A DNA stretch of 45,142 bases from Candidatus Poribacteria bacterium (lineage in GTDB: Bacteria; Poribacteria; WGA-4E; WGA-3G), in NCBI GenBank assembly GCA_009839745.1, contig VXPE01000134.1:1-45142 (forward strand), written 5' to 3'. Made by a program: the position numbers and the translations under genes. Under the pieces are notes generated by a model. That model worked only from the letters and a program-made list of their open reading frames with translations, searched no databases and was not told the origin of the DNA. This document shows, one piece after another, positions 1 to 45,142 of the stretch (position 1 is its first letter; each line of letters begins with the position of its first letter).

Positions 1-50
1 CAACGATTTACCCGTGCTTTTCTAAAGACTAAACTTTTATCAAACTCACG

Positions 51-647
51 TTATTTTTGTAAATATTTTAAAATAGGAACTTTTAGCGCATCCGGGATCT
101 CAACTATACTATCTGGATCAGGGGTAAGATAGCCTTTGTTAGGTCTGACGAATATACTACTTTGGGCGACGACGCGATGCATCGGTTCATTAGGTTCCCA
201 CGGGCTTTCGACTAATCCTTCGATATCTTCTCTTTTTCGCAGGATAACCCTACCTACCTCATCATGAAAGCCGTCGCAAGCAAAAAAAAGTGCCACGCGA
301 ACGTCAGTCGTAAAATCTATCAGATTGGTTTTTCCACCATAATGCTGAAGTTGGATTAGAATTTGTAAAGCACTGTGCCCAAATCCCAAATCATTATTGT
401 CAATGGATCCTGCAAGATGTTGTCTTGCATGGTTTATCACTATTTCCCTCTGAATACGTTCAATATCAAGATCATCACGCAATATTTGTCGGTACCCTCT
501 CCAAAGGCCTGAGGAAACTTCTGTATAGCATTTAGGCTCGCCACGGAAAATATAGTTTCCGCCTAGAGTCTTATCTTCTATTTCTTGGATCTTTTCTCGA
601 ACTTTGCTGATTTCACTCTCGGATTCGGACCGTTTTACTGTGGTCAT
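51..647 (-). CDS. FRG-domain protein
   Basis: A 198-aa protein with an FRG domain, named for its conserved Phe-Arg-Gly core. The FRGE motif is near residue 34, and the conserved LQHYGGKTNLIDFT block with a following ALFFAC segment is near residues 95-120. The molecular function of FRG domains is not settled; they recur in phage-defence and toxin-like contexts. The start is supported by an AAGGAG sequence just upstream of the ATG. It is transcribed in the same direction as the MNT-HEPN and SNF2 helicase genes upstream, which suggests a small defence-type cluster. No signal peptide or membrane segment is seen. Domain call is firm; a defence role is inference from neighbours. Confidence 0.8.
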   Translation of the reverse strand: MTTVKRSESESEISKVREKIQEIEDKTLGGNYIFRGEPKCYTEVSSGLWRGYRQILRDDLDIERIQREIVINHARQHLAGSIDNNDLGFGHSALQILIQLQHYGGKTNLIDFTTDVRVALFFACDGFHDEVGRVILRKREDIEGLVESPWEPNEPMHRVVAQSSIFVRPNKGYLTPDPDSIVEIPDALKVPILKYLQK

Positions 648-902
648 TCATTCTCCTTTACAGATATAGGTTACTAATCTTTTTAAATGGATTTCACTCG
701 TTAATTAGTATATGTATAGGTAATTTCTACATGCAGAGTCATTTAATTGTCGGTTTTTTGAGTATTTTCGCGAAGGCATCGCGATCTAAGGAAATCGGAA
801 GAAACACCCAAGCAAAACATTCGCTTCTATAGGGATGTATCGGGAATCGAAGGTCCCTCCTACAGGAAAACTAAATGCCCCTATCCATGAGTGAAAAGGA
901 TA

Positions 903-1694
903 TCATCTAAAAGAAGTCTTCTCCATAAGAAAACCGTGTTGTGTGAGTTCAGTCGATACGGAGGTCCAGACGGCGCGGGCATGTTCAACGGCCGTGGATG
1001 CGTCTGTTTCCGTGGCTTCTTGTGCGGTCTCCGGGTAGCGGGCTTGGACCGCCCATCTGTTTAAGTCCCGAAAGTTTGGCAGCGCGGTTTTGAGGGGTTT
1101 CCAATTCTCAGGCAACAGATCCCGTAGAACATTCAAGTCATGCGTTCTCCGAAAATCGATCTGTAAGAAAATTAATGCTGCTTTAAGTGCCTTTTCGGCG
1201 GCTTGTTGGGCGAACCAACACGCTTGGCGAGGCGGAACGTGTCGTTGCCTTAAAAGGGTTTCAGCTGTTGTTAAGTCTTCCTCCGCATAGCGGAGCCAGC
1301 GAGCGGTGTCTGTGAGTCGATCAGTGGTTTGCATGGCGGAGTTTACCTCCTTGCTGGGTATATTGCGGTATGCATCTACATTCCAGTTCTTCCACAGGAC
1401 TTTACCCTCCTGCTGGGCATACCGCAGCACTGACCCGATCCGGGTGCGGCTGCGTTCAAGCTCTTCCGGTGTGGATACAATGATGTCCTTTGCCACGGGC
1501 ACATCAGATAGTGCATCCTCAAGGTCAATGGCGGTTTTCCGTTTATCCGTGAGTTCCGCGAAAACCACGAGCAGATCTATGTCGCTATCGCGATCTGCGT
1601 CGCCTCGTGCCTGTGAACCGAAGAGGATAATCTGCAAAGGGTCGAAGTCGCGCACGATGCGCTCTGTCATGATTGAGATAAATTCGTTATCCAT
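903..1694 (-). CDS. Fused MNT nucleotidyltransferase and HEPN-domain protein
   Basis: A 263-aa fusion. The N-terminal part is a minimal nucleotidyltransferase with the GSxARG motif (GSQARGDADRDSDIDLLVVF) containing the paired catalytic aspartates. The C-terminal half, from about residue 130, is a HEPN domain with the WFAQQAAEKALKAAL helix and an RRTHDL motif as the Rx4-6H-like site. In known pairs HEPN is an RNase toxin and MNT an antitoxin that AMPylates it; usually these are two genes, here one polypeptide. The ATG is preceded by a good AGGAG ribosome site. It sits between an FRG gene and a DrmD-like helicase, consistent with a toxin-antitoxin or defence role. Function is inferred from family. 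Confidence 0.85.
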   Translation of the reverse strand: MDNEFISIMTERIVRDFDPLQIILFGSQARGDADRDSDIDLLVVFAELTDKRKTAIDLEDALSDVPVAKDIIVSTPEELERSRTRIGSVLRYAQQEGKVLWKNWNVDAYRNIPSKEVNSAMQTTDRLTDTARWLRYAEEDLTTAETLLRQRHVPPRQACWFAQQAAEKALKAALIFLQIDFRRTHDLNVLRDLLPENWKPLKTALPNFRDLNRWAVQARYPETAQEATETDASTAVEHARAVWTSVSTELTQHGFLMEKTSFR

Positions 1695-1876
1695 TGGCCT
1701 CTCCTTCTAAATTGACCCCTATAGTTGGCAATTTTCTAACACCGATGCTTCCTCAGGTATTGACTTGATAGGAGCAAGGCAAAATCCGCGTAATCCGTGC
1801 CATCCGCGTCAATCCGCGATTCAGACAGGTAATTGCCAGTATATTTACATACTCGTTAGATTGTGGAGACTACGCG

Positions 1877-1903
1877 TGCGCAAACTAAAAGTTTACGCTA
1901 CAA
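1877..1903. repeat. 27-bp direct repeat, copy A (helicase 3' side)
   Basis: This 27-bp sequence recurs at 5493-5519 with two differences. The core contains the palindrome AAACTAAAAGTTT. The two copies are in the same orientation and lie about 20 and 50 bp outside the two ends of the helicase gene, so they bracket it. They may be members of a wider interspersed repeat family or the scar of an insertion. Confidence 0.7.
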
Positions 1904-1923
1904 GCGGTTGTCTCATCCACCGA

Positions 1924-4900
1924 TTAACTTGGTGGTTCAGAACGAGCAAGCAGTTTATTGAGGTCATAATTTATACTCGTCGCACTGAAGTCTGGTTCTT
2001 TTTCAAACGGTTGTCGAATATAACGAGGTTCTTTTGCTTCTTCACCGTCTACTTCAATAATGGCAAGGATAAAACTCTCTGGCTTGTTGAATGCGGTGAA
2101 AATCTGTGTTTTGGAGACAGTAACAGTCGGGGAATTGGGAGATTTTCCTTTCACTTCAATGAACAGCAACTGATTGGTGTTCGGATCTCTGGACTCAATA
2201 TCGTAGCCCGGGTTTTCATGAGGCATCTCTTTCGGCTTCCGTCCAAGTTTGCATTCTGTTTCCATCACAGCGGCAACTGCGAGTCTATCAATTCGTTCTC
2301 TGTCGGCTTGTGAGAATGTAACGGGCACGGGAGGTTCAGGATCGAGGCAAGTATCTAATAAACGCTGCGGAATGACAAGTGCTCCACCAATAACAACGGG
2401 TGACAGTGGCGAGATGTGGCGTTCTAATTCTAACTCCTCCATTCGCTTTTCGAGTCGTGCCTGTAACTCATCGGCGCGTTGCCGCGCTTGTGCTGCGTTG
2501 AGGCTCGCCATCCTGTTTCCAGATTCCTCCTGCAGTCTTAATTCATAAGCCCGATTGTCCCAATAGTGAATCTCTTTTGTAAGCCGTTCCTTGACTGCGC
2601 GCATTGTTTTCTCGACAAGAGTCTCTCTGTGTTCTTTCACTTCATCGAGGTGCCCTGGAACGAGGCGTTCCACAGCATAATCCTTAATTTCTGATTCCAA
2701 ATCCGCGCTTAGCCAATCCGCTTCCAATAGAGGTTCAACCGCTGACCATTCATCCTCGTCTATCGGGCGGTAATCAAGATACGGAGCATATCCGGGCGTG
2801 CTAACCGTTTTGTCGCTGTTGATTTCCACGAATTGCATCTGTCGTGAGACAACTTGTTGGCTTCCATCACTACGCATCCGCCCATCTTGAATCGTATGTT
2901 CAAGGTAAAATAGGACCCGAACCTCGTCGCTCCGTTCATCTGAATCAACCAAAACGGTTCCTTGTTTAAGCAAGTTCCGATGACGTTCTAACGTTGCACT
3001 TAATGCCGCATCAAGCAGTGGATGCCCAGGGCAAACGAACTCGGCGAGCGGTTTTCCTTGAATGTTCACCTTATCCTTTTCAAACGTAATCCGATCATAT
3101 TGACCTAATATAGGCTTACCGGTCCCTAAACCGCGATTATAGATACCCCCGGGGACATGACGAATTTCATAGCGTCCCGGTTCGCGTTCAGATAACCTTC
3201 CTTGGAGTCGTGAAAACGCCTCGCGGAAAAAGGATGCTATAAAGTGCGGTTGCAAACGGCGGGCTTCCGCACGTTCCATTTCTTCACGGATATTACCAAG
3301 GCGAGTGGTGTCCATTATTCCATGAGTCAAAACATTTTCATCAATCAATGCTTGTAGGTGCCCTTGGTTTATCATGCCATCAATGACTTCTGTCAGGCGC
3401 GCTTTGACTTCAGGTTTATCGCCTTCACGGATGGCTTCAATGAGAAGATTTCGGAGCGATGTGTCCGTGAAACATTTGCCGAGCACGTCAAAAACAGCTC
3501 CGCCCAAGGCATCGCGTTGCTGTCCAAGTTTATAAAGCAGTGTGTTGAACACTTCACCCTCACGAGTTTTTGATGCGACGAGATTCCAGAGATTACACAC
3601 TTCTGTCTGCCCGATTCGGTGAATACGCCCGAACCGCTGCTCAATGCGATTTGGATTCCAAGGGAGATCGTAATTCACCATCAAATGTGCACGCTGTAAG
3701 TTGATACCTTCACCTGCGGCATCTGTCGCGACCAGAATCTGGACCTTGGCATCTTGCATGAACGCCTCTTGTACTTTTCTCCGTTCTTCCCATCGCATAC
3801 TTCCATGAATTGTAGCAATAGCCTCGGTATCGCCAATCAATGTTTGGATACGCTCTGTCAAATAGTGGAGTGTGTCCCGATGCTCTGTGAAAATAATGAG
3901 TTTGCGGCGGTGTCCTTGTGAGTCAAACAGTTCTTGAGCAGCATCGGCATCGCTTTCACCCTGTAGAAGATTGGACAATTCTTCCCATTTCCGATCCGTA
4001 TCGCTTTGTCGAACCCTTTGGGCAAGTGTCTCTAAGTGTTGCAGGGTCTGAATTTCTGATCGCAATTCAGTAATCGTCCCAGCGGCTGAAGCACGAGCAA
4101 CGACTTCTTCCTCTTTTGCTTCTACTTCTTCAGCGGGTGTTTCATCATAGAACTCATCTGCTTCTCCAGTGTTTATCGGAATCTCAGTCAATCCTGCCTG
4201 ATTTTCTAAATCAACATTACGGTTCTGTATCATTTCTTGCAGGAGTGCCTCTAAACGCGCCCTGCGACGTTGAATCGAGCGGTAAATCGCCTCTGGTGAG
4301 GAGGCAAGCCTTCGCTGTAAAATCGTGAGTGCAAAACCGATTCTGTTACCGCGTTGTCCTCTGATTAAGTCAGCGCGATTCATTTCCTTACGGACATACG
4401 CTGTCACTTCATCGTATAGAGACTTCTCCAGTTCAGAGAGTTCATAGTTAATCGTATAGGCATAGCGTTCCGGGAATAACCGTGTGCCATCAAATTTCAA
4501 TAAATCTTCTTTCACCATTCGGCGCATCAAATCAGAAGTATCCACAGCGTGAACACCATCTCGGAAACGTCCCTCAAAACGGTCTTCATCCAGCAATGCC
4601 ATAAAGAGTTGGAAATCTGCCTCTTTACCGTTATGGGGTGTTGCGGTGAGCAAGAGAAAGTGGCGTGTGAGTTTTCCAAGCAATTGTCCGAGTCTATAGC
4701 GTGCTGTAGTGCTTATTTTCGTGCCAGTGGCTGAAGCCGACATTTTGTGTGCTTCATCGCAGACGATAATATCCCAGTGGGTTTCTTTCAATTTCTCTTG
4801 ATACGCGTCATCTCGGCTGAGTTGATCGAGCCGACAGATAAGGAAATCTTCTTCCTGAAACAGGTTTCCAGTACGAGGGGTATTAAATTTTTCGCGGGTG

Positions 4901-5445
4901 AAAATCTCAAATGGTAGGTGAAAGCGTTGATAGAGTTCTACCTGCCACTGCTCCACAAGGTTACCCGGACATACAATCAGGCATCGTTTTAAATCACCTC
5001 GCACAAGGAGTTCCTTAAGATACAGCCCCGTCATAATCGTCTTCCCAGCACCCGGATCGTCTGCGAGAAGGTAACGCAAAGGCTGCCGGGGCAGCATATC
5101 TTCATAGACTGCAGTAATCTGGTGGGGTAACGGTTCAACCTGCGAAGCATGCACCGCAAGTAACGGGTCAAATAGATGTGCTAATCGAATACGATGTGCC
5201 TCAGAAACGAGTCGAAACGTTTCGCCATCTCCGTCAAAGCTCCAAGGGAGACCGGCAGTGACAATTTCAAGGTCGGATTCCTTACTACGAAAAAGAAGTT
5301 GGGCACCCGGATTGCCAGCCGAATCTGTGAAAAAAAGGTCAATTGCGGCATCACGTCGCCAATGCACGACGACGACTGTTACGTGTTGGTTGGGTAATAC
5401 ACCTTTAACAATAGTACCTGGTTGGAGTTCTTCTAAGCGTGCCAA
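1924..5445 (-). CDS. DrmD-like SNF2 family helicase with DUF3883 domain
   Basis: A 1173-aa superfamily-2 DNA translocase. The Walker A motif (DDPGAGKT) is near residue 130, the DEAH box (CDEAHK) near 230, and the C-terminal helicase motif QRFGRIHRIGQ near 610. The end, about residues 1060-1150, carries a DUF3883 nuclease-like domain with ESRD and FIEVKGK. The overall plan and the N-terminal block match the SNF2-like helicases called DrmD in DISARM systems. The other DISARM genes (drmA, drmB, methylase) are absent here, so this is either a solitary relative or part of a broken system. The frame begins at TTG with an AAGGATGA sequence upstream; no in-frame ATG suits better. The neighbouring MNT-HEPN and FRG genes support a defence context. 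Confidence 0.8.
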   Translation of the reverse strand: MARLEELQPGTIVKGVLPNQHVTVVVVHWRRDAAIDLFFTDSAGNPGAQLLFRSKESDLEIVTAGLPWSFDGDGETFRLVSEAHRIRLAHLFDPLLAVHASQVEPLPHQITAVYEDMLPRQPLRYLLADDPGAGKTIMTGLYLKELLVRGDLKRCLIVCPGNLVEQWQVELYQRFHLPFEIFTREKFNTPRTGNLFQEEDFLICRLDQLSRDDAYQEKLKETHWDIIVCDEAHKMSASATGTKISTTARYRLGQLLGKLTRHFLLLTATPHNGKEADFQLFMALLDEDRFEGRFRDGVHAVDTSDLMRRMVKEDLLKFDGTRLFPERYAYTINYELSELEKSLYDEVTAYVRKEMNRADLIRGQRGNRIGFALTILQRRLASSPEAIYRSIQRRRARLEALLQEMIQNRNVDLENQAGLTEIPINTGEADEFYDETPAEEVEAKEEEVVARASAAGTITELRSEIQTLQHLETLAQRVRQSDTDRKWEELSNLLQGESDADAAQELFDSQGHRRKLIIFTEHRDTLHYLTERIQTLIGDTEAIATIHGSMRWEERRKVQEAFMQDAKVQILVATDAAGEGINLQRAHLMVNYDLPWNPNRIEQRFGRIHRIGQTEVCNLWNLVASKTREGEVFNTLLYKLGQQRDALGGAVFDVLGKCFTDTSLRNLLIEAIREGDKPEVKARLTEVIDGMINQGHLQALIDENVLTHGIMDTTRLGNIREEMERAEARRLQPHFIASFFREAFSRLQGRLSEREPGRYEIRHVPGGIYNRGLGTGKPILGQYDRITFEKDKVNIQGKPLAEFVCPGHPLLDAALSATLERHRNLLKQGTVLVDSDERSDEVRVLFYLEHTIQDGRMRSDGSQQVVSRQMQFVEINSDKTVSTPGYAPYLDYRPIDEDEWSAVEPLLEADWLSADLESEIKDYAVERLVPGHLDEVKEHRETLVEKTMRAVKERLTKEIHYWDNRAYELRLQEESGNRMASLNAAQARQRADELQARLEKRMEELELERHISPLSPVVIGGALVIPQRLLDTCLDPEPPVPVTFSQADRERIDRLAVAAVMETECKLGRKPKEMPHENPGYDIESRDPNTNQLLFIEVKGKSPNSPTVTVSKTQIFTAFNKPESFILAIIEVDGEEAKEPRYIRQPFEKEPDFSATSINYDLNKLLARSEPPS

Positions 5446-5492
5446 ATGAAGTCATCCTTGCGTTTTGGGTTGATTATGGTAGATTTCGGACT

Positions 5493-5519
5493 TGCACAAA
5501 CTAAAAGTTTATGCTACAA
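5493..5519. repeat. 27-bp direct repeat, copy B (helicase 5' side)
   Basis: Same 27-bp sequence as 1877-1903 with two substitutions and the same orientation. It lies about 50 bp upstream of the helicase start codon. Confidence 0.7.
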
Positions 5520-5563
5520 AGAGATCTACTTATTTATAGGTTTCACCATTGTCAATGCCTTAA

Positions 5564-5585
5564 AATGTTACACCAGTGTAACATT
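5564..5585. promoter_or_regulatory. Perfect 22-bp palindrome, candidate operator
   Basis: Ten-base arms AATGTTACAC and GTGTAACATT are separated by 2 bp. The right arm recurs alone at 5684-5693. Size and symmetry fit a dimeric repressor site between divergent genes. The regulator is unknown. Confidence 0.5.
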
Positions 5586-5839
5586 GCAGGGTCAGCAGTC
5601 AGTATCTCTAACCTTAGGGTCCGTCTGCTTTTCGGAGCATTTTTGGAACTGGTGTTCTGTTAGAAAAAAATAAATTGGTGGAAGTGTAACATTTTCGAAG
5701 TGCTTTTTTCTTGGTTCGGATTTACATTATATATGATAACATATTTGACTGCGTGATGCAAATTTATCTTTATCGTGAAATCTACAATTACAAAGAATGT
5801 GTATTGCTTTAACCTGCGGATTTATGCTAATATAATGGT

Positions 5840-6859
5840 GTGAACTTAAAAGCCGTTTTTGAACAACTTCAAGGCAAGCGGGTCGTGATTATCGGTGATG
5901 TCATCTTGGACAGATATGTCTGGGGGGATGTGAAACGAATTTCGCCAGAAGCCCCTGTTCCAGTGTTTGAAACGACGACAGAGAAGACCGGATGTGGTGG
6001 CGCAGCGAATGTCGCCCAAAATGTTGCCAGCTTAGGCGGCAACGCAACGCTGGTCGGGGTCATCGGTGAGGACAGGGAAGGCGAAAAGTTAGTCCAGATG
6101 CTAACCGAAACGAATCTCGTTACGACCGGGGTCTATGCGGATCCGCAGCGACCGACAAGCACAAAAACACGCGTCATTGCCCGTGGCGCCATGCCCTTCC
6201 CAGATCGGGAACGGGATTCGGGACATCACCTGCTCCGTATTGACAGGGAATCCAAACAGGAAATCTCGCCGCAGATACGAGAACACCTACTGAACACTAT
6301 CGCTGCGCAGCTGCCAACAAGCGATGCAATTATCTTTGCTGACTACGATAAAGGGGTCGTCACGCCTCAGCTCATCAAGGATGTTATGAAACACGCCAAA
6401 TCTTACGGTATCCCCATCATCGTCGATCCGAAGCAAAACAACTTCTGGCACTATAAAGGTGTAACCGCCGTTACGCCGAACCACAAGGAAGCAAGTGCTG
6501 CTGTCCATGAAGAAATCACGGATATGTCCGATCTCGTCGCTGTTGGTGAGAAAATTCTGGACAGATTGTCCCTTAAGGCGTTGCTAATTACCCGCGATGC
6601 GAAGGGTATGTCTCTGTTTCACCGTTCGGCAGATAGTATCGTAAAAGCAGAGCATCTCCCACCCCACTCAAACAGTGTGACAGATGTTACAGGGGCAGGG
6701 GACACGGTTGTTGCCGCTTTCACACTCGCGCTCGCAGCCGGTGCTGAATTTCGTAGTGCTGCGGTGCTGTCTAACCTTGCAGGTGGGATAGCCGTCGGTA
6801 AGATGGGGTGTGCGACCGTTACACCACAGGAACTGCTGTACACTATCAAGGCTTTTTAA
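5840..6859 (+). CDS. hldA: D-glycero-beta-D-manno-heptose 7-phosphate kinase (HldA-like, RfaE1 domain)
   Basis: A 339-aa PfkB/ribokinase-family sugar kinase that phosphorylates heptose 7-phosphate at C1 in the route to nucleotide-activated heptose for the LPS inner core. The N-terminus has the typical RfaE block GDVILDRYVWGDVKRISPEA, then the glycine-rich GCGGAANVA, and the C-terminal anion-hole and catalytic motif DVTGAGDTVVAA. The cytidylyl/adenylyltransferase domain of bifunctional HldE is absent, so this is the kinase-only form and a separate HldC is expected elsewhere. The start is GTG; an upstream ATG-GTG-TGA overlaps it. It is followed by gmhB, the next enzyme of the pathway, about 210 bp downstream. 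Confidence 0.9.
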   Translation: MNLKAVFEQLQGKRVVIIGDVILDRYVWGDVKRISPEAPVPVFETTTEKTGCGGAANVAQNVASLGGNATLVGVIGEDREGEKLVQMLTETNLVTTGVYADPQRPTSTKTRVIARGAMPFPDRERDSGHHLLRIDRESKQEISPQIREHLLNTIAAQLPTSDAIIFADYDKGVVTPQLIKDVMKHAKSYGIPIIVDPKQNNFWHYKGVTAVTPNHKEASAAVHEEITDMSDLVAVGEKILDRLSLKALLITRDAKGMSLFHRSADSIVKAEHLPPHSNSVTDVTGAGDTVVAAFTLALAAGAEFRSAAVLSNLAGGIAVGKMGCATVTPQELLYTIKAF

Positions 6860-7070
6860 TTTTACCTTAAATCGCGACGAAAGTTTCAAGGTTGCGAAGT
6901 GTGCTAAAGTTTGCGAGTTTCAAGAGACGCCTTAGCAACTTTACAGATTTTAGAACACTTTACAACTTTCTACCAGACCCGTAGCCTGCAACAACGGCGC
7001 AGGCGGATTTAAGGAATGTGCGTTAAAGATTCAAAATGATGTCATTTCTCCGCAAGGAAAGATTAAAAAG

Positions 7071-7646
7071 ATGAAGACTATTTTTCTCGATAGAGATGGT
7101 GTTATCAACCGGAATCCACCCAATAAAGGCTACGTCCGGAAATGGGCAGAATTCACCTTCATTCCGAATTCCCGGAAAGCGATCCGAGAATTAACAGAAG
7201 GCGGTTATCGAATTATTGTGGTAACCAATCAATCAGGAATCGGGAGAGGCCTCTATTCAGAGGAAGATTTAGCGGATATTCACTCACGAATGGTTGCCGA
7301 AATTAGAAAATCAGGTGGAACAATTGATGCCGTTTATTACTGTCCACACCATCCCGATGCCGGATGTGAGTGTCGCAAACCGAAGCCGGGTATGTTAATG
7401 CGCGCTGCCCGTGAACACAACATTGAACTGGAAAATGCCTATTTGATTGGTGATTGGACCACAGATATTGAGGTAGGACAGCGTGTCGGTGCCACAGCAT
7501 TTCTCGTTTTAACAGGACTTGGACAGGAGAGTTATTACCACTACATTCGGACGAAACCGTGTCGGCGTGCGGATCAGAACGGACATCGTCCTGATAGGAT
7601 CTTCACAAACCTTTACACAGCAACGCGTTGGCTTATAGAAAATTAG
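7071..7646 (+). CDS. gmhB: D-glycero-D-manno-heptose 1,7-bisphosphate 7-phosphatase
   Basis: A 191-aa HAD-superfamily phosphatase that removes the 7-phosphate from heptose bisphosphate. The HAD motif I nucleophile and acid/base are in FLDRDGVINR at residues 4-13, motif II is VVTNQSGIGRG, the GmhB zinc site is CPHHPDAGCECRKPKPG near residues 92-108, and motif III/IV is LIGDWTTDIEVG. Length is normal for the family. The leader ends with CGCAAGGAAAGATTAAAAAG directly before the ATG, part of the repeat-derived leader family. It lies between hldA and a UDP-sugar dehydrogenase gene, giving a cell-envelope sugar cluster. Confidence 0.9.
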   Translation: MKTIFLDRDGVINRNPPNKGYVRKWAEFTFIPNSRKAIRELTEGGYRIIVVTNQSGIGRGLYSEEDLADIHSRMVAEIRKSGGTIDAVYYCPHHPDAGCECRKPKPGMLMRAAREHNIELENAYLIGDWTTDIEVGQRVGATAFLVLTGLGQESYYHYIRTKPCRRADQNGHRPDRIFTNLYTATRWLIEN

Positions 7647-7682
7647 AATGAAAAACTGAAACTGTAGCCCGTAATGTAATGG

Positions 7683-7752
7683 AGGGCGGATATACGGAGA
7701 GGCACTTCATCCATCAAATCCACCTGACCGAACCGCAAGGTAAAATTAAAAG
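7683..7752 (+). repeat. Interspersed repeat forming the leader of the sugar dehydrogenase gene
   Basis: This copy runs from the GGGCGGATATACGGAGAGGC block through CACCTGACCGAACCGCAAGG to the base before the start codon of the next gene. The terminal AAGGTAAAATTAAAA part supplies the ribosome-binding site. Other copies abut starts at 16951 and 25124 on the minus strand. Confidence 0.7.
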
Positions 7753-9063
7753 ATGATTCTTGGAAAAATAGAAACCCGGACGGCTCGCTCGGGTGTTATC
7801 GGGCTTGGATATGTCGGACTGCCGCTTGCCGTTGCGATTGCGAGTGCAGGATTCCGAGTTACAGGCATCGATATCTGTTCAGAAAAAATAGAACGGTTGA
7901 AACAGGGCATCTCCGACGTTCCTGATGCGACCAACGCAGTGCTCGTCCCCCTTATTGCGTCCGAGCAGCTGCAGGTAACGACAGACTTTTCTGTGCTACG
8001 CGAATTGGACACAGTTAATATCTGTGTGCCGACCCCTCTGGGGGAAAACCGAACCCCCGACATGCAGTTTATCATCGCTGCAGTTCAGCAAATTGCGCAA
8101 TACCTCCACCCCGAACAACTGATTATCCTCGAAAGCACCACCTACCCCGGCACTACCGCAGAGGTTGTATTGCCCGAACTCAACGCCCAGTTTCCTGGCA
8201 CCCTACAAGTAGGACGTGATTTCTATCTCGCCTACTCACCGGAACGGATCGAGCCGGGGAATAGTACCTACTCCGTGACAAACACCCCTAAAATTATCGG
8301 AGGTGTCACGCCGCAATGCACCCACGTCGCGAAAACCTTCTACGCACAGTTCATTCATAAAACACACACAGTCTCTTCACCCCGGACAGCAGAGATGGTC
8401 AAACTCTTAGAAAACACGTTTCGGAGTGTCAACATCGGCTTAATTAATGAGGTCGCGCTTATCTGTGACCGGATGGAGCTTGATGTGTGGGAAATCATTG
8501 ATGCCGCTGCGACAAAACCGTTCGGATTTATGCCGTTCTATCCAGGTCCCGGGCTGGGTGGACACTGTATTCCAATTGACCCGCATTATCTCTCTTGGAA
8601 AGCACAGATGTATCAGTATCACGCTCGATTTATTGAGCTCGCTACCGAAATTAACAGTGAGATGCCGAAATACGTGTTAGACAAAATCATCCACGCCCTG
8701 AATCTTCAACGTAAACCCTTGAATGGAGCGAAACTATTAATCTTAGGAATCGCTTATAAAAAGGACATCGGCGACATTCGCGAATCGCCCGCACTTGAAG
8801 TAATTCGTTTAATTCTTGACAAAAAAGCGGAATTCCTATATCATGACCCCTATATAAAAGACTTGTCTCTTGATGATACAGAAATCTATCACTCAGAACC
8901 GCTAACAGCAGCTCTTGTAGAAAGTGTTGATTGTGTTGTCGTCCTAACCGATCATACTGCTATAGACTACAACTGGCTCGTCACACATGCCCAACTGATT
9001 GTTGACACACGCAATGCAACGCGCGGTGTCAAGAAAGGACAGGAAAAAATTATCAAAATTTAA
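7753..9063 (+). CDS. UDP-sugar 6-dehydrogenase (UDP-GlcNAc/ManNAc/GalNAc dehydrogenase family)
   Basis: A 436-aa NAD-dependent nucleotide-sugar dehydrogenase that oxidises C6 of a UDP-hexose(amine) to the uronic acid for surface polysaccharide. The NAD-binding motif GLGYVGLPLA is at residues 17-26, the ESTTYPGTT block near 133, and the catalytic cysteine is in GPGLGGHCIPIDP near residue 270. The YPGPGLGGHCIPIDPHYLSW block is typical of the WbpA/WecC/TviB branch rather than plain UDP-glucose dehydrogenase, but exact substrate cannot be decided from sequence alone. It follows hldA and gmhB in the same direction. Confidence 0.85.
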   Translation: MILGKIETRTARSGVIGLGYVGLPLAVAIASAGFRVTGIDICSEKIERLKQGISDVPDATNAVLVPLIASEQLQVTTDFSVLRELDTVNICVPTPLGENRTPDMQFIIAAVQQIAQYLHPEQLIILESTTYPGTTAEVVLPELNAQFPGTLQVGRDFYLAYSPERIEPGNSTYSVTNTPKIIGGVTPQCTHVAKTFYAQFIHKTHTVSSPRTAEMVKLLENTFRSVNIGLINEVALICDRMELDVWEIIDAAATKPFGFMPFYPGPGLGGHCIPIDPHYLSWKAQMYQYHARFIELATEINSEMPKYVLDKIIHALNLQRKPLNGAKLLILGIAYKKDIGDIRESPALEVIRLILDKKAEFLYHDPYIKDLSLDDTEIYHSEPLTAALVESVDCVVVLTDHTAIDYNWLVTHAQLIVDTRNATRGVKKGQEKIIKI

Positions 9064-9100
9064 TTTTTAATAAGGTAAAATTAAAAATCGGAGTATAATA

Positions 9101-10681
9101 ATGTCAAATCCAGACCTAAGATTTCATATACAGCGCGACCAACTCACGTGGTTTCTCGACCTACTTTTAAATGAAAGAGAAATTTTTCAATTGAGTGCCT
9201 CTACTGGCATCGTTCTCGATGTGGACCGGTTGTATGCCTTATCAAGACGAGAATTACTCGTAAATTTAGCCGATGTGTTTTTGGAGGTCGTTGGCACAAC
9301 AAAATCTGAACTAAAAAATCCAGAAACTTCATTAGTCGGCCAATTTCTTACTGAAAAAGCACAAGCTGCGATCTCCCGAGTCGGGTATATGGAAATCTCG
9401 GAAATCGAAACGTTTTTCAAAACGTCTGATGTCCTCATAGAAGGCGGCGATTTTGGCGAAGTCGTCTGGGCACTTCTCACTGACCAGCGGACCGCAGTCG
9501 TTGAACACGGCTATAAACTCCTCAACACAACATACGAATCTATAGAAGTGGCGCATACAAATGGAAGCGGAAACGTCCATGCTATGGATCCAATGGAAAG
9601 CATCGAAGCTCAGCCCATTTACGACCCGGAAAGTGGACTGCAACACGCAGACGCATCTGACCAAGACCTTGAGCATCTTGAACGACAACTGGCGGATTCG
9701 AAAGCAGACTATACCTCGCTTGAGCAAAAACATAACCGGTTAGAGCAACAACGCGCCCTTCTATTAGAGGAAAACAAGGGATTAAAAACGAAAGCAGAGG
9801 AAGTTCATGGAAACGAAAAACGATTGAAGGCTCTTGAACAGGAAAATCACATACTTCGTGAACAGGTTGCACAATATATTGAAGACACCGCTGAACTACA
9901 ACACCTTACCGCCGAACATGAACGCCTCCTTGCTGAAAAGGACCAGATGACAGAACAACTCAGAGAATATGAACAGATTAAGGCAGCCAAGGAGAACTTC
10001 ACTACCGATCTCAAGTTGGTTGAGGAGGCAGTCTACAAAGGGCATCAAGGCCTCGAAGACTTTCAAACAACGCTTGACAACCATTTCGATATTCTGGAAA
10101 ACAGCCATCAGGCGGCACGCGGTGCCTTGAATCAGATTCGTCAAACGCTCGCTTATCTGGATACGCAAGAAGCCGTGGAAGGTCAGGGTCCCTACAATCT
10201 AACGACGGAGCAACCCCGTGTTGGTGTGTTTGTTGATGTCCAAAACATGTTTTATGCCGCTAAGGATCGATTTGGACGCAGGGTCGATTATATCAAACTC
10301 CTCGATCTGATCGTCGGACCCCGGTATCTCATGGTAGCCTACGCCTATGTCGTCCAGATACCCGAAATCAACCAATCCAGTTTCCTGTCCCTTCTTGAGC
10401 ACAACGGTTATACGATTAAGAGCAAAGACTTGCGTCTGCGCGGCGACGGGTCTGCAAAGGGGGATTGGGATGTCGGCATTGCAGTGGATGTCGTTTCAAT
10501 GCTCGGTTCATTGGATGTCGTCATTTTGGCAAGCGGTGATGGCGATTTTTGTCCGCTTGCTGAGCTTATCAAACAACAGAATAAGCGTGTGGAGGTCGTC
10601 GCTTTTGAGCATAATACCTCCATGGATTTACAACAAATCGCCGACCAGTTCTTTCCAATCGGAGACGAGTTACTCATCTGA
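9101..10681 (+). CDS. NYN-domain (PIN-like) protein with long coiled coil
   Basis: A 526-aa protein in three parts. Residues 1-160 form an uncharacterised helical domain, about 190-340 a coiled coil rich in Glu, Gln, Leu and Lys, and about 365-520 a C-terminal NYN/LabA-type PIN-like nuclease domain. Acidic residues of the nuclease fold are seen in VGVFVDVQNM, GDWDVGIAVDVV and LASGDGDFCPL. NYN proteins are probable metal-dependent ribonucleases. There is no signal peptide, so it should act in the cytoplasm. The leader has the recurrent AAGGTAAAATTAAAAAT sequence and then CGGAG. It is unrelated in function to the sugar genes before it. Confidence 0.8.
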   Translation: MSNPDLRFHIQRDQLTWFLDLLLNEREIFQLSASTGIVLDVDRLYALSRRELLVNLADVFLEVVGTTKSELKNPETSLVGQFLTEKAQAAISRVGYMEISEIETFFKTSDVLIEGGDFGEVVWALLTDQRTAVVEHGYKLLNTTYESIEVAHTNGSGNVHAMDPMESIEAQPIYDPESGLQHADASDQDLEHLERQLADSKADYTSLEQKHNRLEQQRALLLEENKGLKTKAEEVHGNEKRLKALEQENHILREQVAQYIEDTAELQHLTAEHERLLAEKDQMTEQLREYEQIKAAKENFTTDLKLVEEAVYKGHQGLEDFQTTLDNHFDILENSHQAARGALNQIRQTLAYLDTQEAVEGQGPYNLTTEQPRVGVFVDVQNMFYAAKDRFGRRVDYIKLLDLIVGPRYLMVAYAYVVQIPEINQSSFLSLLEHNGYTIKSKDLRLRGDGSAKGDWDVGIAVDVVSMLGSLDVVILASGDGDFCPLAELIKQQNKRVEVVAFEHNTSMDLQQIADQFFPIGDELLI

Positions 10682-10995
10682 TTTTTAATTTTTCCTTGCG
10701 GTTGAACGCCGTGTGTTTGGAACTTTGACGTGTCGTTCTCAAATCTGAAGAAATACGCAGAAACACCCTATCAAAAACCCCAAGCAAAGACCTCTATCAA
10801 AAACCCTGCGCCGTTGTTGCAGACTATAGGTTTGGTTTAAGGAAAGGAACGTCAAAATTCCCGAACCCAGTCGAAGCGGAACCGATTTTTAATTATACCT
10901 TGCGGTTCGGTCAGATGGGTTTGATGACTGAAGTGCGTCTCCGTAGACCCGCTTGCGCCGTTGTTGCAAGCTACAAGTTTGGTTTCAGGAAAAGA
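10682..10995. repeat. Intergenic repeat array
   Basis: This 314-bp gap holds two copies of the TTTTTAATT(A/T)TNCCTTGCGG repeat end (starting near 10683 and 10886). The second continues through GGTTCGGTCAGATGGGTTTG and CTCCGTAGACCC to 10975. Two copies of GCGCCGTTGTTGCA are present, near 10810 and 10955. The repeats are in the opposite orientation to the following gene, so they do not act as its leader. Confidence 0.6.
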
Positions 10996-12423
10996 ATGAA
11001 ATGGAGTCCACAAATTAAAAATCTTTTCACTCTCCTTTCTGTGCTTATTGTAATAGACGCGGCAAGCGCGGAATGGTCATCCTCAGCGACAGAAAATCTT
11101 CCATTATGCACAGCACAGAATGAACAACACTTTCCTGTCCTCGTTACGGACGGGCAAGGGGGTGCTATCGTGGCGTGGAGTGATGCCCGGCACGCGAACC
11201 GTGATATTTTTGCACAACGCATCAGCGCGACCGGTGACGTTCAGTGGGAGGTGGATGGTATCCCAATTTGTGATCTACCGTCTTCGCAAAGTTGGCCCCT
11301 CATTGTCAACGATAACGAGGGAGGCGCCATCCTCGTTTGGGGGGATACCCGTCACGGTAATCAGGACAGTTACGCACAGCGTATTGACGGTAACGGAAAC
11401 AAAGTGTGGGATCCCGAAGGTATACCTGTCTGTACGCATCCTACGTTGCAAGATGATTTGAATGCTATCGCTGACGGTAAAGGGGGCGTAATTGTTGTAT
11501 GGGAGGATTGGCGGAACGGAAATCAAGATATTTACGCCCAAAGAATCGACAGCGCTGGAAACCCATTGTGGGAAGCGAACGGTGTGCCTGTTTATAGAGG
11601 CAATGGTGATCAGTATGATCCGGTTCTCGTCGCCGATGGACAAGGGGGTGCTATTTTCGCATGGTGGGACATCAGCACTCCAGACTGGAACATTTTCGCA
11701 CAACGGTTGTCAGCAGAGGGGCATCAGATGTGGGATTCCGCCGAGGAGCCAGTTCCCGTCTGTACCGCGACCGGGAACCAAGGCGCGCCGGTTGCTGTTA
11801 ACGATGCGAGTGGCGGTGTATTCTTCGTCTGGTCGGACTATCGCAATGACCCGAATTTTTATACGACTGCGCAACTATACGCGCAACGCATAACCGCTGA
11901 AGGACACGTCCTATGGGAAAAGGACGGCATTCCAATCTGTGAATTGCCTATCAACCAACAACAACCCTATTGTGTTCCTGACGGGAGTGGCGGTTTCATC
12001 GTCGCATGGTGGGACGAGCGAGATATTTTCGCGGACATCTATGCCCAACGTATCAACGGAAATGGCGAGAGGTTGTGGATCGACGAAGATTCGCAGTTCC
12101 AAGAGGCGGGTGTGCCTGTTTGCACCGGGGCAGGGGTTCAACGTCTCCCCCAACTTGTTCCGACTGGTAAGGTTGGAGAAGTTATCGTCTATTGGCTGGA
12201 TTATCGCGAAGATTTCGGGGATTCGACAGAGGATGCAATCTACGTGCAACGGCTTGATGCCGATGGGAAGCCGTTTTGGGAAACCAACGGTATCCCTGTC
12301 TGTCAGGCACCGAAAGAGCAAATTACCCCCCAAGCTGTATCTACAGATGGTGATGCGGCAATCGTCGTCTGGAGCGATGCGCGCGGGGCAGATTACGACA
12401 TCTATATTCAACGTGTCCCATAA
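10996..12423 (+). CDS. Secreted tandem-repeat protein, probable beta-propeller
   Basis: About 475 aa. The frame is open from 10900, but the stretch to 10995 is interspersed repeat; the ATG at 10996 has an AGGAAAAG ribosome site and begins a clear signal peptide (LLSVLIVIDAASAE). The rest is about eight repeats of roughly 45-50 residues with the pattern DGxGGAIVxWxDxRxxxxDIxAQRI, then WExxGxPVC. The repeats suggest beta-blades and an extracytoplasmic location. No catalytic motif is visible. Function unknown; similar proteins are common in Poribacteria and Planctomycetes-type genomes. Confidence 0.8.
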   Translation: MKWSPQIKNLFTLLSVLIVIDAASAEWSSSATENLPLCTAQNEQHFPVLVTDGQGGAIVAWSDARHANRDIFAQRISATGDVQWEVDGIPICDLPSSQSWPLIVNDNEGGAILVWGDTRHGNQDSYAQRIDGNGNKVWDPEGIPVCTHPTLQDDLNAIADGKGGVIVVWEDWRNGNQDIYAQRIDSAGNPLWEANGVPVYRGNGDQYDPVLVADGQGGAIFAWWDISTPDWNIFAQRLSAEGHQMWDSAEEPVPVCTATGNQGAPVAVNDASGGVFFVWSDYRNDPNFYTTAQLYAQRITAEGHVLWEKDGIPICELPINQQQPYCVPDGSGGFIVAWWDERDIFADIYAQRINGNGERLWIDEDSQFQEAGVPVCTGAGVQRLPQLVPTGKVGEVIVYWLDYREDFGDSTEDAIYVQRLDADGKPFWETNGIPVCQAPKEQITPQAVSTDGDAAIVVWSDARGADYDIYIQRVP

Positions 12424-12486
12424 CAGACAGATTTGACTTTTTCTGTTTTCTATGCGATAATAGACACAGTAAAGGAGGACGAAAAC

Positions 12487-12819
12487 ATGTCGGAGCAAGA
12501 TTTCAGAGAACGAGTATTAAGTGCCATTACGGACCTCAAGCGCACGACCGAACGCATAGAAGACAAAATAGAGCGCGTGGAAGACAAAATAGAACGCGTA
12601 GAAGGCAGAATGGAACAAGTGAACGAGAGACTAAATAGTAGGTTAGCAGCTGTAGAAAAAGACGTAACTAATCTTCACGGTGATGTTAGATGGATTCGGG
12701 GTAAATTTGAAGGAAGACAGGAAGCAACATCGAACCAAGACGTAAAGACTGCTATTTGGATAGCGTTGGGCTCGGCACTCGCAGCGATCGTATCGTTGAT
12801 TAAGTCGTTTTGGGCATAA
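12487..12819 (+). CDS. Small coiled-coil protein with C-terminal membrane segment
   Basis: A 111-aa protein starting at the ATG preceded by AAAGGAGGAC, an ideal ribosome site. Residues 15-60 are heptad-like repeats (RIEDKIERVEDKIERVEGRM) encoded by near-identical 21-bp units, predicting a coiled coil. Residues 88-108 (TAIWIALGSALAAIVSLIKS) form one membrane helix. This layout resembles small tail-anchored coiled-coil proteins of unknown function. No enzymatic motif. Confidence 0.75.
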   Translation: MSEQDFRERVLSAITDLKRTTERIEDKIERVEDKIERVEGRMEQVNERLNSRLAAVEKDVTNLHGDVRWIRGKFEGRQEATSNQDVKTAIWIALGSALAAIVSLIKSFWA

Positions 12820-12964
12820 TATGGTAAAGTTCACAATTATTTCAACATTACGGGAAGGCGAGGATACTAGGGGAAACACCTCACCAAAAACACCTTGCCA
12901 GCGTTGGTGGGGGGTCCTTTGTAGGGATAACCCCTGAAAGTTGCTGAACCTTGCAGAATGAATT

Positions 12965-12983
12965 CCCAACCTTTGAGGTTGGG
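12965..12983. repeat. Perfect hairpin upstream of the phosphodiesterase gene
   Basis: The arms CCCAACC and GGTTGGG flank a 5-base loop, 26 bp before the next start codon. The form (palindrome around CCTTTGAGG) resembles IS200/IS605 end palindromes or a remnant, and is not followed by a T-run, so it is not an obvious terminator. Confidence 0.5.
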
Positions 12984-13009
12984 GAGAGCGTTAAATAAAA
13001 GGAGTTTTT

Positions 13010-14971
13010 ATGGCAAAACGTGCACAACTCGCTCCTGCAAAACGGGCAATTATTATCGGGATGGATGGCGCGAGCATGGAACTGGTCAAGAATATGATTG
13101 ATTGGGGACACACCCCGAATATGGCGAAATTGCTGCAAACAGGCGTTTACCGACCCATGATCGGGGTATTTCCGACATTGACACCGCCAGGGTGGACGGC
13201 ACTCTCTACGGGTTCATGGCCCGGTACACATAAGGTGATGGACTTTAACATCCGTGCCGTAGGAGATCGCCTTGATAAAACGGTGTGGGGTATTAATACC
13301 GGCTTGTGTCAATCCGAATACCTCTGGAACCTCGTAGAACGGGTAGGTGGGAAACCGATTCTGGTGAAATGGGAAATGTCTTGGCCCCCCACCGTCACGA
13401 CGGGCATTCAGGTTGAAGGGACGGGCCCAGGGGTCTCGAACCACCATCAGGTTGCTGGGTATCATCTCTTTGTCGCAGGAAAATGGGCGGCACGTCCTAT
13501 CGGGGGACAGCGGGACCCTGAGACGCTTGATCCGAGTGCCTTACAGGGGGTTCAGCACATTGATCCCGTCACTATTGAACCGATTGAAGATGGGGAATGG
13601 GCGGCTTTGCCCGATTCCACGGAACCAGCGCGGGAGGTCGTCCTCACAATTCGACCCTTGGCGCGTGGCAGAGAAGATGTGATGCCCTCCATCTATTCCG
13701 AAGGTGAGGCTTCCGATGAAACACGTATTCCCAAACCGTTTTACGGGTTGATTTACGCCTCTGGCGATAAAGGTTATGATCGAGTGCGGATCTGTCGGAG
13801 TCGGTCTGGAGACGATGCCGTTGCGGATCTGGGGGTCGGTGAATGGAGCGAGTGGTGGCTGGATACTTTTGAAATTGATGCGGCTGATGTGGAAGGTTAC
13901 GTGCGAATGAAACTCGTGACGCTCACCGAAACGGCAGACGCTTTTGAACTCTTCGTCCCACAAATTTGGCCCAGAAAAGGGTACACCGTTCCAGATACAA
14001 TCGCCACCACAATTGACACTGAAATCGGTTCATTCCTTCAAAATCCGGCGCGTGATGCACTCGGACAAATGGACGATGAGACCTATTTCGAGGTGCTTGA
14101 CTATCACCATCAACGGCTCGCGGATGTCGCAACGTATCTGGTTTCCGAAAACAACGATTGGGATGTTCTAATGGTAGAAAGCCATGCCCCGGACTACGCC
14201 AGCCATTTCTTCCTCAGTCAAGCAGATGAAATCAGCGGCGCAGCACCAGAAACAATTCACCGGTGTCGTGAGGGATTACGACGAACATACCAATCTGTGG
14301 ATCAGATGATTGGACGACTCATGGAACAAGCCGATGAAGATACTGTAATTCTTGTCTGTTCCGACCACGGCGGCACACCTAACCAATTCCGTGCCATAGA
14401 CATCGAAGAGGTACTTGAGGAAACCGGGTTCATCGTTAAAGATGGAAACCGGGCGATAGACTGGACAAAGACGCGGGCAGTCAATGTTGGATTAGTGCAT
14501 ATCTTTATCAACTTAGCCGGACGTGAACCGGATGGAATCGTTGCCCCTGAGGACTATGAAGCAACGCAACGTGAACTCATCGCTGCATTGCATACCTATA
14601 AGGACGAAAAGACCGGACGACATCCCTTTACATTGGCTGTGACACGAGCAGATGCGGAGATGTTTAACTTACACGGAGATTTGGTCGGTGATGTTGTCTA
14701 TGCCCTTCGACCGGAGTTCGATGGTGCACACGGCAAGCAGTTACCCTCTGTGAGTTTCGGTATCGGCGGGCAACACTCTACATTTATTCTTTCAGGTGCT
14801 GGGGTCCGACAAGGAGGCGCATTGCAGCGACAGGTTCGCGTTGTTGATGTCGCACCGACGCTCTGCTATCTACTGGGACTTCCGATGCCTAATAACGTGG
14901 AGGGTGGTGTTGTCTACGAAGCGTTAGCGGATCCGAATTGGCATTTGACTCAACTCGCGGCTTTAGAGTAA
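13010..14971 (+). CDS. Alkaline-phosphatase superfamily phosphodiesterase/nucleotide pyrophosphatase-like protein
   Basis: A 653-aa protein of the type I phosphodiesterase/nucleotide pyrophosphatase branch. Metal and nucleophile motifs are seen: GMDGAS near residue 20 (metal Asp), PTLTPPGWTALSTG near 57-70 with the nucleophilic Thr, ESHAPDYASHFF near 390, CSDHGGTPNQF near 452, and GGQHSTFILSG near 590. Substrate is not predictable; the family hydrolyses phosphoesters or phosphonates. No signal peptide is apparent, so it is probably cytoplasmic. A good ribosome site (AAAAGGAG) precedes the ATG. It is convergent with the polX-like gene. Confidence 0.85.
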   Translation: MAKRAQLAPAKRAIIIGMDGASMELVKNMIDWGHTPNMAKLLQTGVYRPMIGVFPTLTPPGWTALSTGSWPGTHKVMDFNIRAVGDRLDKTVWGINTGLCQSEYLWNLVERVGGKPILVKWEMSWPPTVTTGIQVEGTGPGVSNHHQVAGYHLFVAGKWAARPIGGQRDPETLDPSALQGVQHIDPVTIEPIEDGEWAALPDSTEPAREVVLTIRPLARGREDVMPSIYSEGEASDETRIPKPFYGLIYASGDKGYDRVRICRSRSGDDAVADLGVGEWSEWWLDTFEIDAADVEGYVRMKLVTLTETADAFELFVPQIWPRKGYTVPDTIATTIDTEIGSFLQNPARDALGQMDDETYFEVLDYHHQRLADVATYLVSENNDWDVLMVESHAPDYASHFFLSQADEISGAAPETIHRCREGLRRTYQSVDQMIGRLMEQADEDTVILVCSDHGGTPNQFRAIDIEEVLEETGFIVKDGNRAIDWTKTRAVNVGLVHIFINLAGREPDGIVAPEDYEATQRELIAALHTYKDEKTGRHPFTLAVTRADAEMFNLHGDLVGDVVYALRPEFDGAHGKQLPSVSFGIGGQHSTFILSGAGVRQGGALQRQVRVVDVAPTLCYLLGLPMPNNVEGGVVYEALADPNWHLTQLAALE

Positions 14972-15055
14972 ACAATTCATGCTCGATCCTCACGACGCGG
15001 AAATTGTTGATACGGAAGTGAGAAGTCGGAAATCGGAAGAGCCGCCTACAGATAA

Positions 15056-16951
15056 TTATTTGGGCGTTGTATTACCAATTCCACAGACCCGACGCAATTT
15101 TTCCAGAGGGTATGTGTTGATGACTTCGGCTTTTGTCAACCATCCGCGCCGGGCGACATTCAATCCGGATTGACGGTGCGCGAGTTGCTCGATGGCATGC
15201 GCATCCGTGTTGACTGCTAAGAGTACCCCCGCTTTTTTTGCCATACGCACGAATTCAGGGTCAAGATCCAATCGGTTCGGCGCGCCGTTAATCTCCAAAA
15301 CCGTTTTATTCTCCGCAGCGGCTTCAATAATCTCTTCAAGATTCACTCGATACATCGGTCTACGTCCGAGCAGTCTGCCTGTCGGATGACCGATGATGTT
15401 GACAAAAGGATTTTCGATCGCTCGAACGATACGCCGCGTCATTTCCGCTTCCGATAGCGAGAAATGACTATGAACGCTTGCGACAACAATGTCAAGTTGT
15501 TCTAAAGTTTTAGCACGATAATCCAGATCGCCATGCTCTCGGATATCTACCTCAGAACCTGCGAGGATTGTGATATCCGCAACTTCTGCATCCAATTCAC
15601 GAACGCGTTCCACCTGTTCCAGAAGTCGCTGCCGCTTCAAGCCATTTGCTATGACAGAGGAGGCAGAATGGTCAGTGATAGCCAAGTATTCAAGTCCCGC
15701 TGTTTTTGCCGCTGCGACCATATCTTCGAGGGTATGTCGTCCATCACTCCAATCGGTATGTGCGTGTAAGTCACCTCGTAAATCGGTAAACTCAATGAGT
15801 TTTGGCAAAGTACCTTCTTTTGCCGCTGCCACCGAGGCACCGTCCTGTCGAAGTTCCGCTGGAATATAGGAGAGCCCAAGTTTTTCGTATATTTTCTCTT
15901 CCGTCATGTCCCGCGCTTCATGCCAAAAACCAGGGGGCTCCAGAAAACTTTCGTCAGAAAGTGCGTCAAGGTGCGCGTCTGTCGCAGTTGTCAGGAAAAG
16001 AGTCGCCTCGTATGTGGCAGCAGTACATAGATAGACAGATACCGGAAAATCTCTATCAATATAAAATTGAATCACAGGGAGCGTGTCACGCACGTCCCCT
16101 GTTCGGTCGTGTTGACTTTCTTCGGTCGGTCTTTTGTAAAATTTAGACGTGTCGTTGTCATATAGGTACTGAGTTTGACTGTCTGTTTTGAAAACAATCG
16201 GGGTCTGCGGCGTTTTAATAGTGTTTAAAGGCTCCAGCAGTGCTTGTAGCGGCGCAGGCACGGGACCACTGTCAAACTGAAACGTTCCTTCGTCTTCACA
16301 TTCAACAATCAACGCGACGCTGTGGCATATCTCTTCATACCGCCGTAAATCACCTGTCCATTGGTAACGTTTTATCCAGTTTTCGCTATCTATCAAGTGC
16401 GTCAGATGGTCGAAAAGGTCTTGAGTGGGGGGTAAAATGTGCCATAGCGGACGTTTGTTCCTCTGTTCTACCTGAAACGCCAGACTTTCAGTGATCATCC
16501 GGATCGAGTTTTGTCCTATACCTTGTATGTTTCTCATTTGTCCGCTCTCGATCAATTCCGAGAGATCATCAAGGTTTTTGACGCCATAGTCTCGATAGAG
16601 CCTCCCGGCGGTTTTTACACCAACCCCTCGGAGATTGAGCAATTCAAGGATGTCTGCTCCCATTTCTGCGGTGAGTTCGTCATAGAATTTGCAACGTCCG
16701 GTTTCCAACATTTCAACGGTCTTGTCTTCGATGGCTTTCCCTATACCGGGGGTGGCGCGAAGTCTTTCTACTGCTTCTCTGTTATATCCCGGTGTCCTGT
16801 GTTGGGAATCTTTGGAAACCAATTCATCGGGAAATTTTTCAATGATAGTTGCTGCTCGTTCATAAATTCGAGCCCGAAAGTCATTTTCACCGCGAATTTG
16901 TAGGAGGGATCCGATAGCTTGGAATATAGCACTAATCTCCCGATTTGTCAT
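15056..16951 (-). CDS. PolX-family protein with intact PHP nuclease but degenerate polymerase core
   Basis: A 631-aa relative of bacterial family X DNA polymerase. The N-terminal helix-hairpin-helix part is well kept (ATPGIGKAIEDK near 70, LRGVGVKTAGRLY near 110, IQGIGQNS near 145). In the polymerase core, the usual GSxRR...DIDLL becomes TGDLRRYEEICHSVALIV, and the later VDLR-type aspartate is replaced by PVSVYL, so all three catalytic aspartates seem lost. The C-terminal PHP domain is intact: GDLHAHTDWSDG near 385, AITDHSAS, SVHSHFS, NIIGHPTGR and NTDAHA. It is therefore probably a PHP phosphoesterase/nuclease with HhH DNA binding. The leader is the repeat-derived CGCAAGGAAAATTAAAAAT. Confidence 0.85.
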   Translation of the reverse strand: MTNREISAIFQAIGSLLQIRGENDFRARIYERAATIIEKFPDELVSKDSQHRTPGYNREAVERLRATPGIGKAIEDKTVEMLETGRCKFYDELTAEMGADILELLNLRGVGVKTAGRLYRDYGVKNLDDLSELIESGQMRNIQGIGQNSIRMITESLAFQVEQRNKRPLWHILPPTQDLFDHLTHLIDSENWIKRYQWTGDLRRYEEICHSVALIVECEDEGTFQFDSGPVPAPLQALLEPLNTIKTPQTPIVFKTDSQTQYLYDNDTSKFYKRPTEESQHDRTGDVRDTLPVIQFYIDRDFPVSVYLCTAATYEATLFLTTATDAHLDALSDESFLEPPGFWHEARDMTEEKIYEKLGLSYIPAELRQDGASVAAAKEGTLPKLIEFTDLRGDLHAHTDWSDGRHTLEDMVAAAKTAGLEYLAITDHSASSVIANGLKRQRLLEQVERVRELDAEVADITILAGSEVDIREHGDLDYRAKTLEQLDIVVASVHSHFSLSEAEMTRRIVRAIENPFVNIIGHPTGRLLGRRPMYRVNLEEIIEAAAENKTVLEINGAPNRLDLDPEFVRMAKKAGVLLAVNTDAHAIEQLAHRQSGLNVARRGWLTKAEVINTYPLEKLRRVCGIGNTTPK

Positions 16952-17014
16952 ATTTTTAATTTTCCTTGCGGTTCGGTTAGGTGGGTTTGATGCATGAAGT
17001 GCCTCTCCGTATAT
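16952..17014 (-). repeat. Interspersed repeat forming the leader of the polX-like gene
   Basis: Read on the minus strand, this copy runs from ATACGGAGAGGCACTTCATG through the CACCTAACCGAACCGCAAGG block to the ATG at 16951. It is the same module as at 7683-7752 and 25125-25219. Confidence 0.7.
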
Positions 17015-17026
17015 CTAGGGGAAACA

Positions 17027-17059
17027 CCCAAGCAAAAACCCTGCGTGTTTTTGCTTGGG
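17027..17059. repeat. Perfect 12-bp stem hairpin
   Basis: Arms CCCAAGCAAAAA and TTTTTGCTTGGG flank a 9-base loop, in the gap between the polX-like gene and ftsX. The preceding GGGGAAACACC(C) recurs near 12868, and shorter forms (AAACACCC) near 805 and 10760, so this is an interspersed palindromic element. It could also stop transcripts, since both strands place T/A runs in the arms. Confidence 0.6.
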
Positions 17060-17250
17060 GTCTTTGCAATGTAATACATTGTCCCGCAAGTCCACACGTT
17101 GTCCTCGGATGCCACACGCGCATCCGTTCTGGTGCTACGGAAATGTAATACAAGGAACAGATTTAGCCTATTCCCAGACTAAATCCGGTATTTCTGCGTA
17201 TTTTTGAAGGCTACCACATGTCTGCGTGCTTATCTGATAGGCGTAGGTTA

Positions 17251-18108
17251 CTATACCAACTTCCGCTGCGCGGCAAAACCGGCAAGGCACCCAATTGCCA
17301 TTTCGCCGACAACAATTAGAATAGACTGATAGATAGTAAGAAAATCGACCGCCCCTAATTGTGGTTTGAAAATATAAAACATTCCGTAAAAGCAACCAAG
17401 TCCACACAATGCACCAAGACTGCCAAGGAAAATTCCGTGAACAACAAAGGGGGTGAGGAGATAATGACGCGACATGCCGAGGAGTTTCATAAGGACTATC
17501 TCCTCTCCACGGGCAATCGCTGTTTTCTTGATAACAGAACCGATAATAAACCAAATAATGGCAACTGCTATTCCAATGGCGACCAGAGTCGTCCGTTCTG
17601 AATCGCGTAGATGATCCTTCAACTGCCCCTGTCCTGTCAAGAGCACATCCTCAATTTCACCGTGGGCTTTAATATCCAACGCAATCTGCTCTAAAGTTTT
17701 ACGCGTTATCAAGTCTTCGTCCACATAAATTTTGAGGGATGCTGGAAATGGATTTACGCCTCTATTTTCTGCGAATGCCTCCTTAATGAGGATACCCAAA
17801 TCTTGGAATTGGATTTCACCGCGGGCAAGGCTTTCTGCCTTTGAAGCGTAATTGACGGCGAGTACCTGCCCATTTTTTTCTATTTGGCTCACCAGGGTGC
17901 GCCCGGCTGATTCATCAACAGTGTCTTTTAGAAACGCGATTAGGGTGGGGGCATGACTTTTAAACTCAGACTGCCGTAGTATAAATGAATGTTTTAACAG
18001 TAAGGTAGCAAGTAAAACAGTGATGAAACCGATGCCAAAGAAACTCAGTACACTTGCACTGCCGGCACGGGCTATATGGGATATGGCATTCTTAAGATGA
18101 TAACGCAT
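17251..18108 (-). CDS. ftsX: FtsX-family permease-like division protein
   Basis: A 285-aa membrane protein with the FtsX plan: a short cytoplasmic N-terminus, a membrane helix at about 19-40, an extracytoplasmic domain from 45 to about 165, and three more helices (about 172-192, 220-245 and 255-275). FtsX works with FtsE to activate peptidoglycan hydrolases at the septum. It follows ftsE after 24 bp and ends the topA-ftsE-ftsX run. There is no clear ribosome site before the ATG, so translation may depend on coupling. FtsE beside it has lost catalytic residues, so the complex may not be powered in the usual way. Confidence 0.85.
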   Translation of the reverse strand: MRYHLKNAISHIARAGSASVLSFFGIGFITVLLATLLLKHSFILRQSEFKSHAPTLIAFLKDTVDESAGRTLVSQIEKNGQVLAVNYASKAESLARGEIQFQDLGILIKEAFAENRGVNPFPASLKIYVDEDLITRKTLEQIALDIKAHGEIEDVLLTGQGQLKDHLRDSERTTLVAIGIAVAIIWFIIGSVIKKTAIARGEEIVLMKLLGMSRHYLLTPFVVHGIFLGSLGALCGLGCFYGMFYIFKPQLGAVDFLTIYQSILIVVGEMAIGCLAGFAAQRKLV

Positions 18109-18132
18109 TTTTTATAGTTATCGGTTGACTAT

Positions 18133-18780
18133 TCAATGGATGCCGCCATCTCGTAGTTCAATAATCCGCTTATTACATTTCTCGGCGAGTGTTCGGTCAC
18201 TCGTGGAGACAAAGATAGTCATCCCCTGAAAGTTAAGCGCATTAAGAAGTGATATCACTTCAAGCGAAAGGCGTAAATCTAAGCCTTCTGTTGGGGCATC
18301 CGCAAGGAGTAACAAAGGATTGTTGATAATTGCTCTCGCTATAGCAAGGCGGCGTCGCTCGTTGCCAGATATTTCTGATGGCAGTGCTTTGTGATGGTGA
18401 TAGAGTCCCATCTGATTCAGGAGTTTATCGACATTTTCCTTAATCAGTTGCGTTGGGGTCCCTATTAATCGCTGTGGCAGTGCCAAATTCTCTCGAACTG
18501 TTTTGTTTTCTAAGAACTTGAAGTCTTGAAAGACGAGCCCTATCTTTTGCCGAAAGTAGGGTAGCCTCACTTTATCCAACTGCGCAAGTTGTTGTCCAAC
18601 CACACTCAGGTCACCGCCTACTGGATCTAAATCCGCGTATAATAGGCGGAGTAATGTTGTCTTGCCAGAGCCACTTGGACCCACGAGAAACACGAATTCG
18701 CCGCGTTCCACGCGAAGGCTTACCTTCTCAAGCACACTAAGTTCACCATAACTGAAACTGACCTGGTGTAACTGTATCAT
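18133..18780 (-). CDS. ftsE: FtsE-like ABC ATPase with degenerate catalytic residues
   Basis: A 215-aa ABC ATPase partner of FtsX. The Walker A motif GPSGSGKTT (near 35-43) and the Q-loop VFQDFKFL are intact. The signature is ISGNERRR instead of LSGGEQQR. Walker B is LLLADAPTEGLD, so the catalytic glutamate after the Asp is alanine. The H-loop is VSTSDRT, so the switch histidine is serine. These substitutions were checked in the nucleotide sequence. Such a protein should bind ATP but hydrolyse it poorly or not at all. The start ATG overlaps the topA stop codon (ATGA), implying translational coupling. Confidence 0.85.
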   Translation of the reverse strand: MIQLHQVSFSYGELSVLEKVSLRVERGEFVFLVGPSGSGKTTLLRLLYADLDPVGGDLSVVGQQLAQLDKVRLPYFRQKIGLVFQDFKFLENKTVRENLALPQRLIGTPTQLIKENVDKLLNQMGLYHHHKALPSEISGNERRRLAIARAIINNPLLLLADAPTEGLDLRLSLEVISLLNALNFQGMTIFVSTSDRTLAEKCNKRIIELRDGGIH

Positions 18781-21074
18781 TTTTCCTCTGTTTTTGTATA
18801 ATCACAATCTGCTGTGTGACAGACGAGGCGCGTGGTTACGCTTTCACTCCCTTTTGACTTTGCTGTCTTCTCAACGAGGAAGGGCGCGTTGCATTTCGGA
18901 CAAGGTATTGACACAGGTTTATCCCACGTCGAGAATTCACATTTCGGATAGTTGCTGCAACCATAAAAGACCTTCCCACGTCGGCTGCGGCGTTCACCAA
19001 TGTAGCCATCACAATTAGCCTCCGGGCAGTCGACTCCCATTGGAATCGGCTTTGCATTTTTGCATTTTGGGTATCCACTACACGACAAAAATTTGGCACC
19101 CGCACGGCTAACTCTCACAACCATCGGCTTATCACACTTGTCGCACGCGATATCGGTCGGCTCCGGTTCCGCAGTAGAAGCGTCATCCGCAGTTGTTAAA
19201 CGCTTGATATTCCGACATTCTGGATAATTAGCACAGCCGAGGAACCGTCCATATCTGCCCCACTTGATAATCATGTTGTCCCCGCACTTTTCACACTTTT
19301 CGTCCGATTGCTTTTCCATCGCCTTTCGGGCTTCATACATCCTATCCGGGGCTTCCTTGAGTGCAGTTTGGAATGGAGGATAAAACTGTCCTAATGTTTC
19401 TACCCACTTAACTTTGCCATCAGCGATGACATCAAGCTGCTCTTCCATTTTTGCTGTGAATTCAACGTCGACGATGTTGGGAAATCCATGTTTCAGGAGT
19501 TCGTTAACGAGTCTTCCGACATCTGTAGGCGTGAGCCTGCCGCGTTCTTTGGTGACATAACCTCTATCCTGAATTGTTGATAGAATAGAGGCGTAGGTAC
19601 TCGGACGTCCGACCTCCTTCGCTTCCAGCATTTTCACAAGCGTGGCTTCACTGTAACGGGGAGGAGGTTGCGTAAAATGCTGCTTCGGTTCTAATTTACG
19701 TAAATCCAGTGTGTCCCCTTCTTTAACGTCGGGCAAATTGACATTCTCTTCGCCCGACTCACGTTCATCGGCAGCGGGATCATCTTTACCTTCCATATAG
19801 ACGCGCCTGAATCCTCGAAATTTCATCACTGAGCCGGTGGCACGGAACAGATAAGTGCCTGCTTGGATGTCAATTGTTGTGCCATCAAAAATCGCTGGAT
19901 TCATCTGACTCGCTATAAACCGCATCCAAATGAGTTCATAAAGTCGATACTGATCTTTACTCAAATATGGCTTCAAATCTGCGGGAGTTCGCAACGGCAA
20001 GGTTGGGCGGATCGCTTCGTGGGCATCTTGCGCCCCTTTTTTGCTCCGGTAATTAACAGCACGATTGGGTAAATATTCTGCACCATAAGTTTCTTTGATA
20101 TACGCTCGCGTTGCTTGGAGGGCTTCCTGAGCAACACGTGTCGAATCGGTCCGCATGTATGTAATGAGCCCAACGGATCCTTCGCTGCCGATTTCCAATC
20201 CCTCATAGAGCTGTTGGGCAATAAGCATCGTCTTTTTGGCAACAAAACGGAGTTTTCGAGACGCTTCCTGTTGTAAGGTACTTGTGATAAACGGTGGGAC
20301 GGGTCTCTGTTTCCGTTCCCGCTTTTGGACTTTTTCAACGAGATATGTCTGTGTTTGTGCGTCCGCCGCCAGTTCTTTGGCGCGCGTTTCGTCTATATGG
20401 AACCCATAATTATTGATTTCACCCTTCTTTTTCCCAATTTTATGTAACTTTGCGGGGAAGAGATGCTGGACCTTCGTCGGTGTCAATGTTGCTGTGAGTG
20501 TCCAGTATTCTTCTGATTTAAACGCCTCGATTTCTGCTTCACGCTCACAAATCAGGCGCACTGCAACGGATTGAACTCTCCCGGCACTGAGACCCGGTTT
20601 CACACTACGCCACAAGATAGGACTAATCTGGTATCCAACGAGCCTATCCAAGACACGACGCGCCTGTTGCGCATCAACGAGTGCCATATCAATGGTGCCC
20701 GGTTTTTCAATTGCTTCTAAAATTGCGTTTTTGGTGACTTCGTTGTAGGTAATCCGGTGGATCGGCTTCTTTATCTTTTTCAGTTCCTCAAAAAGATGCC
20801 AGCAGATCGCTTCACCTTCGCGATCTGGATCCGCAGCGAGATAGATACTGTCAACCTTACGCGCTTCGCTTTGGAGGGATTTCACGACCTTCCCTTTTCC
20901 CCGAATCAAGACATACTTCGGAGCAAAGGCATTCTCAATATCGACACCCAGTTCCTTCGGAGGGAGGTCCCGGATATGTCCAACGGAGGATTCAACGATG
21001 TAATCCCTACCTAAAATCTTTTTGATAGTCTTCGCTTTCGCCGGCGATTCAACAACGACGAGTGACTTTGGCAT
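18777..21074 (-). CDS. topA: DNA topoisomerase I
   Basis: A 765-aa type IA topoisomerase that relaxes negative supercoils. The Toprim domain begins at residue 3 (VVESPAKAKTIKKILG) with DPDREGEA near 82; the catalytic tyrosine is in GLITYMRTDSTR near residue 305. The C-terminus carries four zinc-ribbon modules from about residue 590 (CEKCGDNM, CDKCDKPM, CPEANCDG and CPKCNAPF, each with a second cysteine pair), like many bacterial enzymes. An AGGAG sequence lies about 12 bp before the ATG. The gene overlaps ftsE by 4 bp, so it leads the topA-ftsE-ftsX unit. Confidence 0.95.
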   Translation of the reverse strand: MPKSLVVVESPAKAKTIKKILGRDYIVESSVGHIRDLPPKELGVDIENAFAPKYVLIRGKGKVVKSLQSEARKVDSIYLAADPDREGEAICWHLFEELKKIKKPIHRITYNEVTKNAILEAIEKPGTIDMALVDAQQARRVLDRLVGYQISPILWRSVKPGLSAGRVQSVAVRLICEREAEIEAFKSEEYWTLTATLTPTKVQHLFPAKLHKIGKKKGEINNYGFHIDETRAKELAADAQTQTYLVEKVQKRERKQRPVPPFITSTLQQEASRKLRFVAKKTMLIAQQLYEGLEIGSEGSVGLITYMRTDSTRVAQEALQATRAYIKETYGAEYLPNRAVNYRSKKGAQDAHEAIRPTLPLRTPADLKPYLSKDQYRLYELIWMRFIASQMNPAIFDGTTIDIQAGTYLFRATGSVMKFRGFRRVYMEGKDDPAADERESGEENVNLPDVKEGDTLDLRKLEPKQHFTQPPPRYSEATLVKMLEAKEVGRPSTYASILSTIQDRGYVTKERGRLTPTDVGRLVNELLKHGFPNIVDVEFTAKMEEQLDVIADGKVKWVETLGQFYPPFQTALKEAPDRMYEARKAMEKQSDEKCEKCGDNMIIKWGRYGRFLGCANYPECRNIKRLTTADDASTAEPEPTDIACDKCDKPMVVRVSRAGAKFLSCSGYPKCKNAKPIPMGVDCPEANCDGYIGERRSRRGKVFYGCSNYPKCEFSTWDKPVSIPCPKCNAPFLVEKTAKSKGSESVTTRLVCHTADCDYTKTEEK

Positions 21075-21378
21075 TTTTTTTACTATTGCTCCTGGGCTGC
21101 CCTCCTTGCGCAGGTTTCCTATGGAGGTTTGCGGGACAATATTTCGGGCAGATTCGAACCGTCAACTCGGGCTTTGCTGCCTTGTATCGGAGGCAAGTTG
21201 GAAGTTCGAGTTACGTCGCGACTGAATCGCGTCCATTACATTTATGTCACTATTATACACTTTGATTAACGTCTTATGTTAACTGCGGTTTCATATCTTA
21301 TCAATCCGTCCGTTTACGCGGTATAAGGTACACATTCTATTTTTCGGACGGGAAAAAGTGAGAAGACAGATACATACA
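21075..21378. other. Intergenic region between accD and topA
   Basis: A 304-bp gap with no gene. On the minus strand it has a TATAAT hexamer at 21252-21257 about 180 bp before topA, a plausible promoter without a good -35 at 17 bp. The section 21095-21165 resembles part of the interspersed repeat (GAGGCTTGCGGGACAAT-type text near 21123-21142, also at 25233). Confidence 0.5.
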
Positions 21379-22152
21379 TTAGGCGGCGAAGGCGATTAGG
21401 TCTATCAGCATCTGACGCATATCCGACCGGTGAACGACCGAATCGATGAATCCATGTTCCAGTAACGATTCTGCTTTTTGGAAGTTTTCCGGGAGTTCCT
21501 CGCGGAGACTGGCAACGGCTAACGGACCCGCAAAGCCGATCCGAGCCCCCGGTTCAGCAACGATTACATCACCGAGAGATGTATAACTGGCAGTCGCACC
21601 GCCGAACGTTGGATCCGTGACAACCGAAATATAAAAGACTCCCGATTTGGCATACTCCGCACAAGCGGCAGCGGTTTTCGCCATCTGCATCAAGGCGAGC
21701 GTGCCTTCTTGCATCCGCATCCCTCCACTCACGGAGACAATCACTAATGGCAACTGATTTTCAAGGGCGCGTTCAATACATCGGGTAACCTTTTCACCGA
21801 TGACAGAGCCACAGGTGCCGCCTATAAATCCGACATCGCCAATCGCAAGAGCAGTCGGATAGCCACCGATATTCGCTATGCCGGAGAGCATCTCCGATCT
21901 GAGTCCCGTTTTTGCGACATCTCTTTCGAGTTTTTGTGGGTATTCTGGGAATTCCAGCGAATCAATAGAGTAAAGATGGGCATCGTATTCTTCAAAACTA
22001 TCCGCATCTATAATGAGGTTGAGCCGCTCATGCGCACTCATGTAGTGATGGTAATCGCAGTGTGGGCAGACCTTGAAATTGTTTGTGAAGGTCTCTACCG
22101 CGATCTGTGCATTGCAATTTCTACATGAAATTGTTTGTGAAGTTTCGGACAT
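21379..22152 (-). CDS. accD: Acetyl-CoA carboxylase carboxyltransferase subunit beta
   Basis: A 257-aa carboxyltransferase beta subunit for malonyl-CoA synthesis in fatty acid biosynthesis. The N-terminal zinc ribbon has two Cys pairs (CRNCN near residue 10 and CPHCD near 32). The crotonase-like fold motifs include GDVGFIGGTCGSVIGEK, VSVSGGMRMQEG near 145, GGATASYTSLGDV near 185 and ARIGFAGPLA near 205. It is somewhat shorter than the E. coli protein (about 300 aa), ending soon after the conserved GFID segment. The alpha subunit gene is not in the window. The ribosome site before the ATG is weak. Confidence 0.92.
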   Translation of the reverse strand: MSETSQTISCRNCNAQIAVETFTNNFKVCPHCDYHHYMSAHERLNLIIDADSFEEYDAHLYSIDSLEFPEYPQKLERDVAKTGLRSEMLSGIANIGGYPTALAIGDVGFIGGTCGSVIGEKVTRCIERALENQLPLVIVSVSGGMRMQEGTLALMQMAKTAAACAEYAKSGVFYISVVTDPTFGGATASYTSLGDVIVAEPGARIGFAGPLAVASLREELPENFQKAESLLEHGFIDSVVHRSDMRQMLIDLIAFAA

Positions 22153-22206
22153 TTTTTAGTTGGTAGGGCAAGGTTCGGAAACCTCGCCCATTGAAAAAAT
22201 TCAGTG

Positions 22207-22983
22207 TTAACGTCCTGCTTTCAGGCGACCCCAGGTTGTAGAGAGTTTCCCCGCTGCTTCAACAGCAAGGGCATCTACACCCTGTTCCATGAACGTATTG
22301 ATCTCATCCTCGCTCAGTGCGCGATTCCAGAGACGGACTTCGTCAATAATTCCGGCAAAGACGTAATTAAGACGTTCGCAATCCTGTCCAATCCGCCACG
22401 GATCATCGTTGGCTGCAAGTTTGCCGGGGACATCCCCTTCAGCTTCTTCCTTACCATCAATGTAGATTTTGCCCTTCTTGGTGTCGTTGGTGAAAGCGAT
22501 ATGGATAAATTTCTCGGTGTCAGGCAGACCGGTCGAAATATCATTGCGACCCGCTTCGGTTTCAAAACGGAGTTTGAAGGTGCCACCTTCACTGAACAAT
22601 CCGTATTGAACCCTACCACCGCATCCGCCGTGAACGGATTTACCGACAATCTGGCGGGTGCCGTTCCAGTGCTCGGCGTTAACCCACGCCATAAACGTCA
22701 TTTCATCCACATTCAGTTCGGGAGTGCTTTCAACGGTGACAAAAACATCGCTGCCTTCACCCCCAAATTCCAACGCCTTGTCGAATTTGCCGTCAACCCA
22801 TTCTGGATTGTCAATGACACCGTCATGCCCGTTTCCGCTAAGATCTTCCGCTTTGTCCCCCTTGCCTTCATCATAGGGGTGGTACACCACCAAGCCATCT
22901 AGGAACTCTGCTGGACCGATAGACATAGCGAAGGGTGTCACTACCAAAAGTAGTGTGATGGATAAACAAATAGCCAGTTTCAT
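22207..22983 (-). CDS. LamG-domain secreted protein, paralogue 1
   Basis: A 258-aa protein with a signal peptide (residues 1-22) and a single concanavalin A-like/LamG domain (about 30-235). Typical features are DLSGNGHDG, the jelly-roll AWVNAEHW, and the end GIIDEVRLWNRALSEDEI. Such domains bind carbohydrates or act in adhesion. It is close in sequence to the gene at 25355-26143, and the two lie on either side of the AAA gene. A consensus promoter is at 23074-23102 and GGAGGC lies before the ATG. Confidence 0.85.
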   Translation of the reverse strand: MKLAICLSITLLLVVTPFAMSIGPAEFLDGLVVYHPYDEGKGDKAEDLSGNGHDGVIDNPEWVDGKFDKALEFGGEGSDVFVTVESTPELNVDEMTFMAWVNAEHWNGTRQIVGKSVHGGCGGRVQYGLFSEGGTFKLRFETEAGRNDISTGLPDTEKFIHIAFTNDTKKGKIYIDGKEEAEGDVPGKLAANDDPWRIGQDCERLNYVFAGIIDEVRLWNRALSEDEINTFMEQGVDALAVEAAGKLSTTWGRLKAGR

Positions 22984-23073
22984 AAATTGCCTCCCTATAG
23001 GTAAAAATAAGGTGTTTTCAATGAGAAGAGTGTCTACAGGTTTCCAAAAACTTTGTAAATAACAATTTGGGTT

Positions 23074-23102
23074 ATTATAACAAACAGAGAAACACCTGTC
23101 AA
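23074..23102 (-). promoter_or_regulatory. Consensus sigma70 promoter for the LamG gene
   Basis: On the minus strand TTGACA (23097-23102) and TATAAT (23074-23079) are separated by exactly 17 bp, about 90 bp before the start codon at 22983. Confidence 0.85.
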
Positions 23103-23213
23103 GAAAAACTTTTTAATGTTCCTTGCGGTTCGATGGAGAGAGTTGGAGGTGCGAAGTCTCTCTCCTTTCTTCCCACTATTCGTTTCATAGATAAATCCTG
23201 TGCCTGTTAAGGG

Positions 23214-25124
23214 TCAAGCGTTCAAGCCGAGTTGACTGCTCAGTTCCATTAAGCGTCTATTAATTCCGGTCTTATCAATCCGATTGCCATCTACAAATTC
23301 TTGATATAGCGGCGACAGGGGTGCTTCTGGGATCATGTTCCGAGAATTCGCCTCCCGTAACGCTAACAATCCCATGAAAAGCTGCATCTCCGGTGAGTAG
23401 TCAGGTATGAAGTCATCCAATGCTTGACGGAGTTCGGTTTCAGTGAAGGTATCGCGTCCTTCGCGTTTTGCGATGTTACTCGCACGTTGAACAATCAAGG
23501 AAAGGTCCCGTGCAGTCAACCCATCCGTTGCTGAATCTCCAACAAGCCCGCGGAAGTCAAATGGATCGGAGACTTGTCCTTGACAGAATATCTTTAAAAT
23601 CTCTATCCTGCCTTCAGCATTTGGCGGTAACAGAATTAATTTAGTGTCGAAAATGCCGTATCGTCGAAAAATCTGCGGCATCAGGTCTGGACGGCTTGAT
23701 GCGCCGATCCATATCACTCTCCCGTGCAAAGAAGGATCGCTGATAGCGTTCACGAGGTTCTGGGGGAAGGGCTGCTGTTCTTCTGGATGCCTCGCTGTGC
23801 GTGGCGATGCCTGTTCAATTTCATCCATAAAGACAACCGTGGGTGAAATCCCTCGGATAAAATTAAGAGCAGCATTTAAGTTCCGCTCATAAGTGTTCCC
23901 ATTTTCATTGATGTTTACCGCTATCTCGCCGACCTGACTGGCGTATCGGAGTTGGACAAACGTCATGTCCGCCTCGCCTGCAAGTCCCTTCGCGAAGTAG
24001 ACCTTACCGGTGCCGGGAGGTCCCAGGAAGAGCATACCCCGCGGCACACGACGCAGATCTCGGTTTCTCATCCCTTCTGCAATATCCTTAATTGTTGACA
24101 TCACATACCAGCCATCATCCGAAGCATGCGTGTAGGTTTCACCGAGTTCGAGGACGCCATGGCTGAAAGCCTTAATGCTCTCCCTTCGGTATCTCACAAG
24201 CGGTTCTCCGCCCGTCTGCTGTCCTGCAGATTCTGCCTGTTTCACAACATCGTGAATGCCGAAAAGGTTCAGTCCTATTGTCTCGCGGGCAAGGGACTCT
24301 CTGTCGTGCTCGTTTCCAAGGGTTACCCGCATTTGCGACATCGGATCCGAGATGTTGTGGAGATATTCAATAAAGTGGCGGCGTTGATCGTAGTCTGGAA
24401 ACGGAATTTCTATCAGCGGAATCTCCGGATTCACGGTGAGATTCGGATGAATGTCATAGGTGTTATGGGTAAGAAGTAGAATGATGTGTTTACGCTTTCG
24501 GATCTCCAAGTCGGATGCCCAATGCTGCATCTGATTGAAAAAGCGTTGCAGGTCATCATTGGAGGCACTGCTCAACGAAGGGGCGTTTGGGGCGAGTTGC
24601 TCCAAGAAGTTGATAACCAAGCCGACTCTCGCCTTGTCTTGCTGCAAAAGATGTTTCAATCTTTCCTGCAACTCCTCCGAAGGGGCAGGATCTATATGCA
24701 TGAACGGGTCTTCATGCGGCTTATCGAACGCCAAAGTGGCATTAATTCTTCTGCGTGCAATCTGTGGATCTATTTCATGCTCAGTAAGGTGTGCGTCTTC
24801 TGCTTCCGGAAAACGTCGAAAGGTCTGAAGCCATGTCGCTATACTTTGAAAATGAAAGACACCGGTTTTCTCGTACTTCGGGGCAATGTTCAGCATTTTT
24901 TGGGTCGCTTGCCACCGCCGAATATTAGGCAAATCAATGCCTTGTGATGTATTATATCCCAGGACGAGTTCACAACCCGACAGACTGAGTTGCTCCATGA
25001 GATATTCTGTAGTCGGCAAGTAGCCGTACACATCGTCATGTAACAGGTCTTGGACGTTGAAGTGGAGGAGAAATTGGTGTGCAGACCCAGCATCGCAGTG
25101 TCTTTTTATCTGTTCCCAAAACAT
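23214..25124 (-). CDS. Ycf46-like AAA family ATPase with atypical Walker A
   Basis: A 636-aa protein. Residues 1-300 look like a degenerate ATPase half (LLTHNTYDIHPNL and IEIPFPDYDQRRHFIEY), followed by a helical linker and a C-terminal AAA domain (about 350-600), the arrangement of Ycf46-type ATPases. The C-terminal Walker A is GPPGTGKVYF, where the Thr/Ser that coordinates magnesium is Val (checked in DNA). Walker B is VVFMDEIEQ and the arginine finger region is FRRYGIFD. The sensor 1 position reads GASSRPD. Role unknown; it lies between two LamG genes. The leader is the repeat-derived CGCAAGGTATAATTAAAAT. Confidence 0.75.
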   Translation of the reverse strand: MFWEQIKRHCDAGSAHQFLLHFNVQDLLHDDVYGYLPTTEYLMEQLSLSGCELVLGYNTSQGIDLPNIRRWQATQKMLNIAPKYEKTGVFHFQSIATWLQTFRRFPEAEDAHLTEHEIDPQIARRRINATLAFDKPHEDPFMHIDPAPSEELQERLKHLLQQDKARVGLVINFLEQLAPNAPSLSSASNDDLQRFFNQMQHWASDLEIRKRKHIILLLTHNTYDIHPNLTVNPEIPLIEIPFPDYDQRRHFIEYLHNISDPMSQMRVTLGNEHDRESLARETIGLNLFGIHDVVKQAESAGQQTGGEPLVRYRRESIKAFSHGVLELGETYTHASDDGWYVMSTIKDIAEGMRNRDLRRVPRGMLFLGPPGTGKVYFAKGLAGEADMTFVQLRYASQVGEIAVNINENGNTYERNLNAALNFIRGISPTVVFMDEIEQASPRTARHPEEQQPFPQNLVNAISDPSLHGRVIWIGASSRPDLMPQIFRRYGIFDTKLILLPPNAEGRIEILKIFCQGQVSDPFDFRGLVGDSATDGLTARDLSLIVQRASNIAKREGRDTFTETELRQALDDFIPDYSPEMQLFMGLLALREANSRNMIPEAPLSPLYQEFVDGNRIDKTGINRRLMELSSQLGLNA

Positions 25125-25219
25125 ATTTTAATTATACCTTGCGGATTTTTAATTTTACCTTGCGGGTCGGTCAGATAGGTCTGGTGAATGAAGTGCCTCT
25201 CCGTATATCCGCCCGCCTA
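25125..25219 (-). repeat. Interspersed repeat with duplicated leader end
   Basis: This copy abuts the AAA gene start. The terminal CCGCAAGG(T)AAATTAAAA part appears twice in tandem (25125-25144 and 25145-25165), then the CTGACCGACC and ATACGGAGAGGCACTTCAT blocks follow on the minus strand. Confidence 0.7.
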
Positions 25220-25313
25220 GCGCAAACCTATAGAGGCTTGCGGGACAATGTTACGGGCTGCGTCCTTAAGTTTAAAAAAACCTCCTAACTGAAAAATGAT
25301 AACCGACACGCAT

Positions 25314-25345
25314 AAAAAGAGGGAGGCGCGCGTGAGACGCGCGCC
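25314..25345 (-). terminator. Intrinsic terminator after LamG paralogue 2
   Basis: A perfect 9-bp stem (GGCGCGCGT and ACGCGCGCC, 3-base loop, 25325-25345) is followed on the minus strand by TCCCTCTTTTT. It lies 10 bp after the stop codon of the gene at 25355-26143. Confidence 0.8.
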
Positions 25346-25354
25346 TACAATGTT

Positions 25355-26143
25355 CTAATGCGCAATTTTGATGTTGCCCCAAGTGGTGGCTAATTTCGCA
25401 CGAGGGTCAACGGACACCCCTAAGTCTTGTGCCCCAGTAATTTCGTCAGCACTCAAGGCACGGTTCCAGAGAGAAACCTCATCTATAATGCCCGCGAAGA
25501 CATAGTTGAGGCGTTCACAATCCTGCCCGATCCGCCACGGATCATCGTTGGCTTTCAATGTACCCGGCACTTCGCCTTCGGCAACCGCTTCAGCGTTGAT
25601 ATAGATTGTTGCTGTTTCGCCATCGTTGGTAAAAGCAATGTGGATCCATTCACCTGTTGCTGGCAGATCGGTTGTGATATCAGCTCTGCCGCCTTCGGTT
25701 TCAAAGCGGAGTTTGAAAACGCCACCTTCGCTGAATAGACCGTATTGTGTTCTACCCGCACACCCACCGTGAACAGATTTACCAACGATCTGACGTGTGC
25801 CGTTCCAGTGATCTGCGTTAATCCATGCCGCAAAGGTGCACTCGTTCACGTTCAAGACATCTGTGCTCTCAACAGTGACGAACACGTCGCTGCCTTCGCC
25901 ACCAAACCGGAGTGCCTTCCCGATCTGCCCGTCTACCCAATCCGGATTGGAAATTTCACCGTCGTGTCCGTTACCGCTCGCGTCTGCAGCGAGTGTGCCT
26001 TCCCCTTCATCATAAGCATGATGTAGGACAAGCCCATCTGTGAGTGCTGCCGAGACGAACGGTGTAAATAACAGGGTGAGTGCTATTGAGAAACACACAA
26101 TCCCATAGACTGAGAATCTGCCAGTCAATATTGCATTCTTCAT
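25355..26143 (-). CDS. LamG-domain secreted protein, paralogue 2
   Basis: A 262-aa secreted protein with a signal peptide (about 1-32) and one LamG/concanavalin A-like domain. It shares long identical blocks with the 22207-22983 protein, such as NADHWNGTRQIVGKSVHGGC versus NAEHWNGTRQIVGKSVHGGC, and the DPWRIGQDCERLNYVFAG block, so the two arose by gene duplication. It has its own perfect promoter (26171-26199), an AGGAGGC ribosome site and an intrinsic terminator, so it is a single-gene unit. Ligand unknown. Confidence 0.85.
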   Translation of the reverse strand: MKNAILTGRFSVYGIVCFSIALTLLFTPFVSAALTDGLVLHHAYDEGEGTLAADASGNGHDGEISNPDWVDGQIGKALRFGGEGSDVFVTVESTDVLNVNECTFAAWINADHWNGTRQIVGKSVHGGCAGRTQYGLFSEGGVFKLRFETEGGRADITTDLPATGEWIHIAFTNDGETATIYINAEAVAEGEVPGTLKANDDPWRIGQDCERLNYVFAGIIDEVSLWNRALSADEITGAQDLGVSVDPRAKLATTWGNIKIAH

Positions 26144-26170
26144 ATTTTGCCTCCTAAAAAATTATATAAC

Positions 26171-26199
26171 ATTATAGCAGATTTACGGAATTCTGTCAA
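26171..26199 (-). promoter_or_regulatory. Consensus sigma70 promoter for LamG paralogue 2
   Basis: On the minus strand TTGACA (26194-26199), 17-bp spacer, TATAAT (26171-26176), about 28 bp before the start codon at 26143. Confidence 0.85.
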
Positions 26200-26235
26200 A
26201 GGAAAACAACGCGAAACAAAGCGTATATTTTTGTC

Positions 26236-26264
26236 TTGACGACCGGGCAGAAGTCTGCTAAAGT
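26236..26264 (+). promoter_or_regulatory. Probable promoter of the MATE gene
   Basis: TTGACG, 17-bp spacer, TAAAGT, ending 45 bp before the start codon. Divergent from the LamG promoter at 26171-26199. Confidence 0.6.
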
Positions 26265-26309
26265 AAGACGTAAGCGTTTGTTACGATGGAATGAAGGTAA
26301 ATTAAAAAT

Positions 26310-27683
26310 ATGAGAAAAACACGGGCCGATTTGACCCGAGGAAGTCTTCTCAGACACCTGTTACGACTGTCAGGACCGATAATACTCAGCTACATGCTGC
26401 AAGAGGCATTCAACATTGTTGACATGATCTTCGTTGGAAGGCTCGGTGCTGGCGCGATCGCGGCTGTCGGGGTGAGCGGAAACTTAATCCGATTGATCGG
26501 GGTTTTTTCGCTTGGTATTTCAACGGGAACCGGGATTATGGTGGCACAGTATCTCGGCGCGAGGAATCTCGCACAAGCTGAGCACATCGCCCTCCAGTCA
26601 ATCCTGTTAGCTGTGTTTTTTTCTATCGGTGTAACCCTCGTTGGCTACCCGTTGGCTGAACAAGGGTTACTCGCTGTTAGGATGGTAGACCCAGAAGTGC
26701 TGAGGCTCGGCACGACTTACATGCATATCATTCTCGCCGGTATTAGTACAATGTTCGTGTCGATGACGCTCGGTTCTATCTTCCGTGCGGGTGGCGACAC
26801 TGTCACCCCGATGGTGGTATTGATTTTCGCAACACTGATTAACATTGTCCTCGATCCATTGCTAATTTTCGGTTTGTGGGGATTCCCGAAACTCGGGGTC
26901 GCAGGTTCGGCGTATGCGACGCTTATCGGGCGCGGCGCGAGCGTAATCATCCTACTTTATCTCTGTTGGAGTGGACGCGCCCCCGTTTCATTTCGGAGCG
27001 TTCGGTATCAAGTAGATTTCGTGGAAATGCTTGACATTTTAAGGCTCGGGGTTTACAGTTCGATGCAAGGGTTTTGGCGGCATATTTCGCGACTCGGATT
27101 CTTGTGGGTCATCGGACCCTATGGGAAGACGGTTGTCGCGGCATATACGATCTGCATGCGACTCCGAATTCTCGTGATGAATCCCGGCTTCGGCATCGCA
27201 AACGCGGTCGTTCCGTTAGTCGGACAGAATTTAGGGGCGAATCAGATAGGGCGCGCTGAGCGGTCAACACGGGTGGCGAACCTTTTAGGTGCTGCAATCA
27301 TGGCAGTCATCGGCGCAATTTTCTTCCTTTTTCCACAGACATTCATCCGAATTTTTACACCGGAAACGGATGTTATCGAGATCGGTATCACTTATCTACG
27401 GTTTCTATCCCCGACATTCGGATTCATCGCCTTTTCACTCATTTTAGGCAGAGCCCTCAACGGTGCAGGAGACACCTTCTCCCCGATGGTGATTACACTT
27501 GCGGCACAGGTCGTTGTCGGTTTGGGACTCGTGATTTTACTTTCGCACTTCATCGGTCTCAATGGCGTTTGGTTGGGGATTGCCCTGTCAAACGTTGTGC
27601 AAGGGATCGCAATGTGGCTTTGGTATAGTACTGGAAGGTGGAAGGCAATAAAACTTGTTAAAAAGAAACCAAAGATAGCATAG
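26310..27683 (+). CDS. MATE family efflux transporter
   Basis: A 457-aa multidrug and toxic compound extrusion protein with about 12 membrane helices in two six-helix bundles. The N-terminal block LLRLSGPIILSYMLQEAFNI followed by DMIFVGRLGAGAIAAVGVS is diagnostic, and the second half has LGRALNGAGDTFSPMVITL. Members exchange Na+ or H+ for cationic drugs or metabolites; the substrate is not predictable. The leader ends with GAAGGTAAATTAAAAAT before the ATG. The selenoprotein rhodanese gene follows after 50 bp in the same direction, so the two may be co-transcribed. Confidence 0.9.
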   Translation: MRKTRADLTRGSLLRHLLRLSGPIILSYMLQEAFNIVDMIFVGRLGAGAIAAVGVSGNLIRLIGVFSLGISTGTGIMVAQYLGARNLAQAEHIALQSILLAVFFSIGVTLVGYPLAEQGLLAVRMVDPEVLRLGTTYMHIILAGISTMFVSMTLGSIFRAGGDTVTPMVVLIFATLINIVLDPLLIFGLWGFPKLGVAGSAYATLIGRGASVIILLYLCWSGRAPVSFRSVRYQVDFVEMLDILRLGVYSSMQGFWRHISRLGFLWVIGPYGKTVVAAYTICMRLRILVMNPGFGIANAVVPLVGQNLGANQIGRAERSTRVANLLGAAIMAVIGAIFFLFPQTFIRIFTPETDVIEIGITYLRFLSPTFGFIAFSLILGRALNGAGDTFSPMVITLAAQVVVGLGLVILLSHFIGLNGVWLGIALSNVVQGIAMWLWYSTGRWKAIKLVKKKPKIA

Positions 27684-27733
27684 GACACAACATAGCGAAT
27701 GTATCCTACAAAGAATTCAGAAGGAGTTGGCGA

Positions 27734-28573
27734 ATGATGGAAACCTATAAAGGTTACGTAAATCCACAACTAATTATCTCTGCTGAGGAATTGAAAGGCG
27801 CGCTCGACGATCAAACGTTCTGCATCGTCGATACGCGACCGACATCCGAATATATCCGCGGACACATCCCCGGTGCCCTTCATTTAGATTTGTTCGGTTT
27901 AAGCCTCATTGATACTCGGAAAGAGACGTTCGATGCCTTTATGTGGATGATAGCATACCTGTTTCAGCAACGCGGTCTTGATCCGAGTAAACCGATTGTA
28001 TGGTATGAAGACATATCGGGAACGCGCGCCTCGCGCGGGTTCTGGTTTTGCGAATACTTAGGGCACCCTGAAACCCATCTATTGGATGGCGGTTTCAAGG
28101 CGTGGCTATCAGCAGATGGACCTGTGAGCACAGCTGGGGCTGAACCCCCGGAGGTTCCACCTTTTCCGATAAATACGCAACACGATATACACATGGATGC
28201 GGATGTGATTCGTGTCCTGTTAAATCGAGACGACTTTATTCCCCTTGATACACGCACCGACGATGAACACTACGGTCGGGTTGCCCGTGCAGAGCGGGCA
28301 GGGGCTATTCCAGGTTCCATCCACATTGAATGGCTCGATAATCTTGACGAGGTGGGGGCATTCAAACCCGCTAATGAACTCCGGGCAATGTATGAAGCCG
28401 TCGGTATTACACCGGAAAAACAGGTAATGTGTTACTGACAGGGCGGCTACCGCTCTTCCCAAGCCTATTTGGCGTTGCGGCTCTTGGGTTACCCAAAAGT
28501 GAGCAACTACATAGGCTCTTGGAAAGAGTGGGGTGACCGGCTGGATTTGCCGGTCGAAATTCCGGAAGCTTAG
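27734..28573 (+). CDS. Tandem rhodanese sulfurtransferase, probable selenoprotein (TGA at active-site position)
   Basis: The frame 27734-28435 is followed by TGA (28436-28438) and then stays open to a TAG at 28571-28573, giving 279 aa if TGA is read through. The part after TGA ([18 protein letters not shown]) is the normal end of a COG2897/SseA-type sulfurtransferase. With the TGA read as Sec235 the loop is U-Q-G-G-Y-R, fitting the rhodanese CxxGxR active loop exactly. The N-terminal domain (residues 12-130) has Glu in its loop (WYEDISGTR) and is the usual inactive half. Cys233 two residues before gives a C-x-U arrangement. An AGAAGGAG ribosome site precedes ATG. The alternative is a nonsense mutation of a TGT/TGC codon. 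No selABCD genes are in this window. Confidence 0.75.
28450..28480 (+). promoter_or_regulatory. Candidate bacterial SECIS stem-loop
   Basis: Downstream of the TGA, CCGC (28450-28453) can pair with GCGG (28477-28480), and inside it AAGCC (28461-28465) with GGCGTT (28471-28476, one bulge), leaving loop TATTT at 28466-28470, about 28 nt after the TGA. The distance fits bacterial SECIS elements, but the loop lacks the usual early G. Other folds (CCCAAG with CTTGGG) compete. Confidence 0.3.
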
Positions 28574-28590
28574 CGGTTATGGCACACGGT

Positions 28591-28983
28591 GTGATACCAC
28601 CCAACGCCTAAAGGCGTGGGAAACCTCGGCTTCGTAGACGCTGCGGTTTTCGCAAAGTGCGTCAACCGTCTTATTACGTCTCCACCCGCAGGCAATTCCC
28701 TATCCCCCTGAAAAAGCGGGGGTAGGCATATCGTGCGGAAACTTTCACGGGTATCCCTGCCTGCCTCTCTCCGTTTTGGAGAGAAAAGATTTTAGGCGAG
28801 AATGCAATACAACGTGCGGAATTTCACCCCCGCTCCGATTCACACTTTCGTGCAATTACGCCTTAGCATCCTCTGATACTTTTTAGGGGGTATTGACACC
28901 TGACACCGATTCACTCCCTCTCACAGGAGCGGACAACTCCCGCACAAGGATTGCACGGGGTGAGAGCGTTGTCCAAGTGTCAG
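28591..28983 (-). ncRNA. Structured RNA candidate with IS200/IS605-type right end
   Basis: No credible protein is encoded. Read on the minus strand from the promoter at 28989-29017, the sequence forms a pseudoknot: GGACAAC (28968-28974) pairs with GTTGTCC (28931-28937), while CTCTCAC (28960-28966) pairs with GTGAGAG (28918-28924), all enclosed by GACAC/GTGTC (28977-28981 with 28902-28906). Next is a three-way junction closed by an 8-bp stem (28866-28873 with 28798-28805) with a GCAC-GAAA-GTGT hairpin, then a 7-bp hairpin at 28766-28784, and a helix 28758-28764 with 28688-28694. The 3' end (GAAGCC, then palindrome 28600-28620, then GGTATCAC) looks like an IS605-family right end. It may be an omega-RNA-like remnant without its nuclease gene. 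Confidence 0.5.
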
Positions 28984-28988
28984 TATTC

Positions 28989-29017
28989 ATTATAGCATTT
29001 TTTTATGTTTTTGTCAA
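28989..29017 (-). promoter_or_regulatory. Consensus sigma70 promoter for the structured RNA
   Basis: On the minus strand TTGACA (29012-29017), 17-bp spacer, TATAAT (28989-28994). It points into the non-coding structured region rather than any open frame. Confidence 0.8.
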
Positions 29018-29076
29018 GGGAAAAAATGCTTTTTTTAGACAACAGTTTGGTCTAATTAACAGGAGCGGGCATTCAT

Positions 29077-29096
29077 CCTAAACCTAAAGGATTAGG
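29077..29096. repeat. IS200/IS605-type end palindrome, second copy
   Basis: CCTAAACC, loop TAAA, GGATTAGG (one mismatch), followed by AAACCTTC. The same pattern (TAAA loop, then GGAAACCTC) occurs at 28600-28620, in the same orientation. Suggests nested or adjacent insertions of IS605-like mini-elements between the rhodanese and amidohydrolase genes. Confidence 0.5.
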
Positions 29097-29152
29097 AAAC
29101 CTTCTGCCCGAATTTCGGTAAGTCATCTCTCCCCAACACATTGGAATTGTCG

Positions 29153-29998
29153 TCATGTTGTTAAATCCCAAATCTCTGCGGCGGTGCCGCCGAGGATCCG
29201 ATCTTTGTCATTTTCTGTCAGGAACGGAAGACCTTCTCGAATGAGTTGGAGTTCTTGCGCTAAAGTGGGCCAGTTGTGTTTTTGTCTGTGGTGACCGGGA
29301 TAACCCGTTCCCCATATCGTCCGGGATGCACCGAAAACCGATAACAGGTTCTCAATGAACGGATGCACGTCTGTATAAGGGAAATCCTGATGTGAACGTC
29401 CAGCGACATCCGATAGTTTCAAGTAGATATTGTCGTGGCGTGCAAGCTCCACGATGGGTTGAAACACCGCTTCCGCAGCATCTACCTGTGGATAACCCAT
29501 GTGATCGAGAATAAGTCTCAGATGCGGGTAACGTTCCGCAATAACGGCAACCTGATCCGCGAACTCCGCGCGGAGGTGAAATTGGATGATAGCATCCAAC
29601 GCCGCTATCTCTTCCCACATCGGACTGTTTTGTTGGGTGAGTAAAATCTTTTCGTCCGGGTAGTACATCGGATGGAAACGGAAACCGGCTAAGCCTCGCT
29701 CCTTTATCCAATAGCGAACCTGCGCTGCATTGTTCGGATCTTCTGGATCGATTAAACCGTGTCCGATAAACCGATCAGGAAAACGCGCTACCGAATCCGC
29801 AATATAGCCGTTATCCCAAGTCGACCAACTCGTCTGCACGAGAACTGTCCAGTCTACGCCGTGCGCGTCCATCTCCGAGAGGAGTTCATCGGCAGTCCCG
29901 GGTTCATCTGGATAGGAATTCCAACTCGGAGCGGTGGGACCGACGGGATACTTTGGAGGATCGATTTCCCAGACATGCACATGGGTATCTACAATCAT
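29153..29998 (-). CDS. Amidohydrolase-related TIM-barrel protein (amidohydro_2 family)
   Basis: A 281-aa protein of the COG3618-like metal-dependent hydrolase family. It starts with the metal motif DTHVHVWEID at residues 3-12, then FRFHPMYYP near 105, FHLRAE near 138, LDHMGYP near 164, and a late IWGTGYPG near 235. In most members this last motif is WGSDYP/WGSDWP with the catalytic aspartate; here it is glycine (checked in DNA), so activity may be altered. Substrate unknown: related enzymes are lactonases or decarboxylases. It precedes a divergent gap and follows moeA on the same strand after 25 bp. Confidence 0.8.
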   Translation of the reverse strand: MIVDTHVHVWEIDPPKYPVGPTAPSWNSYPDEPGTADELLSEMDAHGVDWTVLVQTSWSTWDNGYIADSVARFPDRFIGHGLIDPEDPNNAAQVRYWIKERGLAGFRFHPMYYPDEKILLTQQNSPMWEEIAALDAIIQFHLRAEFADQVAVIAERYPHLRLILDHMGYPQVDAAEAVFQPIVELARHDNIYLKLSDVAGRSHQDFPYTDVHPFIENLLSVFGASRTIWGTGYPGHHRQKHNWPTLAQELQLIREGLPFLTENDKDRILGGTAAEIWDLTT

Positions 29999-30022
29999 GG
30001 AGCACTCCTTAACACATTAGGT

Positions 30023-31225
30023 TTAGAACAGAAACTGAGCATCCACTGTTTCTCCAGCACTTAACGTCACACCGGCTGGAATCGTGATTAAACCGTTCGC
30101 CAAAACCAGTGAATGCAGAATGCCTGAACCTTGTGGGCCCGTCGTTTCGGCAGTGTAATGTCCGTTGGATTCTTTGAGAATGGCGCGCATATAATTAACG
30201 CGTCCGTCTCTATTGGTAATGGATTCTGCTAAAGTTGCTTTAAAGGTTGGACGCAACAGTTCTGTATGACCTGCCATTTTGAGGAGCGCGGGTCGCACAA
30301 AAAGTTCAAACACAACGAGCGAAGAAACTGGGTTGCCGGGTAATCCGAAAATAGGTTTCCCGTCCGAAATGCCGTAAGCCTGAGGTTTCCCGGGCTTCAT
30401 CGCGACGCGCCAGAAGTTAACTTCGCCTAATCTCTCCAATACACTTTTCACAAAATCGTGCTCCCCTACCGAAACGCCGCCACTTGTAATGAGGGCATCA
30501 GCCTTCGCGAGTGCTGCACGAAAGATACGCTCTATTTCTGCTTCATCGTCAGGAGCAATACCCATATTAATCGGAATGCCTCCCGCTTCCTCGACCTGGG
30601 CATAGAGACCATAACGGTTGCTTTCCCGAATTTTTCCGGGTTCCAGCGGTTCGCCGAGTAGCAGGAGTTCATCACCCGTTGAGACAATCGCAACAGTGGG
30701 CTTGCGATGGACTGTAGCCTTTGGACGATTCAGAGAGGCGAGCATTGAAACTTCTGGCGGACGTAGGTGTTTCCCTTTTCCCATGACCTGCTGACCCGCC
30801 GCCACACTCTCACCTGTGAAACGAACGTTTCCGGTTTCGTCAATACTCTCAAAAATTTTGACTGTATTTCCCTCTCGCTGGGTCACCTCTTGCATCACAA
30901 CCGCGTTAGCACCCTCAGGCATCATAGCCCCCGTCATGATACGTGCTGCCTGTCCGGCTGCGACCTGTTTTGTTGGCGCATATCCCGCGGCAATTGTTTC
31001 AACGATTGTGAGAACCGCAGGTTCAGCTTCAGAGGCGTTCTGAACATCCGCTGCGCGAACCGCGTACCCATCCATCGCTGAATTGTCGAACGGTGGAATG
31101 TTTTCTTGGGCATGCAGTGCCTCTGCGAGAACATACCCCCCACAATTTAGAATTTCCCGCTTTTCCGTGGGTAAAACCGGAATCGTATTCAACATCTGCT
31201 GGCGGGCTTCTTCAACACTTAGCAT
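30023..31225 (-). CDS. moeA: Molybdopterin molybdotransferase
   Basis: A 400-aa MoeA that inserts molybdate into adenylylated molybdopterin, the last step of Mo-MPT synthesis. Family motifs: MLSVEEARQQML at the start, NIPPFDNSAMDGYAVR near 45, GAMMPEGANAVVMQE near 98, STGDELL near 185, the MPT-binding ITSGGVSVGEHDFVK near 248, and GLPGNPVSS near 295. Length is normal. It runs into the amidohydrolase gene; mobA is in the window at 41738 but is not linked. Together they imply molybdoenzymes in this organism. Confidence 0.93.
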   Translation of the reverse strand: MLSVEEARQQMLNTIPVLPTEKREILNCGGYVLAEALHAQENIPPFDNSAMDGYAVRAADVQNASEAEPAVLTIVETIAAGYAPTKQVAAGQAARIMTGAMMPEGANAVVMQEVTQREGNTVKIFESIDETGNVRFTGESVAAGQQVMGKGKHLRPPEVSMLASLNRPKATVHRKPTVAIVSTGDELLLLGEPLEPGKIRESNRYGLYAQVEEAGGIPINMGIAPDDEAEIERIFRAALAKADALITSGGVSVGEHDFVKSVLERLGEVNFWRVAMKPGKPQAYGISDGKPIFGLPGNPVSSLVVFELFVRPALLKMAGHTELLRPTFKATLAESITNRDGRVNYMRAILKESNGHYTAETTGPQGSGILHSLVLANGLITIPAGVTLSAGETVDAQFLF

Positions 31226-31403
31226 CTAATTTTTTCTCCTTTGCGTAATCTCATATTGAATATAATAAAGCATCGCGCCGATAAGTGCAAGTGCATCTTT
31301 TTCCAGAGATTGTCAGCAATCAGCGATAGGCGATCAGCCGTCGGGATCTGGAGATTCCTCCTACAGGAAAACTGGATGGCTCTGGTCCGATTTTCAAGTT
31401 TAT

Positions 31404-31432
31404 TTGACATTGACACAATCACATGATATAAT
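31404..31432 (+). promoter_or_regulatory. Consensus promoter with shared operator-like leader, copy 1
   Basis: TTGACA (31404-31409), 17-bp spacer, TATAAT (31427-31432). The text TTGACATTGACACAAT, the -10 and the following TATCGCAAGTTT block recur at 37705-37745 before a paralogous gene. GATATAATATATC across the -10 is nearly palindromic, a plausible site for a metal repressor such as Zur. Confidence 0.75.
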
Positions 31433-31485
31433 ATATCGCAAGTTTTTTGGCAATCTCATTTTCGATAATAACACGGGCATGGATT

Positions 31486-31836
31486 ATGAGAAACGGCATG
31501 GTTTTCCCCAACACACTAATATTTCGGCGTAGTTTGAGAACCGGCATTTTAATAAGTTTATGTTGTTATGTTATGTTGCTGGGTGTCATCGAACTCACGC
31601 ATGATCATGATGATCATGACGAACACGCCCATTCTGGGGAAGCCTGTGCAGCCTGTTTCTACTGCAGCCAACACGTCGGAGAGGAGATTGAGTTCTTTGC
31701 ACTCATCTTTTCATTCCTTCCGATTACGGTGCTTCCGTTTTATGAGGGTACCGTTTTCCTTCCTTTAAGACTCATCACGAACACGCGCAGTCGTGCCCCA
31801 CCCGTATTCTCCACTGAAATTCCAGATTTTGTCTGA
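31486..31836 (+). CDS. Small His/Cys-rich membrane protein, paralogue 1
   Basis: A 116-aa protein with one clear N-terminal membrane helix (about 14-36), a histidine/aspartate run (THDHDDHDEHAHSGE) and the CAACFYCSQHVG motif, then a hydrophobic stretch at 68-90. Start chosen at the ATG at 31486, because it matches the start of the paralogue at 37791 (both MRNGxxFPNxLIF). The ligands suggest zinc or copper binding at the membrane. It shares promoter and leader with that paralogue. Function unknown; context is metal uptake. Confidence 0.7.
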   Translation: MRNGMVFPNTLIFRRSLRTGILISLCCYVMLLGVIELTHDHDDHDEHAHSGEACAACFYCSQHVGEEIEFFALIFSFLPITVLPFYEGTVFLPLRLITNTRSRAPPVFSTEIPDFV

Positions 31837-32197
31837 AGACAAAATCTTTTTCTATTTTATGTCGCTATGTTGTCCAAAGGGTTAGGGAGTACTTGCACTC
31901 GTCCTCCGTTTGGGTACCTATGCTTTAAGAGTTATCGGTTAAAAGAGACTGTTTTTACTTGGGGCGTTCCCTTGTTAAACGAAAACCTCTTAACCTTACC
32001 TATCAACTCGTGCTTTAACACTTATAACGGAGAATTTTTGTTTGCGTGTTTCTGTGAATTTCTTCAGGTTGATGGTTAAAACCGATGACCGATAACTGAA
32101 AACCATTTAAGTTCATTTTACAAAGTAAGAGGACTTTAGAAAGTCCACACGCGGCTTTTTCCCGCCGTGTGCCATCAGATATATATAGGAGAATACA
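31837..32197. other. Leader region with tandem hairpins before the metal operon
   Basis: A 361-bp gap without a gene. Near its end are two adjacent hairpins: GGACTTTAGAAAGTCC at about 32131-32146, and ACACGCGGC with GCCGTGTG at about 32149-32174. They lie just before the ribosome site ATAGGAGAATACA of the His-rich lipoprotein gene and could act as an attenuator. No consensus promoter was found here. Confidence 0.45.
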
Positions 32198-32833
32198 ATG
32201 CTTACACGCTTTGTAGGACAAGATCTTTCTGTTACCATTTCTCACTTAATGTTACTCGCTTTTGTTGCTATCCTTCCGTGTATTGGCGGTTGTGGTGAAG
32301 ATGACAACCCTATCCTTGAGGATGATCATGATCATGACCACGCCCACGAATCGGATGCACCCCTTCACGCCGATGCCGACGGCTTTAACCTGGAAATCAA
32401 TGGAAAAGTGGTCTATCATCAACATCAAGGCCACCACGAAGGCGGTCTCACCGTTCCCGTTGGTGAAGAGATTCAGATCGATGTACATTTTCTTGACGCG
32501 AACGAAATGGAACTCCATCTCGATGAAGTAGAGGCCCCGCCGGGTGAAGATGGACATGACGACCATGCCCATGAACATGGCGGAGCGGAATTCTTCAGTT
32601 TGGGTCTATCGGGTTACGATTCCTCTATTATTAGGATCCATCTCGACGAAGAGGAACACGAAGAGGAACACGAAGAGGAACATGACGACCATGGCCATGA
32701 AGAACACGGTGACGCGTTACCGTTTGGACTCGAAGGATTGAAAGCAGGAAAAACGGAAATTAAACTCCAACTGCTTCACGGGGATCATCCCGATTTCACG
32801 GCAGCACTCCTGATACCAGTAACAGTACAATAA
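32198..32833 (+). CDS. His/Asp/Glu-rich metal-binding lipoprotein
   Basis: A 211-aa protein with a lipoprotein signal (lipobox IGGC at about residue 30), so it is periplasmic and membrane anchored. Three His-rich stretches (DDHDHDHAHESDAPLHAD near 40, GHDDHAHEHGG near 115, and an EEEHEEEHEEEHDDHGHEEH block near 150-170 encoded by near-identical 12-bp units) are expected to bind zinc. Between them are beta-rich segments. It directly precedes a TonB-dependent receptor and is probably a periplasmic partner of it. A good AGGAG lies before the ATG. Confidence 0.75.
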   Translation: MLTRFVGQDLSVTISHLMLLAFVAILPCIGGCGEDDNPILEDDHDHDHAHESDAPLHADADGFNLEINGKVVYHQHQGHHEGGLTVPVGEEIQIDVHFLDANEMELHLDEVEAPPGEDGHDDHAHEHGGAEFFSLGLSGYDSSIIRIHLDEEEHEEEHEEEHDDHGHEEHGDALPFGLEGLKAGKTEIKLQLLHGDHPDFTAALLIPVTVQ

Positions 32834-32843
32834 GGGGGACATC

Positions 32844-35111
32844 ATGTTAAGCACTTGTGCTTGTTTGCACAGGTCTCCCACGGTGAGGACGCTTAGAAAG
32901 TGTCCTCACCTATTGGTGTTCGTATTTGGAATAGCAGGATGCCTGTTCTGCTATCTCAAGGATGTCCAAAGTGCTTCGGACATAACGCAGTCTTTGGAAG
33001 GAGAAGTTACTGAAGAACGGAGTCATGCTCGCCTGAGTGACGTTAGAGTCCAGATTAAGGGCCTTGAGAGGAGCGTCCGGACCGATGCAAGCGGTCGGTT
33101 TAAGTTCGACGCAGTGCCGGAAGGACAGCAGACGCTTCAGTTCTTGAAGGTCGGCTATCAGTTTTTTGAACAAGTCGTTGATGTCAATGCCGCCGCGCCT
33201 CATCTCAAGATTGAACTGGCGGCGTTGTCATTTCAATTGCAAACCATCAGGATATACGGTTCAAATCGCTATCTGTCGCGGTTTGAGGAAACAACCGACT
33301 TAGCATTGGATGAGGCAGAACTCCAAAGACGGTTAGGTATGACCTTGGCGAACACGTTGGCGAATGAGATCGGCATTTCACAACGGACGATGGGGCGGGC
33401 AATCGCTCGGCCTGTTATTCGTGGATTGGGGGGGGACAGGCTGCTCATTCTCGAAAACGGCGAACGGACAGGTGATAAATCCGCATCCAGTGCCGACCAC
33501 GCTGTATCCATTGATCCAACAACCGCTGAAGGCGTTGAAATTACGCGGGGTCCCGCATCGCTCATTTACGGTTCAAGCACTCTGGGTGGGGTTATCAACG
33601 TCAAAAGCAATCACATACCCCAAATTCTACCGAGACGGCTCGATATGCACCTAACGTTCCAGGCTGAATCTGTTAACTCGGGTTTGACCGGAACAACAGG
33701 TTTTACTTTCCCAATTGGTGACTTTGCAGGGAATGTCGAATGGAATCGACGCCTTGCATCTGATATACAAACGCCGGTCGGAGTCCTCGAAAACACTTCC
33801 CTTTCAAACGTCAATTTTTCAGGCGGCGTCTCGCTGATTAAGCCGTGGGGTTTCATCGGTGCCTCTGGGAGCGGATATCGTTCAGATTACGGCGTGCCGG
33901 GGTCTCCAGAAGGACATATCAGCGGCGTTAACATCGTACTCGACAAACAACGCTATGAAGGGCAGATGGAGTACCGCTTCAACACAAGGCTGCTTGAAAA
34001 GGTAAGACTTCAGACTGCCTATACGCGTTATCAGCATCAAGAGTTGGAGTCGAACGGAACACTTGGGGTCGAATTCGGGGTGCTAACCTACAATTTCTCA
34101 GCGATGGCGCATGTGTTGGACAACGCCGTTGCGGGTGTTTGGGGGGAATATCGAGATCATGCCACAGGTGGGTTTTATTGGACACCGCACACCCGTGAAT
34201 TCGCGTTGGCAGGATTTTATCTCAACCAGCGTAACTTCGACAAACTCACCTTACAAGGGGCTATTCGCTACGACCTTAGGCGTTCGGAACCGTTTCGACC
34301 TGGGGCAGTTGTCCGAGCCGGAACCGTCCGACGCCGCGATTTCAACGGTTTCTCCGGGGCTACCTCTGGAATTTACCATTGGACGGATAGGTTGAGCACT
34401 GGAGCGACCCTAATGAAAACGTTTCGCGCACCCGGTATTGAGGAACTTTTCAGCGATGGCCCCCACTTGGCTGTCTTTTCCTACGAAATCGGCAATGCAG
34501 AACTGGAACCTGAGCACGGCTATGGTACTGAACTCTTCGTCAAATACACAAACGAGAGGTTCAGGCTCAATCTGGCACTTTTCAGGAATCAGATACAGAA
34601 CTACCTCATTCCGACGCACAGCGGTGAAAAGGAGTGGGGCAGCGGGGCAGCCGGATGGTTATGGATTTATCAATACATGGGACACGATGTTGTGATGGAT
34701 GGGGCTGAAATCCAAATAGGGAGTGAAGTCCTCTCACAGATCCATCTTCAATTGAATATGAGTTACATCTACGGAACTGTTCAAACCAGTGGGCGACCGC
34801 TGGAGCGTATCCCACCCCTCAACGGTAAATTCGTCATTAGCTACACACCGACACCGTTGCATTTGCATGTCACATCCCGTTTTTCAGGCAGCCAGACCCG
34901 ACTCGGCGAGTTTGAGGAACCGACAGACGGCTACCTCGTCTATGATATTGGAGGTTCTCTCAATTTTTCGTGGTGGCAGCTGGAGAACATGGTCGTTTTC
35001 GAGATTGAAAACCTCCTTGATACCGCATACCGCGAACATTTGTCTCGCATCAAAGCGGTAATGCCGGAACCCGGACGGAACGCGAAGCTTCTGTATAAAC
35101 TTAATTTTTGA
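32844..35111 (+). CDS. TonB-dependent outer-membrane receptor, probable zinc receptor
   Basis: A 755-aa protein with an N-terminal signal region (about 20-45), a carboxypeptidase-like/CNA-B domain at 48-130 (EGEVTEERSHARLSDVRVQI), a plug domain (about 165-275, with GLGGDRLLILENGER and GPASLIYGSSTLGGVINV) and a 22-strand barrel to the C-terminal phenylalanine (NAKLLYKLNF). The barrel end and plug are standard for ZnuD-like or HMA-type receptors. Context with His-rich lipoprotein, TroA-like protein and CobW supports zinc. A perfect hairpin (GGTGAGGAC with GTCCTCACC) lies at about 32881-32909 inside the first codons and may affect expression. Confidence 0.85.
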   Translation: MLSTCACLHRSPTVRTLRKCPHLLVFVFGIAGCLFCYLKDVQSASDITQSLEGEVTEERSHARLSDVRVQIKGLERSVRTDASGRFKFDAVPEGQQTLQFLKVGYQFFEQVVDVNAAAPHLKIELAALSFQLQTIRIYGSNRYLSRFEETTDLALDEAELQRRLGMTLANTLANEIGISQRTMGRAIARPVIRGLGGDRLLILENGERTGDKSASSADHAVSIDPTTAEGVEITRGPASLIYGSSTLGGVINVKSNHIPQILPRRLDMHLTFQAESVNSGLTGTTGFTFPIGDFAGNVEWNRRLASDIQTPVGVLENTSLSNVNFSGGVSLIKPWGFIGASGSGYRSDYGVPGSPEGHISGVNIVLDKQRYEGQMEYRFNTRLLEKVRLQTAYTRYQHQELESNGTLGVEFGVLTYNFSAMAHVLDNAVAGVWGEYRDHATGGFYWTPHTREFALAGFYLNQRNFDKLTLQGAIRYDLRRSEPFRPGAVVRAGTVRRRDFNGFSGATSGIYHWTDRLSTGATLMKTFRAPGIEELFSDGPHLAVFSYEIGNAELEPEHGYGTELFVKYTNERFRLNLALFRNQIQNYLIPTHSGEKEWGSGAAGWLWIYQYMGHDVVMDGAEIQIGSEVLSQIHLQLNMSYIYGTVQTSGRPLERIPPLNGKFVISYTPTPLHLHVTSRFSGSQTRLGEFEEPTDGYLVYDIGGSLNFSWWQLENMVVFEIENLLDTAYREHLSRIKAVMPEPGRNAKLLYKLNF

Positions 35112-35177
35112 AACTGTAGGATGGGGACGATGGTTTTTATCATTCGTCCCCGTTCTCAATTTTCTAAGGAGATAAAA

Positions 35178-35600
35178 TTGAAAAAATATTTTAACCGCGA
35201 ATTAGCGGATACGACTGGCGCGTGTCTCTCTGTCGCATGCGCAGCGTGTCTCCCCGTCGCATGCGCGATTCATTGCCTCGCGATGCCGCTTTTAGTCGCA
35301 GTTTTGCCTTTGATTGGGTTGGGCTTCCTTGTGAATGAACGTGCGGAATTGGTCCTTATCCTTGGGGCAATTGGATTGGCAGTTGGGAGTTTAACGTGGG
35401 GGGTTCGACGCCACCGCAGTTGGCGAGCATTTTTGATACTGATAGTGGCGTTGGCATTCATCGCTACCGCTCGAACAGCGGTTGAAGGCACTTTTGAAGT
35501 GGTTTTCTACAGTATCGGTGCGGTTTTACTCGCCTCCGCACACCTTGTAAATCGGCACCTGTGCAAAACCTGTCTAACATGCGATCAGGAAGGTGTATAA
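35178..35600 (+). CDS. MerC-domain membrane protein
   Basis: About 140 aa if started at the TTG (35178), which has AAGGAG upstream; the open frame extends back to 35121 without a good ribosome site. It has four membrane helices and cysteine pairs in the first (SVACAACLPVACAIHCLAMP) and a CKTCLTC tail. MerC proteins carry mercury or related metals through the inner membrane. Set between the TonB receptor and the TroA-like gene it may move zinc. It overlaps the open frame of the next gene by a few bases. Confidence 0.7.
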   Translation: MKKYFNRELADTTGACLSVACAACLPVACAIHCLAMPLLVAVLPLIGLGFLVNERAELVLILGAIGLAVGSLTWGVRRHRSWRAFLILIVALAFIATARTAVEGTFEVVFYSIGAVLLASAHLVNRHLCKTCLTCDQEGV

Positions 35601-35604
35601 AATT

Positions 35605-36546
35605 ATGCAGAGAATATACATTGCAGTGTGTTTAATAGGTATACTGATATGGACTGGCTGTGACCCAAAGGGACAACCGGGTGCTGCCACAGGCGATAAA
35701 CTTCGCGTTGTTACCACGATCGGTATGATTACTGATATTGTTAAAAATGTTGGCGGTCCGCGCGTTGAGGTGACCGGGATAGTGGAACCTGGCGTAGACC
35801 CACACTTTTACAACCTGACACCTAAAGATGTTCAAAGGCTGAGTTCAGCACACATCATCTTCTATAACGGGCTGTACCTTGAAGCAAAAATGGCGGACAT
35901 TCTTGCGAAGATGTCCGAGGATACGCTGACGGTCGCCGTAACAGATGCCGTAGATCGGAGTCTACTGCTAACACCCGCAGAATACGAGGGACTCTACGAT
36001 CTGCACCTATGGTTTGACGTGAAGCTTTGGATGCTAGCGGCGGGAAAGGTTCGCGATGCCCTAAGTGAATTCGATCCGGATAATACTGACCTGTACCGAA
36101 GCAATGCCGAACGCTACCTCACGAAACTCATGGAACTCGATGAATACGTAAAGTCGCAAGTGGAACGCGTGCCATCTCAGCAACGCGTCCTTGTGACGGC
36201 GCACGACTGTTTTAACTACTTCGGAAAAGGGTACGGGTTTGAGGTACGCGGATTACAAGGTGTTAGCACCGCGACAGAAGTCGGTATCGCTGATGTACAG
36301 GAATTGGCGACGTTTATTGCGGAGCGGGGTATCTCTGCTATTTTTGTAGAGTCATCCGTCTCTCCACGGAGTCTCGAAGCCGTGAAAGCCGCCGTGAAGT
36401 CAAAAGGATTTGATGTGAAGATCGGTGGTGTGCTCTTCACAGACGCTATGGGAAACGAGGGGACACCTGAAGGGACCTACATCGGGATGATCCGATATAA
36501 TATTAATACGATTGTACATGCTTTGATTGGGAAATCGGAGTTATAA
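35605..36546 (+). CDS. TroA/ZnuA-family metal-binding lipoprotein
   Basis: About 313 aa from the ATG at 35605, with AGGAAGG upstream; a GTG at 35593 is also possible. The signal has a lipobox (WTGC). Metal ligands of the TroA family are visible: His in GVDPHFYN, His in YDLHLWFDVK, His in TAHDCFNYFGKGYGF and the acidic one in DAMGNEGTPEGTYIGM. The last motif resembles TroA/MntC rather than His-loop ZnuA. It normally feeds an ABC permease; none is encoded nearby. Start of operon is probably at 32198. Confidence 0.85.
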   Translation: MQRIYIAVCLIGILIWTGCDPKGQPGAATGDKLRVVTTIGMITDIVKNVGGPRVEVTGIVEPGVDPHFYNLTPKDVQRLSSAHIIFYNGLYLEAKMADILAKMSEDTLTVAVTDAVDRSLLLTPAEYEGLYDLHLWFDVKLWMLAAGKVRDALSEFDPDNTDLYRSNAERYLTKLMELDEYVKSQVERVPSQQRVLVTAHDCFNYFGKGYGFEVRGLQGVSTATEVGIADVQELATFIAERGISAIFVESSVSPRSLEAVKAAVKSKGFDVKIGGVLFTDAMGNEGTPEGTYIGMIRYNINTIVHALIGKSEL

Positions 36547-36708
36547 ACCGTTGGCTTCCAGCCCGCAGGTTTCTATCAAGACCGGGCGCGTGCTGCCCAT
36601 TGGGATGGTCGAAATGATGTGGGGAAGCGGGTTTCAAGTGGTGTCTATTTCTATCGATTGTCCACGCCGTCTTTCCATCAGATGAAGCGGATGGTTATTT
36701 TGAAATAA
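36547..36708 (+). pseudogene. Fragment of a FlgD-like secretion/anchoring tail
   Basis: Directly after the TroA-like stop codon and in the same frame, 53 codons read as GFQPAGFYQDRARAAHWDGR, then NDVGKRVSSGVYFYRL, then RMVILK and TAA. This is the typical FlgD-Ig-like C-terminal tail of secreted proteins in Poribacteria/Bacteroidetes-like genomes. It has no start codon or body, so it is a remnant of a lost gene or a former fusion. Confidence 0.7.
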
Positions 36709-36723
36709 GTGCCGAGAAAATTC

Positions 36724-36783
36724 ATCACTACCCTGGAATGTCATTGGGTAGTGGTGAATCTGTATATTCTCAGGAGTGTAACA
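36724..36783 (+). repeat. 60-bp stem-loop repeat, copy 1
   Basis: CACTACCC and GGGTAGTG form an 8-bp stem around a 12-base loop (36726-36753), followed by TGTATATTCTCAGGAGTGTA. Nearly the same 60 bp occur at 38281-38342. It may be a regulatory element or a mobile palindrome. Confidence 0.65.
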
Positions 36784-36950
36784 CAACGGCTGATTTTATT
36801 GAGCTGGTCCGGTTGCCGCAAGCCGGCGTACTATAACTTTGACGCATGTTAAGAAATAGTGCAAAGAAACCGACAATTCTTGACACCGCTTTTGAATTGC
36901 TTCGTGACCTTGAGAAGAAGTAGAAGCGGCTTCTTATGAGGGAATAAGTC

Positions 36951-37532
36951 ATGTCTGGTAGAACTGACGACGAATCTGCGCGGTGGTCAGGTGCATTGAA
37001 CAAGGTCAGGAAGATTGGGACGACGCTGTTGGACCAACAGTTGTGGTGTTGGGGACAGGACATTCGCCGGGCAGAGGGAAATGCTTTGCTCGCCTACGGT
37101 TTTACCAGACATCGAGCGCCGGAAGGCAAGCACGGAAGTCCCGCTTATGAGTGGCGTGGCTCTGGCAGAAGCCGAGTTATTTTATGGGGATTCGGGTTTT
37201 TCTATGGCGATGGGGACCGAGGCGGGCTTTTCTTGCAGCGTTACAAATTCGCGCCCAAACAGACAGCAGCGGTCGATTTTTCGTTGCCCATATGGAAACC
37301 GGAGCAACTCCCTGAGCTTACGCATCCACGTGGTGTGGAAGCGTGGTGTTGCGTTTTCAGCTTGCTCACTCAAGGTCTCGCATGGATAGGCGACTACGAG
37401 CAGTGGATTATTTCTGAATACGGACTTGACTATCGCCAACGGTGTACTGACGCATGGAAGAAGAAATGTATTCCTGCACACGAGATGGCTGCAAAGTGGC
37501 ATGAACTCGTCGAATACTTATACCAACTCTAA
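36951..37532 (+). CDS. Hypothetical protein in the metal island
   Basis: A 193-aa protein without signal peptide, rich in Trp and Arg (RRAEGNALLAYGFTR, YEWRGSGRSRVILWGFGFFY). It is not recognised. It may be a globular cytoplasmic protein, perhaps related to nothing here but the metal genes around it. There is no good ribosome site. The stem-loop repeat at 36724 lies 170 bp upstream. Confidence 0.6.
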   Translation: MSGRTDDESARWSGALNKVRKIGTTLLDQQLWCWGQDIRRAEGNALLAYGFTRHRAPEGKHGSPAYEWRGSGRSRVILWGFGFFYGDGDRGGLFLQRYKFAPKQTAAVDFSLPIWKPEQLPELTHPRGVEAWCCVFSLLTQGLAWIGDYEQWIISEYGLDYRQRCTDAWKKKCIPAHEMAAKWHELVEYLYQL

Positions 37533-37571
37533 AAAATAACTCCGCATTTCAGAGATTTTGAAACATATAAC

Positions 37572-37590
37572 GGGCGAGGGGACCTCGCCC
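37572..37590. repeat. Perfect intergenic hairpin
   Basis: GGGCGAGG and CCTCGCCC with a 3-base loop, 40 bp after the hypothetical gene. It is followed by CTACGCG, not a T-run, so it is more likely a repeat than a terminator. A related, imperfect form is at 22166-22189. Confidence 0.55.
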
Positions 37591-37704
37591 CTACGCGTAG
37601 GTTGCGTTAATGAGGAGTAGTCATTCAGAAATGGTATTACTTTCACAGCCCGGAAGCGATTGGTAAATATAAGGAATAATCCGAATCAACTTTTTAAGTT
37701 CTAT

Positions 37705-37733
37705 TTGACATTGACACAATAGCGTGCTATAAT
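37705..37733 (+). promoter_or_regulatory. Consensus promoter with shared operator-like leader, copy 2
   Basis: TTGACA (37705-37710), 17-bp spacer, TATAAT (37728-37733). The block TTGACATTGACACAAT and downstream TATCGCAAGTTTNTTGGCA are shared with 31404-31452. It probably responds to the same regulator as copy 1. Confidence 0.75.
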
Positions 37734-37790
37734 TTATCGCAAGTTTATTGGCACTCATTTTTTTTAAATCATAACCATAGGTTCTGGTGT

Positions 37791-38162
37791 ATGAGAAACG
37801 GCACAACTTTTCCCAACAAGTTAATATTTGGGCTTAGTTTGAAAATCTGTGTTTTAACAGGTTTATGTTGTTACGTCGTGCTGCTGGGTATTATCGGACT
37901 GGCACACGATCACAGCGAACATTCGCATTGCCGTAATTGCCATACCGAACATTCGCAGAGCGAGAATACCTGCGCAGCCTGTTTCTTTTGCAGCCAGCAC
38001 ATCGGTGTCGAGATTGAATCCTTTGCTCTCAACGCACCCGTCTGCTTTCATACGATACTCCAACTTTATGAAGACACTTTTATCCCTATAAAACGGGTCA
38101 TCCACACGCGAAGTCGTGCCCCACCTATATTCTCTACTGAACTCGTAAATTATGCCTTTTAA
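37791..38162 (+). CDS. Small His/Cys-rich membrane protein, paralogue 2
   Basis: A 123-aa paralogue of the 31486 gene, with the same start (MRNGTTFPNKLIFG), a membrane helix (about 15-38), a His-rich segment (AHDHSEHSHCRNCHTEHS) and the CAACFFCSQHIG motif. The His/Cys spacing differs, with an additional CRNCH pair. The gene and its promoter were duplicated as a unit. A metal-binding role at the inner membrane is inferred. Confidence 0.7.
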   Translation: MRNGTTFPNKLIFGLSLKICVLTGLCCYVVLLGIIGLAHDHSEHSHCRNCHTEHSQSENTCAACFFCSQHIGVEIESFALNAPVCFHTILQLYEDTFIPIKRVIHTRSRAPPIFSTELVNYAF

Positions 38163-38280
38163 AGGCAGATTTTGTTTTTCCTTTATATCCTTGGTTGTAC
38201 AAGGATCGCGAGGGTACCTATGACGCGCCCCGCGCTTTGTACACCGTTGCTTTGCAACGTATCGTAGCGTTTCTGTAGTA

Positions 38281-38342
38281 TCAGCACTACCCCTGAATGT
38301 CATTGGGTAGTGATGAATCTGTATATTCGCAGGAGTGTAACA
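38281..38342 (+). repeat. 60-bp stem-loop repeat, copy 2
   Basis: Matches 36724-36783, stem CACTACCC (38285-38292) with GGGTAGTG (38305-38312). It ends 15 bp before the start codon of the 2Fe-2S protein, so here it forms the leader. Confidence 0.65.
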
Positions 38343-38356
38343 TACAGGAGAAAAGT

Positions 38357-38749
38357 ATGAGAACAGATAGAATCGAATCGTCGCCTAAGCTGGCATCAAA
38401 GCGGCGTGTCTTAATGCATATATTGGTCTGTAAGGGGTGTTGTTGTGGCGTGACAGAGAAACGGAAACCGGCTGTACCGGCTGAGTGGCTCATACAGGAG
38501 TGGCGGAACAGACGACTGGCCCCTTCAATAACATTGACAATCAGCGAAGGCTGCCTTGGGCCATGCGATCTCGCAAATGTCATCTGTATCACATCACCGG
38601 ACGGTGTCGTGTGGTTAGGACAGATAGAACTCCATCTACACTATGAGCGACTCGTGGATTGGGCGGAAGCCGTGGCGCAAACAGATGCACTACTTCCGTT
38701 GCCTTCAGCTTTTGATAGTCACCGTTTTGATCGGTTTCGATCTTCCTAA
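38357..38749 (+). CDS. (2Fe-2S) ferredoxin-domain protein
   Basis: A 130-aa thioredoxin-like 2Fe-2S protein. Cysteines of the cluster are in ILVCKGCCCG near 25-33 and SEGCLGPCDLANV near 66-78, a pattern shared by small ferredoxin-like proteins linked to CobW GTPases. Start at 38357 with AGGAG upstream; the frame before it is the stem-loop repeat. It heads a run of four genes to WD40 and may be a redox or metal partner. Confidence 0.75.
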   Translation: MRTDRIESSPKLASKRRVLMHILVCKGCCCGVTEKRKPAVPAEWLIQEWRNRRLAPSITLTISEGCLGPCDLANVICITSPDGVVWLGQIELHLHYERLVDWAEAVAQTDALLPLPSAFDSHRFDRFRSS

Positions 38750-38878
38750 ACCTCTTCGACAGAATAGAGACCGCGGACTTGAGAAAAATCTGGTCGGAAT
38801 TGTGTGCGATGACCGATTCGTGGCGAAATTTCAGGTATAAAAACAGCATCATATGCGAGGAAAGGAGACCATACAACA

Positions 38879-39139
38879 GTGCTGAATTTTTTGAATTCGC
38901 AAAAAGAGAGTGACCCACGGCAACTCGGTCAAGTCAAATCGTGGGTTTCCCAAGCCTTTGACCTATCAGAAGACGTCGCCGTGATGATTACTCAGTTACA
39001 ATGCACCGAAGAAGGCTGCCCGCCTATTGAAACGGTCATTGCGATCATGGAAACGCCGGGAAAGCCCCGGCAATACAAGATTCATAAACCGCTGGCGGAG
39101 GTGAAGCAGACGGACATCGTTAGCTTGACCACTGGCTAA
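38879..39139 (+). CDS. Small conserved protein linked to CobW
   Basis: An 86-aa protein starting with GTG, AAAGGAG 11 bp before. It has one Cys pair (TQLQCTEEGCPPIETV near 40-55) and is probably cytoplasmic. Similar short proteins occur next to CobW genes in other bacteria; a metal-linked role is inferred. It is followed by cobW after 19 bp. Confidence 0.65.
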   Translation: MLNFLNSQKESDPRQLGQVKSWVSQAFDLSEDVAVMITQLQCTEEGCPPIETVIAIMETPGKPRQYKIHKPLAEVKQTDIVSLTTG

Positions 39140-39158
39140 ATTCAACAAGGAGAGAAAG

Positions 39159-40511
39159 ATGAACACAGCCATGCTAAACAATCAAGTCCCCGTCACTGTA
39201 TTGACGGGCTTTTTGGGGTCTGGTAAAACCACGCTTCTCAACCGTATTCTCACCGAAAACCATGGTAAACGTATCGCCGTCATCGAAAACGAGTTTGGCG
39301 AGATCGGCGTCGATAATGATTTGGTCATCGGCGCGGAAGAAGAGATTTTCGAGATGAACAATGGGTGCATCTGCTGCACCGTGCGCGGTGATCTCATCCG
39401 TATTTTGGGGAATCTGATGAAGCGTCGCGATAAGTTTGACTACATCATGGTCGAAACCACTGGGCTTGCGGACCCCGGGCCAGTTGCTCAGACGTTCTTC
39501 ATGGATACCGAAATGAAGGAGAAACTGCAACTGGATTCCGTCACGACATTGGTTGATGCCAAACACATCTGGCAGCACATCGATGACAGCGACGAGGCGC
39601 GTGAACAGATTGCCTTTGCAGATGTCATTTTGTTGAACAAGATTGACCTTGTGACCGAGGGAGAGTTAGATCAACTGGAAGCCAGAATTCGCAGCATGAA
39701 CAGTGCGGCGAAGGTTTATCGAACGAAAGACGCCGTGGTTGAAATGGACAAGATTCTCAATGTCGGCGGATTCGATCTGGACCGGGCGATGGAGGTTGAC
39801 CCACAGTTTATGGAACCGGAGTATCCCTTTGAATGGGGTGGTGTTTATAACCTTTCGGTAGGCACGCATGAACTGGTTCTTCAAGAAGGTCCTGACCCGA
39901 CGATGAAAGTCGCGTTGGTGCCCGTAAGTGCGTCAACCGATGCCGCTTTGAGTGCTGCTGTTGAACCAGTCGTTATGGTTTTCTCCGATGATGAGCATGA
40001 ACTTTCGGTGGGTGGCACGCTTCAACCGAGCGGACAGCTCATTGCGTTGAATCTCACAGCGGACGAATTACGCTTTGACGTGCAGATCGGCCGCTCTGGT
40101 GCTTACGCGCTGTTTACCGAGCATCACCCCGACGAATTTCAGGCACAACTCTTTGGCAGCGGTGCCCTTGTTAAGCCAGTTGTTGAACGCGAATTTAAAC
40201 CAGACCACGAACATGATGACGAAGTCACATCGGTCGGCATCACAACCCCCGGCGACCTTGACCCCAATCGGTTGGACGCTTGGATTAGTGGGCTGCTTAT
40301 GACAAAAGGTGTTGACATCTTCCGCATGAAAGGTATTCTGAGCATCAAGGGGCAGTCAAACCGATTCGTCTTCCAAGGTGTTCATATGCTCTTCGATGGT
40401 CGTCCCGACCGCCCGTGGGGCATTGAACCGCGCTACAATAGCCTCATCTTCATCGGACGCAACCTTGACCGGACCGAATTGACTGAGGGGTTTGAAGCAT
40501 GTCTCGCTTGA
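39159..40511 (+). CDS. CobW/G3E family GTPase, probable zinc chaperone
   Basis: A 450-aa COG0523 metallochaperone. The P-loop GFLGSGKTT is at residues 17-25, the metal-binding CxCC motif (GCICC) near 70, ETTGLADPGP near 100, and NKID near 160. An insert of about 120 aa (225-345) with beta structure separates the GTPase and the C-terminal domain (about 360-445) and contains the acidic-His DHEHDDE stretch. Such GTPases deliver zinc or cobalt to target enzymes. A GGAG ribosome site precedes ATG. It overlaps the WD40 gene by 13 bp, implying coupling. Confidence 0.85.
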   Translation: MNTAMLNNQVPVTVLTGFLGSGKTTLLNRILTENHGKRIAVIENEFGEIGVDNDLVIGAEEEIFEMNNGCICCTVRGDLIRILGNLMKRRDKFDYIMVETTGLADPGPVAQTFFMDTEMKEKLQLDSVTTLVDAKHIWQHIDDSDEAREQIAFADVILLNKIDLVTEGELDQLEARIRSMNSAAKVYRTKDAVVEMDKILNVGGFDLDRAMEVDPQFMEPEYPFEWGGVYNLSVGTHELVLQEGPDPTMKVALVPVSASTDAALSAAVEPVVMVFSDDEHELSVGGTLQPSGQLIALNLTADELRFDVQIGRSGAYALFTEHHPDEFQAQLFGSGALVKPVVEREFKPDHEHDDEVTSVGITTPGDLDPNRLDAWISGLLMTKGVDIFRMKGILSIKGQSNRFVFQGVHMLFDGRPDRPWGIEPRYNSLIFIGRNLDRTELTEGFEACLA

Positions 40512-41554
40512 ACGACCTGAGGAACCGCTTTGTCCAGCCCTCTCAACTGCGCGAAAATTGGACCGCAACCCTCAGCGACCACGTCATTGATCTGGCGTGG
40601 TCCCCTGATGGGAAATACATCGCTGCCGCGTCGGTTCTCGGTCCGGTGACAATTTTTGAAGGTCGGCGTCAATCGGTTATCCATGCCTTTGAAGGGCATG
40701 AATTCGGCACAATGTCAATCGCGTGGCGTCCAGACAGCAAGGTGCTTGCAAGCGCAGGACAAGATGGGAAAATTCGGTTGTGGGATATGACAAGTGGCAA
40801 AGCGACCCATTCGCTTGACGGGGGCGCAGCATGGGTTGAGCATCTGGCTTGGAGTGGCGGCAAAAAATCGATACTCGTCTCTGCCGCGGGTCGTAAGTTG
40901 AAGCTCTGGAACGCTGACGGCGATCTTGTTCGCGAATATCCCGAGCATCAAAGCACGATTTCTGGTGTCCAATGGAAACCGCGTGTAAGACAATTTGCCT
41001 CGAGTGCCTACGGCGGCATCACCCTGTGGGACCCGCAACAGGCGGAAGCCGTCCGCCGATTGGAATGGAGAGGCTCATCACTGGTGATTGAGTGGAGTCC
41101 TGACGGCAAATACGTCGCCACTGGAGATCAAGATTCGACCGTACATTTCTGGATTATAGCTACCGGTGACGACTTACAAATGTCTGGCTATCAGACGAAA
41201 GTGCGAGAACTCTCGTGGGATGCCACGAGTCGATACTTGGCTACAGGAGGCAGTCAGGAAGTTACGGTGTGGGATTGTTCCGGTCGTGGACCGGCGGGTA
41301 CCAGACCCATTTCGCTTTCCGGGCATCAGGATTTTCTCAGTGTTGTGCGTTTTCAACATCGCGGAAAATTGCTGGCCTCAGGCGGTGCCGATGGTCTGGT
41401 CTACGTCTGGCAATTGCGCGGCAGCTTCGGTTCTCAGGCGGTTCATAGAGCCGTTCTGACAGCAGGGGTCACAAGCCTCGTTTGGGCACCGAATGACCGG
41501 TATATTGCTGTTGGTGACGAGTCGGGTGGGGTGAGCGTTTTTTCCATAAGTTAA
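40499..41554 (+). CDS. WD40 repeat protein coupled to CobW
   Basis: A 351-aa beta-propeller of about seven WD40 repeats (LAWSPDGKYIAAAS, IAWRPDSKVLASAGQDGKIR, IEWSPDGKYVATGDQDSTVH, VVRFQHRGKLLASGGADGL). It has no signal peptide. Its start lies within the last codons of the CobW gene, so the two are translationally coupled and the products probably interact. A role as scaffold in zinc delivery is inference. Confidence 0.8.
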   Translation: MSRLNDLRNRFVQPSQLRENWTATLSDHVIDLAWSPDGKYIAAASVLGPVTIFEGRRQSVIHAFEGHEFGTMSIAWRPDSKVLASAGQDGKIRLWDMTSGKATHSLDGGAAWVEHLAWSGGKKSILVSAAGRKLKLWNADGDLVREYPEHQSTISGVQWKPRVRQFASSAYGGITLWDPQQAEAVRRLEWRGSSLVIEWSPDGKYVATGDQDSTVHFWIIATGDDLQMSGYQTKVRELSWDATSRYLATGGSQEVTVWDCSGRGPAGTRPISLSGHQDFLSVVRFQHRGKLLASGGADGLVYVWQLRGSFGSQAVHRAVLTAGVTSLVWAPNDRYIAVGDESGGVSVFSIS

Positions 41555-41628
41555 AGTTCAACATTCAAACGGAGTCAATTGCCCGGGTTCTTGCTGCTGT
41601 AGCCTAATGCAATAGGGCAGTTCTGTAT

Positions 41629-41649
41629 CCCCCGCCTAAAGGCAGGAGG
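41629..41649. repeat. IS200/IS605-type palindrome
   Basis: CCCCCGCC, TAAA, GGCAGGAGG followed by TTTTAGAAC. The pattern resembles the palindromes at 28600 and 29077. It lies in the 183-bp gap between the WD40 gene and mobA; no nuclease or transposase is near. Confidence 0.45.
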
Positions 41650-41737
41650 TTTTAGAACCGAAACGTATGATAAAAAGAGGTTGAGATTCCGGTCTGGCGA
41701 TAACGAATGGTATGACTATAGGTAATGCGAAAGTGGA

Positions 41738-42403
41738 TTAACGCGTAGTTTGCATGCTCATATAGGTGTCCGCGCTCTCAAGGTCTTCAGGTGTGTTGAT
41801 GTTGAAAAAGGACATGCCCTCCGGATCGAACGCCTGCCAGACTTCAGGCGAAACGCGCTTAATGTGTGCGCGTTCCTGTAAAGCATGGACACGCAACTCG
41901 GAGTCCCGTAACATTGACTTGATGATAGGTAGGCATCTTTTAGAATAGGCAGCACACAACGTTTGGAGGGTTATCTGCACATCATTGTGGGAGGCATGAA
42001 TTTCTCTATGGGTATAAGGCATCACCGCATCATATTCACCTAAAACGGAAACGAGATAGGTGAGTAATTTCGGTTCCACAAACGGACTATCACATGCGAC
42101 ACAGAGAACGGTGTTGTGCGAAGCACGCTTCAAACCGGTGTAGATGCCGCCCAACGCGCCAGTCCCCAGAAGAATATCGCCGTGCATCGGGACATCAAGA
42201 TGGGCATATTCAGCAGGACTATTGGTGATAAGCAGGAGTTCGTTTGTAACGAGGCACATGCGGTGGATAACATGCCCGATGAGTGAATTGTCGCCGAGCC
42301 GCATCAGTGCCTTATTCTCTCCCATCCGCCGACTCTTACCACCCGCAAGGATAACACCCGTGACCGGAATCAGTTTTTTAGACGCGTCCAACGACATTGA
42401 CAA
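41738..42403 (-). CDS. mobA: Molybdenum cofactor guanylyltransferase
   Basis: A 221-aa nucleotidyltransferase attaching GMP to Mo-MPT. The signature VILAGGKSRRMGENKALMRL is at residues 16-35, a GALGGIYTGL motif near 82 and CDSPFVEP near 103 with the metal Asp. The end has NINTPEDLESA, typical of MobA. Its start lies 26 bp within the end of the M28 peptidase gene, so the two are coupled. It needs MoeA (30023) in the pathway. Confidence 0.9.
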   Translation of the reverse strand: MSMSLDASKKLIPVTGVILAGGKSRRMGENKALMRLGDNSLIGHVIHRMCLVTNELLLITNSPAEYAHLDVPMHGDILLGTGALGGIYTGLKRASHNTVLCVACDSPFVEPKLLTYLVSVLGEYDAVMPYTHREIHASHNDVQITLQTLCAAYSKRCLPIIKSMLRDSELRVHALQERAHIKRVSPEVWQAFDPEGMSFFNINTPEDLESADTYMSMQTTR

Positions 42404-43580
42404 TTAACTCACCTACCTGTTGTAAACTTTTCGTGTTGAGCAGATCACACGTGTCTCGCTCCGAATGAATTTTTAATGCAACGCGTCCGACATCTCCCGC
42501 TGTTAACGTAACCGTTTCAAATCCGTGGCTCGCAATCGGGATGCTGTCTAATCCGACACCGATAGGTAAGTACCGCTCGAAAACCTGTATACCGAGTGCT
42601 TTGCCCGATGTTCGGAACATCTCAGCTAACATATCTGCGGTGTGGACCGTCGGGATTCCATAGCGTGTAACGACACTAACGGCGTTCCCAACGCCGAGCC
42701 CGTCTAAGTTGATAACATAGGTATTTTCTTGGTCATATTCATCAGCATGTGTTTGGACATAGCGTAATGCCCCGCACATGCCGTATTCTTCCGCACCAGC
42801 AGCGAGGAATGTAATAGATTTATCTTCACCCCGCGCCATCACGACCCGTGCCACTTCAAGCATAACGCCAACGCCAGAGGCATTATCAAAACCTCCAGGA
42901 GAGCGGTTCTGTGTGAAATTGATTTGTAAAAGCAGCAAGCAAAAAGCAGTAACGCCAGCGACACTCCAGACAGTAACGATGGAATCGGACAACCGGACCC
43001 AGATGAGGGGGCTGTAATCGGGGAACCAAACGAGGGTAGCGACCTCAATCACCATTACAGTTGTCAAGGCAGTAAGCCCGACAATCGCGATACCGTAAGC
43101 GACTGCCCGGACAGCAATCGGCAATACCTGTGATTTGGAGTCATAGTGTGCAACGAATAGGAGAGCAGGCGTATTATCATTCGGTTTCCTACCGTTTGTC
43201 GCAACAATGTTCTCCGAATCATACTTTCTACCCACATCATATAACCCTTCAAACCGCTTCTGCCACTGGGTACAAAGCAATGTTACGGCAAGACTGAATA
43301 AACAAGCAAGACATACGGGTATCAGAAACCGTTCGCCGAGCCACGGGACAGAGAGGACTATCGGAACGAAAAGACCACACAGGAGACGCGGTAATACCTC
43401 TGCGGGAAACTTTGTAAAAGAAAAAGGTTCTCGTGTGACATTCAACCCTAATTCTGAGAATTGCTGGACGATATACTCTTGTGCTTTCGCTTCGCCCGCG
43501 CTGCCCACCAGTCGCGGAAAAGCGAGTTGCGTGATGTGGTGATACGCACGTTTTGCATTATAAGCGTCGTTTGCGTCCAT
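42378..43580 (-). CDS. M28 family zinc peptidase with membrane segments
   Basis: A 400-aa aminopeptidase-type protein. The zinc ligands are His in LFVAHYDSKSQ, Asp in GGFDNASGVGV, Glu in GAEEYGMCGA, Asp in NLDGLG and His in KIHSERDT, so the catalytic set is complete. Unusual are two hydrophobic insertions (about 70-110 and 152-215) that look like membrane helices within or before the peptidase fold. It would therefore be a membrane-anchored peptidase. It overlaps mobA and is preceded by the sulfatase gene after 9 bp. Confidence 0.85.
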   Translation of the reverse strand: MDANDAYNAKRAYHHITQLAFPRLVGSAGEAKAQEYIVQQFSELGLNVTREPFSFTKFPAEVLPRLLCGLFVPIVLSVPWLGERFLIPVCLACLFSLAVTLLCTQWQKRFEGLYDVGRKYDSENIVATNGRKPNDNTPALLFVAHYDSKSQVLPIAVRAVAYGIAIVGLTALTTVMVIEVATLVWFPDYSPLIWVRLSDSIVTVWSVAGVTAFCLLLLQINFTQNRSPGGFDNASGVGVMLEVARVVMARGEDKSITFLAAGAEEYGMCGALRYVQTHADEYDQENTYVINLDGLGVGNAVSVVTRYGIPTVHTADMLAEMFRTSGKALGIQVFERYLPIGVGLDSIPIASHGFETVTLTAGDVGRVALKIHSERDTCDLLNTKSLQQVGELIVNVVGRV

Positions 43581-43589
43581 TGGAATTTA

Positions 43590-44969
43590 TCAAGTTGTTC
43601 CTAATTCTGACCCGAACCGCCGCCCTAAACGACCACGGAGCGTCTGAGCGATTTGACGTTCCGATTCCGCGATGTTATGGAGCTCACACGGATCGTTCTC
43701 TAAATCGTATAATTCTGTCACATCGCTGTAGTTTTCGATGAGTTTATGCGTCGCTGTCCGAATACACCGGAAGTTTCGGAGGGCACTCACTGTCTCGGTG
43801 CGATGGGTTTCAGTTTCACCACGAAGGACAGGCGCGATAGACCTCGCGTCGATACGTGGTAACACCGGCACACCCGCTAACTCACATATCGTCGGATTCA
43901 GATCGATCAACTCGACCAAACTCTCTGAAATCTGGTTTCCCGAAATACCGGGTCCAGCAACGATGAGTGGCACCCTGAGTGATGCTTCATACGCAACACT
44001 CTTCGTGTAAAGCCCATGATCACCGAGCATTTCACCGTGGTCGCTTGAATAAATAATATAGGTATTGTCGAGCATTCCGCGCGCCTCAAGTGCGCGGAGC
44101 ATTTCCCCGATCTGGTCATCAATCAGTTCCGTTGCGGCGCAGTACTGCTGTCGTGTCAGGGTAATCTCCTCAGGGCTAATATCAACGACGCGCCGTTTCA
44201 CCCATTCAGGCTTTCCTTCCATATCGTCATTGATGGCGGGCGGCATCTCTGCCTCTCTATATTTGTCCCCATACGCTGTCGGTGGATCGAACGGATCGTG
44301 CGGTCCGACGAAACTCACAAACATGTGCCACGGGAAATCATCAGGGATCGTTTCAATGAATTCAGTTGCCCGTCTGCCAATATAGGTATCGGCAAAGTCC
44401 TCTGTTGAGAGCACAGAATCGTGGGAACCCTCTTTAATCCAGCCGCCGCTACTGCGTTTCTGATAATCTGCGTGGAACGCTTTGAGCATCCCTTTTTCTG
44501 CAAGATAGTGCGTATAAGGACCGATGGGTGTTGGTGAACTTCCGGCATGCATTTTACCTTCACACTCTTCAGGATGTGTGAACCCCCAACTGTAGGTGCG
44601 TGGACGATCACCGTAGCGTCCATTGTAGCCATCGGGTTTGGCGAGGTCGAGTTTACCGACACACCCGACCCGATAACCGTGGTCCCGGAGTTGCTGATAA
44701 TAGGTCGGCACGGTGGCGGGCAAGAAACTGCCGTTATCCACTGCTCCTACTCGTGAAGGTTGCAATCCCGATGCGAGAGCGATACGTGAAGGCGCACAGA
44801 CAGGGGCATTCACTGTGCAGTTTGGAAAACTCACTCCCGTTTCTGCTAAACGTCGTAAGTTTGGGGTATTGAGTGCAGTCGGAGCATTCTCGTCAGTCTC
44901 CAGATAATCGTATCGGTGCTGGTCTGACATGATAAAGAGAACGTTCGGTCTATCGGTTTTTCGAGGCAT
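43590..44969 (-). CDS. Sulfatase (arylsulfatase/choline-sulfatase type)
   Basis: A 459-aa sulfatase. Metal-binding RPNVLFIMSDQHRYD is near residues 7-21, and the active-site motif CAPSR (C-x-P-S-R near 57-61) is the formylglycine site, so a maturation enzyme must exist elsewhere. Other motifs are FVSFVGPHDPFDPP near 210 and YSSDHGEMLGDHG near 310. No signal peptide is seen, so it may be cytoplasmic or start upstream. Substrate unknown; desulfation of polysaccharides fits a sponge/marine lifestyle. The gene leads the sulfatase-peptidase-mobA run. Confidence 0.92.
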   Translation of the reverse strand: MPRKTDRPNVLFIMSDQHRYDYLETDENAPTALNTPNLRRLAETGVSFPNCTVNAPVCAPSRIALASGLQPSRVGAVDNGSFLPATVPTYYQQLRDHGYRVGCVGKLDLAKPDGYNGRYGDRPRTYSWGFTHPEECEGKMHAGSSPTPIGPYTHYLAEKGMLKAFHADYQKRSSGGWIKEGSHDSVLSTEDFADTYIGRRATEFIETIPDDFPWHMFVSFVGPHDPFDPPTAYGDKYREAEMPPAINDDMEGKPEWVKRRVVDISPEEITLTRQQYCAATELIDDQIGEMLRALEARGMLDNTYIIYSSDHGEMLGDHGLYTKSVAYEASLRVPLIVAGPGISGNQISESLVELIDLNPTICELAGVPVLPRIDARSIAPVLRGETETHRTETVSALRNFRCIRTATHKLIENYSDVTELYDLENDPCELHNIAESERQIAQTLRGRLGRRFGSELGTT

Positions 44970-45142
44970 TTCAATTATTCCATATCAATGTTTTAAAAGT
45001 TTGTTTAGGTGTATTATATACAACCTGACACCAATTTTCAACGACAAAATCATCTAAAAAACGGATTGGAGACCTCATCCTTTAGGTCTTACTGTTACCC
45101 ATAAGTATAGGGGGTATGGAGCGTCTATCTTTTCCGTTCTGC

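Follow-up and report, generated by a model that had tools for sequence, protein, structure and literature searches.

Cas12 probably descends from TnpB. In elements of the ISDra2 type, the TnpB omega RNA (or reRNA) has a 3′ scaffold that runs to the right end of the element, and the adjoining flank serves as its guide (PMC8612924, PMC10097598). A pseudoknot between the end of the scaffold and an upstream strand has been described for ISDra2 TnpB and Cas12 RNAs, and a split omega RNA has been proposed as the origin of separate guide RNAs (both in PMC10097598). Standalone omega RNAs are known for IscB (mentioned in PMC9581776), and PATEs are IS605 derivatives that consist of ends only (PMC7290912).

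Here we describe a locus in a 45,142-nucleotide stretch of Candidatus Poribacteria DNA (the window) that we judge, at a probability of roughly 0.8 and on comparative sequence grounds, to be a non-autonomous element of the IS200/IS605 family that makes a single product, a standalone TnpB omega RNA of ~395 nucleotides that is transcribed from its own promoter and acts in trans. As with the ISDra2-type omega RNA, a 3′ scaffold extends to the right end and is followed by a flank-derived guide, and a guide-proximal pseudoknot and a left-border target motif are common to both. However, the Poribacteria RNA lies outside of a tnpB mRNA, has its own promoter, is ~395 nucleotides long, and carries two extra 5′ domains. 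The standalone IscB omega RNAs (PMC9581776) and HEARO RNAs are likewise guide RNAs without an attached nuclease gene for which action in trans is proposed, but the Poribacteria RNA is of the TnpB type, with its guide at the 3′ end, a different fold, and no match to the HEARO model of Rfam. PATEs (PMC7290912) also have IS605 ends, lack genes, and are moved in trans (as we propose for the Poribacteria element), whereas the element described here adds a promoter and a long RNA of conserved structure. Finally, IS1341-type elements of the same Poribacteria, which encode only TnpB, are alike in left end, promoter, leader, and omega RNA, but the ORF-less elements carry a distinct domain (D2) in place of tnpB and have lost its start codon.

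Our incomplete coverage of the literature yielded no report of TnpB-type standalone guide RNAs with these domains, although standalone RNAs of the TnpB type within PATEs may have been described previously. Because standalone guide RNAs are already known for IscB, the new aspect is a standalone guide RNA of the TnpB type.

Borders, promoter, and setting of the element

The assigned features, with the evidence for each, are as follows.

28591–29117, minus strand: whole non-autonomous IS200/IS605-type element (homology boundaries to other copies; survey of TTAC/TTAT left flanks; right flank matches the empty site in L225)
29118–29121, minus strand: left-border TTAC, target motif and putative TAM (TTAC/TTAT conserved among 33 copies)
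~29067–29109, minus strand: left-end subterminal hairpin (sequence; the hairpin recurs in other copies and in TnpB elements)
28989–29017, minus strand: promoter TTGACA-N17-TATAAT inside the left end (sequence; equivalent in most copies and in TnpB elements)
28889–28985, minus strand: D1, the 5′ pseudoknot domain, comprising P1 with a duplicated 3′ strand, P2, P3, P4, and a 7-bp pseudoknot (covariation; tnpB-leader model)
28796–28890, minus strand: D2, a conserved three-way junction (matches to model R1; ORF-less elements only)
28591–28772, minus strand: D3, omega RNA scaffold of the TnpB type, with the right-end hairpin as part of it (homology to the overlap with the tnpB 3′ end and to the sequence downstream of it; covariation)
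28750–28755, minus strand: 5′ strand GATACC of the guide-proximal pseudoknot (pairs with GGTATC at 28598–28593)
28593–28598, minus strand: 3′ strand GGTATC of the guide-proximal pseudoknot (pairs with GATACC at 28750–28755)
28571–28590, minus strand: putative guide ACCGTGTGCCATAACCGCTA, the right flank of the insertion (empty site in G048; the rest of its genome has no TAM-bearing match)

The element spans 527 bp and is ORF-less. An initial annotation, made from the window sequence alone, had placed a structured RNA at 28579–29020. The observation itself was confirmed, but that interval missed the left end of the element, including the hairpin at ~29067–29109 and the TTAC at 29121–29118. The promoter consensus noted at that time is present on the minus strand as claimed, with TTGACA at 29017–29012 and TATAAT at 28994–28989 separated by a 17-nucleotide spacer. 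The right-end palindrome and TATCAC were likewise borne out, in that this hairpin and motif stop exactly at 28591, where homology to other copies also ends. The element has a subterminal hairpin at each end and no protein gene, as is expected of a non-autonomous member of the IS200/IS605 family. Across the standalone copies, the longest sense ORFs range from 27 to 81 amino acids and have no frame position in common.

The edge of the element lies 17 bp past the stop codon (28571–28573) of a convergent rhodanese gene. This gene (27734–28573) contains an in-frame TGA (VMCY-TGA-QGGYRSS) that is conserved in all 11 relatives checked, which is consistent with selenocysteine in the predicted protein. 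Elsewhere in the window, two similar LamG-like secreted proteins (22207–22983 and 25355–26143) are probably paralogues.

The RNA fold is conserved by covariation

Downstream of the promoter lies the predicted ~395-nucleotide RNA, which encodes no conserved protein. The minimum free energy of a 413-nucleotide transcript is −160.5 kcal/mol, compared to −133.9 ± 5.6 kcal/mol in shuffles (z = −4.7). An alignment of 33 standalone RNAs (A1) was used to assess covariation, and the predicted pairs are formed in 97.9% of its 2,734 cells. Changes on both sides were observed for 42 of 83 pairs, compared to 31.1 ± 1.9 in shuffles, which ignore the relatedness of the copies. By the same shuffle control, the covariation score is 0.406 versus 0.152, and double-change cells number 384 versus 121. 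Controls in which the partners were slid by 1 to 3 columns do retain relatedness among copies, and pairing then falls to 37–50%.

The 7-bp H-type pseudoknot reported initially is formed by CTCTCAC (28966–28960) and GTGAGAG (28924–28918). It is paired in all 33 homologues, and four of its seven pairs have changed on both sides. The three-way junction with its GAAA tetraloop and the remaining stems covary as well. These comparisons, which include the search for covariation that the initial annotation had called for, indicate that the fold is under selection. Searches of Rfam with the window and five homologous loci gave no match at the gathering score and two chance matches below it, and the HEARO covariance model, which a HEARO or IscB omega RNA should match, gave no hit either.

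D3 is homologous to tnpB-linked omega RNAs

The 3′ third of the RNA (~180 nucleotides) is homologous to the omega RNA found at tnpB ends in neighboring elements. In the genome of the window (G000), the last ~113 nucleotides match the sequence directly after TnpB C-termini on four contigs (C42, C87, C130, and C3). The D3 homologue in TnpB elements overlaps the end of tnpB, where GCAGGGATACCCGTGAAAGTTTCCGCACGATATGCC encodes AGIPVKVSARYA in L128 and its relatives.

The guide-proximal pseudoknot takes the form GATA[C/G]C paired with G[G/C]TATC. It is perfect in 32 of 33 standalone copies, standard pairs are formed over the aligned columns in all 33, and eight copies carry a compensatory C-G/G-C swap. 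The pseudoknot also pairs in 30 of 30 tnpB-linked instances examined (repeats counted). A scaffold that is homologous to tnpB 3′-end RNA, that ends at the right end, and whose end forms a pseudoknot identifies D3, by sequence homology and pairing, as a TnpB omega RNA scaffold. The link to IS605 omega RNAs that had been drawn at the outset is therefore supported by the tnpB-linked 3′ ends and this pseudoknot, as well as by the TTAC sites and the agreement between guide and empty-site flank described below.

D1 is shared with tnpB leaders, whereas D2 replaces tnpB

D1 is homologous to the leader of tnpB mRNAs, 5′ of tnpB start codons, and is thus common to the ORF-less RNA and these leaders. Model R2, for which only 14 tnpB leaders were used, recovers D1 of the standalone copies L014 (E = 8e-9), L015, L095, and L087; it did not find D1 of the window copy. 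With this same model, leaders were detected in 52 of 85 genomes. Of 30 loci inspected, 28 encode a TnpB at or close to the end of the model match, with protein identity as low as 26%, and the remaining two loci sit at contig ends.

The tnpB leader (for example in L128 and L126) ends at the start codon; its pseudoknot pairs in 14 of 14 sequences, with five of six pairs doubly changed. Two tandem 3′ strands of the leader both covary with one 5′ strand, a pattern that suggests strand exchange. This pseudoknot leader of tnpB mRNAs is previously undescribed. We also considered an HDV-like ribozyme for D1 and rejected it on a comparison of helix order, given that P4 does not fit between the strands and that P3 has excessive length.

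D2 occupies the place of tnpB, and its loops are highly conserved. It is seen only in ORF-less elements, usually ~200–230 nucleotides before TATCAC, and is absent from the tnpB leaders examined. Model R1, which represents D2, yields 51 matches. Among the 85 genomes of the phylum, 20 contain such a match; 19 of these 20 genomes belong to one genus and the other to a sister genus. A pattern scan of GTDB contigs found D2 solely in records titled Poribacteria, none was found in viral contigs, and D2 matches nothing known in Rfam. Copies that always contain a decayed tnpB would have argued against a distinct RNA, but in all resolved copies except one, D2 is followed by the omega RNA within ~200–230 nucleotides, and no tnpB remnant lies in the interval. 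In the exception (L181 ~5860–7990, in G055), ~1.8 kb of unrelated DNA separates D2 from D3 of a standalone element.

Copies, mobility, and available TnpB proteins

The search for further copies that was proposed initially recovered two more ORF-less copies in G000 (on contigs C41 and C108; the window is contig C134) and many in relatives. Matches occur in 43 of 59 genomes of the family, many of them full length. More than 50 ORF-less relatives were found, apparently only in Candidatus Poribacteria, and searches of a plasmid collection and of viral contigs gave no match. Five copies in G055 are at least 99% identical and sit in unrelated flanks, which indicates recent mobility.

Other elements have left ends that match this left end and promoter; on contig C57, the match is followed by the leader and then the tnpB start. 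TnpB elements and ORF-less elements share both ends, the promoter, the 5′ leader, and the omega RNA. TnpB homologues are present in 51 of 58 family genomes, many of them intact. They carry OrfB_IS605 and Cas12f1-like TNB domains, match the ISDra2 TnpB of known structure (8bf8, E ~1e-39), and by inspection contain the RuvC motifs GADFGM, ETLNL, and HDRDINAA. Seven matches to Y1_Tnp were found in G000 and are candidates for a TnpA that would act on these ends in trans. In the draft assembly of G000, the closest TnpB gene, an 84%-identical copy, is cut by a contig end, and no close one is whole. The assembled TnpB copies of this genome have the GATAGC-type pseudoknot and the three ORF-less copies have GATACC.

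Insertion sites and the putative guide

Among 33 copies, the left border is TTAC in 21 and TTAT in nine; in the remaining three, the left end is altered or missing. Insertion occurs 3′ of TTAC/TTAT without target duplication, as for IS200/IS605 elements. At the empty site in G048 (C8:22512–22535), TTAC-ACCGTGTGCCGTAACCGCTA equals the right flank of the window element with one mismatch, on the right side only. The putative guide thus corresponds to the right flank that adjoins the TAM at the empty site, both in G048 (TTAC-ACCGTGTGCC) and in G041 for another copy, L090. The latter empty site is continuous across the junction without duplication, and the motif there is TCAC rather than TTAC.

The left flank of the window element (29118–29160) corresponds to the first part of an alpha/beta-hydrolase gene, and G048 and others (L225–L232) carry that gene intact. 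In relatives, this gene lies between amidohydrolase and rhodanese genes; the window lacks its central part, adjacent to the left end. Because the gene is intact in relatives, ~0.7 kb of it was deleted next to the left end of the element, at a TTAC, and recombination between two copies is a possible route. An apparent joined-flank empty site in three genomes was rejected, since the window flanks match there end to end only because the hydrolase gene is absent. The true right-hand empty site is that of G048, where the gene is present.

Mechanism and alternative explanations

In the published model for IS605 elements, TnpB cuts the donor joint or empty allele, after which repair restores the element. 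By this logic, TnpA from other elements would excise and insert the ORF-less element, and TnpB from a sister element would load the standalone RNA and read the flank as a guide. After excision, TnpB would cut the donor joint of TTAC and flank, or the empty allele, and repair from a sister copy would restore the element. D1 and D2 probably make the RNA more stable or help TnpB to engage it in trans, and so would replace the cis coupling between tnpB mRNA and omega RNA. Two findings count against this reading: D1 and D2 are more elaborate than this function alone should need, and the TnpB and ORF-less copies of G000 differ in pseudoknot type while the close TnpB gene is incomplete. More tentatively, and with somewhat less than even odds, the locus might be an RNA-only selfish element in which D1 and D2 form a new trans-competence module that recruits TnpB made elsewhere, with D1 acting as a strand-exchange switch in which a single 5′ strand, next to the start codon of tnpB, could pair with either of two competing 3′ strands arranged in tandem.

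An RNA that binds TnpB as an omega RNA does might instead mainly titrate the protein or control its expression, with use as a guide being incidental. The tnpB leader domain and scaffold present in the RNA would fit such a decoy or regulator, as would the extra, highly conserved D2. Recent copies nevertheless keep the guide pseudoknot, right end, and TTAC border, as expected of a guide in use, and we regard this explanation as unlikely. Less probable still is a plain PATE- or MITE-like element that retains its ends for TnpA and makes the RNA as a by-product of an internal tnpB deletion. Although the IS605 ends and the relict tnpB C-terminal codons in D3 would be accounted for, strong covariation extends to internal helices outside the ends, the promoter is kept, and the conserved D2 is absent from tnpB elements.

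The initial annotation had also raised a domesticated or orphan guide RNA. The second term holds insofar as no nuclease gene is attached. Domestication to regulate a host gene is very improbable: although the window site holds a single copy, which adjoins a conserved gene, the elements are multicopy and recently mobile, their guides vary with each flank, and neither position nor guide is conserved across strains. Moreover, matching the flank as a guide, as the initial annotation had advised, revealed no other good match with TTAY and hence no TAM-bearing second target in G000, and a host-regulator role was rejected on this basis. An unrelated structured RNA that happens to lie beside transposon ends is the least credible of these explanations, for D1, D2, and D3 are found as a unit, flanked by IS605-type ends, at many loci. 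This initial suggestion is refuted for the 3′ third, given its homology to the omega RNA linked to tnpB; the middle domain, D2, is new and has no known match.

Significance

If the standalone omega RNA reading is correct, the TnpB guide of these Poribacteria elements is uncoupled from tnpB, has its own promoter, and spreads as a mobile element. Such a naturally occurring family would make directly testable the step by which the guide came to be encoded by its own gene and to act in trans, as with tracrRNA and crRNA. The family also offers a source of new, long TnpB guide scaffolds, along with the undescribed pseudoknot leader of tnpB mRNAs. Our findings further suggest that gene-less elements parasitize RNA-guided nucleases; the element in the window looks like such a parasite, which would borrow the TnpB of another element to hold its place in the genomes of sponge symbionts.
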